A program made the position numbers and the translations under genes. From contig VXNZ01000014.1 in assembly GCA_009840355.1 (NCBI GenBank), positions 1-64,000 of the forward strand: a stretch of DNA of 64,000 nucleotides, in the 5' to 3' direction. Below, in pieces: positions 1-64,000 of the stretch. The notes under the pieces were generated by a model. That model ran no database searches and was not told where the DNA came from. It saw only the letters and a list, made by a program, of their open reading frames with translations. The first letter of the stretch is position 1; each line of letters opens with the position of its first letter. The DNA comes from Chloroflexota bacterium. Lineage in GTDB: Bacteria > Chloroflexota > Dehalococcoidia > Lucifugimonadales > JADFKI01.

Positions 1-2
1 AG

Positions 3-269
3 TCCGGCGACGAAGAGGCAGCGCAAGAAGCCGAAGACAGGTACAACGCCTACAACCGATACATCACCGAAGGCAAGAACCCCGAAGACGCAATGGCATT
101 CGCCACCTGTGGCCCCAACGACCCCGACCCCGAAGACGAGCAGGGAACACTCGACGGCAATCTGGCCCGCTACAACCTCGTAGGGGCGACCGCCCGATCG
201 TCCCACACCGCAGCAGCCCAAATCCCCACTCCCAAGCTAACCATCCCCATCAACAACCGCAGCCCCTAG
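3..269 (+). CDS. C-terminal end of an unidentified acidic protein (5' end outside window)
   Basis: An open frame enters from the left edge and ends at TAG 267-269, giving 88 residues. The first half is very rich in Asp and Glu, with Asn/Tyr-rich stretches such as RYNAYNRYITEGKNPEDA. The tail is rich in Pro, Thr and Ala (QIPTPKLTIPINNRSP). I do not recognise a family. The compositional bias, with codons like those of later genes, favours a real gene over chance. The start and most of the protein lie outside the window, so function cannot be judged. Confidence 0.55.
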   Translation, partial: SGDEEAAQEAEDRYNAYNRYITEGKNPEDAMAFATCGPNDPDPEDEQGTLDGNLARYNLVGATARSSHTAAAQIPTPKLTIPINNRSP

Positions 270-270
270 A

Positions 271-298
271 AATCCTGTCCATCCCCTCCATCCATATC
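271..298. repeat. Dispersed intergenic repeat, ATCCTGT/CATCCCCTCC type (copy 1)
   Basis: The sequence reads AATCCTGTCCATCCCCTCC followed by ATCC. Similar pyrimidine-rich strings built from ATCC and CCTGT words recur only between genes, at 28545-28580, 30211-30241, 39705-39735 and 42221-42250. It lies just after the stop codon of the preceding gene. Its role is unknown. Confidence 0.5.
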
Positions 299-380
299 AG
301 CCCAGTCCCAAGAAGGCTGACACATATCGCACGATAGCGTTTACTGCCGTTAGGTATTCAAGAGCGTTTTACCGCCGTTC

Positions 381-419
381 GTGGTGAGAGTCCTGAGCTT
401 GCCGAAGGGCGAACCACGT
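381..419. repeat. Degenerate palindromic intergenic element (copy 1)
   Basis: The segment starts CGTGGTGAG, contains CCTGAGCTTGCCGAAGGGCG and ends GAACCACG, so its ends are inverted (CGTGGT / ACCACG). The core CCTGAGC...GAAGGGC is matched in inverted orientation by 2007-2043. This looks like a REP-like mobile palindrome. The rest of 270-492 shows nothing else. Confidence 0.5.
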
Positions 420-492
420 GCGCCGAGTTCTCGCGAACGGGCTTTTATTCAAACTACCTGAATGGAAACGCTATCGTTGGAATAGCCCTCGT

Positions 493-521
493 TTGCGCGC
501 GATTGAACTTGGGGGTATAAT
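493..521 (+). promoter_or_regulatory. Likely sigma-70 promoter of the duplicated-domain protein gene
   Basis: A perfect -10 hexamer TATAAT (516-521) is preceded, after a 17-nt spacer, by TTGCGC (493-498) as a weak -35. A transcript starting near 528 would have a leader of about 35 nt with a GGGAGG Shine-Dalgarno before the ATG at 563. Confidence 0.5.
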
Positions 522-562
522 CCACGCAAATGCACAATAATCTCTGAAAGGGAGGGTTCGCT

Positions 563-1357
563 ATGGCACGAGAGCGAGGCGATGTAATCATCGGAGACGG
601 CAATATCAAATTTGGGCTGGAATACCGCGACCTGCTCAACGATCAGGGCGTGTGCCTCCATGCGCTCGGCGATGTGGACGGCGAGGAAGTCGAGCTGCTG
701 CGCTTTGACTGCTTCGACCACGAGCCGCACTACCACTACGGTCCGGAAAAGCGCAACACGCGCCTTATGCTGGACAAGACGACTGAAGGCGACTCGCTAG
801 ACTGGACGCTGAATCAGCTCAACACACACCTGCCGGAGATGGTGCGCCGCGCGGGCTATGACGAGCTTGCGGACAGCATCGACATGGACAGCTTGCAAGA
901 CGCGCTCGCCGAGACCGAATCGACGGCGAGGCAGATGGCGGTTGACGGCAGGCGAACGGTGGTGCACGACCGCGGCGATGTCATAATCGAGGCTGGGCCC
1001 GTGCGATTCGGCATTGAGTTCCGAGAACTCGCCAATGATCGTGGTGTGGCGATACATGTGCTGGGCGATCTCGGCAGCGAAGAGTACGAGCTGCTCACAT
1101 TCGACTGCTTCGAGCGCGCGCCGCACTATCACTATGGACCGCGCGCGAAGAACCAGCGTCTGTACCTCGACATGACCGCCACGCCGGACTCGTTGGAGTG
1201 GACGCTGAACCTCTTCAAGGGCGGCAAGCTGGCGTCTATGCTGGAGCGCGCCGGATACAGCGATCACGCCGCTCGGCTTAACCCCGCGGTGCTCGCAGAT
1301 AGCGTCGTAGAGGTCGAAAAGGTCGCTGTGGAAATGCAGGCGGCGAACGCCAAGTAG
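563..1357 (+). CDS. Unknown protein made of two tandem copies of a ~115-residue domain
   Basis: The 264-residue soluble protein is an internal duplication. Copy 1 spans roughly residues 5-118 and copy 2 roughly 136-250. Each copy starts RGDVII, continues with a (K/R)FG(L/I)E(Y/F)R strand, then LGD, then E(L/V)L..FDCF, and includes an invariant PHYHYGP box followed by SL(D/E)WTLN. The conserved His-Tyr-His-Tyr box suggests metal or ligand binding, but that is only inference. No signal peptide or membrane segment is seen. The start is supported by GGGAGG about 8 nt upstream and by a TATAAT promoter. I recognise no named family. Confidence 0.85.
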   Translation: MARERGDVIIGDGNIKFGLEYRDLLNDQGVCLHALGDVDGEEVELLRFDCFDHEPHYHYGPEKRNTRLMLDKTTEGDSLDWTLNQLNTHLPEMVRRAGYDELADSIDMDSLQDALAETESTARQMAVDGRRTVVHDRGDVIIEAGPVRFGIEFRELANDRGVAIHVLGDLGSEEYELLTFDCFERAPHYHYGPRAKNQRLYLDMTATPDSLEWTLNLFKGGKLASMLERAGYSDHAARLNPAVLADSVVEVEKVAVEMQAANAK

Positions 1358-1399
1358 TTCCGCAGAGCAGCTTAGACGAACCGTAATTCAAAACTTGCG

Positions 1400-1430
1400 C
1401 AGCCTCGCGACTGCATTTGTCGCGGGGCTG
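1400..1430 (+). terminator. Stem-loop after the duplicated-domain gene
   Basis: CAGCCTCGCGAC (1400-1411) pairs with GTCGCGGGGCTG (1419-1430) over 12 positions with one G-U pair, leaving a 7-nt loop. No strong T run follows, so it is either a weak terminator or an mRNA 3'-end hairpin. Confidence 0.5.
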
Positions 1431-1583
1431 TGTTCGTAAGTTACGCTGAAAATCAATTGTTTAATATCGGCAAACCTGCTACGGTATTCAAGTGTTCTTC
1501 TTCGCTTTTCGCGCCTGCCGCGAACGCCTTAGAGCGAATCTGCCGCGAGGAAACTCCATTTTACAGCGCGTGAGAGTGAATTA

Positions 1584-1907
1584 ATGAAGCGAACTCTACT
1601 GATTGCGGTCTTGGCGGCATTTGGGCTTATCGCCTGCCTGCCGAATGTATCTACCGAACTCTCAGAACCGGAGGCGCGCGCCCTGATAGAGCGCGAGGTG
1701 TTGAATATCTGCGGGGGCAAGAGCACGACAATCATCTCCAGCCTGCTGAACTCGGTCGAAGCTGCCGAACCCGTTGCGACACGAGACAATTGGATTTACA
1801 CGCTGAATGTCGCGGACTCGCCGGAAGAGCTGGAGGCGCTCGTATTCCCGTCCAAAATAGTCTCAGGGCCGTTCATCGTCCATCTGAAGACCGATACCTG
1901 TAAGTAG
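1584..1907 (+). CDS. Small predicted lipoprotein of unknown function
   Basis: This 107-residue protein begins MKRTLLIAVLAAFGLIAC. That is a charged N-terminus, a hydrophobic stretch and a lipobox (LIAC) whose Cys18 would be lipidated, so the mature protein would be about 90 residues, anchored on the outer face of the membrane. The mature part has two more cysteines (ICGG near residue 43 and the C-terminal TCK) that could form a disulfide. I recognise no family. The gene stands alone between divergently organised neighbours. Confidence 0.7.
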   Translation: MKRTLLIAVLAAFGLIACLPNVSTELSEPEARALIEREVLNICGGKSTTIISSLLNSVEAAEPVATRDNWIYTLNVADSPEELEALVFPSKIVSGPFIVHLKTDTCK

Positions 1908-1936
1908 TTTTCAGTTGCCAGCCGTTAGTTATTGGT
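1905..1936. repeat. CAGTT/AACTG-rich intergenic microrepeat (copy 1)
   Basis: The words TTTTCAGTTG, CAGCCGTTAG and TTATTGGTTG follow the lipoprotein stop. Related AACTG/CAGTT/ACTGA arrays occur at 2124-2160, 6376-6397, 40259-40322 and 51500-51546, always between genes. Confidence 0.4.
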
Positions 1937-2006
1937 TGCGTCCATCGGCGGACTTAATCTACCTAATTAGAAGATATCTCATAACTAACCAAGTCCGCGA
2001 ACCTTG

Positions 2007-2043
2007 CCCTTCAACTGCGCTCAGACAGGCTCAGGGCGAACGA
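2007..2043. repeat. Degenerate palindromic intergenic element (copy 2, inverted)
   Basis: GCCCTTCAACTGCGCTCAGA continues to GGCTCAGGGCGAACG. Its reverse complement shares CCTGAGC...GAAGGGC with the element at 381-419. It lies between the lipoprotein and the convergent MFS gene. Confidence 0.5.
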
Positions 2044-2123
2044 GATTTAGATATAAATCCGTTTCATTCACAAACAGACTTAACGCGATTTTGAGCGGCG
2101 AGACTATTTGTGAGATGAGTTCT

Positions 2124-2160
2124 AGACTGACAACTGATAACTGTTCACTGAAAACTGTTA
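2124..2160. repeat. CAGTT/AACTG-rich intergenic microrepeat (copy 2)
   Basis: The words GACTGACAACTGATAACTG and CACTGAAAACTG repeat an ACTGA/AACTG theme and abut the stop codon of the MFS gene. They may form part of its mRNA 3' end. No T-tailed terminator is seen here. Confidence 0.4.
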
Positions 2161-3513
2161 CGCCATCTCGCGCAGCCGCTTTTGCGTGACCAGTATGAGC
2201 GTTGTAACGCCTAGCAGCAGCACGGCTAGAATACCGACCACCGCCTGACCGCCGATGTACTCGGCTGCCGTGCCTGCGGGCAGCACGCCCAGCGGCATCA
2301 GTCCGAAGTTCAGCATGAACACGCTCATCACTCGACCGCGATCCCTGTCCTCTACCTCTTCCATTATCAGCGACTGGTTCAGCGTGCGCCGTCCCGCATC
2401 GCCGAGTCCAAGTGGTAGCATCAGAACGGCGGCAATGACATAGTTGGGAATGACCGCCACTAGCAGCAGTGTTACGCCCGATATGAAGCTGCCGACTAAC
2501 AGCAGCATCCCGCGCCCGCTCTTGCCCAGCGATGCGATGAACAGCGAACCCACCAGCGAGCCGCCGCCCATTATCGTGACCAGCAGTCCCATCGCCTCCG
2601 GTCCCATGCGGTACACATCCACGATGAATATCGGCATCAGGAAGCGGAAAGGCATGGCGAGAAGCGCGGTCGCCAGTCCCATCAGGAGCAGTATCAGCAC
2701 CAGCGGGCTGCGCTTGATATAGACCAGTCCGTCGATGATGTCGCCAATCATCGGCGCGGGACGGCGTCCGGCACCTGTGCCTGCGCGCGGTATCAGCCCG
2801 GTAAGCGCGAACGCGATGACTGCCAGCCCCGCTATGATGTAATAGACATTGTAGGCGCCGAGGTAGGCGTACGCCCAGCCGGCGAGCGCCGGCGCAGCGA
2901 GCGTCGTCGCGCTCATTGCGGCGGCATTGAGCGCCATCGCGTTCGACAAGCGTTCCTGCCCAACGAGTTGCGGGATAATCGCCTGTCGCGCGGGCATCAG
3001 GAAGGAAAACAGCGCGCCTTGAATGATGGACGCAATCCACAGGTGAAACCAAGTAATCACATCGAAATGTATGGCGACGCCGATGATGATGGCCAGCGCC
3101 GCGGACATTCCCTGTCCGAACTGTATGATGTACTTGCGCTCTAGTCGATCCGCAAACGCCCCGCCGAATAGCGACAGCGCGAGCAGCGGTACTGCAAACC
3201 CTGAGTTCACCACACCCAACAAGAACGGCGATGATGTAAGTTCGTACGCGAGATAGCCGCGCGCAATCATCTGCATCTGCATGCCACCCATCATCACAAG
3301 CATGCCCAGCCACAGATACAGGAAATTACGGTTGCGGAGCGAATCGAAGGTCGACCGCCAGTCCGAGCGTGGAGGCGCGCGGCGTCCCAAACTCGTCGTG
3401 GTTCTTGGGGGCGGGGAATTACTTGTCGGTATCGTGGAAGGCTGGGGAGGGGCAGACCGCGCTGCTGCTACAGCGGGTTGCCGTCTCGCGGGAACATCGG
3501 AGGCGTCAGACAT
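2158..3513 (-). CDS. MFS transporter, MFS_3/EntS-like exporter
   Basis: This 451-residue membrane protein has about 12 predicted helices. After a Pro/Arg/Ser-rich cytoplasmic tail of about 55 residues the first helix begins (NFLYLWLGMLVMMGG). The loop between helices 2 and 3 carries the major-facilitator signature GGAFADRLERK. The sequence resembles the MFS_3 drug/siderophore exporter group, so proton-driven export of a small molecule across the inner membrane is likely; the substrate is unknown. I chose the ATG at 3513 (MSDASDVPAR). An upstream in-frame TTG at 3549 would add 12 residues; neither start has a good Shine-Dalgarno. Confidence 0.85.
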   Translation of the reverse strand: MSDASDVPARRQPAVAAARSAPPQPSTIPTSNSPPPRTTTSLGRRAPPRSDWRSTFDSLRNRNFLYLWLGMLVMMGGMQMQMIARGYLAYELTSSPFLLGVVNSGFAVPLLALSLFGGAFADRLERKYIIQFGQGMSAALAIIIGVAIHFDVITWFHLWIASIIQGALFSFLMPARQAIIPQLVGQERLSNAMALNAAAMSATTLAAPALAGWAYAYLGAYNVYYIIAGLAVIAFALTGLIPRAGTGAGRRPAPMIGDIIDGLVYIKRSPLVLILLLMGLATALLAMPFRFLMPIFIVDVYRMGPEAMGLLVTIMGGGSLVGSLFIASLGKSGRGMLLLVGSFISGVTLLLVAVIPNYVIAAVLMLPLGLGDAGRRTLNQSLIMEEVEDRDRGRVMSVFMLNFGLMPLGVLPAGTAAEYIGGQAVVGILAVLLLGVTTLILVTQKRLREMA

Positions 3514-3867
3514 GCCCGCAAGTCTATACCCAATGGGATGACGGCGCAAGCGAATGCGGATACAAGCAGCGATTGGATGATTTCGGACCCACCCGTCCTT
3601 TCACTCTCAAGTGGGCGGTTAGGATGGGGCCTATAGGCATCATTCGATCACGACGAGAACGGCAAAGAAAAGGGGCCTGGGCTGCAAGCAGCGCTCATCC
3701 GACTAGCGGCAGGCGCTCACAGGTGTTCAACCCAGACCCGTGTTTCCAAACGATGTTACGAACATTCTACCACAATCGCCGCCGCTAATGTTACGATGTA
3801 CGCGACTTACACAGTATTTTGAATTGGCTATCTGCTCTGACGGACAGCACATTTGAGGAATAGTGAA
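3514..3867. other. Intergenic region between divergent MFS and aroC genes
   Basis: These ~350 bases should hold the promoters of two divergent genes, but no convincing -35/-10 pair stands out. I see no RNA gene, repeat or conserved riboswitch. The only clear signal is GAGG at 3855-3858, the ribosome-binding site of aroC. Confidence 0.4.
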
Positions 3868-4953
3868 ATGGCAAACACACTCGGGCACCTGTTCAGAATC
3901 ACGACTTGGGGCGAATCGCACGGCGACGCAATCGGTGTAACGGTTGACGGTTGCCCGCCGCGACTGCCGCTTGAGGTAGAGGAAATACAGAAGGAACTAG
4001 ACCGCAGACGTCCCGGTCAGAGCGAAATCTCCACGCAGCGCAAGGAAGGCGACCGCGCCGAGATACTCTCCGGCGTGTTCGAGGGCGAAACGCTCGGAAC
4101 ACCAATTCTGATTGGCGTATGGAACGGCGACGCGCGCAGCAAAGACTACGACCACATGCGTCGTGTCTATCGCCCGTCGCACGCCGATTATAGCTACGAT
4201 GCCAAGTACGGCATACGCAACTGGAAGGGCGGCGGTCGTGCCAGCGCCCGCGAGACGATAGGTCGCGTTGCGGCAGGCGCAATCGCGAAGAAGATACTCG
4301 CGCGCGAATTTGGAGTCGAAATCGTCGGGTATGTCAAGCAGGTCTGGAAGCTGCACGCCGATGTTGACTCGTCCACGGTAACGCTGGAAGATGTAGAATC
4401 GAACATCGCGCGCTGCCCGGACCAGGACATGGCGGTGCAAATGATTGAGCGCATCAAGCAAGCGCGCAAAGACGGCGATTCGCTGGGCGGCGTCGTGGAA
4501 TGCGTTGCGCGCGGTGTGCCCGTTGGCTTGGGCGAGCCGGTCTTTGACAAGCTCGAAGCGGACCTCGCCAAGTCGGTGCTGTCTATGCCCGCATGCAAGG
4601 GCTTTGAGGTAGGCTCCGGATTCGGTGGTACGACGCTTACCGGCTCGCAGCACAACGATCCGTTTTATAACGATAGTGGTCGCATCCGCACACGCACGAA
4701 CAATTCGGGTGGCATACAGGGCGGCATTAGCAACGGCGAGGACATCGTGATTCGCGCCGCATTTAAGCCCACTGCGACCATAATGCGCGAGCAAGACACC
4801 GTCGATGTGGACGGCAATGAAGTTACACTTCAAGGCAGGGGCAGACATGATCCGTGCGTTCTGCCGCGCGCCGTGCCAATCGTGGAGTCCATGATGGCGC
4901 TAGTCCTCGCCGACCATGCCTTACGCCAGCGTGGGCAGCGGGGCAGTGTATAG
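3868..4953 (+). CDS. aroC: Chorismate synthase
   Basis: This enzyme makes chorismate from 5-enolpyruvylshikimate-3-phosphate, the last shared step to aromatic amino acids, and needs reduced FMN. The 361-residue protein shows family signatures in order: [15 protein letters not shown] near the N-terminus, [14 protein letters not shown] near residue 100, [18 protein letters not shown], then GSGF and [14 protein letters not shown], and a C-terminal [16 protein letters not shown]. The ATG at 3868 gives [12 protein letters not shown] and follows GAGG by 9 nt; an in-frame TTG at 3853 is unlikely. No other shikimate gene is adjacent. Confidence 0.97.
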
Positions 4954-5000
4954 GAGCTGCGAGAAATAGGGGGATTGTCAGGCCTTCACCGTTTCCGGGG

Positions 5001-5495
5001 ATGGATCCAAATTTGGAGAAGACCTCTATATGGCCTGATGTTCAGAACGGGCTAATCGTAGCGATCAGAGACGACTTAGCGGCGAAAGTCCGTCCGCGCT
5101 ATTATGTCAGGATAGAGCAGCGCGTATATCTCAGCGAACCTGACGAAAAGAGTTCGTTCAGGATGCCGTATGTGTCTGTACTGGGTGCGTCCGGCAATGG
5201 CGACGCTTCTGACCATTCGCCGTTAATCGTAGCTGAAGATGCCGGAGATAGCGCTGTCGCTGTAAGATTTCCGCTGCCGGAAGAGGTACGCGAAGGCTAC
5301 TTGGAGGTGCGTGAGGTTGGAAGCGATTATCTGACAACTGCCATAGAGGTTCTGTCGTCGAGCAACAAGCATCCGGGGATATATGACAGCGCAGGCTATG
5401 ACCTGGCACTGAACTACGCCGCCGATGCCGAACCGGCGCTGTCGGATGCGGAAGCGGACTGGGCGGACGAGTTGCTCAGGGATAAGGCGTTATGA
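5001..5495 (+). CDS. DUF4058-family protein with an internal deletion and missing normal start (probably decaying)
   Basis: The text PSPFPGMDPNLE, WPDVQNGLI, RPRYYVRIEQRVYL, VREGYLEVREV and a C-terminal WADELLRDKAL match the DUF4058 family of unknown function. Family members are about 250 residues and start MPSPFPGMDPYLE. Here the codon expected to be the initiator is AGG (4978-4980), so translation would have to start at the internal ATG 5001, giving 164 residues. Between SSSNKHPG and IYDSAGYDL the family normally has about 85-90 residues, including an EIDLLR segment. These are absent, so an in-frame deletion is inferred from family memory. The protein is probably non-functional or under relaxed constraint. 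Confidence 0.7.
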   Translation: MDPNLEKTSIWPDVQNGLIVAIRDDLAAKVRPRYYVRIEQRVYLSEPDEKSSFRMPYVSVLGASGNGDASDHSPLIVAEDAGDSAVAVRFPLPEEVREGYLEVREVGSDYLTTAIEVLSSSNKHPGIYDSAGYDLALNYAADAEPALSDAEADWADELLRDKAL

Positions 5496-5504
5496 TAAAC
5501 GATA

Positions 5505-5530
5505 AAGGGGCGTATTTGGGTACGCCCCTT
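5505..5530. terminator. Bidirectional intrinsic terminator between DUF4058 and SDR genes
   Basis: AAGGGGCGTA (5505-5514) and TACGCCCCTT (5521-5530) form a perfect 10-bp stem with a 6-nt loop TTTGGG, followed by CGTATTTT. It sits between convergent genes and can serve both. Confidence 0.85.
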
Positions 5531-5557
5531 CGTATTTTGCTTGAATCGCAAAATCCG

Positions 5558-6349
5558 CTACACGACTGGCGATGTGCCGCCGTCGATGTTGACCGCTACG
5601 CCTGTGATGTAGGCGGCGCGGTCGGACACCAGGAAAGTCACGAGGTCGCCCGCCTCTCGCGCTTCGCCAACGCGCCCGATTGGGACGCGCTTGCCCATAT
5701 CTTCGTAGTACGCTTCAAGTGTGAGGTCGGAGTTTTCCTCGCGAGCGGATTCCCAGCGCCGTTCGTGCTGCCCTGCCTTGATAAGACCGATGCATACCGT
5801 GTTCACGAGGATGTTGTCGCCGGCGTAGTCCTTTGACATTTCCTTCGTGAGCGCGATGCCCGCCGCGCGGCTGACCGATGTCGGCACCGACCCTGCCGTC
5901 GGCGCCTTGCCGCCGGGCGTCGTGATATTCACGATGCGACCGCCGCCCTGCGCCTTCATCAGCGGAATCGCCTTGTTGGAGCAGCGGATTGCGCCGAAGA
6001 GCTTTAGCTCAAGGTCATATCGCCATACTTCGTCGGAGACATTCTCGAACAGGTTCGCCGCAGATGTGCCGGCGTTGTTCACCAGAATATCCAGCCTGCC
6101 GTACTTTTCCACGATGGCGTTGAACAGGTTGTCCACATCCTCGTCACTGGTCACGTCCGCTCGTATTGGCGTAACTTCGCCGCCTGTCGCCGCGCGAATT
6201 TCTTCCGCTGCTGCGTCCAGCACTTCTTGCCGGCGCGCGCAAATGACCACGCTCGCGCCTTCCGCGCAGAGCGAAGTCGCCGTGCCCTTGCCAATACCGT
6301 CGCTGCCGCCGGTTACGAGCGCGACCTTCCCGTTGAGTCCCATATCCAT
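5558..6349 (-). CDS. Short-chain dehydrogenase/reductase-fold protein lacking the usual catalytic Tyr-Lys
   Basis: This 263-residue Rossmann protein has the nucleotide-binding motif TGGSDGIG (residues 14-21), a conserved NNAG near residue 92 and a C-terminal VNIDGGTSPVV. It is close to the FabG/classical SDR group. Where classical SDRs have YxxxK, this protein reads PTSVSRAAGIALTKE, so the expected Tyr and Lys are replaced by Thr and Arg. The substrate and even the chemistry are therefore uncertain. AGGAG lies 12 nt before the ATG at 6349. The gene follows glcF by 128 nt on the same strand and may be co-transcribed, but an AACTG-type repeat lies in between. Confidence 0.85.
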   Translation of the reverse strand: MDMGLNGKVALVTGGSDGIGKGTATSLCAEGASVVICARRQEVLDAAAEEIRAATGGEVTPIRADVTSDEDVDNLFNAIVEKYGRLDILVNNAGTSAANLFENVSDEVWRYDLELKLFGAIRCSNKAIPLMKAQGGGRIVNITTPGGKAPTAGSVPTSVSRAAGIALTKEMSKDYAGDNILVNTVCIGLIKAGQHERRWESAREENSDLTLEAYYEDMGKRVPIGRVGEAREAGDLVTFLVSDRAAYITGVAVNIDGGTSPVV

Positions 6350-6375
6350 AGCGTTAATTCTCCTTGTGTTTTGTC

Positions 6376-6397
6376 TTCAGTTGATAGTTTTCAGTTG
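6376..6397. repeat. CAGTT/AACTG-rich intergenic microrepeat (copy 3)
   Basis: The words TTCAGTTGATAG and TTTTCAGTTG lie between glcF and the SDR gene, related to the arrays at 1905 and 2124. Confidence 0.35.
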
Positions 6398-6477
6398 TAA
6401 GCGAACAGAGTGGAGTCAGTAATAATTTGAAATTTGCTATTTTCAGGCTCTGTTCAGCGCCGACGGCGGACGACTGA

Positions 6478-7803
6478 CTACTCTTTGCTGTATGATTCGT
6501 CTAGCAGGTCGGTAATGTATTTGACTTGCACTTCCATGCCGTCTCGCTGCGCGCCGAATTGCATCTGCATCAGGCAGCCCGGATTCGCGGTTGCGATGAC
6601 GTTTGCCCTAGTTTCACGAACGGCGCGCATCTTCGTGTCGAGTATCCGCATCGAAAAATCGCGCTCGGTGATTGTGTATGTGCCGCCCGCGCCGCAGCAC
6701 TTGTCCGCGTTGGACAGCTCGACGAACTCGATGCCAGGAATAGCGTTGAGTAGTTGCCTTGGCGGGGCAGTTACGCGCTGCGCGTTCGACAGGTGGCAGG
6801 AGTCCTGGTAGGTTACGCGATAGGGCAGGTGTCCCTTCGGTGGCACTATCGGCAGCGCTGCAAGCAATTCGTGGATGTCCTTTACCTTTGCGCTCAATGC
6901 TTCCGCTTTGTCGGCGTAGTCGGGGTCGTTTCTGAGTAGATGCCCGTATTCTTTCATGCGAGAACCGCAGCCCGCCGACGCCACCACGATATGATCCACA
7001 TCTTCCGCCAAGAAAGCGTCGATGTTGAGCCGCGCAAGTTCTCGTGTTACTTCGAGATCGCCCACGTGCGAGTTTATCGCGCCGCAACAGCCTTGTCCCT
7101 TCGTCACGACCACATCGCAGCCGTTTCGAGTAAGGACGCGCACCACGGCGTTCATCTCGGGTCCGTGCACCAGCGGCATAACGCAACCGGCAAGCAATGC
7201 GACACGCGCTCTGAATTCGCCCTGCGCATGATAAACCTGACCGCGCGCCTTGAAGACTTCGGACGGCAGCGACGGCATGGATTCTTCCAAATCGCCCATG
7301 TTGCCGGGCAGCAGCTTCAGCAAGCCGCTCTTGCGCATCACCGACTGCATGCCGAGTCGCTGGTAGAGTCGCATGCTGCCAATGACCATCGACAGCATGC
7401 GCTGATTGGGCAGTAACTTGTTCAGCGCGAATGACGCGATTTTGCCGTTGACGAAGCCGGGCTTTCTGCGATCTGCGACCTGCTGCATGGTGGCTTCGAT
7501 AAGGTTGCCGTACGGCACGCCAGACGGACAGGCGACCTCGCAAGCGCGGCATTGGATGCACAGGTCCCAGTGGCGCATCACCGTGTCCGTTATGCCGATT
7601 CGACCTTCGTTGACCGCCTTCATCAGAGCAAGGCGTCCGCGCGGCGATTCCGCCTCCAAGCCGGTTTCGACGTAAGTGGGGCAGGCTTGGAGACAGAAGC
7701 CGCAGTGGACGCACTTGTACAGTTCGGACTCTTGCGGCGCGTCAGGTCCGGAAAACAGGGATATTCCATCTTCCGATTGGGGCTTCTGAGGGGCGGTTGC
7801 CAT
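6478..7803 (-). CDS. glcF: Glycolate oxidase iron-sulfur subunit GlcF
   Basis: This 441-residue protein carries electrons from the flavin subunits of glycolate/lactate-type oxidase to the membrane quinone pool. Two 4Fe-4S ferredoxin motifs are visible near the N-terminus (CVHCGFCLQACP and CIQCRACEVACP). Two CCG-type cysteine domains follow (...GQGCCGAINSH and ADKCCGAGGTY). Length and order match GlcF. It starts immediately after the glcE stop (7804), so it is the last gene of a glcD-glcE-glcF operon read leftwards. Confidence 0.95.
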   Translation of the reverse strand: MATAPQKPQSEDGISLFSGPDAPQESELYKCVHCGFCLQACPTYVETGLEAESPRGRLALMKAVNEGRIGITDTVMRHWDLCIQCRACEVACPSGVPYGNLIEATMQQVADRRKPGFVNGKIASFALNKLLPNQRMLSMVIGSMRLYQRLGMQSVMRKSGLLKLLPGNMGDLEESMPSLPSEVFKARGQVYHAQGEFRARVALLAGCVMPLVHGPEMNAVVRVLTRNGCDVVVTKGQGCCGAINSHVGDLEVTRELARLNIDAFLAEDVDHIVVASAGCGSRMKEYGHLLRNDPDYADKAEALSAKVKDIHELLAALPIVPPKGHLPYRVTYQDSCHLSNAQRVTAPPRQLLNAIPGIEFVELSNADKCCGAGGTYTITERDFSMRILDTKMRAVRETRANVIATANPGCLMQMQFGAQRDGMEVQVKYITDLLDESYSKE

Positions 7804-9117
7804 TCAGATTCCTCCAGTGAACCTGTTCGGATTGAGTATGCCGTTGCCGTCGTACTGCGCCTTCAGGCGCCGCATCACTTTGATGGAAGCGCCAGTGTAG
7901 TCCCAGACATCGATGCCGTCTTTAACCGCAAGCGGCGCGCGCTCGACTATCAGCGATCCGCCGAGTTCGTGTATCGCCTGTCGCGCGTTCCGCACATGCG
8001 CGGTCAGATCGGCGTTCGTGTCGAACCAGTGCGCGTTTATCATACCATAGCCGGGATGCGTCGCGATTGCCGCGTCGCCGATTCGTTCGAGAGCGTCCAT
8101 CGCATCCGCGACATCGGTCGGCAATACGGCGATGCGCGCAGACAGCGCAGGCGCTTCGCCATCGGCATGCCCGAAATCTGCGAGTGTTGCCCAGAGCGCG
8201 CTTGATTCAGCGCCAATCGATTCCGTATGCGCCACTTGCGCCCGCTTTTCGATGACTGACAGAGCCTCGCTTTCCATGCGCCTCAATGTGCGCGGTCTGC
8301 TGCCAAGCCTGACTGCGAGCGTGTATGCGTTGCTACTCGCGGCGTCCGTGTAGTCGTCCATCGCCATGCCAGTTGCAGCCGCGCGGTTGAACGCGGTGAG
8401 AGCGATTGGCATTACGCCGCTGTTGAATATGCTCAGCGCCGCGCTCATGCAATCGGCAACGGTGTTGAATTGCGCCAGCAGCGTTGACTCTCGGCGCGGC
8501 ATTGGAGTGAGCTTGAAGGATACTTCCGTGATGACGCCAAGCGTGCCCAGCCCGCCGACGTGCAGTCGCGCCATATCGTAACCGCTGACATTCTTGACCA
8601 CATTGCCGCCGCTCTTCACATGCCTGCCGTCCGCTTGCACTGCCTTCATGCCAATGACGAGGTCGCGCGCGCTTCCGTACTGCCACTTCAGCGGACCGCT
8701 GACGCCCGCGGCCAGCGTTCCTCCAATCGTCGCTTTATTGGGCAGAGGAGCGTCCATTGGCAGAATCTGCCTATCTTCCACCAATGCATTGCGCAGTGCT
8801 GAGAGGGTGATTCCCGCCTGCACGACTAAGGTCAAGTCTGCAGAATTATGCTCCACTACGGCGTCCATCTCGGTCATGTCCGCAACAACGTCGAGACGCC
8901 GCACGCGATTGCCCATCGCCATTTGCGTGCCACCGCCGCGTGGTGCGACTGCTAAGCCTTCGATGTTGGCGAAAGCGAGCAGTTGGCTTAGCGCGTCTGC
9001 ACTGCGAGGCGAAGCAACGACTTGAGGAATAATGCCATCCACCGCATCCGAATCTATGCCGTCCCGGACATACGCCGCCCCGAGCAGCTCAGCGATGCGA
9101 TCAAGATTACTTGCCAT
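7804..9117 (-). CDS. glcE: Glycolate oxidase FAD-binding subunit GlcE
   Basis: This 437-residue FAD-linked oxidase subunit is part of the glycolate oxidase complex that makes glyoxylate from glycolate. The PCMH-type FAD-binding segment shows APRGGGTQM (about residues 58-66) and NKATIGGTLAAGVSG followed by GSARDLVIGMKAVQADG. GlcE is the shorter, more divergent paralogue of GlcD, and the order D-E-F supports the assignment. The ATG at 9117 lies 6 nt after the glcD stop, which implies translational coupling. Confidence 0.93.
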   Translation of the reverse strand: MASNLDRIAELLGAAYVRDGIDSDAVDGIIPQVVASPRSADALSQLLAFANIEGLAVAPRGGGTQMAMGNRVRRLDVVADMTEMDAVVEHNSADLTLVVQAGITLSALRNALVEDRQILPMDAPLPNKATIGGTLAAGVSGPLKWQYGSARDLVIGMKAVQADGRHVKSGGNVVKNVSGYDMARLHVGGLGTLGVITEVSFKLTPMPRRESTLLAQFNTVADCMSAALSIFNSGVMPIALTAFNRAAATGMAMDDYTDAASSNAYTLAVRLGSRPRTLRRMESEALSVIEKRAQVAHTESIGAESSALWATLADFGHADGEAPALSARIAVLPTDVADAMDALERIGDAAIATHPGYGMINAHWFDTNADLTAHVRNARQAIHELGGSLIVERAPLAVKDGIDVWDYTGASIKVMRRLKAQYDGNGILNPNRFTGGI

Positions 9118-9123
9118 CGAAGT

Positions 9124-10596
9124 CTATATCCAAGCATCCGCGCCGACGCGGGCTATCGCGCCGTGCCAGTGGCTGTGGTGGCCCGCCACTTCTCCGCAGG
9201 ACGCGCCGGTGGGGAATATCTTCGCCGGGTTGAGCATATCGCGCGTGTCGAACGCGGGCTTAAGTCGTGCCATCGCCTCCATGTCGTCGTCAGTGAACAT
9301 GAAGTCCATGTATTCCTGCTTTTCCAGCCCGATGCCGTGCTCGCCGGTCAGAACGCCACCCGCATCCACGCACATCCGCAGTATCTCGCCGCCGAGCGCG
9401 AGCGCCTTATCCGTATCACCCGGCTTGCGCTCGTCGAACAGAACTGACGGGTGCAGGTTGCCGTCGCCGGCGTGCAGCAGGTTAGCGATGGGATAGCCGC
9501 TGTCCTGCGACAGCTGCCGAATTTGCGAAAGCACTTCGACCAGCTTAGTTCGCGGCACTGTGCCGTCCACCAGCAGATAGTTCGGTGCGAGCCGTCCCAA
9601 CGCGCCCAGCACGCCTTTGCGTCCTGCCCAGAGCCGGTCGCGCGCTTCCTGACTTGTCGCTGTCCGAATCTCTATCGGGCCGAATTCGTTGCACACATTC
9701 TCAATTTCCTCCACCTCTTCCTCCACAGACTCGTGCAAGCCCTCGACTTCCACTAGCAGCACTGCGCCGGCATCCTCCGGGTAGCCCGCATTCACGGCAG
9801 GCTCTACCGCTTGGATGCAGAGGGCGTCCATCATCTCGATGGCGGCGGGAACGATGCCTGCGCCGATGATACCGGATACTGCGGCGCTCGCCTCACTCAC
9901 ATCGCGGAACACCGCGAGCAGCGTCTTGACCGCTTCAGGCTGGCGCAGCAATCGCACGATGACCTTCGTAACGATAGCCAGCGTACCTTCGGAGCCGATG
10001 AGGATGCCGCGCAGGTCGTACCCCGGTGTCTCGCGTGTGCGTCCGCCGACCCATTGAAGCGAGCCGTCTGCCATCACGACTTCCATGCCCAGCACGTGGT
10101 TTGTGGTTACGCCATAAGCAAGGCAGTGCGGTCCGCCTGAGTTCTCCGCGACATTGCCGCCGATGGTGCAAGCCTTTTGGCTGGACGGGTCAGGCGCGTA
10201 ACACAAGCCGTACTGCGACACATACTCGGTCAGGTGCAAGTTGATGACGCCCGGTTCAACGACTGCGATGCGGTTTTCCACATCCACTTCAAGGATGCGC
10301 GTCATGCGTGTGAGCGAGATTACAATGCCGCCGACCTGAGCGACCGCGCCGCCGCTCAGTCCGGTGCCCGCGCCTCTAGGTACGATGGGGACTTCGTTCT
10401 CTCGCGCAACCTTTACGACCGCCGAGACTTGCTCCGCATCTTCCGGCACGACCACGATGGACGGCATCGCCTTGTCCGCGGAGCCGTCGTACTCGTAAAC
10501 GATCAGGTCTTCAGGCTTATAGACGACATAATCGTCGCCGACGATTGCTTGCAACTGCCGGATGACTTCGATGCTTGCATAGTCCGTTGTCGCCAT
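9124..10596 (-). CDS. glcD: Glycolate oxidase catalytic subunit GlcD
   Basis: This 490-residue FAD-dependent oxidase oxidises glycolate (or a related 2-hydroxyacid such as D-lactate). Motifs are PRGAGTGLSGGAV (FAD-binding PCMH fold, about residues 95-107), GCTIGGN-like ACTIGGNVAENSGG, GSEGTLAIVTK, the C-terminal HAGDGNLHPSVLFD and GEHGIGLEKQEYM. The C-terminus runs about 25 residues beyond the usual LNP.KIFP ending with a His-rich tail (GHHSHWHG), unusual for the family. GGAG lies 8-10 nt before the ATG. It is first in the glcDEF operon. Confidence 0.94.
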   Translation of the reverse strand: MATTDYASIEVIRQLQAIVGDDYVVYKPEDLIVYEYDGSADKAMPSIVVVPEDAEQVSAVVKVARENEVPIVPRGAGTGLSGGAVAQVGGIVISLTRMTRILEVDVENRIAVVEPGVINLHLTEYVSQYGLCYAPDPSSQKACTIGGNVAENSGGPHCLAYGVTTNHVLGMEVVMADGSLQWVGGRTRETPGYDLRGILIGSEGTLAIVTKVIVRLLRQPEAVKTLLAVFRDVSEASAAVSGIIGAGIVPAAIEMMDALCIQAVEPAVNAGYPEDAGAVLLVEVEGLHESVEEEVEEIENVCNEFGPIEIRTATSQEARDRLWAGRKGVLGALGRLAPNYLLVDGTVPRTKLVEVLSQIRQLSQDSGYPIANLLHAGDGNLHPSVLFDERKPGDTDKALALGGEILRMCVDAGGVLTGEHGIGLEKQEYMDFMFTDDDMEAMARLKPAFDTRDMLNPAKIFPTGASCGEVAGHHSHWHGAIARVGADAWI

Positions 10597-10635
10597 TTCT
10601 CGCTCCGCTTGCTATGTGCTTGTGGACAACACAGA

Positions 10636-10664
10636 ATGATAATGGATTGGCAATACTGTTGCAA
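10636..10664 (-). promoter_or_regulatory. Likely promoter of glcDEF
   Basis: Read on the minus strand, TTGCAA (10664-10659) is followed by 17 nt and TATCAT (10641-10636). Transcription would begin about 35 nt before the glcD ATG. The rest of 10665-10866 shows nothing I can name. Confidence 0.4.
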
Positions 10665-10866
10665 ACGAATCGCGACCTGCCACCTCTGGCGTTGCGATAG
10701 ATAGGCGGCGTAGGGATTGGGCGTGAAAGTTATCTTGATTTAGGAGGGGCGTTGGCGGCAGTTGTCAGCACCTTGATGAAAACCTTCACTTCCACCGCAT
10801 CCCTATATGTGGACTCTGTGTGATTTGTTTGCCCTTGACTGCGATTGCTGCTGTCCTGTCGTAGCC

Positions 10867-11946
10867 CTACCTAAACTTGAATGTGCGTATTGCGGCGACA
10901 GCGGACATGACTATCCAGCCGCACAAGATGGCGAGTTCCAGCGGAAACTCCCAGAAGGCGGCGGAGTGCAAGACTACGCCTCTGACCATTGAAACGATGG
11001 GCGCAAGCGGCAGGTACTCGACGATAATACGCAAAATTGTGGGCAGATTTTCCACAGGGAAAAACACGCCGGACATGAACATCAAGGGCAGTCCGACGGC
11101 ATTGCCAAGACCGCTTGCCGCCGATACGGTCTTGGAGAACGCGCCGACCACGAAGCCTATGTTGAGGAACACGATGTTGCCCAGAGCGACCAGCAACGCG
11201 ATGTGCAAAAGGTTGCCTTCAACCGCGACGCCGAACAACAGCCAGCCGGTGGCGAGGATTATCGCCGCCTGAATGACGGACAAGACCAGCGCGGACAGCA
11301 CACGCGCCGCAAAGAACACGCGTACCCTCAACGGCGTGGCGAGTATCCGTATCAGGATGCGTTTTTCCCGATACGCCGCCATAGATGTGGCAACCCCAAT
11401 GATGGAGAAATTCATCACTCCCCATATTGCAAGGCCGGGAATCAGGAAGTCGATGTAGTCTATGCTGCGGCTGGATACGCCCTGCGGTGCGAGTTCTAGG
11501 CGGGTAGGGGCTTCCGCCATACGCAGATTGGCGCGGTCGACGAAACTCGACACCACACCCACTACAATACCGCTGAGCGGGTCTGAATCATCGTAGAGCA
11601 GCCAGATTTGTGCGGGTGGGTCGTCCGTAACGGTTGCCGCGAGATTTTCCGGTATGATTAGCAGGTGTCTCAGATCGCCTTCGCCAATATCTTGGCGCGC
11701 CTGCAATTCGTTGTCTCGCCTGACGATAACTAGACCGTCCACCTGCTCCAGATTTTCGATTATCTGCGCCGACATTCCATCCTGCGAGTAGTCTATGACC
11801 GCTAGGGTCTGCGCTGATTCGGTATCTCTGAAGAAGAGCCCGAACACGACGACGAACAAGAGTGGAAACGCTAGCGCCCAGAATAACGCCTGTCTGTCTC
11901 GCGCGAGCATCTTCAGGTTGGCGATTGTGAGATGGTAAAGCAGCAT
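10867..11946 (-). CDS. ABC-2 type transporter permease
   Basis: This 359-residue permease has an N-terminal membrane helix (ALFWALAFPLLFVVVFGLFF, about residues 22-41). An extracytoplasmic domain of ~140 residues follows, then about five more helices starting at DFLIPGLAIWGVM. This is the ABC2_membrane_3 architecture of exporters of drugs, lipids or polymers. It begins 13 nt downstream of the ATPase gene, so the two form one exporter as a 2+2 complex. The substrate is not evident from the sequence. Confidence 0.9.
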   Translation of the reverse strand: MLLYHLTIANLKMLARDRQALFWALAFPLLFVVVFGLFFRDTESAQTLAVIDYSQDGMSAQIIENLEQVDGLVIVRRDNELQARQDIGEGDLRHLLIIPENLAATVTDDPPAQIWLLYDDSDPLSGIVVGVVSSFVDRANLRMAEAPTRLELAPQGVSSRSIDYIDFLIPGLAIWGVMNFSIIGVATSMAAYREKRILIRILATPLRVRVFFAARVLSALVLSVIQAAIILATGWLLFGVAVEGNLLHIALLVALGNIVFLNIGFVVGAFSKTVSAASGLGNAVGLPLMFMSGVFFPVENLPTILRIIVEYLPLAPIVSMVRGVVLHSAAFWEFPLELAILCGWIVMSAVAAIRTFKFR

Positions 11947-11959
11947 GTCGTAAAGCGAA

Positions 11960-12961
11960 TCACTCCGTTAGCGCCCGTCCCGTGATGGACAGAAACACAT
12001 CCTCAAGATTGGATGGAACAACTTCGAGATGCGTCAGATTCACGCCTGATTTAGTTGCCCAATTCATCAGGGCAGGCACGGTCATGGATGCGTCCGTGGA
12101 CATCAGACGCGCACCGTTTTCGTCAGCCAGCGCCTCTTTCACACCCGCCAGTTCGTGCAGCTCCACTATGCGTTCTTTGCATTCTTCGCCGACCCTTATC
12201 CGGTAGGGAACGGGCAGGGAACGCACCAAGTTATCGGGGGTGTCCAAGGCGACTATCTTGCCCCTGTCCATAATGGCGATGCGGTCGCACAAGTACTCTG
12301 CCTCTTCCATGTAGTGTGTTGTCAGCACGACGGTGCACCCTGTGGAGTTTATAGACTGGACGAAATTCCAGAGACTGCGGCGCGCGCGGGGGTCGAGGCC
12401 TGTGGTGGGTTCGTCGAGGAACACCACTTCCGGATCGTTGACCAGCGTAGCGGCGATGCTGAATCGCTGCTGCTGCCCGCCTGAAAGCTTGTTGACGGTG
12501 GTGTTCGCTCTGTCTGCCAGATTGACTTGTTTAAGCAGTTCAAGGGTGGCGATTTTACGATTGTAGAACATGCCGAACAGGTCGAGTATCTCTTTGAGTG
12601 TGAGGTGGTCGAAGTATGCCGATGCCTGAAGCTGCACGCCGATGCGCTCTTTGACCTTTTGGGGTTCGCGCTGCGTGTCTATGCCAAGCACGGTTGTAGC
12701 GCCTGATGTAGGCTCGGTTAGACCTTCGATGCACTCCAGAGTGGTTGTCTTGCCCGCGCCATTGGGCCCCAGAATGCCGAGCACCTCGCCGCGCCGCACG
12801 TCGAATGATACGCCGTCAACCGCGCGTAACTCGCCGTAGTGCTTCGTGAGGTTATCGACTCGGATGACAATATCCGTTGCGTCGGTCAAGGTTGTAGCGC
12901 CTTTCGGGGGTGATGGCAGATGTACATTATGTGAGACCGCAGTGCTATATGTATCATTCAA
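11960..12961 (-). CDS. ABC transporter ATP-binding protein
   Basis: This 333-residue ATPase drives the adjacent ABC-2 permease. Motifs are Walker [10 protein letters not shown] (about residues 67-75), signature LSGGQQQR, Walker [13 protein letters not shown], and the switch His in [17 protein letters not shown]-terminal ~80-residue extension is typical of DrrA-like ABC-2 ATPases. The start is uncertain. The frame opens at TTG 12961, overlapping the end of the upstream gene by 8 nt, and another TTG 24 codons on is possible. The first ~28 residues look non-conserved. Confidence 0.92.
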
Positions 12962-14999
12962 CTAGCAGCCTTGCGAACGCCTGCGGATCGGTTACGGGCA
13001 GCTGACATACATAGTTTTCGCACACATACGCGGTCGCCTTGCCGTCGATCTTGCGCCTTTCGGTGAGCAGCGGTAACCCGGTGTCGTCGTCACCTTCGCT
13101 TGCGCATAGCAGGATGCGGTTTGGCACATAGTTGCGATATACTTCGGCGAGCAGTGAACCTGTCTCCGCATCATCGCGACCGCCGATTATCGCTACTTCC
13201 TTCGGGCGCGACAAATAGAAGTCCAGCGCGCCTAGCCATGTTCCAGCCGCAGTGGGGAATGTCATCATCAGCTGCCGAACGGATCGCAGCGCCTCGGACG
13301 CGCGTCGTTCCATATCGCCGTCTCCGCTAATCACAGCAAGCCGCAGCAGCACCGATACCGCCATAGAACTACCGCAAGGGATCGCGTTGTCGGTCAGGTC
13401 TTTCGGACGCACGACAAGTTGCTCGTGGTCGTGTCCCGTGTCGAAAAACTGCCCGCTTGCCGTATCCCAGAATAGCTCGATCATATCGTTGCCCAGAGTG
13501 ATGGCGGCGTCCAGTGTTTCCCGACTGAAGTTAACCTCGTGCAGCGCGAGCAAGCCATCTATCAGGAAGGCGTAGTCTTCGAGATAGCCGTTCAGCTTGG
13601 CCGTACCGTCCTTGTATGTGCGGAGGAGTCTGCCGTCGTGCAGCAGATTCGCCAGTAGAAACTCTGCGCTGTGCTCTGCGATGTCGGCGTAGTCGTCGCG
13701 TCCTAGCACTGCCGCCGCTTCTGCGAAAGCCGCCAGCGTCAACCCGTTCCACGATGTCAGAATCTTGTCGTCAAGGCCCGGCGCGATTCGTCGGTTGCGC
13801 ACTTCAAGCAGTTTGTCGCGCGATCGAGTCAGCAGTTCGCTAAACTCGGCGGCAGACAGCCCTTCGTCACGCGAGAGATTGGCGGCATCCATCGCCACGC
13901 GCAAGATGTTTCGCCCTTCGAAGTTGCCGTGCGGCGTAACGCCGTAGTAGCGACAGACTATGTCGCCGTCTTCCTCGCCGAGCGCGTCTTCGATTTCCTG
14001 GGGCAGCCAGATGAAAAACTTGCCCTCAACGCCCTCGCTGTCCGCGTCCTGCGCCGAGTAGAACCCACCTTCCGGTGATGTCATTTCGCGCCGAATGTAC
14101 TCCAGAGTTTCCTCTACGATGCGCCGGTACATCGGATTGCCGGTTATCTGGTAGGCATGTAGGTAGAGCCTGACGAGCAGGGCGTTATCGTAGAGCATCT
14201 TCTCGAAGTGCGGTACGAGCCAGAAGTTGTCCGTAGAATAGCGGTGAAATCCGCCGCCAATCTGGTCGTAGATGCCAGCCATCGCCATGCGTTGCAGTGT
14301 CAGCTCGACCATGTGCAGCGCGTCCGCGTCTTCGGTTCGTAGGTAGTGGCGTAGCAGGAATTCGTAGGTCATCGGCTGGGGGAACTTTGGCTGTAATCCG
14401 AAGCCGCCGTGCCTGTCGTCAAAGTCGCTTGCCGCCTTGCGCATCGCCAGACGCATAACTTCGTCCGTCAGCGGCTCAAAGCCCTGCTGCCCGACCGCCG
14501 CCATCTGCCGCATGCGTTCTAGCAGATGCTCAGTGTTCTGCATTATGTCGCTGCGATTGTTGCGGTATGCGTCCGAAATAGCCTCAAGGACGCGCGGGAA
14601 GCTCGGCATGCCGCCCCGGTCTTCAGGCGGGAAGTATGTGCCGCCGTAGAATGGCTTACCGTCCGGAGTCAGGAAGACGGTCATAGGCCAGCCGCCATGT
14701 CCGGTCATCGCCTGCACTGCCGTCATGTAGATGGAGTCGATGTCCGGTCGCTCCTCGCGGTCAACCTTGACGCTGACGAATCTGTCGTTCATTTGCGCCG
14801 CGATGTCCGCGTTCTCAAACGACTCGCGTTCCATCACATGGCACCAGTGGCACGCGGAATATCCCACGCTCAGCAGGATTGGCTTGTCCTCCACGCGCGC
14901 GCGTTCCAGCGCCTCATCGCCCCAAGGATACCAGTCCACAGGATTGTTGGCGTGCTGCAACAGGTACGGGCTGGTTTCGTTAGCTAGGCGGTTGGGCAT
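12954..14999 (-). CDS. Thioredoxin-domain protein of the YyaL/SSP411 (DUF255) family
   Basis: This 681-residue protein starts with a thioredoxin-like domain of the YyaL/spermatogenesis-associated protein 20 family: [21 protein letters not shown], then [15 protein letters not shown] with the CxxC-like CHWC, then [10 protein letters not shown] and [21 protein letters not shown]. The remainder is an alpha/alpha-barrel region resembling glycoside hydrolases ([34 protein letters not shown]-like). The biochemical role of the family is not established. It lies 33 nt after the selenoprotein candidate and overlaps the ABC ATPase, so all are probably one transcript. Confidence 0.93.
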
Positions 15000-15032
15000 T
15001 CTATTCTCCGTTACATCTGGGGCTTGCCGGTG

Positions 15033-16523
15033 CTACAGCCCGCTAATCTCCAGTGTGCTGACCTCTTGTGTGTTTAGGTCGGCGACTCTGACGGCGTGGT
15101 TGTTGGTATCGGCGATGTAGAGCTTGCCACGCGCCACGCTGATGCCGGCAGGCTCGTGGAACTGCGCGAATACACCCGCGCCGTCTTCGTGGCCAGGAGT
15201 GTTGACGCCGATGAACGATGTCGCGCCGCGCGTTGCCGGGTAGATGCGCTTGATTTTGTTGTTGTACGTGTCGGCGATGTACAGCACGCCATCGTGCAGC
15301 TCGATGCCGATGGGATGCTGCAGGCGCACCTCATCTCCGATGCCGTCCACATCCCCGAACTCGAACAGATGCAGGCCGACAATGGTGTTGACGGAGCCGT
15401 TTGTGTTTAAGTCCGCTGACCGCACTGCGCTTGTTTCGCTGTCTGTGAAGTATAATTTCTCGCCGTCGCTGACGATGCCGCTCGGCTGCGCTAGTTCCGC
15501 GTTGGCGAGCTGTCCATCCACGATGCGCTCGCGTCCGTTGCCAGCGAATGCCGAAACTTCCTGCGTGTTCAGGTCATAGCGCCATATTTGGTGAAAGCCT
15601 GCCATAGCGATGTAGAGGCTATCGCCTTCGAGCACGACATCCCATGGCGAACGCAGCTGTACGAAGCGCGCGTTGCCGCCGCGGTGGAACGATCTTGCCT
15701 GCTCGCCGGTGCCGGCGACGGTTCTTACGCTTTGATTTGCTAGGTCAACTGCGCGTATTGCGTGATTCTTCGTGTCGGCGACAAACAGTGTATCTCCCCC
15801 AAGTGCCATGCCCTGCGGATCGTGGAATTGCGCCTCGTCGAATGCGCCGTCGCGCAGCCCTTGCTTGCCGCTGCCGACGACATAGAGCGCATTTCCGCGC
15901 AAATCCGTAACCACGATGCGGTTGTGATTGGAGTCTGCTATGAACAGCCTGTCCGACCGTTCGTCCGCAAGTACCTTGCCGGGGAATGACAGCGGGCGCT
16001 CCCACTCCTTATCCTTTTCGAGCTTCAGCGTGATGGGCGTGCGGTTGACGAGCTGGTTGTTGTCGTACTCGGCTATCATTTTCGAAAGCAGGCTGTCCAA
16101 GTCAGCGACTGCGAACTCGCCTTCGTGCTTGCCCAGCACTTTACCTTCCGGGTCGATGAACATAAGCGTGGGCCAGGCGCGCGCGCCGTACTGCGACCAT
16201 ACCTCGAAGTCTTTGTCGTTGACGACGGGATGCTCAATCTCGTAGCGTAGCACCGCCTTGCGAACATTCTCATAGTCCTTCTCGGCGGCGAACTTCGCCG
16301 AATGTACGCCCACGACAATCATCTCGTCCGCGTACTTCTCTTCTAGTTTCCGCAACTGCGGAAATACATGCATGCAGTTGATTCAGCAGTATGTCCAAAA
16401 GTCTAGCACGACCACCTTGCCGCGCAGGTCCGCCATGGTCAGCGGCTTGTCGATGTTCATCCATTCCAGCCCGGCAGGAAAGTCGGGCGCGTTCACCTGA
16501 CCCGCGTACATTCTGGGACTCAT
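15033..16523 (-). CDS. NHLRC2-like thioredoxin/NHL-repeat protein with in-frame TGA at the CxxC position (selenoprotein candidate)
   Basis: A 497-codon frame runs from ATG 16523 (GGGAG 8 nt upstream) to 15033, interrupted only by TGA 16385-16383 at codon 47. The text before it is [10 protein letters not shown]...[14 protein letters not shown], and after it [22 protein letters not shown]2-type proteins normally read WTYCCINCMH, so the TGA stands exactly where the first cysteine of the redox CxxC belongs (U-I-N-C). The thioredoxin fold continues with the cis-Pro motif [14 protein letters not shown]. Residues ~170-490 form NHL beta-propeller repeats (e.g. [36 protein letters not shown]). A hairpin suited to a bacterial SECIS follows the TGA. 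If TGA stops translation, only a 46-residue peptide is made. A sequencing error (TGC to TGA) is the main alternative. It probably shares a transcript with tenA and yyaL. Confidence 0.8.
16347..16364 (-). promoter_or_regulatory. Candidate bacterial SECIS hairpin
   Basis: On the minus strand TTTCCGC, loop AGTT, GCGGAAA form a perfect 7-bp stem with a 4-nt loop. It begins 18 nt after the in-frame TGA, so the loop is 25 nt downstream. That fits the known bacterial layout: loop about 16-37 nt after UGA, with a G among the first two loop bases. It lies inside codons for FPQLRK. Confidence 0.6.
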
Positions 16524-16622
16524 CTTCGTCTCCCTCGCTCTGTGTCAATTCGCCTGTCGCGGTCGCGCCGCGTGGTTTCTTTTTCCGTTGTCAGTCGCCA
16601 TACGGTTGATTTTGTCAGCCTG

Positions 16623-17282
16623 TTACACGGGCCAGTCTTCCATCCGATACGCCATAGTCCAAAACATGAACTCATAGCGCGAGCTGGTGATGAACGCGCT
16701 GCGCATCGCCTCGCGCACCGCCGGACCTGATTTCGCCGCGAATTCGTCCACAAGCTCGCGCCACGCCGCAGTGCTTTCTTCAAGCAGCCCGTCGCGATAA
16801 GGCGCTGCCCAGTAGGTGAATACTGGGTGATCCGGTACATCAATCAGCTGACCGATTTCGTGGTAAGTCCATGGGCAGGGCAGCAACGCCGCCGCCGCCT
16901 CGCCAACGCCACCAGCCGATGCCGCCGTTTGCATGTGGTTGATGTAAGCCAAGTTTGTCGGCGACAGCGCGACAGCTTCAGCTTCGGCTTCCGTCATTTC
17001 CAGAAGATCGAACATCTTGCCGTGCAGCAGACGTTCCACCGGCGTGGTAATGCGCCGCGTGAGTCTGCGGAGTGTCGCCGAATCGGGTGCCTTCGACAGC
17101 GCGGTCGCCACGACCTGCCCGAATCCGGCGAGATAGTGGTAGTCCTGCTCGACATAGTAGCGGAACTTTTCCATCGGCAACGTCGCCGCTTGAATCTCCG
17201 CGAGAAACGGGTGCTCGAAAATCGCCTCCCAAATAGGCAAGGCTTCCTGCCGCAGTTCTGCCGAGAAGCTTTCAGTAGCCAT
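16623..17282 (-). CDS. tenA: TenA/thiaminase II-family protein
   Basis: This 219-residue all-helical protein belongs to the TenA family, which hydrolyses aminopyrimidine breakdown products of thiamine for salvage. Visible are YYVEQDYHYLAGF near residue 45, the active-site cysteine region ALLPCPWTYHEIG (the C of LLPCPW marks the TenA_C class), and the C-terminal YEFMFWTMAYRMEDWP. I chose ATG 17282 (MATESFS) with GGAGAG 6 nt upstream; an upstream frame extends nine residues further. No TPP riboswitch consensus is seen upstream. It leads a leftward gene row with the NHL protein, yyaL and the ABC pair, 99 nt from the next gene. Confidence 0.88.
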   Translation of the reverse strand: MATESFSAELRQEALPIWEAIFEHPFLAEIQAATLPMEKFRYYVEQDYHYLAGFGQVVATALSKAPDSATLRRLTRRITTPVERLLHGKMFDLLEMTEAEAEAVALSPTNLAYINHMQTAASAGGVGEAAAALLPCPWTYHEIGQLIDVPDHPVFTYWAAPYRDGLLEESTAAWRELVDEFAAKSGPAVREAMRSAFITSSRYEFMFWTMAYRMEDWPV

Positions 17283-17965
17283 CCGTCTCTCCTTGCTTGG
17301 CACCTTCATATTGCCAATGCGTTACAGAGTGTGCACCGTCATGCTGCGACAAATATAACACAGCAGGCGAAGACTCGCCGAAATTTCTTTCCGTGTCGCG
17401 GCTAGATTGTCCTACTCACAGGTGCGCTTCGGCTCTGTAAAGGAATCAGGGAAGTGAGTTAGGGAAGGGGATGTCCAATTGGAATGATCCCGGCGTCAAT
17501 GGGATGAATGGGTGATTGGGTTGTAAAAGTATAATAATTATTTTGTACAAAGCATAAAATAGGGTAGGGGAGTGGTTAGACGCCTGTACTGGCGGAATAG
17601 CTCCAACGGCGGATAGGGTCGCGCTCGGCGATGCTCATTGGTTTGGCGCATCTTAATAGTGCGGAAACCTATATGAATCGACTAGCAACCAAGAGGCGGC
17701 GCGGCGCGCCAAGATTTCCAACGACGACCGGCGCTGCAAAATGTGATTTGTCAAACTATAAATTGCTCGCGGATGCCTGACACTATGGCAGTGCCGAAAC
17801 TAAATCAAAACGCGAAGTAATCTCGACGAGCCGCGAGCCGTCGATTGGTAAGGTATCGACAGGATGTATCCGCACGAGTTCAGAAAATCCGTTGCTGTGT
17901 AGTATTGGAGAATGATTGTAGATGTGCTGGCCGATCGTAAAGCAGGGTAAGCTCAGGTACATTTA
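17283..17965. other. Long intergenic stretch upstream of tenA
   Basis: About 680 bases without a credible gene. Base composition is AT-richer around 17520-17560 (TATAATAATTATTTTGTAC). No tRNA, RNase P, tmRNA or riboswitch consensus is recognised. Together with the structured element to its right it forms the longest gene-free part of the window. Confidence 0.4.
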
Positions 17966-18113
17966 CCCATCGGTGCCCCAAATAAGCCCTCTGCGCGCGA
18001 TCTGGAGACGGGCTATTTTCGCGACTGGCGGGGGGAGATACGCCAATTTCGCTGATGCAGCAGTTTTGGTGGTGCTGAATGAGTAGTTGTTCATCTCACA
18101 GGGCGCCGATGGG
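17966..18113. ncRNA. Candidate structured RNA (or MITE-like element) closed by a 13-bp inverted repeat
   Basis: CCCATCGGTGCCC (17966-17978) pairs with GGGCGCCGATGGG (18101-18113). All 13 positions pair on the plus strand (one U-G); one C-A mismatch occurs on the minus strand. Inside are three smaller hairpins: AAATA(A)GCCC / GGGCTATTT, TGGCG / CGCCA, and CAGCA / TGCTG, giving a four-way shape. A promoter-like sequence reading left lies 22 nt to the right. There is no match to an RNA family I know. A mobile palindromic element is possible, but no target duplication is seen at the ends. Confidence 0.35.
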
Positions 18114-18134
18114 ACACATACTCTGAGTGTGAGC

Positions 18135-18162
18135 ACTATAATGTCATATTTTACTATGACAA
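18135..18162 (-). promoter_or_regulatory. Promoter-like sequence with an embedded inverted repeat
   Basis: Read leftwards, TTGTCA (18162-18157), a 16-nt spacer and TATAGT (18140-18135) resemble a sigma-70 promoter. The perfect inverted repeat TGTCATA-TTTTAC-TATGACA (18142-18161) overlaps the -35 and spacer and could be an operator. A transcript starting near 18128 would enter the structured element at 18113. The plus strand also contains TATAAT here. Related GTCATA/ATTGTCAT words recur at 18204-18211 and 18236-18241. Confidence 0.4.
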
Positions 18163-18340
18163 TTGTGCCAGCGCCCACCTAGAGTGCTATGGTAATATGT
18201 AATTGTCATGCAATGCCTGTATTGGTATCGTCGCTATAGTCATATTGCAAAGGTGGAAGCGGCAATGGTAAGAAGTGCGCCTGCAATTGAAATGGTAACC
18301 ATATGGTTATAGGTAATGCTGTGGGCGGAGAATTGTGTGG

Positions 18341-18414
18341 CGTCCCTGGCAGGATTCGAACCCGCGACCCGCTGCTTAGAAGGCAGCCGCTCTATCCAAC
18401 TGAGCTACAGGGAC
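18341..18414 (-). tRNA. tRNA-Arg (anticodon TCT)
   Basis: Read on the minus strand: acceptor GTCCCTG / CAGGGAC, D-arm GCTC...GAGC, anticodon stem GCTGC / GCAGC with loop CTTCTAA (anticodon TCT), T-arm GCGGG-TTCGAAT-CCTGC and discriminator G. CCA is not encoded. Confidence 0.97.
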
Positions 18415-18519
18415 GCGCCGAGAGGCTGTGCAATCAAGTGTAGCCAATGCATATATGTTCGGTCAAGCAATGCCAATAAGGGCGCCGGCATATCTCATGC
18501 ACATGGAGCGGACGCGCGG

Positions 18520-19014
18520 CTACGGCATTCGCGTGATGACGCGGTGCAAGCGAGGCTGATCGCCGGGCCAAGCCTTGCGAATGCTCACAACTTCGAGCGC
18601 GCCGATGTCGGGTAGGGTGGTGAAGTGCCGCTGCACCGCATTGCCTAGGGGCCGGCTCAACAGCATGCCCACCACAACCGCGCCGAACACGAGAGGCAGG
18701 CGCTTCCACCTGAGTTGCTTGCTTCTGCCTAACGCCAGCCTAGACAGGACGCCGGAGAGCAGCGCCGCCAGCGCGATATTCGTCCCGCAATGCGGCGATA
18801 TTGCCATCTCGCTATTACCCGCACTCAGGCTGCTCCGCGCCGTCTCCACGATGCGCTCCAGCTGCTCTGTGGACAAATTGCCGACTATGAAGAATCCCCA
18901 AGGCAGGGAATAGCCGCCAAGCGGACCGCGCACGCCTTCTTCCAGCATAAGCGAAACGGTGGCGTGCTCGAGCGCATGATTGCGCCTCACCTGCGTTAGT
19001 GTCTCTCGGATCAC
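18520..19014 (-). CDS. DUF6391-like membrane protein
   Basis: This 164-residue protein contains the recognisable RRNHALEHATVSLML block near the N-terminus, followed by PWGFFIVGNLSTEQL and PHCGTNIALAALLSG. The pattern matches what I recall of DUF6391 proteins of cyanobacteria and Chloroflexota. Two hydrophobic segments (about residues 78-95 and 105-122) suggest membrane anchoring. The function is unknown. I chose GTG 19014 because AGGAGAG lies about 6 nt upstream; an in-frame ATG 13 codons earlier lacks a Shine-Dalgarno. Confidence 0.75.
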   Translation of the reverse strand: MIRETLTQVRRNHALEHATVSLMLEEGVRGPLGGYSLPWGFFIVGNLSTEQLERIVETARSSLSAGNSEMAISPHCGTNIALAALLSGVLSRLALGRSKQLRWKRLPLVFGAVVVGMLLSRPLGNAVQRHFTTLPDIGALEVVSIRKAWPGDQPRLHRVITRMP

Positions 19015-19184
19015 GGGAATCTCTCCTTGTACTAGTGTCCCGGCGGTCATCATCCCTATGCATTAGATTCTACACTACATCGCGGAAGGGGGTTAAATTG
19101 ACCGGAAACTTGTTGAAAAGCCTTGAATAAACTTGATAGCAAAAGAAATTGCAAGAAAATCAAAGAAAAGTGTAGAAAAACGCA

Positions 19185-19214
19185 TTGACCCTATGCGTGG
19201 TTTGACGCTAGTAT
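19185..19214 (+). promoter_or_regulatory. Likely promoter of the small HTH gene
   Basis: TTGACC (19185-19190), an 18-nt spacer and TAGTAT (19209-19214). Upstream, 19138-19180 is strongly A-rich and could act as an UP element. Confidence 0.45.
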
Positions 19215-19264
19215 GTGTTCAATAGGTTTGATAAAGATTAGAGTAGCCACACAGGAGGACACCG

Positions 19265-19489
19265 ATGAGGCGCAAGACCAAGAAGATGCTGGCAGTCGAA
19301 GAGAAGTTCAATCAGCCCCTGGAGAAGCTCTTGCCGGAGTTGGTAACGGAGAACGGCCTGTCCGCCACAGCCGATTACCTCGGAGTCAGCAAGGCAACGC
19401 TGGGTTACTGGCTGCTGAAGCTGGACATCATCGTCAGGCGGGTCGCCCTGGCTCCCGGCGAGACTCTGGAAGTGAAGCGGGTAGGCTAA
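19265..19489 (+). CDS. Small helix-turn-helix protein
   Basis: This basic 74-residue protein has one clear helix-turn-helix-like stretch, LSATADYLGVSKATLGYWLL (about residues 33-52), the kind found in Xre/MerR-like or sigma-4-like DNA-binding units. A C-terminal RRVALAPGETLEVKR follows. AGGAGG lies 6-7 nt before the ATG. It has its own promoter and a strong terminator, so it is a monocistronic, probably well-expressed DNA-binding protein. Target unknown. Confidence 0.8.
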   Translation: MRRKTKKMLAVEEKFNQPLEKLLPELVTENGLSATADYLGVSKATLGYWLLKLDIIVRRVALAPGETLEVKRVG

Positions 19490-19534
19490 TAGAAAATTCG
19501 CCCGGTCATACGGGACGCTAAAAAAGCAAGAAGT

Positions 19535-19566
19535 GAGCGCCGACGTTAATCGGCGCTCTTTCATTT
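19535..19566 (+). terminator. Intrinsic terminator of the small HTH gene
   Basis: GAGCGCCGA (19535-19543), loop CGTTAA, TCGGCGCTC (19550-19558), then TTTCATTT. The 9-bp perfect stem with a T-rich tail is a classical terminator. Confidence 0.85.
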
Positions 19567-19703
19567 CATGGAGTAGAAAATACTTTGTGCTTATATGTGC
19601 GCATTATGCTGATATGTCACATCTCGTGCCTACTCGCTTAGGCGCACTGATGAAAGATGCGACACCGCCGTCCGGATGTGGAGGCGGCAGGGTAGAGGAC
19701 GTG

Positions 19704-20177
19704 CTATCGTCGTACTGCTTGCAGCGCCTCGCGTTCGCGTTCGCGGTCAATCATCGCGCGGCGCTTGTCGTACAGCTTGCGCCCACGCGCAACAGCGAGC
19801 TCCACCTTCGCGCGATGCCGCCGGATGTACAGACGCATTGGCACCAGTGTCAGCCCGCGCTCTGACACCTGGCGCGAAAGGCGGATTATCTCGTCCTTGT
19901 GCAGCAGCAACTTGCGCGGCCTAGTCGGCTCGTGGTTGTTGCTCGAGCCTGCCGAGTACTGCGCGATATGCATGTTCATCAGCCACAGCTCGCCGCCCTC
20001 CGGCTTGCCGTAAGCATCGCTAAGGTTCACGCGCCCTTCGCGGATCGCCTTGATTTCCGTGCCGGTGAGTACCAGCCCGGCTTCCACGCTGTCCAAGACC
20101 TCGTAGTTGCGACGCGCCCTGCGATTGTTGACGACGGTGCCGCTCTGCTTCTGCTGTACCTTATTCTTCTTGCTCAT
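19704..20177 (-). CDS. smpB: SsrA-binding protein SmpB
   Basis: This 157-residue RNA-binding protein delivers tmRNA to stalled ribosomes for trans-translation. It shows the family run NNRRARRNYEVLDSVEAGLVL, GTEIKAIREGRVNLSDAYG, then HEPTRPRKLLLHKDEI and the basic tail GRKLYDKR that enters the ribosome. The start overlaps the stop of the upstream protease gene by 4 nt (ATGA), so the two are translationally coupled. No tmRNA gene is seen in the window. Confidence 0.96.
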   Translation of the reverse strand: MSKKNKVQQKQSGTVVNNRRARRNYEVLDSVEAGLVLTGTEIKAIREGRVNLSDAYGKPEGGELWLMNMHIAQYSAGSSNNHEPTRPRKLLLHKDEIIRLSRQVSERGLTLVPMRLYIRRHRAKVELAVARGRKLYDKRRAMIDREREREALQAVRR

Positions 20178-21634
20178 GCCGCCGGCCTCAATGCAGTTGG
20201 CGCAGACTGTTCGAGTTCTGCCTCGAGCTTCTCAATCGCCCTTTCGAGCTGCCTGATGTCTTCCTCCTGCGCGTCGCCGTGCAGGATTTCGATGTCCGGT
20301 TCCAGTCCATTGCGGTCGATCAGCCGTCCGTCCGGTGTGAACCAGCGGGCGAAGGTGATGAAAAGGCCGCCACCGTTGTCCAACTGTCGTAGGACACTGA
20401 CACTGCCCTTACCGAAGGTCTTTCTTCCGATGACAGTGGCGCGGTCGTGGTCCTGCAGCGCGCCGACGAGGATCTCGCTCGCGCTCGCGCTGAACTGATT
20501 CGCCAGCAGTACCATCGGCACCTGCTCGAGCACATCGTCGTTCTGCCGCACAATCCAGTCCTTGCGGTTGCCATCGCCGTCCACTTCGTAGAGGATAAGC
20601 AGCCCGCCTTCAAGGAATAGGCTCGTAACATCGACGACCGAGTTCAGCAGCCCGCCAGGATTATCGCGCAAGTCGAGCACGATGCCTTCAGTGCCCGCTG
20701 CCATTGTGTTGCGGATGGTCTCGGTCAGCGTGTCCGCGGTGTCTTCGTAGAAGTTTGTCAGGCGGATGTGCGCAATCCGAGCGCCCGGATCGCTGCGCAT
20801 CACGACACTCTGCAAGGGGATTACGCCGCGTTCGACCTCGATGACAACACGCTCGACATCGCCGATGTGCTGGACCAGCAGCCGCACTATGCTGCCGCGC
20901 GGTCCGCGAATCTTCGACACCGCCTCAATCAGGCTTATGCCCTCGATGCTCTCGCCGTCCACTTCGAGGATGGTGTCGCCGGGCCGGATGCCCGCGCGTT
21001 CTGCCGGGCTGTTCGCAATCGGCGCGACCACGACCAGCCGCCCGTCAGCGTTCATGGACACATGCGCGCCAATGCCTTCGAAGCGCCCGCGAATGTCCTC
21101 GCTTTCCATGCCGAATACATCGGGCCGTACATAGTTTGTGTGCGGGTCGTCCAGTGCCATGAGCATGCCTCGGATCGACGCTTCGGTGAAGACCTCCGGA
21201 TCGAATGTGCCGCGATCGACATGCTCAGCCGCGAGCATCGACCAAACCTGCCAGACGATCGCCAATTCTTCCGGGACACCTTCCGGCACTTCGAGCGGCA
21301 TGTCTTGCGGGATCACCGCCGGGAATAGGGGAGCGTCCAGAGCGGCAGAATCGCGCGGAGCTCTGGTCGGCATTTCTTGCGCCGCCGATGTGCCGCCGTC
21401 GTTTGATGCGTACGGTTCAGGCGTGCTCGTAGGCGTAGGGTCAGGCGCCGCGGTTTGCGGTGATGCCGCTGAAGTTGGGGAGCTTTCGCTTGCGGGGGCG
21501 GAAGTCGCATCCAAAGGCGCCGCGTTTTCCGTCTCGCTGCTCGTATCCGTCTGGCAGGCAGCAGCCGTACTCGCGAGCAGCGCCACGCCAATCGCCGCAA
21601 TGCCCAAACGCCTGAAACTGAAACTATAAGGCAA
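20174..21634 (-). CDS. S41-family C-terminal processing peptidase, predicted lipoprotein
   Basis: This 486-residue secreted protease has an N-terminal signal ending in a lipobox-like STAAAC, then a low-complexity Ser/Pro/Thr linker (~residues 30-95). A PDZ domain lies about 195-280 (IGAHVSMNADGRLVV...AERAGIRPGDTILEVDG). The S41 domain carries the catalytic Ser in NQFSASASEIL and Lys in GRKTFGKGSV. Such proteases trim or degrade envelope proteins. The start is TTG 21634 with GGTGAG 6 nt upstream. It is coupled to smpB. Confidence 0.93.
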   Translation of the reverse strand: MPYSFSFRRLGIAAIGVALLASTAAACQTDTSSETENAAPLDATSAPASESSPTSAASPQTAAPDPTPTSTPEPYASNDGGTSAAQEMPTRAPRDSAALDAPLFPAVIPQDMPLEVPEGVPEELAIVWQVWSMLAAEHVDRGTFDPEVFTEASIRGMLMALDDPHTNYVRPDVFGMESEDIRGRFEGIGAHVSMNADGRLVVVAPIANSPAERAGIRPGDTILEVDGESIEGISLIEAVSKIRGPRGSIVRLLVQHIGDVERVVIEVERGVIPLQSVVMRSDPGARIAHIRLTNFYEDTADTLTETIRNTMAAGTEGIVLDLRDNPGGLLNSVVDVTSLFLEGGLLILYEVDGDGNRKDWIVRQNDDVLEQVPMVLLANQFSASASEILVGALQDHDRATVIGRKTFGKGSVSVLRQLDNGGGLFITFARWFTPDGRLIDRNGLEPDIEILHGDAQEEDIRQLERAIEKLEAELEQSAPTALRPAA

Positions 21635-22054
21635 TTGTTCTCACCCTGTGTCGTCCTTCTCGTAGTTCGCGTTGTATCCCACCATTCTAACACGCACGCA
21701 TAACCCTTACATTCCCACCATTAAATTGGCATATATTTCTGTGGACCTAATGGGGGCGCGGTGAAGTCGCTGGGCTCAGCTACGGAAGGGGCGAAATTTG
21801 AGAAGGGCATCACAGCCTTGACTGACTCACTCAAGCGAATCAGTTACGCCTCTTCACTCGCAGGTGAATTGATGTTGAATACAATGTCCTGCTTTTCAAC
21901 ATTCAAAAATGACCGCTTTACACGCCTATTATGGCTATCATTCCTTTTCCAAATAACTCCAACACTACTTGACCCGAAGGCTGATATTCGATATATTCAG
22001 CGTTATCAGTCCATATTTCAGTGATTTCCACATTGATGAATCGGAGGATCACCA
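21635..22054. other. Intergenic region between divergent S41 protease and TIR-like genes
   Basis: About 420 AT-richer bases. A TAGAAT -10-like hexamer for the protease can be read on the minus strand at 21689-21684, but its -35 is poor. A short GTG-initiated frame of 87 codons (21761-22024) has no Shine-Dalgarno or family resemblance and is probably chance. GGAGG at 22043-22047 serves the next gene. Confidence 0.35.
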
Positions 22055-23128
22055 ATGACGCAGGCACCCGAGAGCAGGCGCACAAGATTGGTCAGGCCGT
22101 ATCCGAATTACACGCTGCGAGACGCGCTCAGCGTGCCGCGCGCGATATACGAAGTCAACGCCGGGCTTGCCTTCGAAAGAGAAATGCTTGCGAGCGCGCT
22201 TGGCACGACGCCCAAGAGCAGCGCTTTCACGATGCGTCTGAACGCCTCCGCCGCATACGGTCTAACTGAAGGCGGGTACAACGACGCGGACATACATCTC
22301 ACAGACTTGGGCGAGACCATAGTAGCGTCAAGGCAAGAGCCGGAACGCACGAATGCCATGATTGCCGCCGCGACGGCGCCGAAGATCTTCCGCAGTTTCT
22401 ACGAATTATTTGAAGGTAGGGGCCTTCCGGCAAATGAATACTTGGAGAACATCCTACGGCGCGATCTTGGAGTGCAAGTAGAATTGACGCAAGAGTGCCT
22501 CGCAATCCTTCTGGACAACGGCGAATTCGCGGGCATCGTATCGGAAACTGACGGGCAGTACGTCGTTAGCTTGCCTATTCCGCCGGTCTTAGATCCCATA
22601 AATTCACGAGCCGCAAGTGAGCAACCTAGGCTGGCAAGCGAACCGCCACCGGCCTATCTTACCGACACTGACCATCAAGCTGCCGCACTCCGGCCGGCAT
22701 CGTCTGCGAACAGCGAAAACCGCATTTTCGTAGGCAGCGTGGGCGACTCCGAGGCTGCCGATCGCATCATCTCGATGCTTGGAGAATTCAGCATACGCTG
22801 CGTCAGCCCACAACCGACGGACGCGCAAGCCGGTCTCTTGGTATCGCAGGAAGTATCGGCAGCGATGCGGGACTGCGCCTCGGCGATACTCGTGCTCGGC
22901 GGCGAAGTCCACACAGACGGTATGTACCGGATGATGGGCATGCTCGGCGCGGCATCGGCGCTGTTCCTTGGCCGCATTGTATTGATATGCGAAAACGGCG
23001 CGAATCTCGATATAGGCGCGTCCGGCCTCGAACAGGTGAAAATCGATACCGAGCTCCCGGGCGAATCGATGCTGAACATATTTGTTGCGCTTCACAATGC
23101 CGGTGTAATCAGGGTCGCGGCCGTGTGA
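22055..23128 (+). CDS. Winged-helix plus TIR-like domain protein (possible defence or signalling protein)
   Basis: This 357-residue protein has three parts. Residues ~18-165 look like a winged-helix region (SAAYGLTEGGYNDADIHLTDLGETIV, SFYELFEGRGLP). Residues ~170-225 are a Pro/Ala/Ser linker. Residues ~228-357 resemble a TIR-like nucleotide-binding domain of the CAP12/Pycsar type: ENRIFVGSVGD, CASAILVLGG, MYRMMGMLGAASALFLGRIVL, LEQVKIDTELPG and a closing ALHNAGVI. Such TIR domains often cleave NAD+ in antiphage defence, but the usual catalytic Glu is not obvious here. GGAGG lies 7 nt before the ATG. The assignment is by pattern only. Confidence 0.65.
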   Translation: MTQAPESRRTRLVRPYPNYTLRDALSVPRAIYEVNAGLAFEREMLASALGTTPKSSAFTMRLNASAAYGLTEGGYNDADIHLTDLGETIVASRQEPERTNAMIAAATAPKIFRSFYELFEGRGLPANEYLENILRRDLGVQVELTQECLAILLDNGEFAGIVSETDGQYVVSLPIPPVLDPINSRAASEQPRLASEPPPAYLTDTDHQAAALRPASSANSENRIFVGSVGDSEAADRIISMLGEFSIRCVSPQPTDAQAGLLVSQEVSAAMRDCASAILVLGGEVHTDGMYRMMGMLGAASALFLGRIVLICENGANLDIGASGLEQVKIDTELPGESMLNIFVALHNAGVIRVAAV

Positions 23129-23129
23129 G

Positions 23130-23273
23130 ATGTCTGTGCGGTTGGCGCTCGATGAACGAGTCCTGTTTCGCCGCGTGTCAGCCGAGGAAGCGCGACAAGT
23201 CGCGTCTTCGCTTCACAGAAATCAGGATCCGATGTACAGAGAGGGGGGATTACACCTGACGGGGGGAATCTAA
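23130..23273 (+). CDS. Possible 47-residue peptide directly after the TIR-like gene
   Basis: ATG 23130 begins one base after the preceding stop and runs to TAA 23273, encoding MSVRLALDERVLFRRVSAEE and an Arg/Gln-rich remainder. The tight spacing would allow translational coupling. There is no Shine-Dalgarno and no recognised family, so it may be chance. Confidence 0.25.
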   Translation: MSVRLALDERVLFRRVSAEEARQVASSLHRNQDPMYREGGLHLTGGI

Positions 23274-23820
23274 GCCTCTACGGCGTTTCTGAGGCGATGG
23301 TACTTCGCGGAGCAATTTAGTCTCTGCGAATTAGGCTCGCGCACTCAATTCTTGGCCTCATTATTATCTGGCGCCCAAATCACATAGGCTGTTGCGCAAG
23401 GCAGGTTCGCGGTTTGATGTGACGTGAACCTCTCGGGTTTAATGAGAGTCCACTCGATTTGCAGGTTATGTCCGGGTCGATATGCCTTCCGGAGCCCGTG
23501 GCGGCTTCTGCAAATCCAGCTTGAATGTATGATTACACATGGCGAACCAAATTAGACGCTCTGCGGCGATTTTGACGTGAAGGCGTTTTGGGGGTGATTA
23601 TCATTCGACATCCATCAAGGCTGTCTGTGCCGTCCGATTGATGGCAACGCGCCTCAAGTGCTCAATAATGCTGTTATGTAAAGTAGCTTGACGAATCCCA
23701 TTGCATAACTTGACATAAGATTTATAGTGCGAATATGCGCTCATGCGTTACCCTGTGCCGCCCAGCAATCCCTTGTTGATTCCCTCGTCCTCAAATCGGC
23801 TTGCAAATGATTCGCAAATG
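23274..23820. other. Gene-free region between TIR-like gene and hflX terminator
   Basis: About 550 bases with many stops in all frames. It contains one notable inverted repeat (23456-23516) and a TTGACA at 23708-23713 without a good -10. No known RNA family is recognised. Confidence 0.35.
23456..23516. repeat. Inverted repeat / long hairpin
   Basis: GATTTGCAG (23456-23464) and CTGCAAATC (23508-23516) are a perfect 9-bp inverted repeat enclosing 43 nt that can form an inner CGGG/CCCG stem. A second small hairpin CTCTC-N9-GAGAG (23430-23448) lies just left. It could be part of an RNA or a palindromic element. Confidence 0.35.
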
Positions 23821-23850
23821 GAAAGACACTCCGAAGTAGGAGTGTCTTTC
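23821..23850. terminator. Intrinsic terminator after hflX
   Basis: GAAAGACACTCC (23821-23832) and GGAGTGTCTTTC (23839-23850) form a perfect 12-bp stem with a 6-nt loop, 43 nt beyond the hflX stop. The T-rich arms make it usable on either strand. Confidence 0.8.
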
Positions 23851-23892
23851 GTAGCAAAATGCAACGGTGTGCCTCGCGGCGAGTCTGACAGA

Positions 23893-25068
23893 CTACGCCC
23901 TACCCGTGCCGGCGGCGGCGAACGCCGGCAATTCTTGCGGCACTTCTAACGCGTCCAGCGCTGTGTCGATTTCGTCCAGCAGCGATTCCAAGCCTGCGCC
24001 TGTTTCTGCTGATGTGAAGACGCACTTCACATCGCCGTCGGCGAATTGCAGCGCGCGGCTTAGCGTGTCGCCGTCGGCGCTCTCGTCTAGCAGATCGACT
24101 TTGTTCAGCGCCATGATGCGCGGCTTGTCGAGCACATCGAGAGCTTCCATGATGTTATCGACGACTTCTGCCATTTGCGCCGCGTTTGGATGCGTGATGT
24201 CCAGCACATGCATCACCAGCGTGGATTCCTGAACTTCCTCAAGTGTTGCCCTGAACGCCGCGACTACCGCCGTTGGCAGCTTCTGTATGAAGCCCACTGT
24301 GTCAGTCAGCAGCACGTCGCGTCCCGCGGGAGTGCGCACGCGCCGCGTTATCGGGTCCAACGTGGAGAACAGCAGGTTTTCTGCCATCACATCTGCCTTC
24401 GTTAGCCGATTCAGCAGCGAACTCTTGCCGGCGTTCGTGTAGCCAACCAAGGAGACCACCGGTACTTCCATCTCGATGCGCCGCGCTCGATAACGCGCGC
24501 GATGCCGCCGCACGTCCTCAAGGTCGCGCTTGAGCTTCAGGATGCGCCGCCGCACGAGCCTGCGGTCGGTCTCGATCTGCGTTTCACCCGGTCCGCGCGT
24601 TCCGATGCCGCCGCCCAAGCGCTCTAAATGCGTCCACTGCCCGGCGAGCCGCGGCAGCAAATACTCGTGCTGCGCAAGCTCGACCTGCAGGCGTCCTTCC
24701 TTTGTGCGCGCCCGCTGCGCGAACACGTCCAGAATCAGCGCCGTGCGGTCTATCACCTTGACCGATTCACCCAGCGCGTTTTCGAGATTGCGCTGCTGGG
24801 TGGGCGTCAGTTCGTCGTCGCAGATGACTGTGCCTGCGTGCTTGGCGTAGATGAGGCGCTTCAGCTCTTCAAGCTTGCCCTTGCCCAGATACACCTGCGT
24901 GGGTCTGTCTATGCGCTGCGAGACTGTGCCCACGACGATGGCGCGCGCGCTTCTTGCAAGTTCGCCCAGCTCTGCGAGCGAATCTTTCAGCCGCCACGGT
25001 CCGCGCCGCCGCCGCAATTCCACGCCCACGAGTATCGCGCGTTCCAGCCTTTGCCGCGTTGATTTCAT
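23893..25068 (-). CDS. hflX: GTPase HflX
   Basis: This 391-residue ribosome-associated GTPase splits or rescues stalled 70S ribosomes under stress. The N-terminal HflX domain contains [11 protein letters not shown] and [14 protein letters not shown], then [19 protein letters not shown]. The G domain has G1 [15 protein letters not shown]3 [13 protein letters not shown] and G4 ALNKVDLL. The start is uncertain. ATG 25068 gives [18 protein letters not shown], but AGGAGG lies 18 nt upstream. The frame stays open to GTG 25182, overlapping dapL. It follows dapL on the same strand. Confidence 0.93.
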
Positions 25069-25157
25069 TCGCTTAGCGATATCCCACCTCCTATTGCACC
25101 AGTCCCCATTTACAAGTCCGCCATGCCTAATCGCACCATTCTGCCAGCACGAAAAGC

Positions 25158-26330
25158 CTACCCTTTCGACGGTATTTGCCACTCTGCGAGCTTCGCCAAG
25201 CCCTTTTCCATATCGGCATCGTCAATCGTCAAGGACAGGCGGATGTAGCCCTCGCCGTACTGCCCGTATCCGTTGCCCGGCGTAACCACGATGTCCGCCT
25301 CGTCCAGCAGCAGCGCGGTGAATTCGGCGGATGTGAAGCCTTCGGGAATGCGCGTCCACACATACAGGCTCGCCTTGGGCGGAATCGCGTCCAGCCCGAT
25401 GTCGCGCAATGTTTGCACCACGCGGTCGCGCCGCCGCTCGTAAATGGTATTGCGTTCGTCTATTGCTTCCTGCGATAGCTGCATCGCCTCCATTCCCATG
25501 TACTGGATCGCGTTCGGCACTCCGGAGTCGAGGTTCGACTTGATGACCATCAGCGCGCTGATAATCTCCTCGTTGCCGACCGCCATGCCGAGCCGCCAGC
25601 CGGTCATATTGTAGCTCTTGGAGAGCGAGTGAAACTCCACGCCAACGTCCATAGCTCCGGGCGTTTCAAGGAAGCTGATAGGATGATAGCCGTCGAAGGC
25701 GACCTCGGAGTACGACGCGTCGTGCATAACCGCGATGTCGTGCGCCTTGGCGAATTCCACGACCTTGCCGAAGTAGTCCGCATCTGCTATCGCGCCGGTC
25801 GGGTTGTTCGGATAGTTCAGCCAGATGACCTTTGCCTTGTCCGCTACATCGTCCGGAATCGCGTCGAGGTCCGGCATCCAGCCGTTCTCTTCGAGCAGCG
25901 GCATCCAGTGGCACTCGCCACCGGCGAACCACGTGCCGACCGAATATACCGGATAGCCCGGGTCCGGCACCAGGGCGATGTCGCCCGCATCGATAAAGCA
26001 CAGCGCGGCGTGTCCGATGCCTTCCTTCGCGCCAATCAGCGGCAGCGTTTCCTTGTCCGGATGCACCGAGATGCCGAACCTGCTCTGATACCAGTCCGCG
26101 ACCGCCTGCCTAAACTCCGGCAGCCCGTCCGTCTCCGGGTAACGGTGATTCGGCCCGTCAAGCGCGGTCTCTCGAAGTTTCTGGATTACATTGTCCGGGG
26201 TTGGGATGTCCGGGTCTCCGATGCCGAAGCTGATGACATCAATCCCCTGCTCTCTCTTCGCGGCTATCTTCCGGCTAATCTCCACGAACAGATACGGCGG
26301 CACCCTGTCTATGCGGCTGGCGAAATTCAT
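25158..26330 (-). CDS. dapL: LL-diaminopimelate aminotransferase
   Basis: This 390-residue PLP enzyme converts tetrahydrodipicolinate directly to LL-diaminopimelate in the short DAP route to lysine and peptidoglycan. Fold-type I aminotransferase motifs are present: [11 protein letters not shown] near residue 35, NYPNNPTGA (~172), and the PLP-lysine box [15 protein letters not shown] (~235). Pairing with dapF two positions upstream supports DAP synthesis over a generic aminotransferase role. It lies 157 nt after dapF, with a terminator in between. Confidence 0.92.
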
Positions 26331-26439
26331 ACTGTCTCCATCAACTGATTGCTTGTGTGTTATGCGCTATCAATGCTTCTATGCGAAGCGATTGGCACAT
26401 GATAGCAGAAACGGCGGAACTAGCGCAGTCATACGGTAT

Positions 26440-26466
26440 CGCAAAGAGAAAACCCGTCGAAACGGG
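26440..26466 (-). terminator. Intrinsic terminator after dapF
   Basis: Read leftwards, CCCGT, loop TTCG, ACGGG and then TTTTCTCTTT. The short GC stem with a UUCG loop and T run is a textbook terminator, 21 nt beyond the dapF stop. Confidence 0.85.
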
Positions 26467-26487
26467 GCTTGATAATTTGGATCGATG

Positions 26488-27348
26488 TCAGCCCCACCAC
26501 TCCCCATCGAACACGGTCGCTACCGGCCCTTCCATCACAACCTCGCCCTTACCATGCCACTCCACCGTTAGTTCACCGCCCGGCAGAGCGATTGTTGCCC
26601 TGTCGCCCGCGAGACCGTTCAGCCGCGCCGCCACCTGCACCGCGCACGCTCCGGTGCCGCACGCCATCGTGATGCCTGATCCGCGCTCCCACACGCGCGT
26701 CTTGAGAGTCTTGCCGCCGTCAAGCACATTCACTATCTCGAAGTTGACGCGGGCGGGAAAGAGCGGGTGATGCTCGACCATCGGACCTATCTCAGTGAGC
26801 GGGAAATCGTCAACCGGCTCGTCCATGAACACCACCGCGTGAGGATTGCCCATCGATACGCAGGTCATGCGGAACTCGCGTCCGGCGACTTCCAACGGAT
26901 GGTCTATAACCGCGTCCATGCCCTCGATAGCAACCGGCACATCGGGCGGATTCAGGCGCGGCTCGCCCATTAGGACGCGCGCGCCGACCATGCCTTGCCG
27001 GTCGTCTCGCAGCGGCGTTACATCCAGCACGCCCGCCATTGTCTCCACGCGTACCGGCGATTTATCAGTCGGTACGATGCCGTTATCGAAGGCGAAGCTG
27101 ACGAGGCAGCGTATGCCGTTGCCGCACATCTCGCCCTCGGAGCCGTCCGCGTTGAACATACGCATCCGCAGGTCTGCCTTCTCCGACGGCAGCGCGATAA
27201 TCAGCCCGTCCGAGCCGATGCCGAGGTGCCTATCGCTCATCGCAACCGACAGTGCTGGCCAGTCCCGTTCCTGTTCGCGGGCATTTACATAAACATAATC
27301 ATTCCCAGCCCCATGCATCTTCGTAAATCTCAATTTTCTGTCTCCCAT
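26488..27348 (-). CDS. dapF: Diaminopimelate epimerase
   Basis: This 286-residue cofactor-free epimerase converts LL-DAP to meso-DAP. It shows FTKMHGAGNDYVY at the N-terminus and both active-site cysteines: EMCGNGIRC near residue 77 and TMACGTGACAVQ near residue 232. It acts right after DapL, whose gene lies downstream. The ATG at 27348 is followed by MGDRKLRFTKMHG; the second Met at residue 11 is inside the conserved motif, so the first is used. Confidence 0.96.
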   Translation of the reverse strand: MGDRKLRFTKMHGAGNDYVYVNAREQERDWPALSVAMSDRHLGIGSDGLIIALPSEKADLRMRMFNADGSEGEMCGNGIRCLVSFAFDNGIVPTDKSPVRVETMAGVLDVTPLRDDRQGMVGARVLMGEPRLNPPDVPVAIEGMDAVIDHPLEVAGREFRMTCVSMGNPHAVVFMDEPVDDFPLTEIGPMVEHHPLFPARVNFEIVNVLDGGKTLKTRVWERGSGITMACGTGACAVQVAARLNGLAGDRATIALPGGELTVEWHGKGEVVMEGPVATVFDGEWWG

Positions 27349-27379
27349 TACCCCATTAACCCTACACTACATTCTTTGC

Positions 27380-28525
27380 CTATTCCTTAATTGTCTGAAA
27401 GGCAAAGTTTAGGTCGCCAATCTGGTTTGCCAAAACTACGTAATCGAATGCGCTGTAATCTTGGCTTTGAAACACCCTAAACTCTGCTTCCAAAGGCAGG
27501 ATGTTGGATACGAGAATCAGCATGTACTTCTGATCTGTGCTTAACTGGCCACCTCTAGCCGCCTTCCGTCGTATCGCCTTTTCTATTGACTCTCTAATCT
27601 CATTCTCACTCCACCTTGAGTTCTCAGAAAGTGAATTCAACCTTTGATCAAATGAATCAGCCAGTTCTCCATGCCTTACTGTATCGATCATTCTCGCCTG
27701 ATAGTCAAAGAGTCTAGTTATTTCAATTGCGATATTCGCTTCAGGGAACAAATCCCAGCTTGTAACCGCAAAGTCCGGAAAGGTAGTTTCACCATTCGGT
27801 TCATATTCTATCCCTTCCGGCAGTTTCTCTTCTGGCCATTGTATCATTTGCCTTAACACTGCCTTCTCAAAGACTTCGTGGGTAACTTCGTCTCGACTCC
27901 AAGTTCCTCGACTGTACCCTTCAGGCAAATGTATGGCCATCGCTTTTTCCTTGCCTGTAAGATGAATCAATACATCCAAGTCTAATGACGCGTCCGGCCA
28001 GAGGTACACCGGGATAGTTCGATTGACGGGCTCGCCCACAGGAATGACACCCCGATATTCCGTTATGCTGTCATTATACGAGCGAGGTAAATGAATCTTC
28101 GACAACTTTGCCGTTGCAGCAATTAGACTCCTTCTTACTTTATCGCTACTATCGTTGTAACACAGCCATAACTCATTGTCAGTTGAGTCTGAGTAATGGC
28201 CGTCTTTATCGTCTCGAAATTGAGATATTATGAACCTAGCTAGGTCGTTCTGAGCAATTGGCTTGCCACTGAAATCCAAAGAGAGAATCGTATCAGGCAA
28301 ATTTGAGAAGGGACCCAAGGATTCGTGCATTATCATCCCTTGGGTTAAGGACGCAACTGTATCATTCGACTGATACCTCAACAGTGCGACACGCAACATA
28401 CTATAGATGGTGTCTTCATAGTCAATGTCAGACTTCTCTATGTTCCTTTCTTCTACAAATGGAGGCATTGCCTCGCTGTTGTGAAGAAATCTGATTTCTC
28501 TCGCATTGAGTGGTCTGTAAATCAT
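27380..28525 (-). CDS. Unknown protein next to a DNA methyltransferase, possible nuclease
   Basis: This 381-residue soluble protein is encoded by DNA clearly poorer in GC (about 43% in one hand-counted 60-base sample) than its neighbours, suggesting transfer. Residues ~255-280 read TTFPDFAVTSWDLFPEANIAIEIT, which resembles the core of PD-(D/E)xK nucleases with Thr in place of Lys. Its position 51 nt after a methyltransferase gene on the same strand makes a restriction partner plausible. I do not recognise a family, and the nuclease idea is only inference. Confidence 0.6.
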   Translation of the reverse strand: MIYRPLNAREIRFLHNSEAMPPFVEERNIEKSDIDYEDTIYSMLRVALLRYQSNDTVASLTQGMIMHESLGPFSNLPDTILSLDFSGKPIAQNDLARFIISQFRDDKDGHYSDSTDNELWLCYNDSSDKVRRSLIAATAKLSKIHLPRSYNDSITEYRGVIPVGEPVNRTIPVYLWPDASLDLDVLIHLTGKEKAMAIHLPEGYSRGTWSRDEVTHEVFEKAVLRQMIQWPEEKLPEGIEYEPNGETTFPDFAVTSWDLFPEANIAIEITRLFDYQARMIDTVRHGELADSFDQRLNSLSENSRWSENEIRESIEKAIRRKAARGGQLSTDQKYMLILVSNILPLEAEFRVFQSQDYSAFDYVVLANQIGDLNFAFQTIKE

Positions 28526-28544
28526 CTGTCAGTATCCCTTTCGC

Positions 28545-28580
28545 CATCCCCATCCCCTCCATCCTGTCCATCCACGTCAA
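28545..28580. repeat. Dispersed intergenic repeat, ATCCTGT/CATCCCCTCC type (copy 2)
   Basis: CATCCCCATCCCCTCCATCC is followed by TGTCCATCC, the same words as at 271-298. It lies between the possible nuclease gene and the methyltransferase stop, extending to the end of the latter. Confidence 0.5.
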
Positions 28581-30148
28581 TCCCCACCCACCCCATACCG
28601 CGCCGCATACGCCTGCCCGTACATCTGCATCGCCTTGTGGTGCGCTTCCGCCAGGTTGATGAGTTCGCCCATCGTATCCACCATCATCTCCCCGGCGTCA
28701 GCAATCTCCGTCCGGTAGTCCGCCAGATGCACCCGCCGGTTGTTCTTGCGCGTGTTGTGATACGGGCAAAGAGGCGCGCGGTTCTGTATGTCGTTGCTGC
28801 CGTCCTTCGACTTCGGATCTATGTGGTCCAGGTGGAAGTTGCGAGTCGTCTTGATTACGCTCCCATCCGGCATCCGGTTCGCGTACCCGCAGCACCACGC
28901 CATATACCCCGACAGCTCCAGCAGTTTCTCCAGCATCTCCGCTTCCGGTATGATGCTCGCCGGCACCTTGAACTTCCTCGGCGGCAGCTCCTTGATGTCC
29001 TGGCTCTCCACCGGATCTTCGTCTGAGCGGTCTGGTAGTTGACCCGGACCGCGCGTGATGATGTTCGCCTCCGGGTTCAGCAGCGGCGTCTCGGTCTGCT
29101 GCGTGCCATCCACCGCGTAGTTGAACTTGGCGAACTGCCGCCGCAGCACCGTCAGCGCGCGCGGCGATATGTCGCATGCTATCCACTGCCGACCGTTGCG
29201 CTCTGCCGCCACCGGCACATACGCGCATCCCGCGAAGCAGTCCAGCACCACATCGCCCGGATTGCTGCTTGATAGAACGATTCGCTCTCCTAGCGTGACG
29301 GGCTTTTGGGTAGGATATCCGGTACGCTCCAGAGCTGAAGGTGCAACAATCTTAATCTGCCATACATCGTCGGGGTGTTTTCCTTTGGGATTGAGTTCCT
29401 GGTGCCCATAGTCACGATCGCCTCTTACGTTCCCAATGTAATGAGAGAATCGTTCTTTCGTTGATTCCGCATACTCGTCTCTAACAGGGTCAGCATTGAA
29501 GTACCAATCATCTCCTTTCGAATACCAGAATATTGAGTCGTGCCGCCTCGACCAACGGCGGGGCGATATTCCCGCTCCCTTGTAATACCAGATAATCTCA
29601 TTGCGGAAGTTGTCGATTCCAAAGATCGAGTCTAAAGTCATCCGCAAATAAGCATTGGCAGAATGGTCACAATGCAGGTACATACTCCCTGTCGGCTTCA
29701 GTATTCGGTGCATCTCAATAATGCGTATCGCCATGTAAGATAGATAGGCAGCTCTCTCTTCGCTATGGGTTGTACGGGCGGTGTCAATGAACTTCGCTAA
29801 CGCTGGATAATCTCCTTCAATGCGATTTATCCAGTCCTCGTGTACATCGTCCTCCCATCGCCAGATGTCGCTGAACCGCCCCGTGTTGTCCGCCTCCGGC
29901 CACTCTATCCCCGCATTCTCCGCGTCGCGCTGGCTGCGAATCCCCCACCCTGCCAGCGTTTCCAGTTCCTGCTGCCGCTCCGCCTCCGACAGCGGCGGGC
30001 GCAGGCTGCCCGTGAATGTCTGGTTCTTGGCGAACGGCGGGTCTATGCAAATCAGGTCTATGGATTCGTTATCCAGCGCCCTCAGCAAATTCAGGTTGTC
30101 GGCGATGAACAGATGCCGGTTCAGCGGATGTTCTCGTTGCTCTGCCAT
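28577..30148 (-). CDS. Site-specific DNA methyltransferase fused to a C-terminal HNH domain
   Basis: This 523-residue protein has an N-terminal amino-methyltransferase. The catalytic motif is DPPF in LICIDPPFAKNQ (residues ~33-44), and the SAM-binding motif comes later (VLDCFAGCAYVPVAA, ~290), the beta-class order seen in N6-adenine or N4-cytosine enzymes. After a linker, residues ~440-480 carry HLDHIDPKSKDGSNDIQNRA followed by LCPYHNTRKNNR, an HNH-type nuclease or Zn-binding motif. The central part (~29270-29820) is AT-richer than both ends, suggesting a swapped recognition domain. Neighbouring gene 27380-28525 may be its partner. Confidence 0.9.
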   Translation of the reverse strand: MAEQREHPLNRHLFIADNLNLLRALDNESIDLICIDPPFAKNQTFTGSLRPPLSEAERQQELETLAGWGIRSQRDAENAGIEWPEADNTGRFSDIWRWEDDVHEDWINRIEGDYPALAKFIDTARTTHSEERAAYLSYMAIRIIEMHRILKPTGSMYLHCDHSANAYLRMTLDSIFGIDNFRNEIIWYYKGAGISPRRWSRRHDSIFWYSKGDDWYFNADPVRDEYAESTKERFSHYIGNVRGDRDYGHQELNPKGKHPDDVWQIKIVAPSALERTGYPTQKPVTLGERIVLSSSNPGDVVLDCFAGCAYVPVAAERNGRQWIACDISPRALTVLRRQFAKFNYAVDGTQQTETPLLNPEANIITRGPGQLPDRSDEDPVESQDIKELPPRKFKVPASIIPEAEMLEKLLELSGYMAWCCGYANRMPDGSVIKTTRNFHLDHIDPKSKDGSNDIQNRAPLCPYHNTRKNNRRVHLADYRTEIADAGEMMVDTMGELINLAEAHHKAMQMYGQAYAARYGVGGD

Positions 30149-30210
30149 TGAACTGTCCCCAACTCACGATTCAATCCCAAATATGAGAACAATTGTAGCA
30201 CATCAACTAT

Positions 30211-30241
30211 CCTTATCCATTCCCTCCATCCCCTCCATCCC
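30211..30241. repeat. Dispersed intergenic repeat, CATCCCCTCC type (copy 3)
   Basis: CCTTATCCATTCCCTCCATC followed by CCCTCCATCCC, between the methyltransferase start and the miaA stop. With copy 2 it brackets the AT-richer methyltransferase gene. Confidence 0.5.
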
Positions 30242-30243
30242 AA

Positions 30244-31230
30244 TCAATTCTCTAGCCACGCCCGCACATCGTCCGCCAGCCGCGCGTACTCGGTATCGCT
30301 AACCGGAGCATCCAGCCAGCGGATTCGATCGTCGGTAAGACGAAACCAGTTGTACTGCTTTCGCGCGTATTTGTGCGTCCGAAACTTAATGCGCTGCACC
30401 GCCTCATCAAGCGTGAGTTCGCCGTCTAGGTGCCGTATCAGCTCGGCGTAGCCCAGCCCGGACATTGCGGAATGCTGCATGCCGTAGCCGCTATCGAGCA
30501 ACTGACGCACTTCCTCTAGCCAGCCGTCTGCCATCTGCGCGTCGATTCGGCTGTCGATACGGTCATACAATGCCGCGCGTTCCATAGTCACACCAATCAC
30601 CATCGCGTCGAAGTCCGGCGGATTCTTCCGCGAACGATCAGCGTCATCTTCGGTTGCGCGCTGCTGTTCGTTGGTGGAAGCGGTTGCTCTTGACGTCGCA
30701 GAGGACAAGGCGACTTCGAGCGCCCTGACGACGCGGCGAGGATTGCGCCGGTCAATTCGTGCGGCGGCAGCCGCGTCAAGCCGCTGCAGCTCGTCGTACA
30801 GAGTTGCCAAGCCTTCCATTTCAAGCCGCCGTTCAAGCGAAGCACGCATTTTTGCGTTTGGCTTTACTTGGGGTATACGCCAGCTTTCGAGCAATCCCCA
30901 GATGTACTGCCCTGTGCCGCCAACTACTATGGGCAGGCGTGCGCGCTTGGTTTTTGTGTTGTGAATAGCTTGCTTGGCGTCTCGAAGGAAGAGTGCGAGA
31001 GAATATCGTTCGTCAGGGTTGATTATGTCAACGAGGTGATGTGGTATTTCGGCCCGGTCGGCGTCCGAGGGCTTTGCGGTTCCGATGCTCATCTGACGAT
31101 AGACTTGCCTGCTGTCTGCCCCGATGATTTCGCCATCGAAGTCGCGCGCAAGGCGCATTCCTAACGCGCTCTTCCCGATGCCAGTAGGACCGACGATAAC
31201 CAGAATTTTCGGCGGCAGCTTCTTCGCCAT
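30244..31230 (-). CDS. miaA: tRNA dimethylallyltransferase MiaA
   Basis: This 328-residue enzyme adds the dimethylallyl group to A37 of tRNAs reading U-starting codons. It has the P-loop VIVGPTGIGKSALG, the DSRQVYRQMSIGTAKP box, VVGGTGQYIWGLLESW and the C-terminal FRTHKYARKQYNWFR. A Ser/Thr/Glu-rich insertion near residues 175-195 is slightly unusual. It ends the leftward row tsaC-like, prenyl synthase, pgk, apgM, tpiA, miaA, 18 nt after tpiA. Confidence 0.95.
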   Translation of the reverse strand: MAKKLPPKILVIVGPTGIGKSALGMRLARDFDGEIIGADSRQVYRQMSIGTAKPSDADRAEIPHHLVDIINPDERYSLALFLRDAKQAIHNTKTKRARLPIVVGGTGQYIWGLLESWRIPQVKPNAKMRASLERRLEMEGLATLYDELQRLDAAAAARIDRRNPRRVVRALEVALSSATSRATASTNEQQRATEDDADRSRKNPPDFDAMVIGVTMERAALYDRIDSRIDAQMADGWLEEVRQLLDSGYGMQHSAMSGLGYAELIRHLDGELTLDEAVQRIKFRTHKYARKQYNWFRLTDDRIRWLDAPVSDTEYARLADDVRAWLEN

Positions 31231-31248
31231 CCCCTACCCCGTTCCGAC

Positions 31249-32013
31249 TTACGCCCCACCCATGACGCTCACGATGTCCGTGAAAGACTCCGCGTCCAGG
31301 CTTGCGCCGCCGACCAGCGCGCCGCTGACATCCGGCTGCGCGATGTAACCGGCGATATTGCCGGCATTCACGCTGCCTCCGTACAGCAGCGGCACAGTGT
31401 CCGCAGCATCAGTGCCGCCAAGAGCAGCTAGAGTCTGCCGGATGTGCGCCATCATTGACTGCGCAATCTCCGGAGATGCAGACTGCCCCATGCCGATCGC
31501 CCAGACCGGTTCGTATGCTACGACCACGCCTCCAAGATCGACACCATCAAGTCCCGCGCGCACCTGCCGTTCCACTACTGACTTGGCATTGCCGGATTCC
31601 CGTTCTTCCAAGCTCTCACCGACGCATAGGATAGGTGTGATGCCGGCGTCCAACGCCGCCTTTGCCTTCAGGTTCACCGCTTCGTCAGTTTCGCCAAACA
31701 GACTGCGCCGTTCTGAATGTCCGACAATGGCATATTTACATATATCAATGAGCATGCCAGCCGAGACTTCACCGGTGTATGCGCCGCTCGCAGCATGATA
31801 CACATTCTGTGCGCCAATAGATATATTGCTATTTCGCAAAGCTGCCTGAACAGCCGATAGTGATATGAAAGGCGGACAAACTACCACCTCAACGCCTGCA
31901 TCATAGGGAGAATATCCATCGTCGATACGCTCGGCGATACCTGCCGCCAGCGCCTCGGCTTCCACTAGCGTCGTATTCATTTTCCAATTGCCGACTACCA
32001 TTGATATTGTCAT
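31249..32013 (-). CDS. tpiA: Triosephosphate isomerase
   Basis: This 254-residue TIM barrel interconverts dihydroxyacetone phosphate and glyceraldehyde-3-phosphate. The signatures are VVGNWKMN at the N-terminus (Asn, Lys), the catalytic His in VGHSERR (~residue 99) and Glu in VAYEPVWAIG (~170), and the phosphate-binding YGGSVNAGN. It is clustered with pgk and apgM, giving three lower-glycolysis genes in one row. Confidence 0.97.
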   Translation of the reverse strand: MTISMVVGNWKMNTTLVEAEALAAGIAERIDDGYSPYDAGVEVVVCPPFISLSAVQAALRNSNISIGAQNVYHAASGAYTGEVSAGMLIDICKYAIVGHSERRSLFGETDEAVNLKAKAALDAGITPILCVGESLEERESGNAKSVVERQVRAGLDGVDLGGVVVAYEPVWAIGMGQSASPEIAQSMMAHIRQTLAALGGTDAADTVPLLYGGSVNAGNIAGYIAQPDVSGALVGGASLDAESFTDIVSVMGGA

Positions 32014-32059
32014 ATTGCCTCGTCAAGGTGAGCGGAATTCAATATGTTAAACCTCAGCA

Positions 32060-32073
32060 CATATTGCAATATG
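32060..32073. promoter_or_regulatory. Perfect 14-bp palindrome upstream of tpiA
   Basis: CATATTGCAATATG is a perfect palindrome located 47 nt before the tpiA start. Related CAATATG and CATATTG half-sites lie at 32039-32045 and near 32009-32015. It may be an operator; no regulator is identified. Confidence 0.35.
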
Positions 32074-32123
32074 CGCTGCGTGCAAGAGATATGGATATGT
32101 GAGTGATTGCAATAGAACTATGG

Positions 32124-33329
32124 TTATGGTCCGTACTTCAGTAGCTTCCCTGCGTGAGCCAGGGCAAGCAGCATAAGCTCCGTGGCTGGAATTCGACCTA
32201 GCGAGCCTTGGGCGCACGCTCGTTCATCGAACGACTCCATATTCTCACCGATGGTCCACTCTGAGGAAATCATCATCGGCACGGGATGCCAGCTGTGAGC
32301 GGCAAGCAAAGCTGGCGTGGAATGATCGCCCGCGACGACAAGCACATCCGGCTGCATCGCCACCAAGCGGTCTATACAGGCGTCGAGCGCCTCTAGTGTC
32401 TTCACCTTCGCTTGGAAATCGCCGTCCTCGCCGGCTGAGTCTGAAGGCTTGTAGTGCAGGAAGAAGAAGTCGTGCTCGTCGAAGTGTTCTTCGAGCGTAT
32501 CCAGCTCTTCGTCGAATGACATGCCGGTGGGAATCACTTGCATTCCAACGACCTTCGCTATTCCGCGATACATCGGATAAGCTGCGACGGCGCCGGGGTT
32601 GAGCCGGTAACTTTCCCCGAAGTCCGGCAGGCCCGGCAGCAGCGAGAAGCCGCGCAGCATCGCCATGTTCGCGTACTCTCGCCCGCTCAGGGTCTCCTTG
32701 GCCGCGTTAATGAATGCTCTGACCGCCGCAGCCGCGCGCTCCGAACCGTTGTCAAGCGCCCGTGCTTCTAACGGGGCGATACCCGTCATCTGCGGGTCTG
32801 TCTCGCTAATCTTGTCGTCAAGCCCCTCGCCGCGCAGAACCAGCACAAAACGATAATCCTGCACCGGAAGCACCTCTACTTCCAAGCCCGGCACTTCGAT
32901 TTGGTTTAGCATTTCGACGAGCGGCGCGCTCTCGGCGGTGGGTATGCGCCCCGCTCTGCGGTCAGTGATGTCGCCATTGGAATCGACTGTGCAAAGGTTG
33001 CCGCGTGCCGCCAAATCTCCCGCGCCAAGAGCCACATCGATGCCCAGCGCCTCAAGCACGCCACGTCCCATCAGGTATTTGACCGGGTCGTAGCCGAAAA
33101 GCGCCATGTGTCCGGGACCGCTGCCCGGCGTGATACCGGACATAACTGGCGTTGTCAGCCCGCCCGCACTGCGTTGTGCCAGCCTGTCGAAGCTGGGCAG
33201 ATGTGCCGTTTCCAGCTCCGATTTGCCCGTGTCCGGGTGAGGTACGCCGCCGAGCCCATCCACGACCAGCAGCACGATTTTAGATTCCGTAGTGCGGCAT
33301 ACGTCCGCTAGATATGGCAGGTCGATCAT
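32124..33329 (-). CDS. apgM: Archaeal-type cofactor-independent phosphoglycerate mutase
   Basis: This 401-residue enzyme of the alkaline-phosphatase superfamily interconverts 3- and 2-phosphoglycerate. It shows VLLVVDGLGGVPHP-like metal binding near residue 20, the TPGSGPGHMALFGYDP block, GRGVLEALG, and the C-terminal VVAGDHSTPALLAAHSWHPVP with metal-binding Asp/His. It belongs to the aPGAM family common in Archaea and some Chloroflexota rather than the classical GpmI. It sits between pgk and tpiA. Confidence 0.94.
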   Translation of the reverse strand: MIDLPYLADVCRTTESKIVLLVVDGLGGVPHPDTGKSELETAHLPSFDRLAQRSAGGLTTPVMSGITPGSGPGHMALFGYDPVKYLMGRGVLEALGIDVALGAGDLAARGNLCTVDSNGDITDRRAGRIPTAESAPLVEMLNQIEVPGLEVEVLPVQDYRFVLVLRGEGLDDKISETDPQMTGIAPLEARALDNGSERAAAAVRAFINAAKETLSGREYANMAMLRGFSLLPGLPDFGESYRLNPGAVAAYPMYRGIAKVVGMQVIPTGMSFDEELDTLEEHFDEHDFFFLHYKPSDSAGEDGDFQAKVKTLEALDACIDRLVAMQPDVLVVAGDHSTPALLAAHSWHPVPMMISSEWTIGENMESFDERACAQGSLGRIPATELMLLALAHAGKLLKYGP

Positions 33330-33398
33330 AATGCAAATCCAATCGTAAATTTTATTATTTCTATCAACATATCAATATAAGGTTTTGGAATAGCCATA

Positions 33399-34604
33399 TC
33401 ACTTGTCCGGCAGCGCAGCTACACCCGGCAAGTCCCTGCCTTCCATGAATTCCAAAGATGCGCCGCCGCCGGACGACACATGCGTCATTTTATCCGACAG
33501 CCCAAGCGACGCAACCGCTTCCGCAGTCGAACCACCGCCGAGCACGGTAGTGGCGTCGTCCAACGCGGCGAGCGTCTCCGTAATCGCGCGCGTTCCGTGC
33601 GAGAACGCTTCCCACTCGAACACTCCCTGCGGCCCGTTCCACATCACGGTCTTGCACTCCTGAAGCGCCTCGTTGAATTTCCGCGCCGTTTTGGGTCCTA
33701 TGTCCAAAATACGGAAACCGCTGGGAATTGCGTCTGTGCTGACTGTGCAATGTGTAGCATCTTCTGCAAACGCATCAGCGACGACGACATCAACAGGCAG
33801 TAGCAGCTTCGTATCGCCGCCATCGGAACGGCGAAGAAGAGCATGGGCGAACGACATACGGTCGTCTTCGATTGCTGACTCACCTACCCTGAAGCCCTGC
33901 GCCCTGATGAATGTCGCCGCCATTCCCCCACCTATGAGTAGCAGGTCTGCCCTGCCGCTGAGGTTTTCCAGTACGCCTATCTTGTCGGAGACTTTCGCTC
34001 CGCCCAAAATCACGGCAAAGGGACGGCGCGGTATGGTCAGGGCGCTGCCGAGAAATCTAAGTTCGCGTTCCATTAGCAGACCTGCGGCCGATGGCAGAAA
34101 TCGCGCCACACCTTCGGTTGATGCGTGTGCGCGGTGAGCTGTACCGAATGCGTCGTTGACATACAGCGTCGCAAGTGATGCTAGCTGCTGTGCGAATGCG
34201 GGATCGTTGCGCTCCTCTCCAGGATGGAAGCGTGTGTTTTCCAGCATCATCACATCGCCGGCAGCAAGTACGGACACCATCGAGCGCGCTTCATCGCCTA
34301 CGACTTGCGCGCACTGAGCGACTTGCACGCCAAGCAGCTCGCTGAGGCGCTGCGATACCGGAGACATTCGCAGTGATTCGACTACCTGCCCTTTCGGTCT
34401 GCCTAAGTGTGAGCATATAACCAGACGGCAGTCGCGTTCCAACAGGTAGCGGAGTGTCGGCAGAGCCGCGCGGATACGGCCGTCGTCGGATATTTCGGTC
34501 GTATCGGGCTTGAACGGCACATTGAAGTCCACGCGGACCAGCGCCGTTTGCCCGCGCACGCCCAAGTCGCGAACACATTTCTTGTCGCGCACTCCCCTGC
34601 CCAT
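33399..34604 (-). CDS. pgk: Phosphoglycerate kinase
   Basis: This 401-residue kinase makes ATP from 1,3-bisphosphoglycerate in glycolysis. It has ALVRVDFNVPF near the N-terminus, CSHLGRPKG (~residue 62), the ENTRFHPGE block, AVILGGAKVSDKIGV, and the C-terminal glycine-rich GGGSTAEAVASLGL. Its ATG shares one base with the stop of the upstream prenyl synthase gene (TGATG), indicating coupled translation. Confidence 0.97.
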   Translation of the reverse strand: MGRGVRDKKCVRDLGVRGQTALVRVDFNVPFKPDTTEISDDGRIRAALPTLRYLLERDCRLVICSHLGRPKGQVVESLRMSPVSQRLSELLGVQVAQCAQVVGDEARSMVSVLAAGDVMMLENTRFHPGEERNDPAFAQQLASLATLYVNDAFGTAHRAHASTEGVARFLPSAAGLLMERELRFLGSALTIPRRPFAVILGGAKVSDKIGVLENLSGRADLLLIGGGMAATFIRAQGFRVGESAIEDDRMSFAHALLRRSDGGDTKLLLPVDVVVADAFAEDATHCTVSTDAIPSGFRILDIGPKTARKFNEALQECKTVMWNGPQGVFEWEAFSHGTRAITETLAALDDATTVLGGGSTAEAVASLGLSDKMTHVSSGGGASLEFMEGRDLPGVAALPDK

Positions 34605-35638
34605 CAGCGCGCGCCACCCAGATCCGCGACCCGCGCTCGCAACAGAGCCTTGCCATCTGTACTTACAGTCGTGTCGCCGATAGCGTCCATCGCTTCGGTA
34701 AGCAAGCCTTGCGCTATTTCTTCGCAGGTGTCGCGGGCGCCCAAACCTTCGACGACCTCGCGCAGTCTGATGGCATCGTCCGCGTCCAGCACACGCTTGA
34801 AGTAGATTTCGCCCATCGCCCGTTTCTCACTAATCGAAGCGTTCTCGAGCGCATACACCACGGGGATGAGTTTCTTCTTGTTCAGCACTTCAACATTTGG
34901 CACGTTAGGAGGCACTGTATCGTCCCGTCCCCATAGCGCCGCTAGATCGGATCGCACTTGTAGCGCGATGCCCAGCTTTTCGCCGCATTGCGCTAGAAGC
35001 CCTGCCGTTTTATCGTCCGCGCCGCCGACCAGCGAGCCGATCTGCAGCGCGCATCCCACAAGCGCGCCGGACTTATCGGCAGCCATCGCCATGTATGCGG
35101 ACACGCTCAAGTCGATGCGTTCTTGCGCTTCGAGGTCGCGGAATCTACCCTCGCACGCGCTAAGGCTCGCGGCGTCAACCAGCCGCACGATTTGCAATAT
35201 CCGCTCGTCCGAAATGCCACGATTCGCCAGACGCAATAACGCCAACCGCCCTAGCGCGTGCATCCCGTCGCCGGCGTTTATCGCCTGTGCGGGTCCCCAC
35301 ACCCACCACACCGCGTCGCGGTCGTTGCGCTGCGGGTTGCCGTCCTGCACATCATCGTGAATCTGCGTGAACTTTTCCACCATTTCAAGCGCGGCGGCCG
35401 CAGGCAGGCACACATCGATATCGCCGCCGACCGCTTCGCATGCCAGCAGGGTCAATGCGCCGTGCATCCGCTCCTGCCGCTGCGGGTAGCCGTCGTGTGC
35501 ACCATGCGCTCCTCGCCAGCCCATGTGGTAGCCCATCATGTCGTATAGAGGAAAGCCGCGCTCGTTGACGATTGCCTGCAGTTCAGTGTCCACTCTCGCG
35601 GTCAGGTCGTCCAAGTTTCGCGTGGTAATCAAACTCAC
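34604..35638 (-). CDS. Polyprenyl synthetase-family protein with altered second Asp-rich motif
   Basis: This 344-residue trans-isoprenyl diphosphate synthase-fold protein makes or once made C15-C20+ prenyl diphosphates for quinones or membrane lipids. The first Asp-rich motif is intact (IHDDVQDGN, ~residues 88-96). The second, normally DDxxD, reads QVRSDLAALWG, with the first Asp changed to Ser. KKKLIPVVYAL supplies the usual basic region. GTG 35638 overlaps the upstream stop as GTGA, so I prefer it over an in-frame start 12 codons earlier. Confidence 0.87.
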   Translation of the reverse strand: MSLITTRNLDDLTARVDTELQAIVNERGFPLYDMMGYHMGWRGAHGAHDGYPQRQERMHGALTLLACEAVGGDIDVCLPAAAALEMVEKFTQIHDDVQDGNPQRNDRDAVWWVWGPAQAINAGDGMHALGRLALLRLANRGISDERILQIVRLVDAASLSACEGRFRDLEAQERIDLSVSAYMAMAADKSGALVGCALQIGSLVGGADDKTAGLLAQCGEKLGIALQVRSDLAALWGRDDTVPPNVPNVEVLNKKKLIPVVYALENASISEKRAMGEIYFKRVLDADDAIRLREVVEGLGARDTCEEIAQGLLTEAMDAIGDTTVSTDGKALLRARVADLGGAR

Positions 35639-36267
35639 TCCGTCTTCTTTAGAACCGCCTCGATATCCGCCCAAGACACCGCACCTTCGCGCAGTACACG
35701 CGGTTCGTCGCCCGTCATGTCCAATATGGTCGATGCCACGCCGCCCATTGCATCGCCGCCGTCAAGCACGAAATCCAGCGTGTCGCCAAACTCGGCGCGC
35801 ACACTTGCCGCGTTCGTCAATCCGGGCCTCCCGCTCAAATTCGCGCTTGTTCCCGTTATCGGCGAACCCAGCGACTCGGCGATAGCGCGCGGCACGGGAT
35901 GGTCCGGCACTCGCAGCGCCACCGTGCTCATGCCTGCGGTAACGATGTCCGGCACATCCGCACCCTTGCGCACGACCAGCGTCAACGCGCCGGGCCAGAA
36001 TCGCTCGGCAAGCGCCAACGCGCTGTCCGGCAAATGCGCGGCGCACCGTGCGGCATCCTCGGCATCCGACAGCAGCAACGGTAAAGCCATGCCGTCCGGT
36101 CGCCCTTTCAGCTCGTACACCTTCTGCACGGCGGATTCGTCGAATGCGTTCGCCGCAAGCCCGTACAGCGTGTCCGTCGGAATAGCTGCGACACCGCCTT
36201 CGGCGAGCATTTTCACAGCAATCGCAATTTGCCCTTGCATACCTGTATCAAGCGGTAAATCGGACAT
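35635..36267 (-). CDS. L-threonylcarbamoyladenylate synthase (Sua5/YrdC/TsaC family)
   Basis: This 210-residue YrdC-fold enzyme makes threonylcarbamoyl-AMP for the t6A modification at tRNA position 37. It shows GGVAAIPTDTLYGLAANA at the N-terminus, the KGRPDGMALPLLL nucleotide-binding region, FWPGALTLVV and PITGTSANLSGRP. It lacks the C-terminal Sua5 domain, so it is the short TsaC-like form. I chose ATG 36267 (MSDLPLDTG) with AGGTGG just upstream. It leads the row with prenyl synthase, pgk, apgM, tpiA and miaA. Confidence 0.93.
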   Translation of the reverse strand: MSDLPLDTGMQGQIAIAVKMLAEGGVAAIPTDTLYGLAANAFDESAVQKVYELKGRPDGMALPLLLSDAEDAARCAAHLPDSALALAERFWPGALTLVVRKGADVPDIVTAGMSTVALRVPDHPVPRAIAESLGSPITGTSANLSGRPGLTNAASVRAEFGDTLDFVLDGGDAMGGVASTILDMTGDEPRVLREGAVSWADIEAVLKKTE

Positions 36268-36427
36268 CTCCACCTCTGCATAATGTTGAATTAGTATATC
36301 ATAAATGGTAAATTTTAAGCACTTCATTTGAGATTGAAGCCGATTTCCACAGCCGTATCCGATATGAAATACCCAAAGCATTTTAGTATCTGGACGGCAC
36401 AGGAAATTGCCGATTGGTGAAAGGTAG

Positions 36428-38041
36428 ATGGTAAACGAAGCCAGCACCAATAGCCCGAATGACGACAGCGTGAGCTCGGAATCGCACGTGGCGGCGCGCG
36501 TTCAGCGCGAGACTGTCGTGGTCATAGACTTTGGCTCGCAGTACAGCATGCTCATCGCCCGGCGCGTACGCGAGAGCAATGTGTACTGCGAGATTGTGTC
36601 GCACACGGCGGATTGGGCGTCGATTGCGCGGCTCAATCCCAAAGGCGTCATACTCTCCGGCGGACCGGCTAGCGTGTACGACGATGGCGCACCGCTTGCC
36701 CCTGACTGGGTGTACGACTCCGGGCTGCCGGTGCTGGGCATCTGCTACGGCATGCAAGCCATGGCGCACCAACTCGGCGGCAAGGTCGCGCCGACCGACC
36801 GCAAGGAATATGGCAATGCCGTGATGGAGCGCACCGCGGACGGCGAACTTCTGTTCAAGGGCTTGCCGAAGTCTATGCCGGTGTGGATGAGCCACGGCGA
36901 CCAGATTACCGAAGTGCCGTCAGGCTTTCGCTCGCTCGCCCGCTCCGAGAACTCGCCTGTCGTGGTGATGGGCAATGGCGCGGGCTTGCTCGGCTTGCAG
37001 TTTCACCCTGAAGTCGTGCATACGCCGCAGGGCAGGACTATCATCGAGAACTTCCTGTACGAAGTTTGCGGCTGCGCGGCGCTGTGGACGCCCGGCAACT
37101 TCGTGAACGACAGCATCGACCGTGTGCGCGAGCAGGTCGGCGATGGCAAGGTCATCTGCGCCCTTTCGGGTGGCGTGGATTCCGCCGTCGCGGCGGCGCT
37201 TGTGCAGCGCGCTATCGGCGACCGGCTCACCTGTATTTTCGTGAACAACGGCATGATGCGCAAGGGCGAACCGCAAGCCGTGCGCGACACATTCCAGCGC
37301 CACTTCCAGACTGGCTTCGTATTCGCGGAAGCCACTGAAGGATTTCTCGGCGCGTTGCGCGGCATCATCGACCCGGAGCAAAAGCGCAAAATTATTGGCG
37401 AAGAGTTCATTCGCGTGTTCGACGAAGAGGCGGCGCGTATCGGCGCGGTGGACTTCCTCGCGCAGGGTACGCTCTATCCCGATGTCATCGAGAGCGAGAC
37501 GACCGACAACACGGTGTCCGCCAAGATAAAGTCGCATCACAATGTGGGCGGATTGCCCGAGCATATGAAACTCAGCCTAGTCGAGCCGCTGCGCTACCTG
37601 TTCAAGGACGAAGTGCGCGGCGTGGGTTTGGAATTGGGTTTGCCGGAGGAAATCGTATATCGTCAGCCGTTCCCTGGACCGGGTCTAGCGATTCGCATCA
37701 TCGGCGAGATAACGCACGACAAGCTCGCAGTTCTGCAAGAAGCCGACGCCATTGTTATGGAGGAGGTTCGCAAGAACGACCTGTACCGCGAACTATGGCA
37801 GAGTTTTGCCGTGTTGACCGACACCCGCAGTGTCGGCGTTACTGGCGACTTTCGCACTTACGGGCATGTCATCGCCATCCGTGCCGTCAGCAGCGAAGAC
37901 GCTATGACCGCCGACTGGGCACGTATCCCTTACGATGTGCTGGGTCGCATTTCCACACGCATCGCCAACGAAGTGCCGGGCGTCAACCGCGTGGTGTACG
38001 ACATCACCAGCAAGCCCCCGGGCACAATCGAATGGGAGTAA
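36428..38041 (+). CDS. guaA: GMP synthase (glutamine-hydrolysing)
   Basis: This 537-residue enzyme converts XMP to GMP using glutamine and ATP. The N-terminal class I amidotransferase carries the Cys in [11 protein letters not shown] (~residue 106) and His/Glu in GLQFHPEV. The ATP pyrophosphatase domain starts [17 protein letters not shown] (~240). The C-terminal dimerisation domain has [16 protein letters not shown] and closes IEWE. The first ~25 residues are a non-conserved Ser/Asn-rich tail. It heads the rightward purine cluster; mazG-like starts inside its last codons. Confidence 0.97.
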
Positions 38042-38448
38042 GCCAGCCCGTGCCTACCGCATTTGACGCCTTGACCCGAGAAGAGTTCGTGGACGCCGTC
38101 GCGCGCCTAGCCGGGAGCGTTTACGACTTTCACGCGCGCTTCGACATACCTAATCTTAACGATAAAACACCCGCCGACGATGTATTCCCGCGCCTCTGCA
38201 CCCGCCTCGCCTTCCTCATGGAAGAGGTCGGCGAACACGCTGCCGAACTCAACCGCGCCGAACTTGATCTTGCCGCCGATGAGATGGCGGATGTCGCTTT
38301 CGTCGCTATGGGAACGCTGATGGAATTGAACTCTCTCGGCGCGTCGGCATGCCATAAGGTTGCTAACAAAAACGACAAAAAGACGCTGCAAACGCACATG
38401 GTTGAGCCGTCGTCGGGCAAACTCGTCAGGAGGGCACAGACACAATGA
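38032..38448 (+). CDS. MazG-like nucleotide pyrophosphohydrolase-domain protein
   Basis: This 138-residue protein carries the all-alpha NTP pyrophosphatase signature [14 protein letters not shown]...[10 protein letters not shown] (~residues 60-90), in which EExxE and DExxD bind Mg2+. Such enzymes clean up non-canonical or damaged NTPs. ATG 38032 overlaps the guaA end; GTG 38050, 6 codons later, is an alternative. Its stop overlaps the purD start (ATGA), so it belongs to the purine operon. Confidence 0.85.
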
Positions 38449-39704
38449 ATGTCCTCGTAGTCGGCAACGGTGCGCGCGAGCACGCCATCGCGTGGAAGTT
38501 CTCCCAGAGTTCCTCAGTCGGGCGTCTCTATGTCGCGCCAGGTAACGCCGGCACCCACTTCATCGCAACCAATGTGCCTATCGGCGCAGAGGACATCCCC
38601 GCCCTGATTGACTTCGCGTCGAACAATGCCATTGACCTGACGGTAGTAGGACCTGAAGCGCCTCTTGCCGCGGGCATCGTAGATTCCTTTACCGCATCCG
38701 GCCTTCCGGTGTTCGGTCCCACTCAGGCGGCCGCGCGCATCGAGGGCAGCAAGTCATTCGCCAAGACGCTGATGGCTGACTGCTCGATTCCAACCGCGGC
38801 ATCCGAGACGTTCACCGACTTCGAGCGAGCGAGCGCGTACCTAGACACCTGCCCCATTCCCATCGTGGTCAAAGCGGACGGCCTCGCCGCTGGCAAAGGT
38901 GTAACCGTCGCCCAGACCCGCGAGCAGGCACAGGATGCCGTCCGTGAATCCATGCTCGACCGGGCATTCGGCGACGCCGGCGACCGCGTGCTTATCGAAG
39001 AGTGCTTGGAAGGCCAGGAAGTCAGCGTGTTCGCCTTCGTTGACGGCGAGTATGTCTCCCCGATGATCGCGGCGTGCGACTACAAGCGCGTGGGCGACGG
39101 AGACACTGGACCAAACACCGGAGGCATGGGCAGCTTCAGCCCACCCCTGCCACAGCACTGGAACGCCGACATCGAAGCGCTTGTTCGCGCCAGCATCATG
39201 GAGCCTGTCACGAAGGGACTGGTTGACATTGGCTCACCCTATCGAGGCGTACTCTATATGGGCATGATGCTGACCAAAGAAGGGCCTAAAGTCGTGGAGT
39301 TCAATTGCAGGTTCGGTGACCCCGAGACTCAGGTCATACTTCCACGCCTAGAGTCGGACCTCGCCGATATTCTACTCGCCGCCGCGCGCGGCGACCTCCA
39401 AGACACGCAGATTGAATGGGACGCCCGCGCATGCGTAGGTGTCGTAGCGGCATCAGGCGGTTACCCCGCCGCCTACGCCACCGGCTATCCTATCGACGGT
39501 GTCAAGGAATTAGACTACGAAGCAATCGTATTCCACGCAGGCACGAAACTACAGGGCGACGAAATCGTAACCGACGGCGGCCGGGTCCTAACCGTATCCG
39601 CGCTGGGCGACACGCACGAACAGGCGCGCACCAAAGCATACGACGGTATCAGGCGCATAACCTTCAAGGGCGGCTTCTACCGGACTGACATCGCAAATTT
39701 TTGA
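38445..39704 (+). CDS. purD: Phosphoribosylamine-glycine ligase
   Basis: This 419-residue ATP-grasp enzyme makes GAR, the second step of purine synthesis. It has [18 protein letters not shown] at the start, GPEAPLAAGI, the ATP-grasp loop VVKADGLAAGKGVTV (~residue 143), NTGGMGSFSP and EFNCRFGDPETQ. The start overlaps the mazG-like stop by 4 nt. Confidence 0.97.
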   Translation: MNVLVVGNGAREHAIAWKFSQSSSVGRLYVAPGNAGTHFIATNVPIGAEDIPALIDFASNNAIDLTVVGPEAPLAAGIVDSFTASGLPVFGPTQAAARIEGSKSFAKTLMADCSIPTAASETFTDFERASAYLDTCPIPIVVKADGLAAGKGVTVAQTREQAQDAVRESMLDRAFGDAGDRVLIEECLEGQEVSVFAFVDGEYVSPMIAACDYKRVGDGDTGPNTGGMGSFSPPLPQHWNADIEALVRASIMEPVTKGLVDIGSPYRGVLYMGMMLTKEGPKVVEFNCRFGDPETQVILPRLESDLADILLAAARGDLQDTQIEWDARACVGVVAASGGYPAAYATGYPIDGVKELDYEAIVFHAGTKLQGDEIVTDGGRVLTVSALGDTHEQARTKAYDGIRRITFKGGFYRTDIANF

Positions 39705-39735
39705 CCCATCCTTTAAATCCTGTGTATCCTATTAA
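39705..39735. repeat. Dispersed intergenic repeat, ATCCTGT type (copy 4)
   Basis: CCATCCTTTAAATCCTGTGT is followed by ATCCTATTAAC, right after the purD stop. The same words appear at 42221-42250 after purC and, more loosely, at 271-298. Confidence 0.45.
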
Positions 39736-39798
39736 CTCCGTCTTACAATCCGAAAACCGACCAAAGGTAACCAAGAACTAGACAAGGAGACAGATAAA

Positions 39799-40257
39799 AT
39801 GCCACTTGTAGGCGTAATAATGGGCAGCAGTTCCGACGAGGCAGTCGTCGCAGAGACGGTCAGCGTTCTCGACCAGATGGGAATCGAGAACGAAGTTACG
39901 GTCGCGTCCGCGCACCGCACGCCGGAAAAGGTTATGGAGTATGTAACGACCGCGCGGGAACGGGGCATTGAAGTGCTAATAGCGGCTGCGGGCGGCTCTG
40001 CCGGCTTGCCCGGAGTAACGGCGTCTTGGACCACCCTGCCCGTCATCGGCATTCCGCTGCCCAGCAGCGACCTCAACGGCGTGGACGCGCTCTACGCCAT
40101 AGCGCAGATGCCGCCGGGCATTCCTGTCGCCTGCGTCGCAGTTGGCTCTTGGGGCGCGCGCAACGCCGCTTTCCTCGCTGCGCAGATTCTCGGCATCAAG
40201 CACGACGACATCCGCGCTGCATACGACGACTACCGACAAGGCTTGAAGAATCGCTAA
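39799..40257 (+). CDS. purE: N5-carboxyaminoimidazole ribonucleotide mutase PurE
   Basis: This 152-residue class I PurE moves the carboxyl group from N5-CAIR to C4. It shows IMGSSSDEAVV at the N-terminus, VASAHRTPEKV (His) and AAGGSAGLPGV. AAGGAG lies about 9-10 nt before the ATG. No purK is nearby. The next functional purine gene is purC, separated by a pseudogene and a padR module. Confidence 0.96.
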   Translation: MPLVGVIMGSSSDEAVVAETVSVLDQMGIENEVTVASAHRTPEKVMEYVTTARERGIEVLIAAAGGSAGLPGVTASWTTLPVIGIPLPSSDLNGVDALYAIAQMPPGIPVACVAVGSWGARNAAFLAAQILGIKHDDIRAAYDDYRQGLKNR

Positions 40258-40258
40258 C

Positions 40259-40322
40259 GTCAGTCTGTCAGTCCGTCAGCATTCGTATGGGTACGTGAAA
40301 CTGCTGACAACTGTCAACCGAT
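40259..40322. repeat. GTCAGT/AACTG-rich intergenic microrepeat (copy 4)
   Basis: GTCAGTCTGTCAGTCCGTCAGC forms a short tandem array, followed by AACTGCTGACAACTGTCAACC. It resembles the arrays at 1905, 2124, 6376 and 51500. Confidence 0.4.
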
Positions 40323-40337
40323 AGTGAGAAGGATGCA

Positions 40338-40483
40338 ATAGCCACAATAGCTGAAACCATACTGCCCAACCGACTCTATTTGGGCAAGGTGGGCGAACCT
40401 ACGACCTTGGTGGCGGCTTATCTCTCATGGCAGCCACTGATCGCACATCCACTTTCGATGTCGTCCTGTCCATAGGCATATAA
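40338..40483 (+). pseudogene. purC: purC 5'-fragment pseudogene (frameshifted, truncated)
   Basis: The first part reads LPNRLYLGKVG; after a one-base deletion near 40396 the frame continues TYDLGGGLSLMAATDRTSTF, then DVVLSIGI and TAA. The live purC reads LPNRLYQGKVRDTYDLGDGL, then LLMVATDRISAFDVVLPTGI. The expected ATG is ATA (40338-40340). Homology stops at about codon 49. Many matching codons differ at third positions, so the copy is old or came from a different lineage. It sits where purC would follow purE in a pur operon, suggesting the original gene was lost here. Confidence 0.85.
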
Positions 40484-40584
40484 CCTTAATGGACACTCTT
40501 CTGTCGGATTTCCGCCTTGTGGTCCCACATCACGAAAGACATCGTCCCAAATCAACAACGCACCTAAATCACGCGCCCTGCCCC

Positions 40585-40614
40585 TTGACTTTTAGGAAGA
40601 TATATTCCTATAAT
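40585..40614 (+). promoter_or_regulatory. Near-consensus promoter with inverted-repeat operator in the spacer, leaderless padR
   Basis: TTGACT (40585-40590), 18 nt, TATAAT (40609-40614). The ATG of padR follows only 6 nt after the -10, so the transcript should begin at or next to the start codon. The inverted repeat TAGGAA-GATATA-TTCCTA (40593-40610) fills the spacer and overlaps the -10, a good site for autorepression. Confidence 0.75.
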
Positions 40615-40620
40615 GTGTTC

Positions 40621-40980
40621 ATGCGAAGAAAAGCCAACACCCTTCTACCAATTGAAGTCTCAATCCTTGACGCGGGCATCCGTTTGAGAACCGACGGACT
40701 GCCTAGTTTTCACGGCTTCCTCATAGCCAAGCAAATCAAGGAACGGGAGGGCGCGCGCCTGCTGACGGCGCACGGCACATTATACAAGGCGCTTGGAAGA
40801 CTGGAGAAAGCCAAACTGCTCCAAAGTAGTTGGGAAGACCCTCTCATAGCAGCCGAAGAAGGGCGTCCCAGGCGCCGCCTTTACATCGTAACGCCCGCCG
40901 GCGAAGCGGCTCTGGCAAAGGCAGTCCACGCGAGCGTCGGCGATGCTGGCGAAGCAAAGGGGGGACTCACGCTCGCATGA
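40621..40980 (+). CDS. PadR-family transcriptional regulator
   Basis: This 119-residue winged-helix repressor has the PadR pattern LLPIEVSILDAG, then FHGFLIAKQI, LTAHGTLYKALGRLEKAKLL (recognition helix and wing) and EEGRPRRRLYIVTPAG. No ligand domain is seen. ATG 40621 is chosen because conservation begins there and the promoter leaves no room for the longer frame. Its stop overlaps the next ATG (ATGA 40977-40980). The inverted repeat in its own promoter suggests autoregulation. Confidence 0.88.
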   Translation: MRRKANTLLPIEVSILDAGIRLRTDGLPSFHGFLIAKQIKEREGARLLTAHGTLYKALGRLEKAKLLQSSWEDPLIAAEEGRPRRRLYIVTPAGEAALAKAVHASVGDAGEAKGGLTLA

Positions 40981-41285
40981 TTGAAAAATCCGTTGGAATA
41001 GTTCCAAACCTAGTGAGAAACTGGGCGCGTGTGTACACATTCGGGCTTCCTTCTGAAATCCGCGAAGAAAGGCGCGCCGAGATAGAATCCGACCTTTGGG
41101 AACACATCCACGACTCGGAGTTCGGCAGAGACGCTCCTTCTCCTTTTTGCGCTCTGCACGCGCTCATCCGCCTGCTGGCGGGAGTGCCGGACGACCTGCT
41201 CTGGCGCATCGAGCAGACCGAAAGCCAATCTATGGAAAGAGACAGCCACATCCTGTCCATCAATACAAGTTCGGAGGTAAAACCA
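40977..41285 (+). CDS. PadR-partner domain with no stop codon, open into purC
   Basis: From ATG 40977, coupled to padR, 103 codons encode MIEKSVGIVPNLVRNWARVY, TFGLPSEIREERRAEIESDL and WEHIHDS, then LLAGVPDDLLWRIEQ. This resembles small proteins that often follow padR genes and continue into membrane helices. Here no helices follow and no stop occurs. After a short Ser/Thr stretch (SSEVKP) the frame runs straight into the purC start codon. A 394-residue fusion could be made, or purC may be translated separately from its own Shine-Dalgarno. It looks like a truncated partner gene joined to purC. Confidence 0.6.
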
Positions 41286-42161
41286 ATGACTACAATCCGA
41301 GATACCGACCTGCCCAATCGCCTTTACCAAGGCAAAGTCCGCGACACCTACGACCTCGGAGACGGCCTCTTGCTCATGGTAGCCACCGACCGCATCTCCG
41401 CATTCGACGTCGTGCTGCCTACCGGAATCCCGGAGAAAGGCGCCGTTCTGACGCAGATTTCCGAGTTCTGGTTCGACATGACGAAGGACATCATCCCGAA
41501 CCACTTCGTATGTCTCGCCACCGAGCGCGACGACCTCGGCATCTCCGACGAGCTTGCCCGCCGCTCTATGATCGTCAAGCGCGCCGACCGCATCGACGTC
41601 GAGTGCATCGTGCGCGGCTTCATCACCGGCTCCGCATGGGGCGAGTACCGCCGAACCGGTACCGTCGCCGGCGTCCAAATGCCCGAAGGCTTGCAGGACG
41701 GCGATATGTTCCCAGAGCCGCTCTTCACGCCCAGCACCAAAGCTGAAGAGGGACACGATGAGAACATCACCGTCGCCCAGATGGAAGACATGGTCGGCAA
41801 GGAACTTACCGAGCGACTCTCGCAGGCATCTATCGAAGTGTATTCCACCGCCCGCGACTACGCCCGGGAAAAGGGCATCATCATAGCCGATACCAAGTTT
41901 GAGTTCGGCATCATCGACGGCGAAATCTCGCTCATAGACGAGGTGTTGACTCCTGACTCCAGCCGCTTCTGGGACGTGGACGGCTACGCACCGGGCAAGT
42001 CGCAGCCCAGCTACGACAAGCAGTACGTCCGCGACTGGCTCGACGACGCTGGCTGGGATCACGAGCCGCCCGCGCCGGAGCTGCCCGACGATGTCGTTGC
42101 CAGCACTCATCAGCGCTACCTCGAAGCCTATCAAAAGTTGACTGGCAACGCACTATCCTAG
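41286..42161 (+). CDS. purC: Phosphoribosylaminoimidazole-succinocarboxamide synthase
   Basis: This 291-residue SAICAR synthetase joins CAIR and aspartate with ATP. It shows NRLYQGKVRDTYDLGDGLLL at the N-terminus, VATDRISAFDVVLP, the VECIVRGFITGSAWGEYRRTG block, and IADTKFEFGIIDGEISLIDE followed by VLTPDSSRFW. GGAGG lies 8 nt before ATG 41286, so independent initiation is likely even though the upstream frame is open into it. A decayed second copy of its first 49 codons lies about 0.95 kb upstream. Confidence 0.95.
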   Translation: MTTIRDTDLPNRLYQGKVRDTYDLGDGLLLMVATDRISAFDVVLPTGIPEKGAVLTQISEFWFDMTKDIIPNHFVCLATERDDLGISDELARRSMIVKRADRIDVECIVRGFITGSAWGEYRRTGTVAGVQMPEGLQDGDMFPEPLFTPSTKAEEGHDENITVAQMEDMVGKELTERLSQASIEVYSTARDYAREKGIIIADTKFEFGIIDGEISLIDEVLTPDSSRFWDVDGYAPGKSQPSYDKQYVRDWLDDAGWDHEPPAPELPDDVVASTHQRYLEAYQKLTGNALS

Positions 42162-42180
42162 ACAATCATGCATAAGAATC

Positions 42181-42203
42181 CCTTCCCCCATCAAGGGGGA
42201 AGG
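42181..42203. repeat. CCTTCCCCC palindromic element / hairpin after purC
   Basis: CCTTCCCCC (42181-42189), loop ATCAA, GGGGGAAGG (42195-42203), then CTAGGATATGGGTGA. The 9-bp perfect stem may terminate the purC transcript. A degenerate relative lies at 49507-49545. No T run follows, so a mobile palindrome is as likely as a terminator. Confidence 0.55.
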
Positions 42204-42220
42204 CTAGGATATGGGTGAAA

Positions 42221-42250
42221 ATCCTCCCTATTCTGTACATCCTGTTAGTT
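42221..42250. repeat. Dispersed intergenic repeat, ATCCTGT type (copy 5)
   Basis: ATCCTCCCTATTCTGTACATCCTGTTAG resembles 39705-39735. Confidence 0.45.
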
Positions 42251-42266
42251 TTCCGGTGAAAATAAA

Positions 42267-42818
42267 ATGACCACCAGGGCGAAACGACCGACACCGACCC
42301 AAGTCCGCGCGGCGCGTAGAAGGCGGCAGTCACGGCGCAAGAAAATGCTCGCGATAGGAGGATTCACAATCGCCGGCGGCGTAGCGTTTCTGCTTATCCT
42401 CTCGCTAATTCTGCCCGGTCTGCCGCTCGACACGCTGTTCCGAGGCGGTAGCGGAGACATCTTCGGGACCGGCGCGGCAGAAGCGCAGGCGTTCAGCGCC
42501 GAGGTTGCCGATGTTCAGGTAGAGCCGGTTGAAAACGATTCGCCGGGCGACAGCGCGGCGGTGCCTCCATTGCCGCCCAATCCGATACTCGGCGGAGTGG
42601 ACATATTCTACAACTGCCCGGATGGGTGCGACGACCTAGTGGCGAAGCTCACCACCATCGTGGACGAGTTAAATAGCGCGGACGCTCCGATAGGGTTGAA
42701 TCCGAAAACAGACATGGACGCGCGGATTCTGCTAATCGGCGCGGATTCCAACGAAGAGCTTGAAGCATTCGACGAAGCGGCAATCCGCGACTTCATTGAA
42801 ACCAACACGGCGCAATAG
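42267..42818 (+). CDS. Membrane-anchored protein resembling a shortened DUF3105 protein
   Basis: This 183-residue protein has a very basic N-terminus (RAARRRRQSRRKK), one membrane helix (residues ~30-50) and an external domain. Its C-terminal ~80 residues, GGVDIFYNCPDGCDDLVAKL through NPKTDMDARILLIG and FDEAAIRDFIETN, resemble the end of DUF3105 proteins. The family's central part (a NPPTSGPH-like motif and the His of EHGG) is missing, so an internal deletion or strong divergence is inferred. Function is unknown. It lies between purC and purS on the same strand. Confidence 0.7.
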   Translation: MTTRAKRPTPTQVRAARRRRQSRRKKMLAIGGFTIAGGVAFLLILSLILPGLPLDTLFRGGSGDIFGTGAAEAQAFSAEVADVQVEPVENDSPGDSAAVPPLPPNPILGGVDIFYNCPDGCDDLVAKLTTIVDELNSADAPIGLNPKTDMDARILLIGADSNEELEAFDEAAIRDFIETNTAQ

Positions 42819-42837
42819 GTGGGCTGTTAGGAGCGCA

Positions 42838-43092
42838 ATGTACCTCGCAAGAGTCTATATCCAGCTACGCCCCACCGTCAGCGATCCGCAGGGGCAGACA
42901 ATTCGCGGCGGCTTGCACCAGCTCGGCTTCAACGGTGTGTCGTCGGTGCGCGCGGGCAAGTATATGGAAATTACGCTCGAAGCAGAAAGCGAATCCGCCG
43001 CGTCTGAGCAGCTGCGTCAAATGTGCGACCGGCTGCTCGCCAACCCCGTCATCGAAGACTATCGCTTCGACCTCGAATCTGCGCCTTTGTAG
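42838..43092 (+). CDS. purS: Phosphoribosylformylglycinamidine synthase subunit PurS
   Basis: This 84-residue protein bridges PurQ and PurL in the FGAM synthase complex. It reads MYLARVYIQLRPTVSDPQGQ, then IRGGLHQLGFNGVSSVRAGKY and a C-terminal CDRLLANPVIEDYRFDLE, a standard PurS. TAGGAG lies about 6 nt before ATG 42838. The usual partners purQ and purL do not follow; the next gene is on the other strand. PurS therefore ends the cluster here, and its partners must be elsewhere. Confidence 0.9.
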   Translation: MYLARVYIQLRPTVSDPQGQTIRGGLHQLGFNGVSSVRAGKYMEITLEAESESAASEQLRQMCDRLLANPVIEDYRFDLESAPL

Positions 43093-43168
43093 ATTTGCGC
43101 GACATCCTCCGGCTATCGGAAATTCCGTCTCCATCCGTTTTGGGGCTGGAAGAGAGGCAATGTGTGCC

Positions 43169-43759
43169 CTACCCGATACTGCCCTTCGTGCTCGCGACTT
43201 CGCCGCCCAGCCGGTCATCCACCTCCAGCGCCGCGCGCATTGACCGCGCTAGGCTCTTGAACATCGCTTCCGCCTTGTGGTGATTGCTACTGCCTGCGAG
43301 TATTCGCACATGAAGGTTGAATGTGCCTTCGCGCGCCATTGTTTCTAGGAAGTGTGGGATGAGTTCTGCGGGGAGCGTGCCTAAATCGCTGTCTGACATT
43401 GGAGCGTCTATGACCGCGTAGCCGCGTCCTCCGAAGTCCACGACGGTAAGCGCCAGCGCCTCGTCTAGCGGCACATAGGTATGCCCCATTCGACGAATGC
43501 CGCTGCCGTCGCCGACCGCATCCTTCAGTGCCCTGCCTAGCACGATGCCAGTGTCTTCGACGAGGTGATGCCAACCGACGTGCGTGTCGCCGCGCGCCTT
43601 GATGTTCAGGTCTATAAGCCCGTGCCGCGACAGCTGCGCCAACAGATGGTCGAACATCCCGTTGCCCGTGTCGATGTCGTACTCGCCCTTGCCGTCAAGA
43701 TTCACCTCGACGCTTATCTGCGTCTCGCGCGTTTCGCGGCTCAGCTTCGATTTCCGCAA
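43169..43759 (-). CDS. hisB: Imidazoleglycerol-phosphate dehydratase
   Basis: This 196-residue Mn-dependent dehydratase performs step 6 of histidine synthesis. It has NGMFDHLLAQLSRHGLIDL, THVGWHHLVEDTGIVLG with the metal-binding His pair, VVDFGGRGY, FLETMAREGTFNLHV and a second His pair in SNHHKAEAMFKSLA. It is the monofunctional form without phosphatase. It is the last gene of the leftward his row, 11 nt after hisC. Confidence 0.97.
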   Translation of the reverse strand: MRKSKLSRETRETQISVEVNLDGKGEYDIDTGNGMFDHLLAQLSRHGLIDLNIKARGDTHVGWHHLVEDTGIVLGRALKDAVGDGSGIRRMGHTYVPLDEALALTVVDFGGRGYAVIDAPMSDSDLGTLPAELIPHFLETMAREGTFNLHVRILAGSSNHHKAEAMFKSLARSMRAALEVDDRLGGEVASTKGSIG

Positions 43760-43770
43760 TGTGGTCTCCG

Positions 43771-44859
43771 TTACATCACTTCGCGCAGCGCGTTCACAAA
43801 TTCGTCGGTCTGCTCCGGCGTCCCTACGGCGACACGGAAGAAGTCCTTCAGTCGGTTCGAGCTGAACATTCGCACAACAATTCCCCGCTGCGCCAGCGCC
43901 TCAAACACTTCCTTTGCGCTGCCTGAAGGCTCAAGCCTACACAGCACAAAGTTGCCGGCGGACGGCCATGGGGTTATGCCCGCGATGTCGTTTAGCAGCG
44001 AAGTCATTCGCTCGCGCTCGTCCACAATTTTCCCTACATTGTCTAGCAGCAGGTCCGCGTCGTCCAATGACGCAAGCAGCGCGGCTTCGGCAGCGACGCT
44101 AATGTTGTATGGCTGCTTTATGTCGATGACATGCTGCACGAGCTCTTCGTTCATTATGCCGTAGCCGATACGCAGGCCGGCGAGACCTGCCCACTTGCTC
44201 ATCGTCCGTAGCACAACCAAGTTTTCGTGGTCGGAGACCATATCGGCGACCGTGCTATCGCAGAACTCGTAGTACGCCTCGTCCACCACGACGATGCGCC
44301 CGGTGTCCAGCAGCTCGCGCACATGCTCTCGCGGCGTCAGGTTGCCAGTTGGGTTGTTCGGAGACGCCAAGAAGATTATCTTTGTGCGGTCGTCAAGCGC
44401 ATCACGCGCAGCGGAAACATCCACGTCGAACACTTCATTGCGCTGTACAAGTGCCGTCTCGCCACCCGCGATTCGTGCAAGGAAGCCGTACATGGCGAAT
44501 GTCGGATCGAAGTCTAGCACCTTGTCGCCCGGCTCCAGGAACAGCCGAAACATCAAGTCGATAAGTTCGTCGCTGCCTGCACCCGCGATGATTTCTTCGG
44601 GCGGGGCGCCCGTGTATTCGCTGAGTGCCTGCCGCACCTTGCGCTGTATCGGGTCGGGGTATATGTGTACGGGCGCGTTTGCCACGGCGTCGGCGACATT
44701 CGGCGAGCCGCCATACGGGTTTTCGTTCCCGTTGAGCTTCACGATTTCGCTCTCGGGAATGCCCGCGCGCCGCGCAATCAGCTCAGGCGGGTCAACCGCT
44801 TCGTATGTCTGAATATCGACCAGATGTTGCCGCATCAGACGCTTGATCTCACCTGCCAT
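43771..44859 (-). CDS. hisC: Histidinol-phosphate aminotransferase
   Basis: This 362-residue PLP enzyme makes histidinol phosphate. Motifs are KLNGNENPYGGSP, FLASPNNPTGN (~residue 155), VDEAYYEFC, and the PLP-lysine box RTMSKWAGLAGLRIGYG (~220). It lies 58 nt after hisD and directly before hisB. Confidence 0.94.
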   Translation of the reverse strand: MAGEIKRLMRQHLVDIQTYEAVDPPELIARRAGIPESEIVKLNGNENPYGGSPNVADAVANAPVHIYPDPIQRKVRQALSEYTGAPPEEIIAGAGSDELIDLMFRLFLEPGDKVLDFDPTFAMYGFLARIAGGETALVQRNEVFDVDVSAARDALDDRTKIIFLASPNNPTGNLTPREHVRELLDTGRIVVVDEAYYEFCDSTVADMVSDHENLVVLRTMSKWAGLAGLRIGYGIMNEELVQHVIDIKQPYNISVAAEAALLASLDDADLLLDNVGKIVDERERMTSLLNDIAGITPWPSAGNFVLCRLEPSGSAKEVFEALAQRGIVVRMFSSNRLKDFFRVAVGTPEQTDEFVNALREVM

Positions 44860-44917
44860 TGCCGGCTCCTCTCATTGCGTCGCCCACGCCCAAGACTGGG
44901 GGACGTGTCACTCTTCT

Positions 44918-46240
44918 TTAGAAGAGTTCTTCCCTGATTTCCGCAGCTTCCGCGTGTGCTGTAAGGCCTTCGGTCCTGCCAAGCACTGCTGCCGCTTTCG
45001 ATATTTCGGCGGAAGTTGCGCTGCTCAACGCTACGACCGGGCTAATCTTCACGAACGAGTGCACGCCCAGCCCGGAATTGAATCGTGCCGTGCCTGCCGT
45101 GGGCATAACATGGCTCGGTCCTGCAACGTAATCGCCAAGAACTTCGTGCGAGAAATCGCCGATGAATATCGCGCCGGCGTTTTGCACCTTGCCAAGATGC
45201 TGCCATGCGTCGTCCATCATCAGGCAGATGTGCTCCGGCGCGAATTCGTTCGCAAGCGTCAGCGCGTCGTCCATATTATCGAGCAGCGCGATGCAGCCCT
45301 GTTCTTGCGTCGATGCGCGCGCGATCTCTCCCCTGTCCAGGCGCTCCAAGCGCGCGGTAATCTCCGCGTCCACCGTTTCAGCGAGGCGCTCGGATGTGGT
45401 TATCAGCACGGGTCGCGCGAGCACGTCGTGTTCCGCCTGCGCGAGCATGTCCACCGCGCACAGGGTCGGGTTTGATGTTTCGTCTCCCATTACGACGGTT
45501 TCGGTCGGACCGTATAAGCCGTCGATTCCAACATCTCCATACACTAGTTTCTTCGCCAGCGTAACGAATATGTTGCCGGGCCCGCAGATGATATCCACGC
45601 GCGGCACGCTCTCAGTGCCGTATGCCATCGCCGCGATCGCCTGCGCGCCACCGATGCGGAATACGCGGTCAACGCCCGCAATCTCTGCCGCCGTCAGCAC
45701 TGCCGGGCTTGGCATTTTGCCGCCCTTTGTTGGCGTGCACATTACTACTTCCTCTACGCCTGCCACTTTTGCCGGTATCGCTGTCATCAGCACGGTGGAG
45801 GGATACAGCGCCGTGCCGCCGGGGATGTACGCGCCTGCGCTGCTAACCGCGTTCACGACCTGCCCGTAGCCTTCGCCGTAATCCATCCATCCCTTGGTCA
45901 GACAGGCCTCGTGGAATGTGCGCACGCGCTCTGCGGCGACCTCCAGTGCATCGACCACTTCGGCGCTCGTCTGCTCTCGAGCCGCCTGAATTGCGGCGCG
46001 CGGCACTTCCAGCGTGTCCGGTGATTCGCCGTCCAAGAACTCGGTATATTCGTGCACCGCCGCATCGCCTTCGCGCCGCACGCGCCGAACAATGCGCTCT
46101 ACGACTTGCAGCGGCGTGAGCGGCTCGCCGAACATATCGGCAATGCCGTCGAGCAGTGATTGCGGCACATCATCTAGTCCAAGCCCTCTGCCTTCGCATA
46201 GCGCTCGGCGCGATTCTTCTAACCCACGAACTATCCTCAC
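44918..46240 (-). CDS. hisD: Histidinol dehydrogenase
   Basis: This 440-residue Zn/NAD enzyme carries out the last two oxidations of histidine synthesis. It shows YIPGGTALYPSTVLMTAIPA, VDRVFRIGGAQAIAAMAYGT, DIICGPGNIFVTLAKKLVYG and the metal-binding segment MLAQAEHDVLAR, with ENEFAPEHI-like ANEFAPEHICLM. It lies between a phospholipase-C-like gene and hisC on the same strand. Confidence 0.97.
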   Translation of the reverse strand: MRIVRGLEESRRALCEGRGLGLDDVPQSLLDGIADMFGEPLTPLQVVERIVRRVRREGDAAVHEYTEFLDGESPDTLEVPRAAIQAAREQTSAEVVDALEVAAERVRTFHEACLTKGWMDYGEGYGQVVNAVSSAGAYIPGGTALYPSTVLMTAIPAKVAGVEEVVMCTPTKGGKMPSPAVLTAAEIAGVDRVFRIGGAQAIAAMAYGTESVPRVDIICGPGNIFVTLAKKLVYGDVGIDGLYGPTETVVMGDETSNPTLCAVDMLAQAEHDVLARPVLITTSERLAETVDAEITARLERLDRGEIARASTQEQGCIALLDNMDDALTLANEFAPEHICLMMDDAWQHLGKVQNAGAIFIGDFSHEVLGDYVAGPSHVMPTAGTARFNSGLGVHSFVKISPVVALSSATSAEISKAAAVLGRTEGLTAHAEAAEIREELF

Positions 46241-46329
46241 GGCAACTATCCCTTAGCGAACCATTATCTATAGGGGTGATTTAACAACTTTAGTCGGCGT
46301 AATGTAATTGGCACAGCCAGATTAATCGA

Positions 46330-47076
46330 TTACGGCAAGTAGTCTTCGAGGGCTTTCGTCAGCGACGCGATAACTATTTCCTGATACTCTTCTTCCGTTC
46401 CGCGCGGCATGTGCTCGTAAATCAGATCAAGCCCATCCGACTCGTCTTTGAGAAATGTATCGGCGAGCACATGCGCCGGATGTGACTCCTCGCCGGACGC
46501 GATGCGCCGCGCCATGAAGCGCAGCCGTTCCCACGAAAAACCGCGGTCCAGGCTCGACGTAACCCACTGCAACCAAGCGGCGAGCGTCTCGTCGGGAAGA
46601 AACTCGACTCGCACAGACTCAACCGTAAGGTCAAGCAAGCCGCGCATCGGTATTACCGTACCCCAGCAGCGGCGGTCGAGTTCGAGCTGCATCGCGCGGT
46701 CCATCACGAGACCTAGCACGCTGTCCTCGAACACATCGCTGTTGCCGAAGTACGGGCGGAATATATTCGCGATCCAAGTCTCGTCGGCGAGCAGGTGCGT
46801 CAGGTAGCCCGCCATGAACGCCTGTGTCGCATCGCTGTGCGCCGATGCGTCGCCGAGCGTCGGATGGCTATGGAACAGCCCGTTGATGCCCGTGCCTATC
46901 TCTTCAAAATCCAGCGGCGCGAAGTGGTAAACCGCCCTGTCCAGGCGCGTGATTACGCGGATGTCCGGCGATGTCGAACCCAACAGGTAGTAGCCCATAT
47001 TCGCGTCGATTGTGTCGTGGCGAAGTATGTCCGCAGCCCTGCGCGCAAGGTTCATATGCACAGGAGGATTTGGCAA
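46330..47076 (-). CDS. Zinc-dependent phospholipase C-like protein inside the his row
   Basis: This 248-residue alpha-helical protein resembles the zinc-dependent phospholipase C / S1-P1 nuclease-like family: a His near the N-terminus (PPVHMNLARRA), GYYLLGSTSPDIR with Asp, a lone HFAP, FHSHP, and FMAGYLTHLLADETW supplying the typical His/Asp metal ligands. No signal peptide is seen, so it is probably cytoplasmic. It is tucked between hisG and hisD (11 nt after hisG), with no obvious histidine role. Confidence 0.78.
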   Translation of the reverse strand: MPNPPVHMNLARRAADILRHDTIDANMGYYLLGSTSPDIRVITRLDRAVYHFAPLDFEEIGTGINGLFHSHPTLGDASAHSDATQAFMAGYLTHLLADETWIANIFRPYFGNSDVFEDSVLGLVMDRAMQLELDRRCWGTVIPMRGLLDLTVESVRVEFLPDETLAAWLQWVTSSLDRGFSWERLRFMARRIASGEESHPAHVLADTFLKDESDGLDLIYEHMPRGTEEEYQEIVIASLTKALEDYLP

Positions 47077-47086
47077 TATCCGCTCC

Positions 47087-48094
47087 TTACACTACCCCAC
47101 TAGTCAGCCGCTCTTGAGCTTCGCATGTGGAATTGAACACATAGCTCAAATCCGTTACGGTAACGCTTGTTCCACCCGCCTGCCGCAGGCTGTCCACCGC
47201 TTCGGTCAGCTTGCTTTTCCTGATGATGACGGTCGCAGCGTACCAACCGGAGCCATCCTGCGAGTACACCTTCGCGATGGTCGGACCGCGCAAGCCGCTG
47301 ATGTCCGTGTGCTCCAAGACCTGCCGCGCCACATCCTCGGGCGTCTCGCCGCGCATGTTCGCCGTGATGCTGAAGTAGTTACGGGAGCGTAGATGCCCTT
47401 CCATTACATCGACAATCGTCTTGGCGCGTTCCAGCTTGGCGTCATCCTCGCTCAGCAGCCGCTGATTGCTGATTAGGCATGCCTGTGATGAGATAATCGT
47501 GCCGCCTGAAATCGTCTTCAGTCGATTTTCGCGCATTGTTGTGCCGCTCTCGGACACATCCGCAATCATATCCGCGAATCCCATCGCAACCGCCGCTTCC
47601 AACGTGCCGCTAGAATGGACAAGTGAGAAGAGGTTGATGCCAGACCGCAGCAGAAAACGTTCGACCAAGCGCGGGTACTTCGTAACGATCCGCAAGTCCC
47701 TACCCTGCTGCCTAAACTCCATCGACACATCCGCCAAGTCTGCGAGCGAGACGACATCGACCCACGAATCCGGGACGCCCAAAACGAGTTGGCATCTGCC
47801 GAAGTCCAAGTCGTCGATGACGACTCCGCTGTCACCGCCCTCACTTCGCGTCTCAAGGTATCGGTCAAGCCCAACGACGCCCAAATCTGCACTGCCTTCT
47901 TCGACTTTAGGCGTAATATCCGCGCCGCGCTGGAACATCACCGTAACGCCGGGCATCGCGGGGATGTCCGCGATGTAGCGGCGCGTGTTGCTACGCGAGA
48001 CGCCGATCCCGCACGATCGCAAGAACCTCTGTGTCGGCTCGAATAGCGCACCATCGCTTGATATGGCAAGCCGCAAACTGCCATTAAACGCCAT
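47087..48094 (-). CDS. hisG: ATP phosphoribosyltransferase, long form with regulatory domain
   Basis: This 335-residue enzyme starts histidine synthesis from ATP and PRPP. It shows SLRLAISSDGALFEPT, GSADLGVVGLDRY, RIVTKYPRLVERFL and SGTLEAAVAMGFADMIADVSESGTT. Residues ~235-330 form the ACT-like HisG_C regulatory domain (DVMEGHLRSRNYFSITANM, GPTIAKVYSQDGSGW). ATG 48094 is chosen with GGAG 9 nt upstream. It overlaps hisZ by 11 nt. Having both the regulatory domain and a hisZ is unusual. Confidence 0.95.
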   Translation of the reverse strand: MAFNGSLRLAISSDGALFEPTQRFLRSCGIGVSRSNTRRYIADIPAMPGVTVMFQRGADITPKVEEGSADLGVVGLDRYLETRSEGGDSGVVIDDLDFGRCQLVLGVPDSWVDVVSLADLADVSMEFRQQGRDLRIVTKYPRLVERFLLRSGINLFSLVHSSGTLEAAVAMGFADMIADVSESGTTMRENRLKTISGGTIISSQACLISNQRLLSEDDAKLERAKTIVDVMEGHLRSRNYFSITANMRGETPEDVARQVLEHTDISGLRGPTIAKVYSQDGSGWYAATVIIRKSKLTEAVDSLRQAGGTSVTVTDLSYVFNSTCEAQERLTSGVV

Positions 48095-49340
48095 CTGCAC
48101 CCACTCCGTTGACCGCTCGCGCATTGCCCGGAAGTAAATCGAGCAGCACATTCACATTGTAAGCGAAACCCATCGCCGGCACACTAGCGCTGCCGCCAAG
48201 AGCCTGCACGAGATCGTCGTATCGTCCGCCGCCGCCAACTGCCGCACCGCTGTCATGCGCAATCTCGAACACGATGCCTGTGTAGTACGAAATGCCGCGC
48301 GCCATTCCCATATCCAGTGTGATCCGTGATTTTGCAATGCCCAATTCCGGTAAGCGTTCCGCTAGCGACGCCAGTTCGTCCAGCGGCGCCGCGTCCACGC
48401 CGCTCGATTCTGCGGCATCGCGTGCGGACTGCAGGACAACGCGCGGCGCGCCGTCCAGCCGTGAGAATGCGGCGGCAAGCGAGAGCGCGCGCCTGAACGC
48501 ATCCGGGCAGTTCGCGTCGCGCACCTTGCTGAGCAGACGCGCGATAATCTGGTCGGTTGCTCGTCGTCCCAGCGGCTCCGGCATAGACTCTTTCAGGACG
48601 CCTAATATGAACTCTTCGGCAGACTCGGTGCTCATGCTTTCGAGTGCGGTCTCAAGCCCGAGCCCGAGATCCACATCGCCGGAAAGCAGCCCGACTTCTC
48701 CGGCGTGCTCCATCAAGCCTTGCACATCCGCGTCGCCCGTGCGAAGCGCGTCAATGTTGCCAATTATAAACAGCCTTGCCGGTTCGGAAAGCCCGAATTC
48801 GCGGAGCAGCGCGCGTAGCACGCCGAGATGCCCGATACGCAGGCGAAAATCGCTCAGCCCGACGCTGTATAGCCCTGACACCGCAAGCGAAATGATCTCT
48901 ATATCCGCGTCAAAGCCGGACGCGCCGACAAGCTCCGCGCCGCATTGCGTAAATTGTCTGTATCTGCCCTGCCCGGTCGCGTCGTAGCGGAAGACGGGCC
49001 CGCTGTACTGCCAGCGCACCGGCGGCGTCAGCGATTGCTCATTGTCGATGTAATGGCGAATGACGGACGATGTGAACTCAGGTCGCAGGCTAACCGGTGT
49101 GCCGCCCGGATCGGTGAAATTATACAGCTGTCCGGATAGGTCGCCGCCTGCCTTGCGAACGAACAATTCTGTTTCTTCAAGCAGCGGCGTGTCAATGGGA
49201 TGGTATTCCCAAGCGCCTATGTGAGAACGCAGGCCGGCAAGGACATCGTCGCTGCGCCGCCATGTCTGCGTGTCGAGGTCGCACATTCCGGACAGACTGT
49301 GAATCTGCCTGCCAGAACTTCGCTCTTGCAATTGCGTCAT
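48084..49340 (-). CDS. hisZ: ATP phosphoribosyltransferase regulatory subunit HisZ (HisRS-like)
   Basis: This 418-residue protein has the catalytic-core fold of histidyl-tRNA synthetase: VSLRPEFTSSVIRHY, GRYRQFTQCGAELVGASG (motif 2), ARGISYYTGIVFE and GGGGRYDDLVQALGG. The motif 3 Arg region reads GFAYNVNVLL instead of the GxER-like synthetase sequence, and no anticodon-binding domain follows, so it should not charge tRNA. In other bacteria HisZ activates short HisG. It is the first gene of the leftward his row. Confidence 0.9.
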   Translation of the reverse strand: MTQLQERSSGRQIHSLSGMCDLDTQTWRRSDDVLAGLRSHIGAWEYHPIDTPLLEETELFVRKAGGDLSGQLYNFTDPGGTPVSLRPEFTSSVIRHYIDNEQSLTPPVRWQYSGPVFRYDATGQGRYRQFTQCGAELVGASGFDADIEIISLAVSGLYSVGLSDFRLRIGHLGVLRALLREFGLSEPARLFIIGNIDALRTGDADVQGLMEHAGEVGLLSGDVDLGLGLETALESMSTESAEEFILGVLKESMPEPLGRRATDQIIARLLSKVRDANCPDAFRRALSLAAAFSRLDGAPRVVLQSARDAAESSGVDAAPLDELASLAERLPELGIAKSRITLDMGMARGISYYTGIVFEIAHDSGAAVGGGGRYDDLVQALGGSASVPAMGFAYNVNVLLDLLPGNARAVNGVGADGV

Positions 49341-49376
49341 GCGAACTTGCCGCCCTGTTATTCTCTCTCACTGCCC

Positions 49377-49404
49377 ATTCTATAGCGAATATCGACTGTG
49401 GCAA
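49377..49404 (-). promoter_or_regulatory. Likely promoter of the hisZGDCB row
   Basis: Read leftwards, TTGCCA (49404-49399), a 16-nt spacer and TAGAAT (49382-49377), giving a leader of about 30 nt before the hisZ ATG. No his attenuator peptide is visible. Confidence 0.45.
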
Positions 49405-49506
49405 GGCGCATTCGAGAGAAGCTACAACCTGAAAAATACGACGCCATGTTCGCACTTTCGCAATTTTGTGTCAACTGAAACCGGCTTTATTATCGCTCTT
49501 CGAATT

Positions 49507-49545
49507 ATCCTTTCCCACTAGACGGGGAGAGTTAAGACCTGAGTG
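49507..49545. repeat. Degenerate CCTTTCCCAC...GGGGAGAG palindromic element
   Basis: CCTTTCCCACTAGACGGGGA is followed by GAGTTAAGACCTGAGTG, similar in layout to the element at 42181-42220 (stem, then CTAGGAT..GGGTGA). It lies between divergent hisZ and the hydrolase gene; nothing else is seen in 49405-49594. Confidence 0.35.
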
Positions 49546-49594
49546 CATTTGCTCTCCAACATTCATTTCGAATGCACAAGCCTAGCGCCGCGAA

Positions 49595-49621
49595 TTGACA
49601 CTTACCGCCCTCTGCTATACA
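49595..49621 (+). promoter_or_regulatory. Likely promoter of the CocE-type hydrolase gene
   Basis: Perfect -35 TTGACA (49595-49600), a short 15-nt spacer and an extended -10 TGC-TATACA (49613-49621). The hydrolase ATG is 50 nt downstream. Confidence 0.45.
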
Positions 49622-49670
49622 TTCGCACAAATCGCTGAATGGCTGACTAGCCCGCAGGAGGTATCCGAGC

Positions 49671-51425
49671 ATGCCAGGTCCCTACTCTATCAAAGTCGAT
49701 TTCAATGTTCCGGTTCAGATGCGAGACGGTACGACGCTTTACGCCGATGTTTTCCGGCCGGATGCGCCCGGGGAACGATTCCCCGCGCTGCTGACGCGCA
49801 CGCCATACGACAAGAGCAGCCCCGCCAATCGCACAGGCACGCTCGATGTCATCCGTGCCGCCACAAACGGATTCGCCGCTGTCGTGCAGGATGTGCGAGG
49901 CAGGTACACTTCCGAAGGCGAGTTCTACACTTTCGTCAACGAGATAAACGACGGCTACGATTCTGTGGAATGGCTGGCGTCCCAACCTTGGTGCAGCGGC
50001 AAGGTCGGCACATTCGGCATATCTTATGTCGGCGCGACGCAGTGGCTTGCCGCGAAATCGCAGCCGCCGTCTCTCACCGCCATCGCGCCGGGCTTCACCG
50101 CGCACGACTATCACGAGGGCTGGGCGTGGCAAGGCGGCGCGTTCGAGCTAGGCTTCAACCTTTCCTGGTCGATTGGCGCACTCTCGAGCGCTAATTGGGG
50201 CAATCTGTCGCAGCAAATCAACAAGGACATCGCCGACTTGAATGCCCTGATTACGGCGAAGGACGCGCTCGGCGGCGAATTCTCGCACCTGCCGATGCAG
50301 GATATGACGCACCTCAAGGAAGGCGTCGCGCCGTACTATTACGACTGGCTTTCACACGCCGACTACGACGATTACTGGAAGCAGGTCTGCATCGCAGAGT
50401 CGCATTCGGACATTGCCATACCCGCGTTCAATGTGGGTGGCTGGTATGACATCTTCCTCGGCGGCACGATTGCGAACTACCTAGGCATGCGCGAGAATGG
50501 CGCGTCCGAACTCGCGCGCAACGGTCAGCGCCTGCTCATTGGTCCGTGGATACACTCCGGTTCCGCGCCCGCGGTGTCCGGCGAGTACAACTTCGGCACA
50601 CGCGCGGCGGCGGCGGCGATAGACCTCGCCGGCGAATTCCTGCGTTACTACGATCACCATCTGAACGGCGCGGACAACAGCATTCCGGACGACTGCCCCG
50701 TGCGCATCTTCGTGATGGGCGTGAACGAATGGCGCTACGAAGATTCTTGGCCCCTGGAGCGCGCCGAAAATGTGCGCTACTACCTGCACAGCGGCGGGCG
50801 CGCGAACACACTGAACGGCGACGGCAGCCTAAACCCTGAATCGCCCGGCGATGAGCCGCCGGATGTGTTCGTGTACAACCCTATCGACCCCGTGCCCACC
50901 GTAGGCGGCGGTCTGTGCTGTGATCCTGCATTCATGGCGCCAGGGGCGTACGACCAGCGTCCCGTCGAGGCGCGCGCGGATGTGCTGGTGTACTCCACAC
51001 CGCCGATGGAGCAGGACACGGAGGTTACTGGACCGATAACCGTTACGCTGTACGCATCCACATCGGCGGCTGACACGGACTTCACCGCGAAGCTGGTGGA
51101 CGTGGAGCCAGACGGCTACGCGCGCAACCTGACGGACGGCATCATTCGCGCACGCTATCGCAAGCCACGCGCGCCCGCGTCATTCGTCTCCCCCGGCGAC
51201 ATCGTGCAGTACGATATCGACCTATGGGCGACCGCGAACGTGTTCAAAAAAGGTCATCGCATCCGTGTGGAAATCTCGTCGAGCAACTTCCCGCGCTTCG
51301 ATCGCAACATGAACACCGGCGGCACAATCGGCGAAGAAGGCACATTCACGTCCGCGCTGCAGACGGTGCACCATTCGGCTGTGCATCCTTCGCATATTAC
51401 CCTGCCCATCGTCCCTAGCGAGTAA
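49671..51425 (+). CDS. CocE/NonD-family serine hydrolase (X-Pro dipeptidyl-peptidase S15-like)
   Basis: This 584-residue alpha/beta hydrolase cleaves esters, amides or X-Pro peptides. The N-terminal domain has RDGTTLYADVFRPDAPG, QDVRGRYTSEGEF and the nucleophile Ser in GTFGISYVGATQ (~residue 119). The acid and His are in VGGWYDIFLGG and LIGPWIHSG. A C-terminal jelly-roll domain of the X-Pro_DPPase type starts near residue 400 (ADVLVYSTPPMEQDTEVTGP, GHRIRVEISSSNFPRFDRN). AGGAGG lies 9 nt before the ATG. No signal peptide is present. The exact substrate cannot be told. Confidence 0.92.
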   Translation: MPGPYSIKVDFNVPVQMRDGTTLYADVFRPDAPGERFPALLTRTPYDKSSPANRTGTLDVIRAATNGFAAVVQDVRGRYTSEGEFYTFVNEINDGYDSVEWLASQPWCSGKVGTFGISYVGATQWLAAKSQPPSLTAIAPGFTAHDYHEGWAWQGGAFELGFNLSWSIGALSSANWGNLSQQINKDIADLNALITAKDALGGEFSHLPMQDMTHLKEGVAPYYYDWLSHADYDDYWKQVCIAESHSDIAIPAFNVGGWYDIFLGGTIANYLGMRENGASELARNGQRLLIGPWIHSGSAPAVSGEYNFGTRAAAAAIDLAGEFLRYYDHHLNGADNSIPDDCPVRIFVMGVNEWRYEDSWPLERAENVRYYLHSGGRANTLNGDGSLNPESPGDEPPDVFVYNPIDPVPTVGGGLCCDPAFMAPGAYDQRPVEARADVLVYSTPPMEQDTEVTGPITVTLYASTSAADTDFTAKLVDVEPDGYARNLTDGIIRARYRKPRAPASFVSPGDIVQYDIDLWATANVFKKGHRIRVEISSSNFPRFDRNMNTGGTIGEEGTFTSALQTVHHSAVHPSHITLPIVPSE

Positions 51426-51442
51426 GTCAGCGGAAAAGCAAT

Positions 51443-51482
51443 CCCCATCGTAATTTCCTCCTGAAGAGGGATTGCGATGGGG
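51443..51482 (+). terminator. Stem-loop after the CocE-type hydrolase gene
   Basis: CCCCATCG (51443-51450) pairs with CGATGGGG (51475-51482), with further internal pairing around TCCTC/GAGGGA. It lies 18 nt past the stop. No clear T tail follows. Confidence 0.5.
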
Positions 51483-51499
51483 AACACACGGTGTTAGAG

Positions 51500-51546
51500 A
51501 GCGGCAGAGAAACTGACCGACTGAGATACTGACCAACCAACTGACT
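51500..51546. repeat. ACTGA/AACTG-rich intergenic microrepeat (copy 5)
   Basis: GAAACTGACCGACTGAGATA is followed by CTGACCAACCAACTGACTA, built from ACTGA/AACTG words as at 2124 and 40259. It lies between the hydrolase gene and tRNA-Arg(TCG). Confidence 0.4.
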
Positions 51547-51553
51547 ATTCTGG

Positions 51554-51626
51554 CGCGCCTGAAGGGATTCGAACCCCCAACCCTCGGTTCCGAAGACCGA
51601 TGCTCTGTCCATTGAGCTACAGGCGC
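51554..51626 (-). tRNA. tRNA-Arg (anticodon TCG)
   Basis: Minus strand: acceptor GCGCCTG / CAGGCGC, D-arm GCTC...GAGC, anticodon stem TCGGT / ACCGA with loop CTTCGGA (anticodon TCG), T-arm GGGGG-TTCGAAT-CCCTT (with a G-U pair) and discriminator G. CCA is not encoded. Confidence 0.96.
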
Positions 51627-51810
51627 GCGCCGCTACTCATTATAGCATGTGTGCTGCGCCCTACACGGCGCTTGGATGCGGCGTTGCAGATGCAAAGAAA
51701 TGGCCCGCGCTTTTCTGACATCATGATTACCAATTTAGCGCGAGCGAGTCATTACTTGCCGATTGTTATGCGAGCGTGCCCTTGCGGATTCTCGCAGGAC
51801 AGCTACAATC

Positions 51811-52953
51811 TCACAGCCCGGCGACCACCTCACGGAAGTGCTCACTGCCGGTGGCTCTCAAGCGCAGATGCTCATCCATTGCTAGGTCGCCGGCGTCTTC
51901 TAGCAATTCGATGTGTGCGACTATTTCGGAGAGCGCCATGTATAGGTTGCCGCCGGCTAGCTTGCGCCGCGCGAATACGCCCCGCGTGATGTGCTCAAGC
52001 GATGCCGGCTCGTTGCCCATCCTGTGCAGGACACGGCCAAGCCGTACTACATGATGCTGCAGTATTTCCTCGGCGCGCGCGGTGTTCTCGAAGTTGAACT
52101 TGCCCTTGCTGTACAAGCGGTGCGCGGGCAGGACAGCTATGTCATCGTCCATGTTCGTTATCAGCCGCAGCGACCGCAGATATGCGAGCAGGCCGTAGCT
52201 CTTATCTTCACAGTGCAGATGCTGTGGTATGTGCTTGCGAACTTCCGGCGAGAAGCGCGTTTTGGTCGTGGGGTGCGGCGTGATTTCGGGAAGCACATGG
52301 TCGCCCGAAAACACTAACTTGTCCATCGTTATGCAAAGCTCGTCCGGCGCGTGGCCCGGCGCGTGGATGAAGGTCAGATCGCCGGCTGTCTCGTCCTGAC
52401 TGACGCTGCGGTGGACGTGAAAGCGCCTGCGCGTCTCGACATATCGCTTGTTGCGCTTGGCGTAGCCGCTGGTCTGCCGCGCCGCCTCCGCCCCGTTACG
52501 CTCCCTGTCGCCGCTCACGACGCGCTGCAGTTCGCGCTGCAACGGCGACGACGGATTGCGCTGTATGTCCCACGGGTTGTATTGCAGCAGTGGCGCATAA
52601 ATCTCGTGCGCCCAAATCTGCGCGTCCGCTTCCTGCCCCAACTGCCCTGCCGCGCCGTCGTGGTCCTGATGCCCGTGCGTTACTATAACGCGCTCGATAT
52701 CGCGCAACTGGTAGCCGGCTGCCAGCACGCCGTCTGCGAGATATTGATACGAACCTGTCGCGCCTGCGTCAATCAGCGTCAGTCCGTCATTTTCGAACAA
52801 GTACGCCCAGGTGGGACCTGTTCGCGAGTTGTTGTCCTGAGGTACGCCTATCGCGTTTATTCGCCTGCCCTGCTTTGTCTTCAGTAGAATGACCATGCGA
52901 TTGCCGTCCATATCGCCTTCCCGCACGGTAATCACATTCTTGAACTGGGACAT
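51811..52953 (-). CDS. Metallo-beta-lactamase-fold hydrolase
   Basis: This 380-residue protein has an N-terminal MBL domain with the zinc motif THGHQDHDG (~residues 92-100), a third His in HAPGHAPDELCI and the Asp in FSGDHVLPEITP. The C-terminal ~100 residues (RLYSKGKFNFENTARAEEIL) are helical, as in the glyoxalase II-like/LACTB2 branch. The substrate is unknown. It stands alone between two tRNA genes on the same strand. Confidence 0.88.
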   Translation of the reverse strand: MSQFKNVITVREGDMDGNRMVILLKTKQGRRINAIGVPQDNNSRTGPTWAYLFENDGLTLIDAGATGSYQYLADGVLAAGYQLRDIERVIVTHGHQDHDGAAGQLGQEADAQIWAHEIYAPLLQYNPWDIQRNPSSPLQRELQRVVSGDRERNGAEAARQTSGYAKRNKRYVETRRRFHVHRSVSQDETAGDLTFIHAPGHAPDELCITMDKLVFSGDHVLPEITPHPTTKTRFSPEVRKHIPQHLHCEDKSYGLLAYLRSLRLITNMDDDIAVLPAHRLYSKGKFNFENTARAEEILQHHVVRLGRVLHRMGNEPASLEHITRGVFARRKLAGGNLYMALSEIVAHIELLEDAGDLAMDEHLRLRATGSEHFREVVAGL

Positions 52954-53050
52954 TTGGCAATCACTCCGTTCTGGGCAAGGCTAGGAAAATGGGGCAAGCT
53001 GAGGGACGCAACGCGATACGGTGGATGAAATATTGGGGCAGGAGGTGTGG

Positions 53051-53124
53051 GGTGGGTGAGGAGATTTGAACTCCCGATCTCCAGGGCCACAACCTGGCGC
53101 CTTAACCGCTGGGCCACACCCACC
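53051..53124 (-). tRNA. tRNA-His (anticodon GTG)
   Basis: Minus strand: G(-1) then acceptor GTGGGTG / CACCCAC with C73, anticodon stem CCAGG / CCTGG with loop TTGTGGC (anticodon GTG), T-arm GGGAG-TTCAAAT-CTCCT. The encoded G(-1):C73 pair is the tRNA-His hallmark. Confidence 0.96.
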
Positions 53125-53227
53125 ACATAAGCCGATTCTAGCAGTCAACGAACTATACGGTCAACTATTGTGATGGGCTGAGCGATGGTTGTGATTAAGT
53201 GTGTAGATCTGTAATTGGCAGACGCCG

Positions 53228-53539
53228 TTAGTTTGCCAGCGCCGCTTGCGGGTTCTTCGTAGTGAGAGCTTCGAGCAGTTCTTCGACCATCACATCTTGC
53301 TTGGTGTGGTGGCGCAAAGGCAGCGATGGGTTAACGCGATAGACATTGCGGCGGCCCTCTCTGCGGCGCTCAATGTAACCCTCAACTTCCAGATCCGAAA
53401 TAATCTTGTGCGTCGTGCGCTCAGTAACGCCGATGTACGAGGCTATCTCACGGGCGGTGCTGCGCGGGTTGTGGAATATGAACGACAGCACAAGTCCATG
53501 ATTAGTTATAAATGTCCATCTGGCGGACGGAGTCGTCAT
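53228..53539 (-). CDS. Winged-helix DNA-binding protein (MarR/ArsR-like)
   Basis: This 103-residue protein is essentially one winged helix: FIFHNPRSTAREIASYIGVTERTTHKIISDLEVEGYIERRREGRR gives helix-turn-helix and wing (~residues 21-65), and a short helical tail follows (MVEELLEALTTKN). No effector domain is present. AAGG lies 4-5 nt before the ATG. The target may be the tRNA/MBL neighbourhood, but nothing shows it. Confidence 0.82.
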   Translation of the reverse strand: MTTPSARWTFITNHGLVLSFIFHNPRSTAREIASYIGVTERTTHKIISDLEVEGYIERRREGRRNVYRVNPSLPLRHHTKQDVMVEELLEALTTKNPQAALAN

Positions 53540-53732
53540 ATTGCCTTTTCACTCTCCAGTTGCGAGTAGAGCGGATGATACCACAGCACCAAATCTAGCA
53601 CAATAAGGCGTAGATAGCCCAGAGATTGGCTCATTTCATCTGCGGCAAGTCCCATATCCTAATCTTCCGCCATCGAGGGGAAAAGAAACCGGATGGACAG
53701 GAAATATGCCCAGCCCTTGAGGCAGAGTCAGC

Positions 53733-53770
53733 CATCGTCCCCTCGCGGCTAATCCGGCGAAGGGACGATG
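53733..53770. terminator. Hairpin after pepA
   Basis: CATCGTCCC (53733-53741) pairs perfectly with GGGACGATG (53762-53770), and inner TCGC/GCGA extends the stem. It lies 13 nt beyond the pepA stop on the minus strand. The T tail is weak. Confidence 0.6.
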
Positions 53771-53782
53771 TGAAGCGGCAGA

Positions 53783-55282
53783 CTAGCCCGCCAGATCGCA
53801 TACCAGCCGCACCAGCGTACGAACCGGCGCACCTGTTGCGCCCTTGATATTGGCGCCCTTTACGCTGCCAGTCCGCGCCACGCCTGCGATGTCCAGGTGC
53901 ACCCACGGCGCACCGTCGTTGAACTCGCCGATAATCAGCGCGCCCGTGATGGCGCCCGCGCCGCTTCCGCCGGTGTTCTTGATGTCCGCGATGTCGCTGC
54001 GATACTGCGTCTTGTATTCATCGTACATAGGCAGCGGCCAGGCGCGTTCGCCGACCGCGTTCCCTGCGCTGACGACCTGCTGTGTGAAGTCGTCGTCGTT
54101 TCCGAAAGCGCCCATGCACTTATCGCCCAAGGCAACCCCCATCGCGCCGGTGAGCGTCGCAACATCAACTAGCCTGTTCAACCCGACCGAGCGCGCATAC
54201 GACATCGCGTCCGCAAGCACAAGCCGACCTTCGGCATCGGTGTTGTCAATCTCTATTGTCTTGCCGTTCATCGCGCGGATCACATCGCCCGGACGCAGCG
54301 CAGCACCGCTTACCATGTTTTCAGCTGCTGGCACGATGACCGTTACGTTAATCTTCGGCTTCAGCTGCGCAATAGCCTCCATCGCGCCGATGACAGACGC
54401 GCCGCCTGCCATATCGCCCTTCATCGTCGCCATACCAGAGGCGTTCTTGATGTCCAGCCCGCCGCTGTCGAATGTGATGCCCTTGCCCAGCAGCCCGATG
54501 TTGTTCTCCGTGTTCTGCGGATCGCCGTTATATCGCATGATGATGAACTTTGGCGGCTCTTCGCTTGCCCGTGCCACGGCGAGAAGCGCGCCCATGCCCA
54601 ATTCCTTCATCTGCGGCCGTTCGATAACTTCAAGTTCTATGCCGTGCGCTTGCGAAACTTCCAGTGCCTGCTCCGCCATTTCTGAAGGCGTCATACTGTT
54701 CGCCGGCTCGTTCGCCATGTCTCGGCAGCGGTTCACCCCTTCGCCAATGATGCTGCCGACATCAATGCCACTCCGCAGTGCGTCCAGCTTAGATTCGTCG
54801 AACTCTACGACAGTCATTTCATTCAGGTTGACGTCTGATGCGTCTGCCTTGTACTTGTCGAAGCGGTACATGCCCAGCACGATGCCCTCTGCCAGCGCCT
54901 GCGCGCTCGCCTGCTCGTCTAAGCCCGCGATGCCTGCGCCGTGCACGATGGTTGCCGCGGACTGCACGCCGATGCCGTTCAGATGCCGCGCCGCTTCAGC
55001 CGCCACGCTCCGCACGCCGTCGAGGGTGAACGAGTCCGCGCTGCCAAGTCCGGCGACAAGCACGCGCTTCGGTGTGATGCTACCCAGCGTGTGAATGAGC
55101 GTCATCTCTCCGCTCTTTCCCTTGATTTCGCCGTCCGCGATGAGCGCCGATATTGCGCCTCCCATCGCCTTGTCAACCGCGCCCGTCGCGCCGCCCGGCG
55201 TGGTTACGCCCTCGAACAGGTTCACCACCACCGCGCCAACATCCTGCTGCGCTATGTCGCCTGCTACTACATTAATTCTCAT
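53783..55282 (-). CDS. pepA: Cytosol (leucyl) aminopeptidase PepA
   Basis: This 499-residue M17 metallopeptidase removes N-terminal residues from peptides and forms hexamers. The N-terminal macro-like domain spans ~1-165. The catalytic domain shows GLLGKGITFDSGGLDIKNAS (metal Lys and Asp), MKGDMAGGASVIGAM, and the signature NTDAEGRLVLADA with catalytic Arg. A weakly supported alternative is a role in DNA binding, known for E. coli PepA. ATG 55282 opens MRINVVAGDIA. Confidence 0.96.
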   Translation of the reverse strand: MRINVVAGDIAQQDVGAVVVNLFEGVTTPGGATGAVDKAMGGAISALIADGEIKGKSGEMTLIHTLGSITPKRVLVAGLGSADSFTLDGVRSVAAEAARHLNGIGVQSAATIVHGAGIAGLDEQASAQALAEGIVLGMYRFDKYKADASDVNLNEMTVVEFDESKLDALRSGIDVGSIIGEGVNRCRDMANEPANSMTPSEMAEQALEVSQAHGIELEVIERPQMKELGMGALLAVARASEEPPKFIIMRYNGDPQNTENNIGLLGKGITFDSGGLDIKNASGMATMKGDMAGGASVIGAMEAIAQLKPKINVTVIVPAAENMVSGAALRPGDVIRAMNGKTIEIDNTDAEGRLVLADAMSYARSVGLNRLVDVATLTGAMGVALGDKCMGAFGNDDDFTQQVVSAGNAVGERAWPLPMYDEYKTQYRSDIADIKNTGGSGAGAITGALIIGEFNDGAPWVHLDIAGVARTGSVKGANIKGATGAPVRTLVRLVCDLAG

Positions 55283-55502
55283 AGTGATTCCTCCAAAGAT
55301 GGGCGAGATTGCCCTATTTCATTGCCCATTATGACACTTGTCTGCGAATTGTCGTGTGTATGGTTCCGCGAATTACTCGTCGTGATTCGCGCTAATTATA
55401 TGTCAGCTCGCGCCGATTCTGCTATCCTAGTGAGGCATTCACGGATGCGAGCGAGCCTACAATTATAGCGCATACGAAAATAAGAATGTGAGGAGCAAGC
55501 CA

Positions 55503-56780
55503 GTGGCAGAGCGCACCATCACCGCAGCGGAGACCAACCTGATTGAGCGAGCGCACCGGGTATTGCCCGGCGGCAGTCTGGGGAACATCGGCAAGGACAT
55601 AGTCATCACTGAGGGCAAGGCTGGTAGAGTGCGAGACGCCAGCGGCAACGAATTCGTAGATTTCCTGCTCGGCTCCGGACCAATGCTCATAGGACACGCG
55701 CACCCGGAAGTAACCGGAGTCGTCCGCGAGCAGGTGGACAAGGGGACGACGTTCTTCGCCAACAACGACCAGGCGATTATGCTCGCGGAAGAATTGGTGG
55801 ACGCGATGGCGTGCGCCGACAAGGTTCGTTTTACCAGCAGCGGCACGGAGGCAACCTTCTACGCGCTGCGTACGGCACGAGCGTATCGTCGGCGCGACAA
55901 GATACTGAAGTTTGAGGGCGGCTTCCACGGCATGCACGACTATGCGCTGATGAGCATGTCGCCCGCCAATCCGCACGACTTCCCTCGTCCTACGCCCGAC
56001 TCATCCGGCATACCGCGTGCGATAGAAGATGAAGTGCTAATTGCGCCGTTCAACGACGTCGAGACGGCAGCGGCAATCATTGAGCAGCACCATGACGAAC
56101 TTGGAGCGGTCATCGTCGAGCCCTTCCAACGACTGCTGCCGCCAAAGCCCGGCTTCCTGCAAGGGCTGCGCGATGTAACGGCGCAGTACGGCATTCCGCT
56201 GATATTCGACGAGGTCGTTACTGGCTTCCGATTCGCGTATGGCGGCGGGCAGGAGTTCTACGGCGTCGAGCCGGACATGTGCTCGCTGGGCAAAGTCATC
56301 GCGGGCGGATTTCCGCTTGCGGCGCTGGCAGGCAAGGAAGAGATTATGTCGCACTTCGACCCGGCGTCTGGCGACGCGCTGCCGCAGATTGGCACGCTAA
56401 GCGGTAACCCTGTCGCGGCGGCGGCGGGCTTGAAAACGCTGGAAATTCTGCGCCGCGAAGGCGCTTACGAGCGCATTTTCGCCACCGGAAACGCGCTGCG
56501 CAGCGAGCTGCAGAGAATGCTAAATGAAGCGGAAATTCCGGCGAGCGTAGTAGGTGAAGCGCCGCTCTTCGATGTGTTTTTCACTGATGCCGAGATAACC
56601 GACTACCGCTCCACGTTGACCGCCGACAAGCAGATGCTCAATCGATTCAACGAACTGCTGCTCGCGCGCGGCGTGCTCAAAGGCGACACGAAATTCTACA
56701 TCTCGCTCGCGCACAGCAATGCCGATGTGCAGCATACCCTCGATGCATTCGCGTCCGCCATCGAAGAGCTGAAAGGCTAG
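55503..56780 (+). CDS. Class III aminotransferase, glutamate-1-semialdehyde mutase-like
   Basis: This 425-residue PLP enzyme is of the HemL/class III type. It shows RVLPGGSLGNIGKD near the start, VRFTSSGTEATFYALRTARA (~residue 100), GGFHGMHDY, VIVEPFQRLLP, LIFDEVVTGFRF and the PLP lysine in SLGKVIAGGFPLAALAGK. True HemL normally has VNSPVRAF-like N-terminal and GGVNSPVR motifs, which are absent. A transaminase or mutase acting on another substrate is therefore at least as likely as haem synthesis. GTG 55503 has AGGAG 8 nt upstream; an ATG 5 codons earlier does not. Confidence 0.88.
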   Translation: MAERTITAAETNLIERAHRVLPGGSLGNIGKDIVITEGKAGRVRDASGNEFVDFLLGSGPMLIGHAHPEVTGVVREQVDKGTTFFANNDQAIMLAEELVDAMACADKVRFTSSGTEATFYALRTARAYRRRDKILKFEGGFHGMHDYALMSMSPANPHDFPRPTPDSSGIPRAIEDEVLIAPFNDVETAAAIIEQHHDELGAVIVEPFQRLLPPKPGFLQGLRDVTAQYGIPLIFDEVVTGFRFAYGGGQEFYGVEPDMCSLGKVIAGGFPLAALAGKEEIMSHFDPASGDALPQIGTLSGNPVAAAAGLKTLEILRREGAYERIFATGNALRSELQRMLNEAEIPASVVGEAPLFDVFFTDAEITDYRSTLTADKQMLNRFNELLLARGVLKGDTKFYISLAHSNADVQHTLDAFASAIEELKG

Positions 56781-56815
56781 CCGCGCATCGATTTAACGAT
56801 TCAGTTTACAATCTC

Positions 56816-56850
56816 ACGCCGATTGTGTGTTCTTATGCCACAATCGGCGT
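56816..56850 (+). terminator. Intrinsic terminator after the class III aminotransferase gene
   Basis: ACGCCGATTGTG (56816-56827) and CACAATCGGCGT (56839-56850) form a perfect 12-bp stem with an 11-nt loop, followed by TCTTCATT. The remaining 260 bases to the next gene show no further feature. Confidence 0.85.
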
Positions 56851-57111
56851 TCTTCATTCCACAGGAGGCATTTCGCCGATTTTCGTGCCTTGAGTAGCGG
56901 GATGCAAGGTGATTTTCGCTTACATATTCGCGAATTCCACTGCAATCTGCATTAACTTGCCGCTGTCCGCTGCCGTCAATGTTCTGGTTGATTTCTTGAA
57001 CTTCTCTTAAACGATTGATGCAATTCCGCTTGCCGCGTCTTTTGGACTTTCGCTACCTTTTATATACGGATGTTGGGAAGGTTGGTAGCGAAACGCCTCG
57101 AGGAGTGAACG

Positions 57112-57948
57112 GTGAATTTAGGAACTACTACTATCGATGTTGTCAGCGACGGCACATTTCTGATGGACGGCGGCTGCCTGTTCGGACAAGTGCCCAAGAC
57201 CCAGTGGGAGTTGCAGATAAAGCCCGATCGGCGAAACCGCATACGTCTCGCGTTGAACTGCCTACTTATCCAGACGCCGGAGCTGAACGTGCTGGTAGAC
57301 ACCGGCGCAGGCTCGAAGCGACAGGACAGGATGAAGGAGACAATGCGGCTTAACGGCAACAAGCTGCTGAAGGGCTTGAAGTCGCACGACATCACGGCGC
57401 GCGACATCGACGCGGTAGTACTCAGCAACCTGCATTTTGACCACTCTGGCGGCTGCACGAAGCTCGACCGCTCCGGCACACCCGTGCCGACATTCCCGAA
57501 GGCGCGGTATCTAGTGCAGCGGTCCAGCTGGGAAGAGGCAAACTCGCCCAACGAACGATACGCTGACACATTCTACGACGACGATTTCCTTCCACTTGCA
57601 GAGCGCGAGATGATCGATTTTGTGGACGACGACTACGAAGTCATCCCCGGCCTCAAGCTGAAGGTTACGGACGGACCATCCATCGGCCACCAGATTGTGC
57701 TGGTAGAACGTGGCAGCGAGAAGATCGCCTTCGTGAGCGACCTAATCCCTACGCCGTACCACCTGCCCTTGCCCTACATCCCGGCGATGCACGAATACCC
57801 GAACACAACGCTTGAACGCAAGCGCGAGTTCATTGAGATGGCGATCGAAGGCGGCTGGTTGGTTGTGTTCGGCCACGCCTTTGAGCAGAACGCGGGCTAC
57901 ATCGTACAGAAGAACGGCGCGACGCACTTCTTGCCGGTCGAAGTTTAG
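57112..57948 (+). CDS. Metallo-beta-lactamase-fold hydrolase with variant zinc motif
   Basis: This 278-residue MBL protein resembles quorum-quenching lactonase/YtnP-like enzymes: NCLLIQTPELNVLVDTGAG, then VVLSNLHFDHSGGCTK (~residue 105), SIGHQIVLVERGSEKIAFVSDL and GHAFEQNAGY. In the HxHxDH motif the first His is Asn (NLHFDH), a substitution also seen in some relatives. GTG 57112 is used, with AGGAG about 8 nt upstream. The substrate is unknown. Confidence 0.87.
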   Translation: MNLGTTTIDVVSDGTFLMDGGCLFGQVPKTQWELQIKPDRRNRIRLALNCLLIQTPELNVLVDTGAGSKRQDRMKETMRLNGNKLLKGLKSHDITARDIDAVVLSNLHFDHSGGCTKLDRSGTPVPTFPKARYLVQRSSWEEANSPNERYADTFYDDDFLPLAEREMIDFVDDDYEVIPGLKLKVTDGPSIGHQIVLVERGSEKIAFVSDLIPTPYHLPLPYIPAMHEYPNTTLERKREFIEMAIEGGWLVVFGHAFEQNAGYIVQKNGATHFLPVEV

Positions 57949-57992
57949 GCTGCCAAGTTGCCGGCATAGCACTACCGCTTTGGATGTAAGGA

Positions 57993-58022
57993 GGGGCGCT
58001 CATTGCAGCGCCCCTTTCCTTC
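57993..58022. terminator. Intrinsic terminator between convergent MBL and mtaB genes
   Basis: GGGGCGCT (57993-58000), loop CATTGC, AGCGCCCC (58007-58014), then TTTCCTT. The perfect 8-bp GC stem with T tail is oriented for the MBL gene. Confidence 0.85.
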
Positions 58023-58083
58023 GCCCACTTACACGAACTGCGCAATTCATTGTCCCAAGAATTGTCAGGTTGCGACACCCAGA

Positions 58084-59421
58084 CTACTTCCAGACTACCT
58101 CGGCATTGACCGTTCCGCGCTCGTCAACCGATTGCAATATCCCGCCGGTAATTTCGTTCAACAGCATATCATCGCTCTGCGCTCTGACGCGGATGTAGTT
58201 GTCGGTCAAGCCAGTCCAAAATGATTCACCGTCGCGCGTTGTCCGGCTTTCCCAAAGCACCGGGCGCGCATCGCCCAACCGCTCTTGACGGAATTGCCGC
58301 ATTTGCGACTTGGACAACGCCAGCAGCGCGTTCATCCGCTCGCTCTTGACCTCCGGCGGCAATTGCTCTTTGAAGTGCGCCGCGCTGGTGCCGGGCCGCA
58401 CCGAGTACGGGAACACATGTATATCTGCGAACCTGATGGATTCGCAGATTTTGTAAGTCGCCTGAAAATCATCGTCCGTCTCGCCGGGGAAGCCCACGAT
58501 AACATCGGCAGTTACGCTGACATGCGGAATGCGCGCGCGAATTCGGCTAATGGTCTCGGCGTATTCCTGCGTAGTGTACCTGCGGCGCATCCGATTTAGT
58601 ATGCGGTCGCTGCCACTTTGCAGGGGCATGTGGAAGTGCGGGCAGAGCCGTACGTCGTCCCACAGGTCTAGCAGTTCGTCGCTTATCTCACGCGGCTGCA
58701 ACGAAGATACGCGCAGCCGCTCAACATCGGTTTGCGACAAGACGCTTGCAATAAGCGAATGTAACGACGCCTCTAGCAAATCAAAACCGTAAGAGCCGAG
58801 CTGCGTGCCGGTCAGCACCACTTCGCGATAGCCGCTGTCGATGAGCCGGCGCACTTCGTCCACAATCGCATCTGTCGGGACGCTTTGCTCCCTACCCCGC
58901 ACCTTAGGCACGATGCAGTAAGCGCAGACCTGATTGCACCCTTCCTGTATCTTCACCATCGCGCGAGTGCGGCCGATGCTGGGAATCGTATAGTCGGCAT
59001 CGTCGCCGGTGGCGCACGGGACGGTGCTGGCACCATTCTCGCCGCGCCAATCCATGACCTGCCGCACAAGCCGCGATTTGTCCACATTGCCGAACACCAA
59101 GTCGATCGCAGACATGTCTGCGAGCTGCTTTGGCGAACGCTGGGCGTAGCAGCCCGTCGCGACTATGGTGGCGCTCGGATTGCGCCGCCGCGCCGCCCGC
59201 AGCGACTGCCGCGCCTTCCTGTCCGCGACATGCGTCACGGTGCAGCTATTGACCACATACACATCCGCCGGCTCATCTTCGCGCACCTGCTTCAGCCCCG
59301 CCTCCGCAAACTCGCGCGTCAGCGCCAGCGTGTCAGCCTGGTTAAGCTTGCAGCCGTGCGTCTCAATGGCGAATGTTGTAGGGCTAGTGGCTCCAGTCTC
59401 GTTAGTCTGTGTCTGCATCAC
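58084..59421 (-). CDS. mtaB: tRNA t6A37 methylthiotransferase MtaB
   Basis: This 445-residue radical-SAM enzyme adds a methylthio group to t6A37 of tRNAs reading ANN codons. The N-terminal UPF0004 domain carries Fe-S cysteines (ETHGCKLNQAD, VNSCTVTHVAD, VATGCYAQRSP). The radical-SAM domain has EGCNQVCAYCIVPKVRGREQS. It then continues VLTGTQLGSYG and ADVIVGFPGETDDDF. A C-terminal TRAM-like end follows. It uses the t6A made by the Sua5/TsaC pathway represented at 35635. Confidence 0.96.
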   Translation of the reverse strand: MMQTQTNETGATSPTTFAIETHGCKLNQADTLALTREFAEAGLKQVREDEPADVYVVNSCTVTHVADRKARQSLRAARRRNPSATIVATGCYAQRSPKQLADMSAIDLVFGNVDKSRLVRQVMDWRGENGASTVPCATGDDADYTIPSIGRTRAMVKIQEGCNQVCAYCIVPKVRGREQSVPTDAIVDEVRRLIDSGYREVVLTGTQLGSYGFDLLEASLHSLIASVLSQTDVERLRVSSLQPREISDELLDLWDDVRLCPHFHMPLQSGSDRILNRMRRRYTTQEYAETISRIRARIPHVSVTADVIVGFPGETDDDFQATYKICESIRFADIHVFPYSVRPGTSAAHFKEQLPPEVKSERMNALLALSKSQMRQFRQERLGDARPVLWESRTTRDGESFWTGLTDNYIRVRAQSDDMLLNEITGGILQSVDERGTVNAEVVWK

Positions 59422-59609
59422 ATAGCACTCGGGGAGTAGTTCCTTCCCTTTTAGTTTAGGAGATGGTTAGGATGGGAGGCAAGCGGAAAATGTGCAACAC
59501 TACTGAAGCATTGCTGCCTTGTCAGAGCATTTACGCTGATGACATTCCGCTATGCTATTATAGGGATTTGTGGAATAGGCGGTCAATTCCGGGCGAATGG
59601 AGACTGTGC

Positions 59610-60095
59610 ATGGACTGGATAGAACGCGCGCGCTGTATGGTGGCGTATCACCCGGAGGCGGTAGACTTCATTCGCAGGGCATCCGACTACTTCCCTGTCG
59701 ATATGGCGCACATCCATCTGTTGCTTCGGCTGTGGGTCGAAGCGGACAATATGGACGCGGTGATACTGCCGATGCTGCACGAACTCAATGCCGGTCTGCT
59801 GGATGAAGAGGGCATCATCGACACCAACAGAGGCGCATCTTTGCGGCCAACCGCTTTCGCGTCGTTCAGCGATGCCAACACTGAAGAAATCGTGTATGAG
59901 TGCTTCTGGCACTTGAACTGGGGCGATAGTCAAGCGCTATCGGTCGTTATGTCTGTGAACGGCGATGGCGTGTTTCAAGTTCAGGCACGTGGCGAAGCGT
60001 CTGTAAGCGAGCATCGTATCGGTTATCCGCCTAGTGAGAACGCATTGAAGGACGCGCTTGTAGCCGTGTATGTCGCTGAGCAGACTGCCGACTGA
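59610..60095 (+). CDS. Hypothetical protein of unknown family
   Basis: This 161-residue soluble protein has a predicted helical first half (MDWIERARCMVAYHPEAVDF, HIHLLLRLWVEADNMDAVIL) and a beta-rich second half (ECFWHLNWGDSQALSVVMSV, GDGVFQVQARGEASV). I recognise no family. ATG 59610 has GGAG 8 nt upstream; longer in-frame starts to 59463 lack support. It stands alone between mtaB (divergent) and fabF. Confidence 0.7.
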   Translation: MDWIERARCMVAYHPEAVDFIRRASDYFPVDMAHIHLLLRLWVEADNMDAVILPMLHELNAGLLDEEGIIDTNRGASLRPTAFASFSDANTEEIVYECFWHLNWGDSQALSVVMSVNGDGVFQVQARGEASVSEHRIGYPPSENALKDALVAVYVAEQTAD

Positions 60096-60195
60096 TGCCC
60101 CATGTTTATGGTCATTCGGCACGAACCCGGCATGAATTAGCGTTGGACGAATACTTCTCGCCAGCCGTAGTAATGTATCAATCAGGCGGCAAGAC

Positions 60196-60204
60196 TGCTA
60201 TAGT
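60196..60204 (+). promoter_or_regulatory. Extended -10 promoter upstream of fabF
   Basis: TGC-TATAGT (60196-60204) is an extended -10 element 34 nt before the fabF ATG; no clear -35 is seen. GGAG lies about 10 nt before the ATG. Confidence 0.4.
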
Positions 60205-60238
60205 TCACATTAATATCTGAAACTGGAGCAATCCCAAT

Positions 60239-61480
60239 ATGAAGAATCGAGTAGTAATTACCGGGATAGGCGTTGTCAGCCCGATTGGGCTTGATCGCCA
60301 GTCCACATGGGAAGGACTGGTCGCCGGCAAATCCGGCGTGGACCAGATTTCGTGCTTTGACCCAGAAGGCTATCGCACCACCATCGCCGCGGAAGTCCTG
60401 GGCTTCGACGCCGCGCAGCATGTCGGCAGGAAGGAAGCGCGCCGCATGGACAGGTTCGTGCAGCTTGGCGCGGTCGCCGCCCTTGAAGCGGTTGACCACG
60501 CGGGCATTGGCATAAACGCAGACAACAGCACGCGCGTCTCCGTGATGATCTCGAGTGGCATCGGCGGCATTATCACGCTGTCCGAGCAAGTCAAGGTTCT
60601 AGAAAACCGCGGTCCGTCGCGTATCAGCCCGTTCCTTGTACCGATGATGCTGCCGGACATGGCGTCAGGACAAGTGTCGATTATGCTCGGCGCAAAGGGC
60701 CCGAACTACTCCACCGTATCCGCGTGTTCCAGCGGCGCGGATGCCATCGGACAGGCGCTCGAAGTGCTGCAGGAAGGCGATGCCGATGTGGTGCTTGCCG
60801 GCGGCGCAGAGGCCGCGATATGCCCGATCGGGGTTGCAGGATTCAACGCCTGCCATGCGCTCTCCACACGCAACGACGACCCTGCCGCCGCATCGCGGCC
60901 GTTCGATGCGGAACGCGATGGCTTTGTGATGGGCGAGGGCGCAAGTGTGCTAGTGATGGAGACACTTGAAAACGCCATAGAGCGCGGCGCAACGCCGATT
61001 GTCGAACTCGTTGGATATGGCTCGACTGCGGATGCCAATCACATCACGCAGCCCGCGCCCGAAGGCGAAGGCGCGGCGCGCGCGATGAAGATCGCTATCA
61101 AGAAGGCTGGCTTGCAGCCCGACGAAATCGGCTATGTGAACGCGCACGGCACATCAACGCCGCTGAACGACAAGTACGAGACGATGGCGATGAAGGGCGT
61201 GTTCGAGGAGGGCGCGTACAGCGTTCCCATCAGCTCCACAAAGTCGATGACCGGACATCTTCTTGGCGCGAGCGGCGCGCTCGAAGCAGCCATAACCTCG
61301 CTCGCGATTGCCAAGCAGACCATTCCACCGACAATCAACCTGCGGAATGCCGACCCCGAATGCGACCTGAACTACACGCCAAACGTGGCGACGCAGGGGC
61401 GCATCGACGCTGCGCTCAGCAATTCGTTCGGCTTCGGCGGGCACAACGCCTCCCTAGCCTTCCAACGCTACGAGGATTAA
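60239..61480 (+). CDS. fabF: Beta-ketoacyl-ACP synthase II
   Basis: This 413-residue thiolase-fold enzyme elongates acyl-ACP with malonyl-ACP. The Cys-His-His triad is visible: Cys in STVSACSSGADAIGQA (~residue 164), His in NAHGTSTPLND (~302) and His in KSMTGHLLGASGALEA (~339), and the end reads NSFGFGGHNASL. It is isolated from other fab genes here. Confidence 0.96.
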   Translation: MKNRVVITGIGVVSPIGLDRQSTWEGLVAGKSGVDQISCFDPEGYRTTIAAEVLGFDAAQHVGRKEARRMDRFVQLGAVAALEAVDHAGIGINADNSTRVSVMISSGIGGIITLSEQVKVLENRGPSRISPFLVPMMLPDMASGQVSIMLGAKGPNYSTVSACSSGADAIGQALEVLQEGDADVVLAGGAEAAICPIGVAGFNACHALSTRNDDPAAASRPFDAERDGFVMGEGASVLVMETLENAIERGATPIVELVGYGSTADANHITQPAPEGEGAARAMKIAIKKAGLQPDEIGYVNAHGTSTPLNDKYETMAMKGVFEEGAYSVPISSTKSMTGHLLGASGALEAAITSLAIAKQTIPPTINLRNADPECDLNYTPNVATQGRIDAALSNSFGFGGHNASLAFQRYED

Positions 61481-61647
61481 CGGACAGCGCGTTTAGTCTT
61501 CTTCCTGCCATTTACTTAAAGTCGGGTAACGATTCATCATTGATTTCTGGCGAAAATGCGCGCTGCTTACCTGCCCATTACGAGTCCTAGCATGTATAGT
61601 ACGGGCTGAGACTCTTCATCTTCACTTTGATGGTTCATTGCAATACC

Positions 61648-63336
61648 ATGTCAGACGCGACACAAAAGGGCTGGAAGCTGCGCGATTTCCCACCGTTCGG
61701 TTTTGCCCAAGAACTGGGTTTCACACCATTCCACGCCCATCTTCTTTACAATCGGGGCGTTCAGACAGCTGAAGACGCCGAGCTCTTCCTCAATACAGAC
61801 GAGCGCCTGCTTAACGACCCCAAGATGCTCCCGGACATGCCCAAAGCCGTCGAGCGGCTTAGGCAGGCGCTTGACGGCGGGGAGCACATCGCCATATTTG
61901 GCGACTTCGATGCGGACGGCATAACCGGCACTGCTCTCTTGACGACCGCCCTCAGAAGCTTGGGAGCGAAGGTTACTCCATTGCTGCCGAACCGCGCGGA
62001 CGAAGGGCACGGGCTGAATACCCGAGCGATCAATCTGATGGCAGAAGGCGGCGCATCACTGCTGATTACTGTGGACTGCGGCACGACTTCCGTTGACGAA
62101 GTGGACCAGGCTGCGGAGCTGGGTATCGACACAATCATCACGGACCATCACACCGTGCTGCCTCAAGTCCCTGCATCCCACGCGCTCATCAATCCGCGAC
62201 ACCCGGATTCGCTCTATCCATTCGGCGGTCTTACCGGCGTCGGCATGTCGTTCAAGCTCATTGAGGCGCTATACGGCGCGCTTGACGAAGATTGGCCCGA
62301 GCACCTGCTCGAATTCGTTGCACTTGGCACAGTGGCGGACGTTGGACCGTTGCAAGGCGAGAATCGCTTTCTGGTCAAGCGCGGCTTGGAGAGCCTGAAC
62401 CGAACCGATAATCCGGGCATACAAGCGCTCGCTGGCAGCGCGAGAATGAATATGGGCACGCTCGACACGGAATCGCTGTCGTTCGGCATAATCCCGCGCC
62501 TAAACGTGCCGGGACGCCTAAGCGACCCAAAGGTAGCATTGCACCTGCTGACGACCGACAGTGCGGATGTGGCGCGCTCGCTGGCAGACGAAATCGAGCA
62601 TCTCAACGGCAAGCGGCAGGAACTTACCCATCGCGCCGTTGCAGAAGCAGAGGCGCAGGTTGAGCGGCAGTGCGAATTGCCGTATATCCTCATTGTGAAG
62701 AGCGCCGATTGGATACCCGGGATCTTGGGTCTGATTGCGGGCAGGTTGTCGGAGCAATACTATCGCCCGGCAATCGCCATCTCGATTGACGGCGAGATCT
62801 GCCGTGCCAGCGCGCGAAGCATCCCGGAGTTCAGCATCATTAAGGCGATGGGCGAGAGCGCAGAATTGTTCGACGAATGGGGCGGACATCCGCGCGCCGC
62901 CGGATTTACCATGCAGATCGCTAACCTGCCTGCCCTTGAGCAGAACTTGTACTGCACCGCCGCCGAGTGGTTGGATGGACAGAGCCTTGCGCCGTCGATA
63001 GACATCGACTGCGAAGTGCGTCTTGAAGCATTCACGCCGAACAACGTCAATTTTATACTGTCGCTCGGTCCGTTCGGCGAAGGCAATCCGTCGCCGGTGT
63101 TCCTGACGCGCGGCGTGCGAGTGGTGGAAGCGCGGCGGGTCGGTTCCGGAGGGCGGCATCTCAAAATGCGGCTCAATCAGGGACGCACGACAATCGACGC
63201 GATCGCTTTCAATCTGGGGCATCTGGCAGGCGTAACGCGACGCGAAATCGATGTCGTGTATAGCGTAGGGCTTGACTCTTGGCAGGGACGCACGACCCTG
63301 CAAATGACCGTTCAGGACTTGTGCGCTTCCAATTGA
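61648..63336 (+). CDS. recJ: Single-stranded-DNA-specific exonuclease RecJ
   Basis: This 562-residue 5'-3' exonuclease acts in recombination and repair. The DHH phosphoesterase core shows IFGDFDADGITGTALL (~residue 85), TVDCGTTS and IITDHHTVLP. DHHA1 follows with YILIVKSADWIPGILGLIAG, SARSIPEFSIIKAM and GGHPRAAGFTM, and a C-terminal OB domain (SLGPFGEGNPSPVF). ATG 61648 (MSDATQKGW) is chosen; ATG 61630 is possible. Neither has a good Shine-Dalgarno. Confidence 0.94.
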   Translation: MSDATQKGWKLRDFPPFGFAQELGFTPFHAHLLYNRGVQTAEDAELFLNTDERLLNDPKMLPDMPKAVERLRQALDGGEHIAIFGDFDADGITGTALLTTALRSLGAKVTPLLPNRADEGHGLNTRAINLMAEGGASLLITVDCGTTSVDEVDQAAELGIDTIITDHHTVLPQVPASHALINPRHPDSLYPFGGLTGVGMSFKLIEALYGALDEDWPEHLLEFVALGTVADVGPLQGENRFLVKRGLESLNRTDNPGIQALAGSARMNMGTLDTESLSFGIIPRLNVPGRLSDPKVALHLLTTDSADVARSLADEIEHLNGKRQELTHRAVAEAEAQVERQCELPYILIVKSADWIPGILGLIAGRLSEQYYRPAIAISIDGEICRASARSIPEFSIIKAMGESAELFDEWGGHPRAAGFTMQIANLPALEQNLYCTAAEWLDGQSLAPSIDIDCEVRLEAFTPNNVNFILSLGPFGEGNPSPVFLTRGVRVVEARRVGSGGRHLKMRLNQGRTTIDAIAFNLGHLAGVTRREIDVVYSVGLDSWQGRTTLQMTVQDLCASN

Positions 63337-63385
63337 TCGCGCCGCGGGGCATTACCAGCCTGTTTCTGGCTACCCTACCCGCCGG

Positions 63386-64000
63386 TTATGAATCCCTCTC
63401 ACGCCGTCGCCGTTCCGCGCGTGAAACTCTGCGGGCGCGGCGTTCTTGGCTCTCACCGCTTGCTCGTGCTTCCTGCTCGGGTGTTGCCGGACGCGCCTTG
63501 ATTATGAGCAACGGAATGGTGATGAGCAGCACCAGAATGGCGATGAAGTGCGCTTCCTGCAGCCCCAGCGCCCACACCTTATCTTGTCGTAGGAATGTGA
63601 CCAAGAAGCGTCCGACCGCGTAGAACGATAGGTACAGCGCGAACAGCATGCCGTCCGGTCGCAGCTTGTCGCGCAGTTTCCAAATGATGAACAGCGCGGC
63701 GAAGTTCCACAGCATTTCGTATGCGATGACGGGTTGCACGGGAACGCCAACGCCGTTGGCGCAGACGCGAGCGTCGCTGTCATCGCTCACCCAATTGAAC
63801 GCCAGAATGAAATCCGTCGCTGCCCTGGCGCAATGCTCGCCGTTCACGATGTCGCCGATTCTGCCGACGGATTGCACCAGCAGCAGCGCCGGCGCCGTCA
63901 GGTCTGCGATTACGCCGATGGGATGCTTGGCTATGTAGCAATACGCCGCCCCGCCTAGGAATCCGCCCAGAATGCCGCCCCACACGCCTATGCCTCCGCT
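63386..64000 (-). CDS. lgt: Prolipoprotein diacylglyceryl transferase (5' end outside window)
   Basis: At least 204 residues of this inner-membrane enzyme, which attaches diacylglycerol to the lipobox cysteine of prolipoproteins, are present. Visible are GVWGGILGGFLGG, the conserved SVGRIGDIVNGEHCARA segment with catalytic-region Arg, Asn and Glu, QPVIAYEMLWN and FYAVGRFLVTFLRQD. A basic tail (RRARRVSRAERRRRERDS) follows the last helix. The gene runs off the right edge. It would process the predicted lipoproteins at 1584 and 20174. Confidence 0.94.
   Translation of the reverse strand, partial: SGGIGVWGGILGGFLGGAAYCYIAKHPIGVIADLTAPALLLVQSVGRIGDIVNGEHCARAATDFILAFNWVSDDSDARVCANGVGVPVQPVIAYEMLWNFAALFIIWKLRDKLRPDGMLFALYLSFYAVGRFLVTFLRQDKVWALGLQEAHFIAILVLLITIPLLIIKARPATPEQEARASGESQERRARRVSRAERRRRERDS

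Follow-up and report, generated by a model that had tools for sequence, protein, structure and literature searches.

In this study, we asked why the pur operon of a SAR202-type Chloroflexota bacterium should carry, between purE and purC, a second and broken start of purC with a regulator gene behind it. The window, that is, the whole stretch of DNA that was analysed, comprises 64,000 nucleotides of contig VXNZ01000014.1, and the genes, remnant, promoter, dyad and ribosome-binding site described here lie on the + strand. The gene order guaA-mazG-purD-purE-(cassette)-purC, obtained by tblastn in relatives, identifies the left neighbour of the broken start as purE (39799-40257), and the live purC, which encodes 291 amino acids, occupies positions 41286-42161 and is recognized by Pfam PF01259, NCBIfam NF010568 and the order of its orthologues. 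A short CCTTCCCCC...GGGGGAAGG hairpin repeat is found 3' of purC at 42165-42215.

A preliminary description of this DNA had proposed that a dead purC start follows purE, and we can confirm this. By alignment and blastn, positions 40338-40554 contain a decayed copy of codons 1-73 of purC. The local DNA alignment of this remnant with the live gene scores 79-87, far more than shuffled sequence: among 1000-2000 dinucleotide-preserving shuffles, the highest score was 29 when aligned with the purC start and 35 when aligned with the entire gene. The same pair is recovered with an E value of 2e-13 and 70% identity in a whole-genome blastn search and with an E value of 4e-18 across 197 columns in a self-blastn search. 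The ATA at the start position, the single frameshift, which we place near codon 20, the frequent third-position differences and the spacing of about 0.95 kb to the live gene (approximately 949 bp) are as they had been described. The homology had been thought to end at codon 49 (40483); however, it continues beyond the in-frame stops at codons 49 and 51 and reaches codon ~73 at 40554. The window thus contains a direct repeat of 197-217 bp with ~70% identity, formed by 40338-40554 and the start of purC from 41286.

The remnant combines homology to purC, disabling changes and the loss of codon-level constraint, as a pseudogene does. It might still be proposed that it acts as a leader peptide, a regulatory RNA or an N-terminal PurC fragment, and the remnants of two related species, G001 and G003, indeed differ from each other mainly at third positions, with reading frames of 83-86 codons spanning much of the remnant in G003 and G001. 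However, the remnant in the window's genome (G000) has two stops and a frameshift, that in G003 has frame-breaking indels, and in a further species, G002, only 49 nt are left. In addition, the differences between the G000 and G003 remnants are spread evenly across codon positions (0.26 at first and second and 0.30 at third positions, p=0.51), the pattern expected for dead DNA. A retained function is very improbable, and we regard the remnant as a decayed, non-functional purC start and as ordinary debris. The corresponding stretch in the relatives is purC-like and decaying and not conserved non-coding DNA.

Between the two copies of the repeat lie only padR and a second ORF, and no transposase or integrase gene is present there. 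Inverted repeats of at least 20 nt were not found at the cassette either, and a transposon or insertion sequence, which was considered as a candidate, does not fit, as it should have such a gene and terminal inverted repeats. The gene padR (40621-40980) encodes a protein of 119 amino acids with a PadR winged-helix domain (PF03551, E=8e-13, 48.6 bits with a cut-off of 27). It is preceded at 40585-40614 by a predicted sigma-70-type promoter, TTGACT-18-TATAAT, which agrees with the consensus at 11/12 positions in a consensus scan. Between its -35 and -10 elements, at 40593-40610, is the dyad TAGGAAGATATATTCCTA, which we presume from its sequence and placement to be an operator bound by PadR, and whose position is the same in G001-G003. 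Many padR relatives carry variants of this dyad, TAGG[AC]ATATATCT[TG]CCTA, and the promoter layout is similar upstream of most of the padR relatives compared, in several phyla. Within this PadR subfamily, the layout TTGAC-n-TAGG[AC]ATATATCT[TG]CCTATAAT with padR close behind is conserved in Chloroflexi, Acidobacteria and some Actinobacteria; loci that have it upstream of padR include the window (40585-40620), L071, L072, L111, L127 and others.

The second ORF (40977-41285; 103 codons), which we refer to as the prefix-domain ORF, overlaps padR by an ATGA, is in frame with purC and has no stop before it, and its 309 nt are free of indels in the four genomes that carry it. Purifying selection acts on padR, with dN/dS values of 0.06-0.18, and on codons 1-82 of the prefix ORF, with values of 0.13-0.19. 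The last 21 prefix codons, which form the linker to PurC, show no codon-level constraint (5, 7 and 6 variable columns by codon position), and read-through into PurC is therefore put forward as a possibility only. The live purC retains an ATG and a GGAGG of its own; this GGAGG (41273-41277), conserved in G001-G003, is its probable ribosome-binding site.

Searches of Pfam and NCBIfam gave no match to the prefix domain, including none to the HAAS and DUF1700-type partner domains of PadR proteins, and structure prediction gave a helical model of modest confidence, with a pLDDT of 70, for which no fold was assigned as the best PDB match had an E value of 1.6. It comprises ~80 residues (W..LYT.GL....R..RRAEIESDLWE ... 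R...G.P.D..WR; window 40977-41225) and also occurs at L111-L124 and L125-L133. Homologues of the domain occur in further genomes and phyla, where they follow padR and form the N-terminal part of membrane proteins, Kelch-repeat proteins and other proteins with very different C-terminal parts. In this genus, PurC occupies the place of the part that elsewhere follows the prefix domain.

The genome of the window, G000, was compared with four other species of its genus (G001-G004) and with G005-G007 of the same family, so that eight family genomes were searched. The padR module is found at the same place and in the same layout in G000-G003. Besides G000, the full remnant is present in G001 and G003, and G002 keeps its last 49 nt only; the junction at codon ~73 is identical in all carriers. 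As had been suggested, the remnant is tied to the padR module; the same cassette stands behind it in all four of them. In G002, most of the remnant is replaced by a repeat similar to the CCTTCCCCC...GGGGGAAGG hairpin (L054 4945-5000). The purC of G002 (L054, from 5783) is far more diverged from that of its sister species than its neighbours are and ends 10 residues early. In G004, which belongs to this genus, purE is separated from purC by a gap of 257 bp without purC homology, with neither cassette nor remnant, and purE and purC are adjacent in G005-G007. All four of these genomes thus have a single purC after purE and no padR in between, that is, they carry the target once and without the insert. 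The additional sequence that separates purE from purC in G046 and G049 is an ORF of 436 amino acids, which we take from its sequence to be purB, and is ordinary. Close PadR relatives are patchily distributed, in 14/393 genomes of the class at E<=1e-25, and a phylum-wide sample yielded no further close cassettes.

Two rival explanations bear on this distribution. The three other carriers (G001-G003) are Chloroflexi / SAR202 metagenome assemblies, which could raise the suspicion of an assembly or binning artefact; however, four genomes that were assembled separately and have diverged flanks all show this layout, and the chance of an artefact is negligible. It could also be argued that the whole of purC was first duplicated in tandem, that the cassette next entered one of the copies or the space between them and that most of the first copy was deleted. 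The same final layout would be predicted, and the remnant and the live copy of one genome are indeed old relative to each other. However, a tandem purC pair was found at the locus in 0/8 family genomes, the codon ~73 junction is identical in all carriers and the deletion is an additional step, and we consider such a course of events unlikely.

The history of the cassette differs from that of its surroundings. At fourfold sites, padR and the prefix ORF have diverged by 0.27, 0.20, 0.25, 0.21 and 0.18 in the five distant species pairs, and the flanking genes, calculated without purC, by 0.60, 0.56, 0.61, 0.56 and 0.53 in the same pairs. The difference has a Fisher p of 4e-9 to 3e-11 in these five of six species pairs, and only in the sister pair G000-G002 are cassette and flanks alike (0.24 and 0.28). 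The third-position GC of the cassette (0.54-0.65) is less extreme than that of most flanking genes, and strong codon bias is therefore no explanation for the low divergence. As the divergence of the cassette is far below that of its flanks, these sequence comparisons indicate that the cassette has passed between species after their separation.

The remnants themselves also differ in their history. Those of G000 and G003 differ by ~0.27 overall, which is close to the synonymous-site divergence of the cassette. The G001 remnant differs from both by 0.21-0.28 at first and second positions and by 0.56 at third positions (p=5e-7 and 1e-4), and this third-position excess indicates that it split from them while still a working gene. 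Within one genome, the remnant and the live purC differ by 0.48-0.56 at third positions (p = 9e-4, 6e-4 and 5e-6), in keeping with the earlier view that the remnant is not a recent tandem copy. This exceeds what decay since a common duplication would allow and suggests that the two purC starts come from different purC lineages of the genus, and a later exchange of alleles must therefore be joined to the duplication model. An exchange of purC alleles within the genus is supported by the sequences of the live genes, since purC of G000 and G002 differs by ~0.5 at fourfold sites, when their flanking genes differ by 0.28, which points to an exchange of purC up to the cassette border in one of these sisters. 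Support is weak both in the tree of the short remnant, with 75% for the grouping of G000 and G003 and lower values for most else, and in that of purC inside the genus, and no donor was picked from these trees. The signal of the remnant is limited to ~220 bp.

These data also bear on the explanation first offered for the locus, namely that the native purC was broken and that a diverged purC from outside came with the padR module and took over. The different lineages of remnant and live purC in one genome, and the exchange in G000 or G002 at the cassette border, are what such a replacement would lead one to expect. However, the live PurC proteins show a vertical-like pattern, being 84-91% identical inside the genus and 75-76% identical to the family; they group within their own genus, and their divergence resembles that of the neighbouring genes. 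Furthermore, the live purC starts lack the low divergence of the cassette, and purC therefore did not travel with it in all carriers. What finds support in the proposed diverged copy is a different purC lineage from within the genus, whereas a foreign origin is not supported; an exchange of purC beside the module is seen in G000 or G002. A disruption of the native purC is not required, because insertion of the cassette with target duplication would leave one complete purC throughout. We judge a takeover by an outside purC to be quite unlikely.

The best reading of the locus, and one that we consider probable, is an insertion with long target duplication, followed by spread through homologous recombination in the purC arms. 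According to this model, a self-regulated padR-prefix cassette would have inserted into the pur operon where purC begins and would have duplicated ~220 bp of that gene, approximately from its start codon to codon ~73, to produce the order purE - purC'(1-73) - padR - prefix - complete purC. The truncated left copy, being functionless, would then have decayed to become the left-hand scar of the insertion. Homologous recombination, with the purC segments on either side serving as arms, may subsequently have carried the cassette among congeners and mixed remnant and live purC alleles, which would account for the observed divergence patterns. In G000 and G003 the remnant would have been transferred along with the cassette, and the remnant of G001 would derive from another purC start, probably that of the resident gene. 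The lasting effect would be regulatory, in that purC, and probably the genes behind it, would be placed under the PadR promoter, and the prefix domain could be read on into PurC in the same frame.

A similar arrangement is seen in a second genome of the same class, G253, in which a padR-prefix cassette is bracketed by a direct repeat of 211 bp with 90% identity (L141:4012-4222 and 6013-6223). The gene downstream contributes its start codon and ~58 codons to the repeat, and a longer copy of this gene runs behind the cassette to the contig end; in the relatives of G253 the gene start is present once in each genome with a match. The product of this gene presumably resembles deoxyhypusine synthase-like proteins. 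Bracketing repeats not made of IS fragments were found at 1/31 other padR cassettes, a rate not clearly above that at random control positions (7/498, or 1.4%). The repeats that flank the cassette at L117 look like pieces of IS transposases and were left out of this count. G253 thus shows the same geometry as the purC scar, which is suggestive and could be due to chance, and we treat it as a lead and not as proof. It is tempting to go further and to regard PadR-prefix cassettes as a class of small transposase-less regulatory units that insert by long target duplication at gene 5' ends and put the whole of the following gene under a PadR promoter, with a sensor-like prefix that can be fused to the captured enzyme, here PurC, bringing an essential purine step under new control; this generalization is speculative and we hold it to be doubtful.

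The interest of the locus lies in the record of a regulator insertion and in the possible prefix-PurC fusion and not in the remnant itself. What is recorded would be the entry of a regulator cassette without transposition genes into an essential biosynthetic operon and its passage between species, with a broken gene start as the fossil. The in-frame prefix-PurC ORF provides a concrete case, open to testing, of a housekeeping enzyme with a sensor-like domain attached. Should further genomes bear out the parallel in G253, insertion with long target duplication would no longer be confined to restriction-modification genes but would include regulators, and captures of this kind could be looked for through direct repeats of gene starts.

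Three known systems invite comparison. With its frameshift, stops, lost start codon and neutral substitution pattern, the remnant is like other bacterial pseudogenes and gene remnants; it is unlike an ordinary one in that a 5' end only is left, tied to a mobile cassette and with a breakpoint common to several species. The placement of padR before a partner gene, with presumed control through an operator at its own promoter, recalls autoregulated PadR operons such as LmrR-lmrCD (PMC4534193), although at purC the place of a membrane protein or transporter is taken by a shortened prefix domain that continues in frame into PurC. Insertions with long target duplication are on record for restriction-modification genes, particularly those of Helicobacter (Nobusato et al., 2000, Gene 259:99; cited in PMC1643837 and PMC3154945). 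As far as that description is conveyed in the citing articles, the purC locus resembles it in having a gene unit between direct repeats of the target and a related genome without insert and repeat. Restriction-modification genes, whose presence is a usual association and not a strict criterion, are absent from the insert, which contains only padR and the prefix ORF. By the same accounts, our case is set apart from those insertions by a unit made up of a PadR regulator and a prefix domain, by a repeat that is old and decayed, and by the movement of the unit between species.
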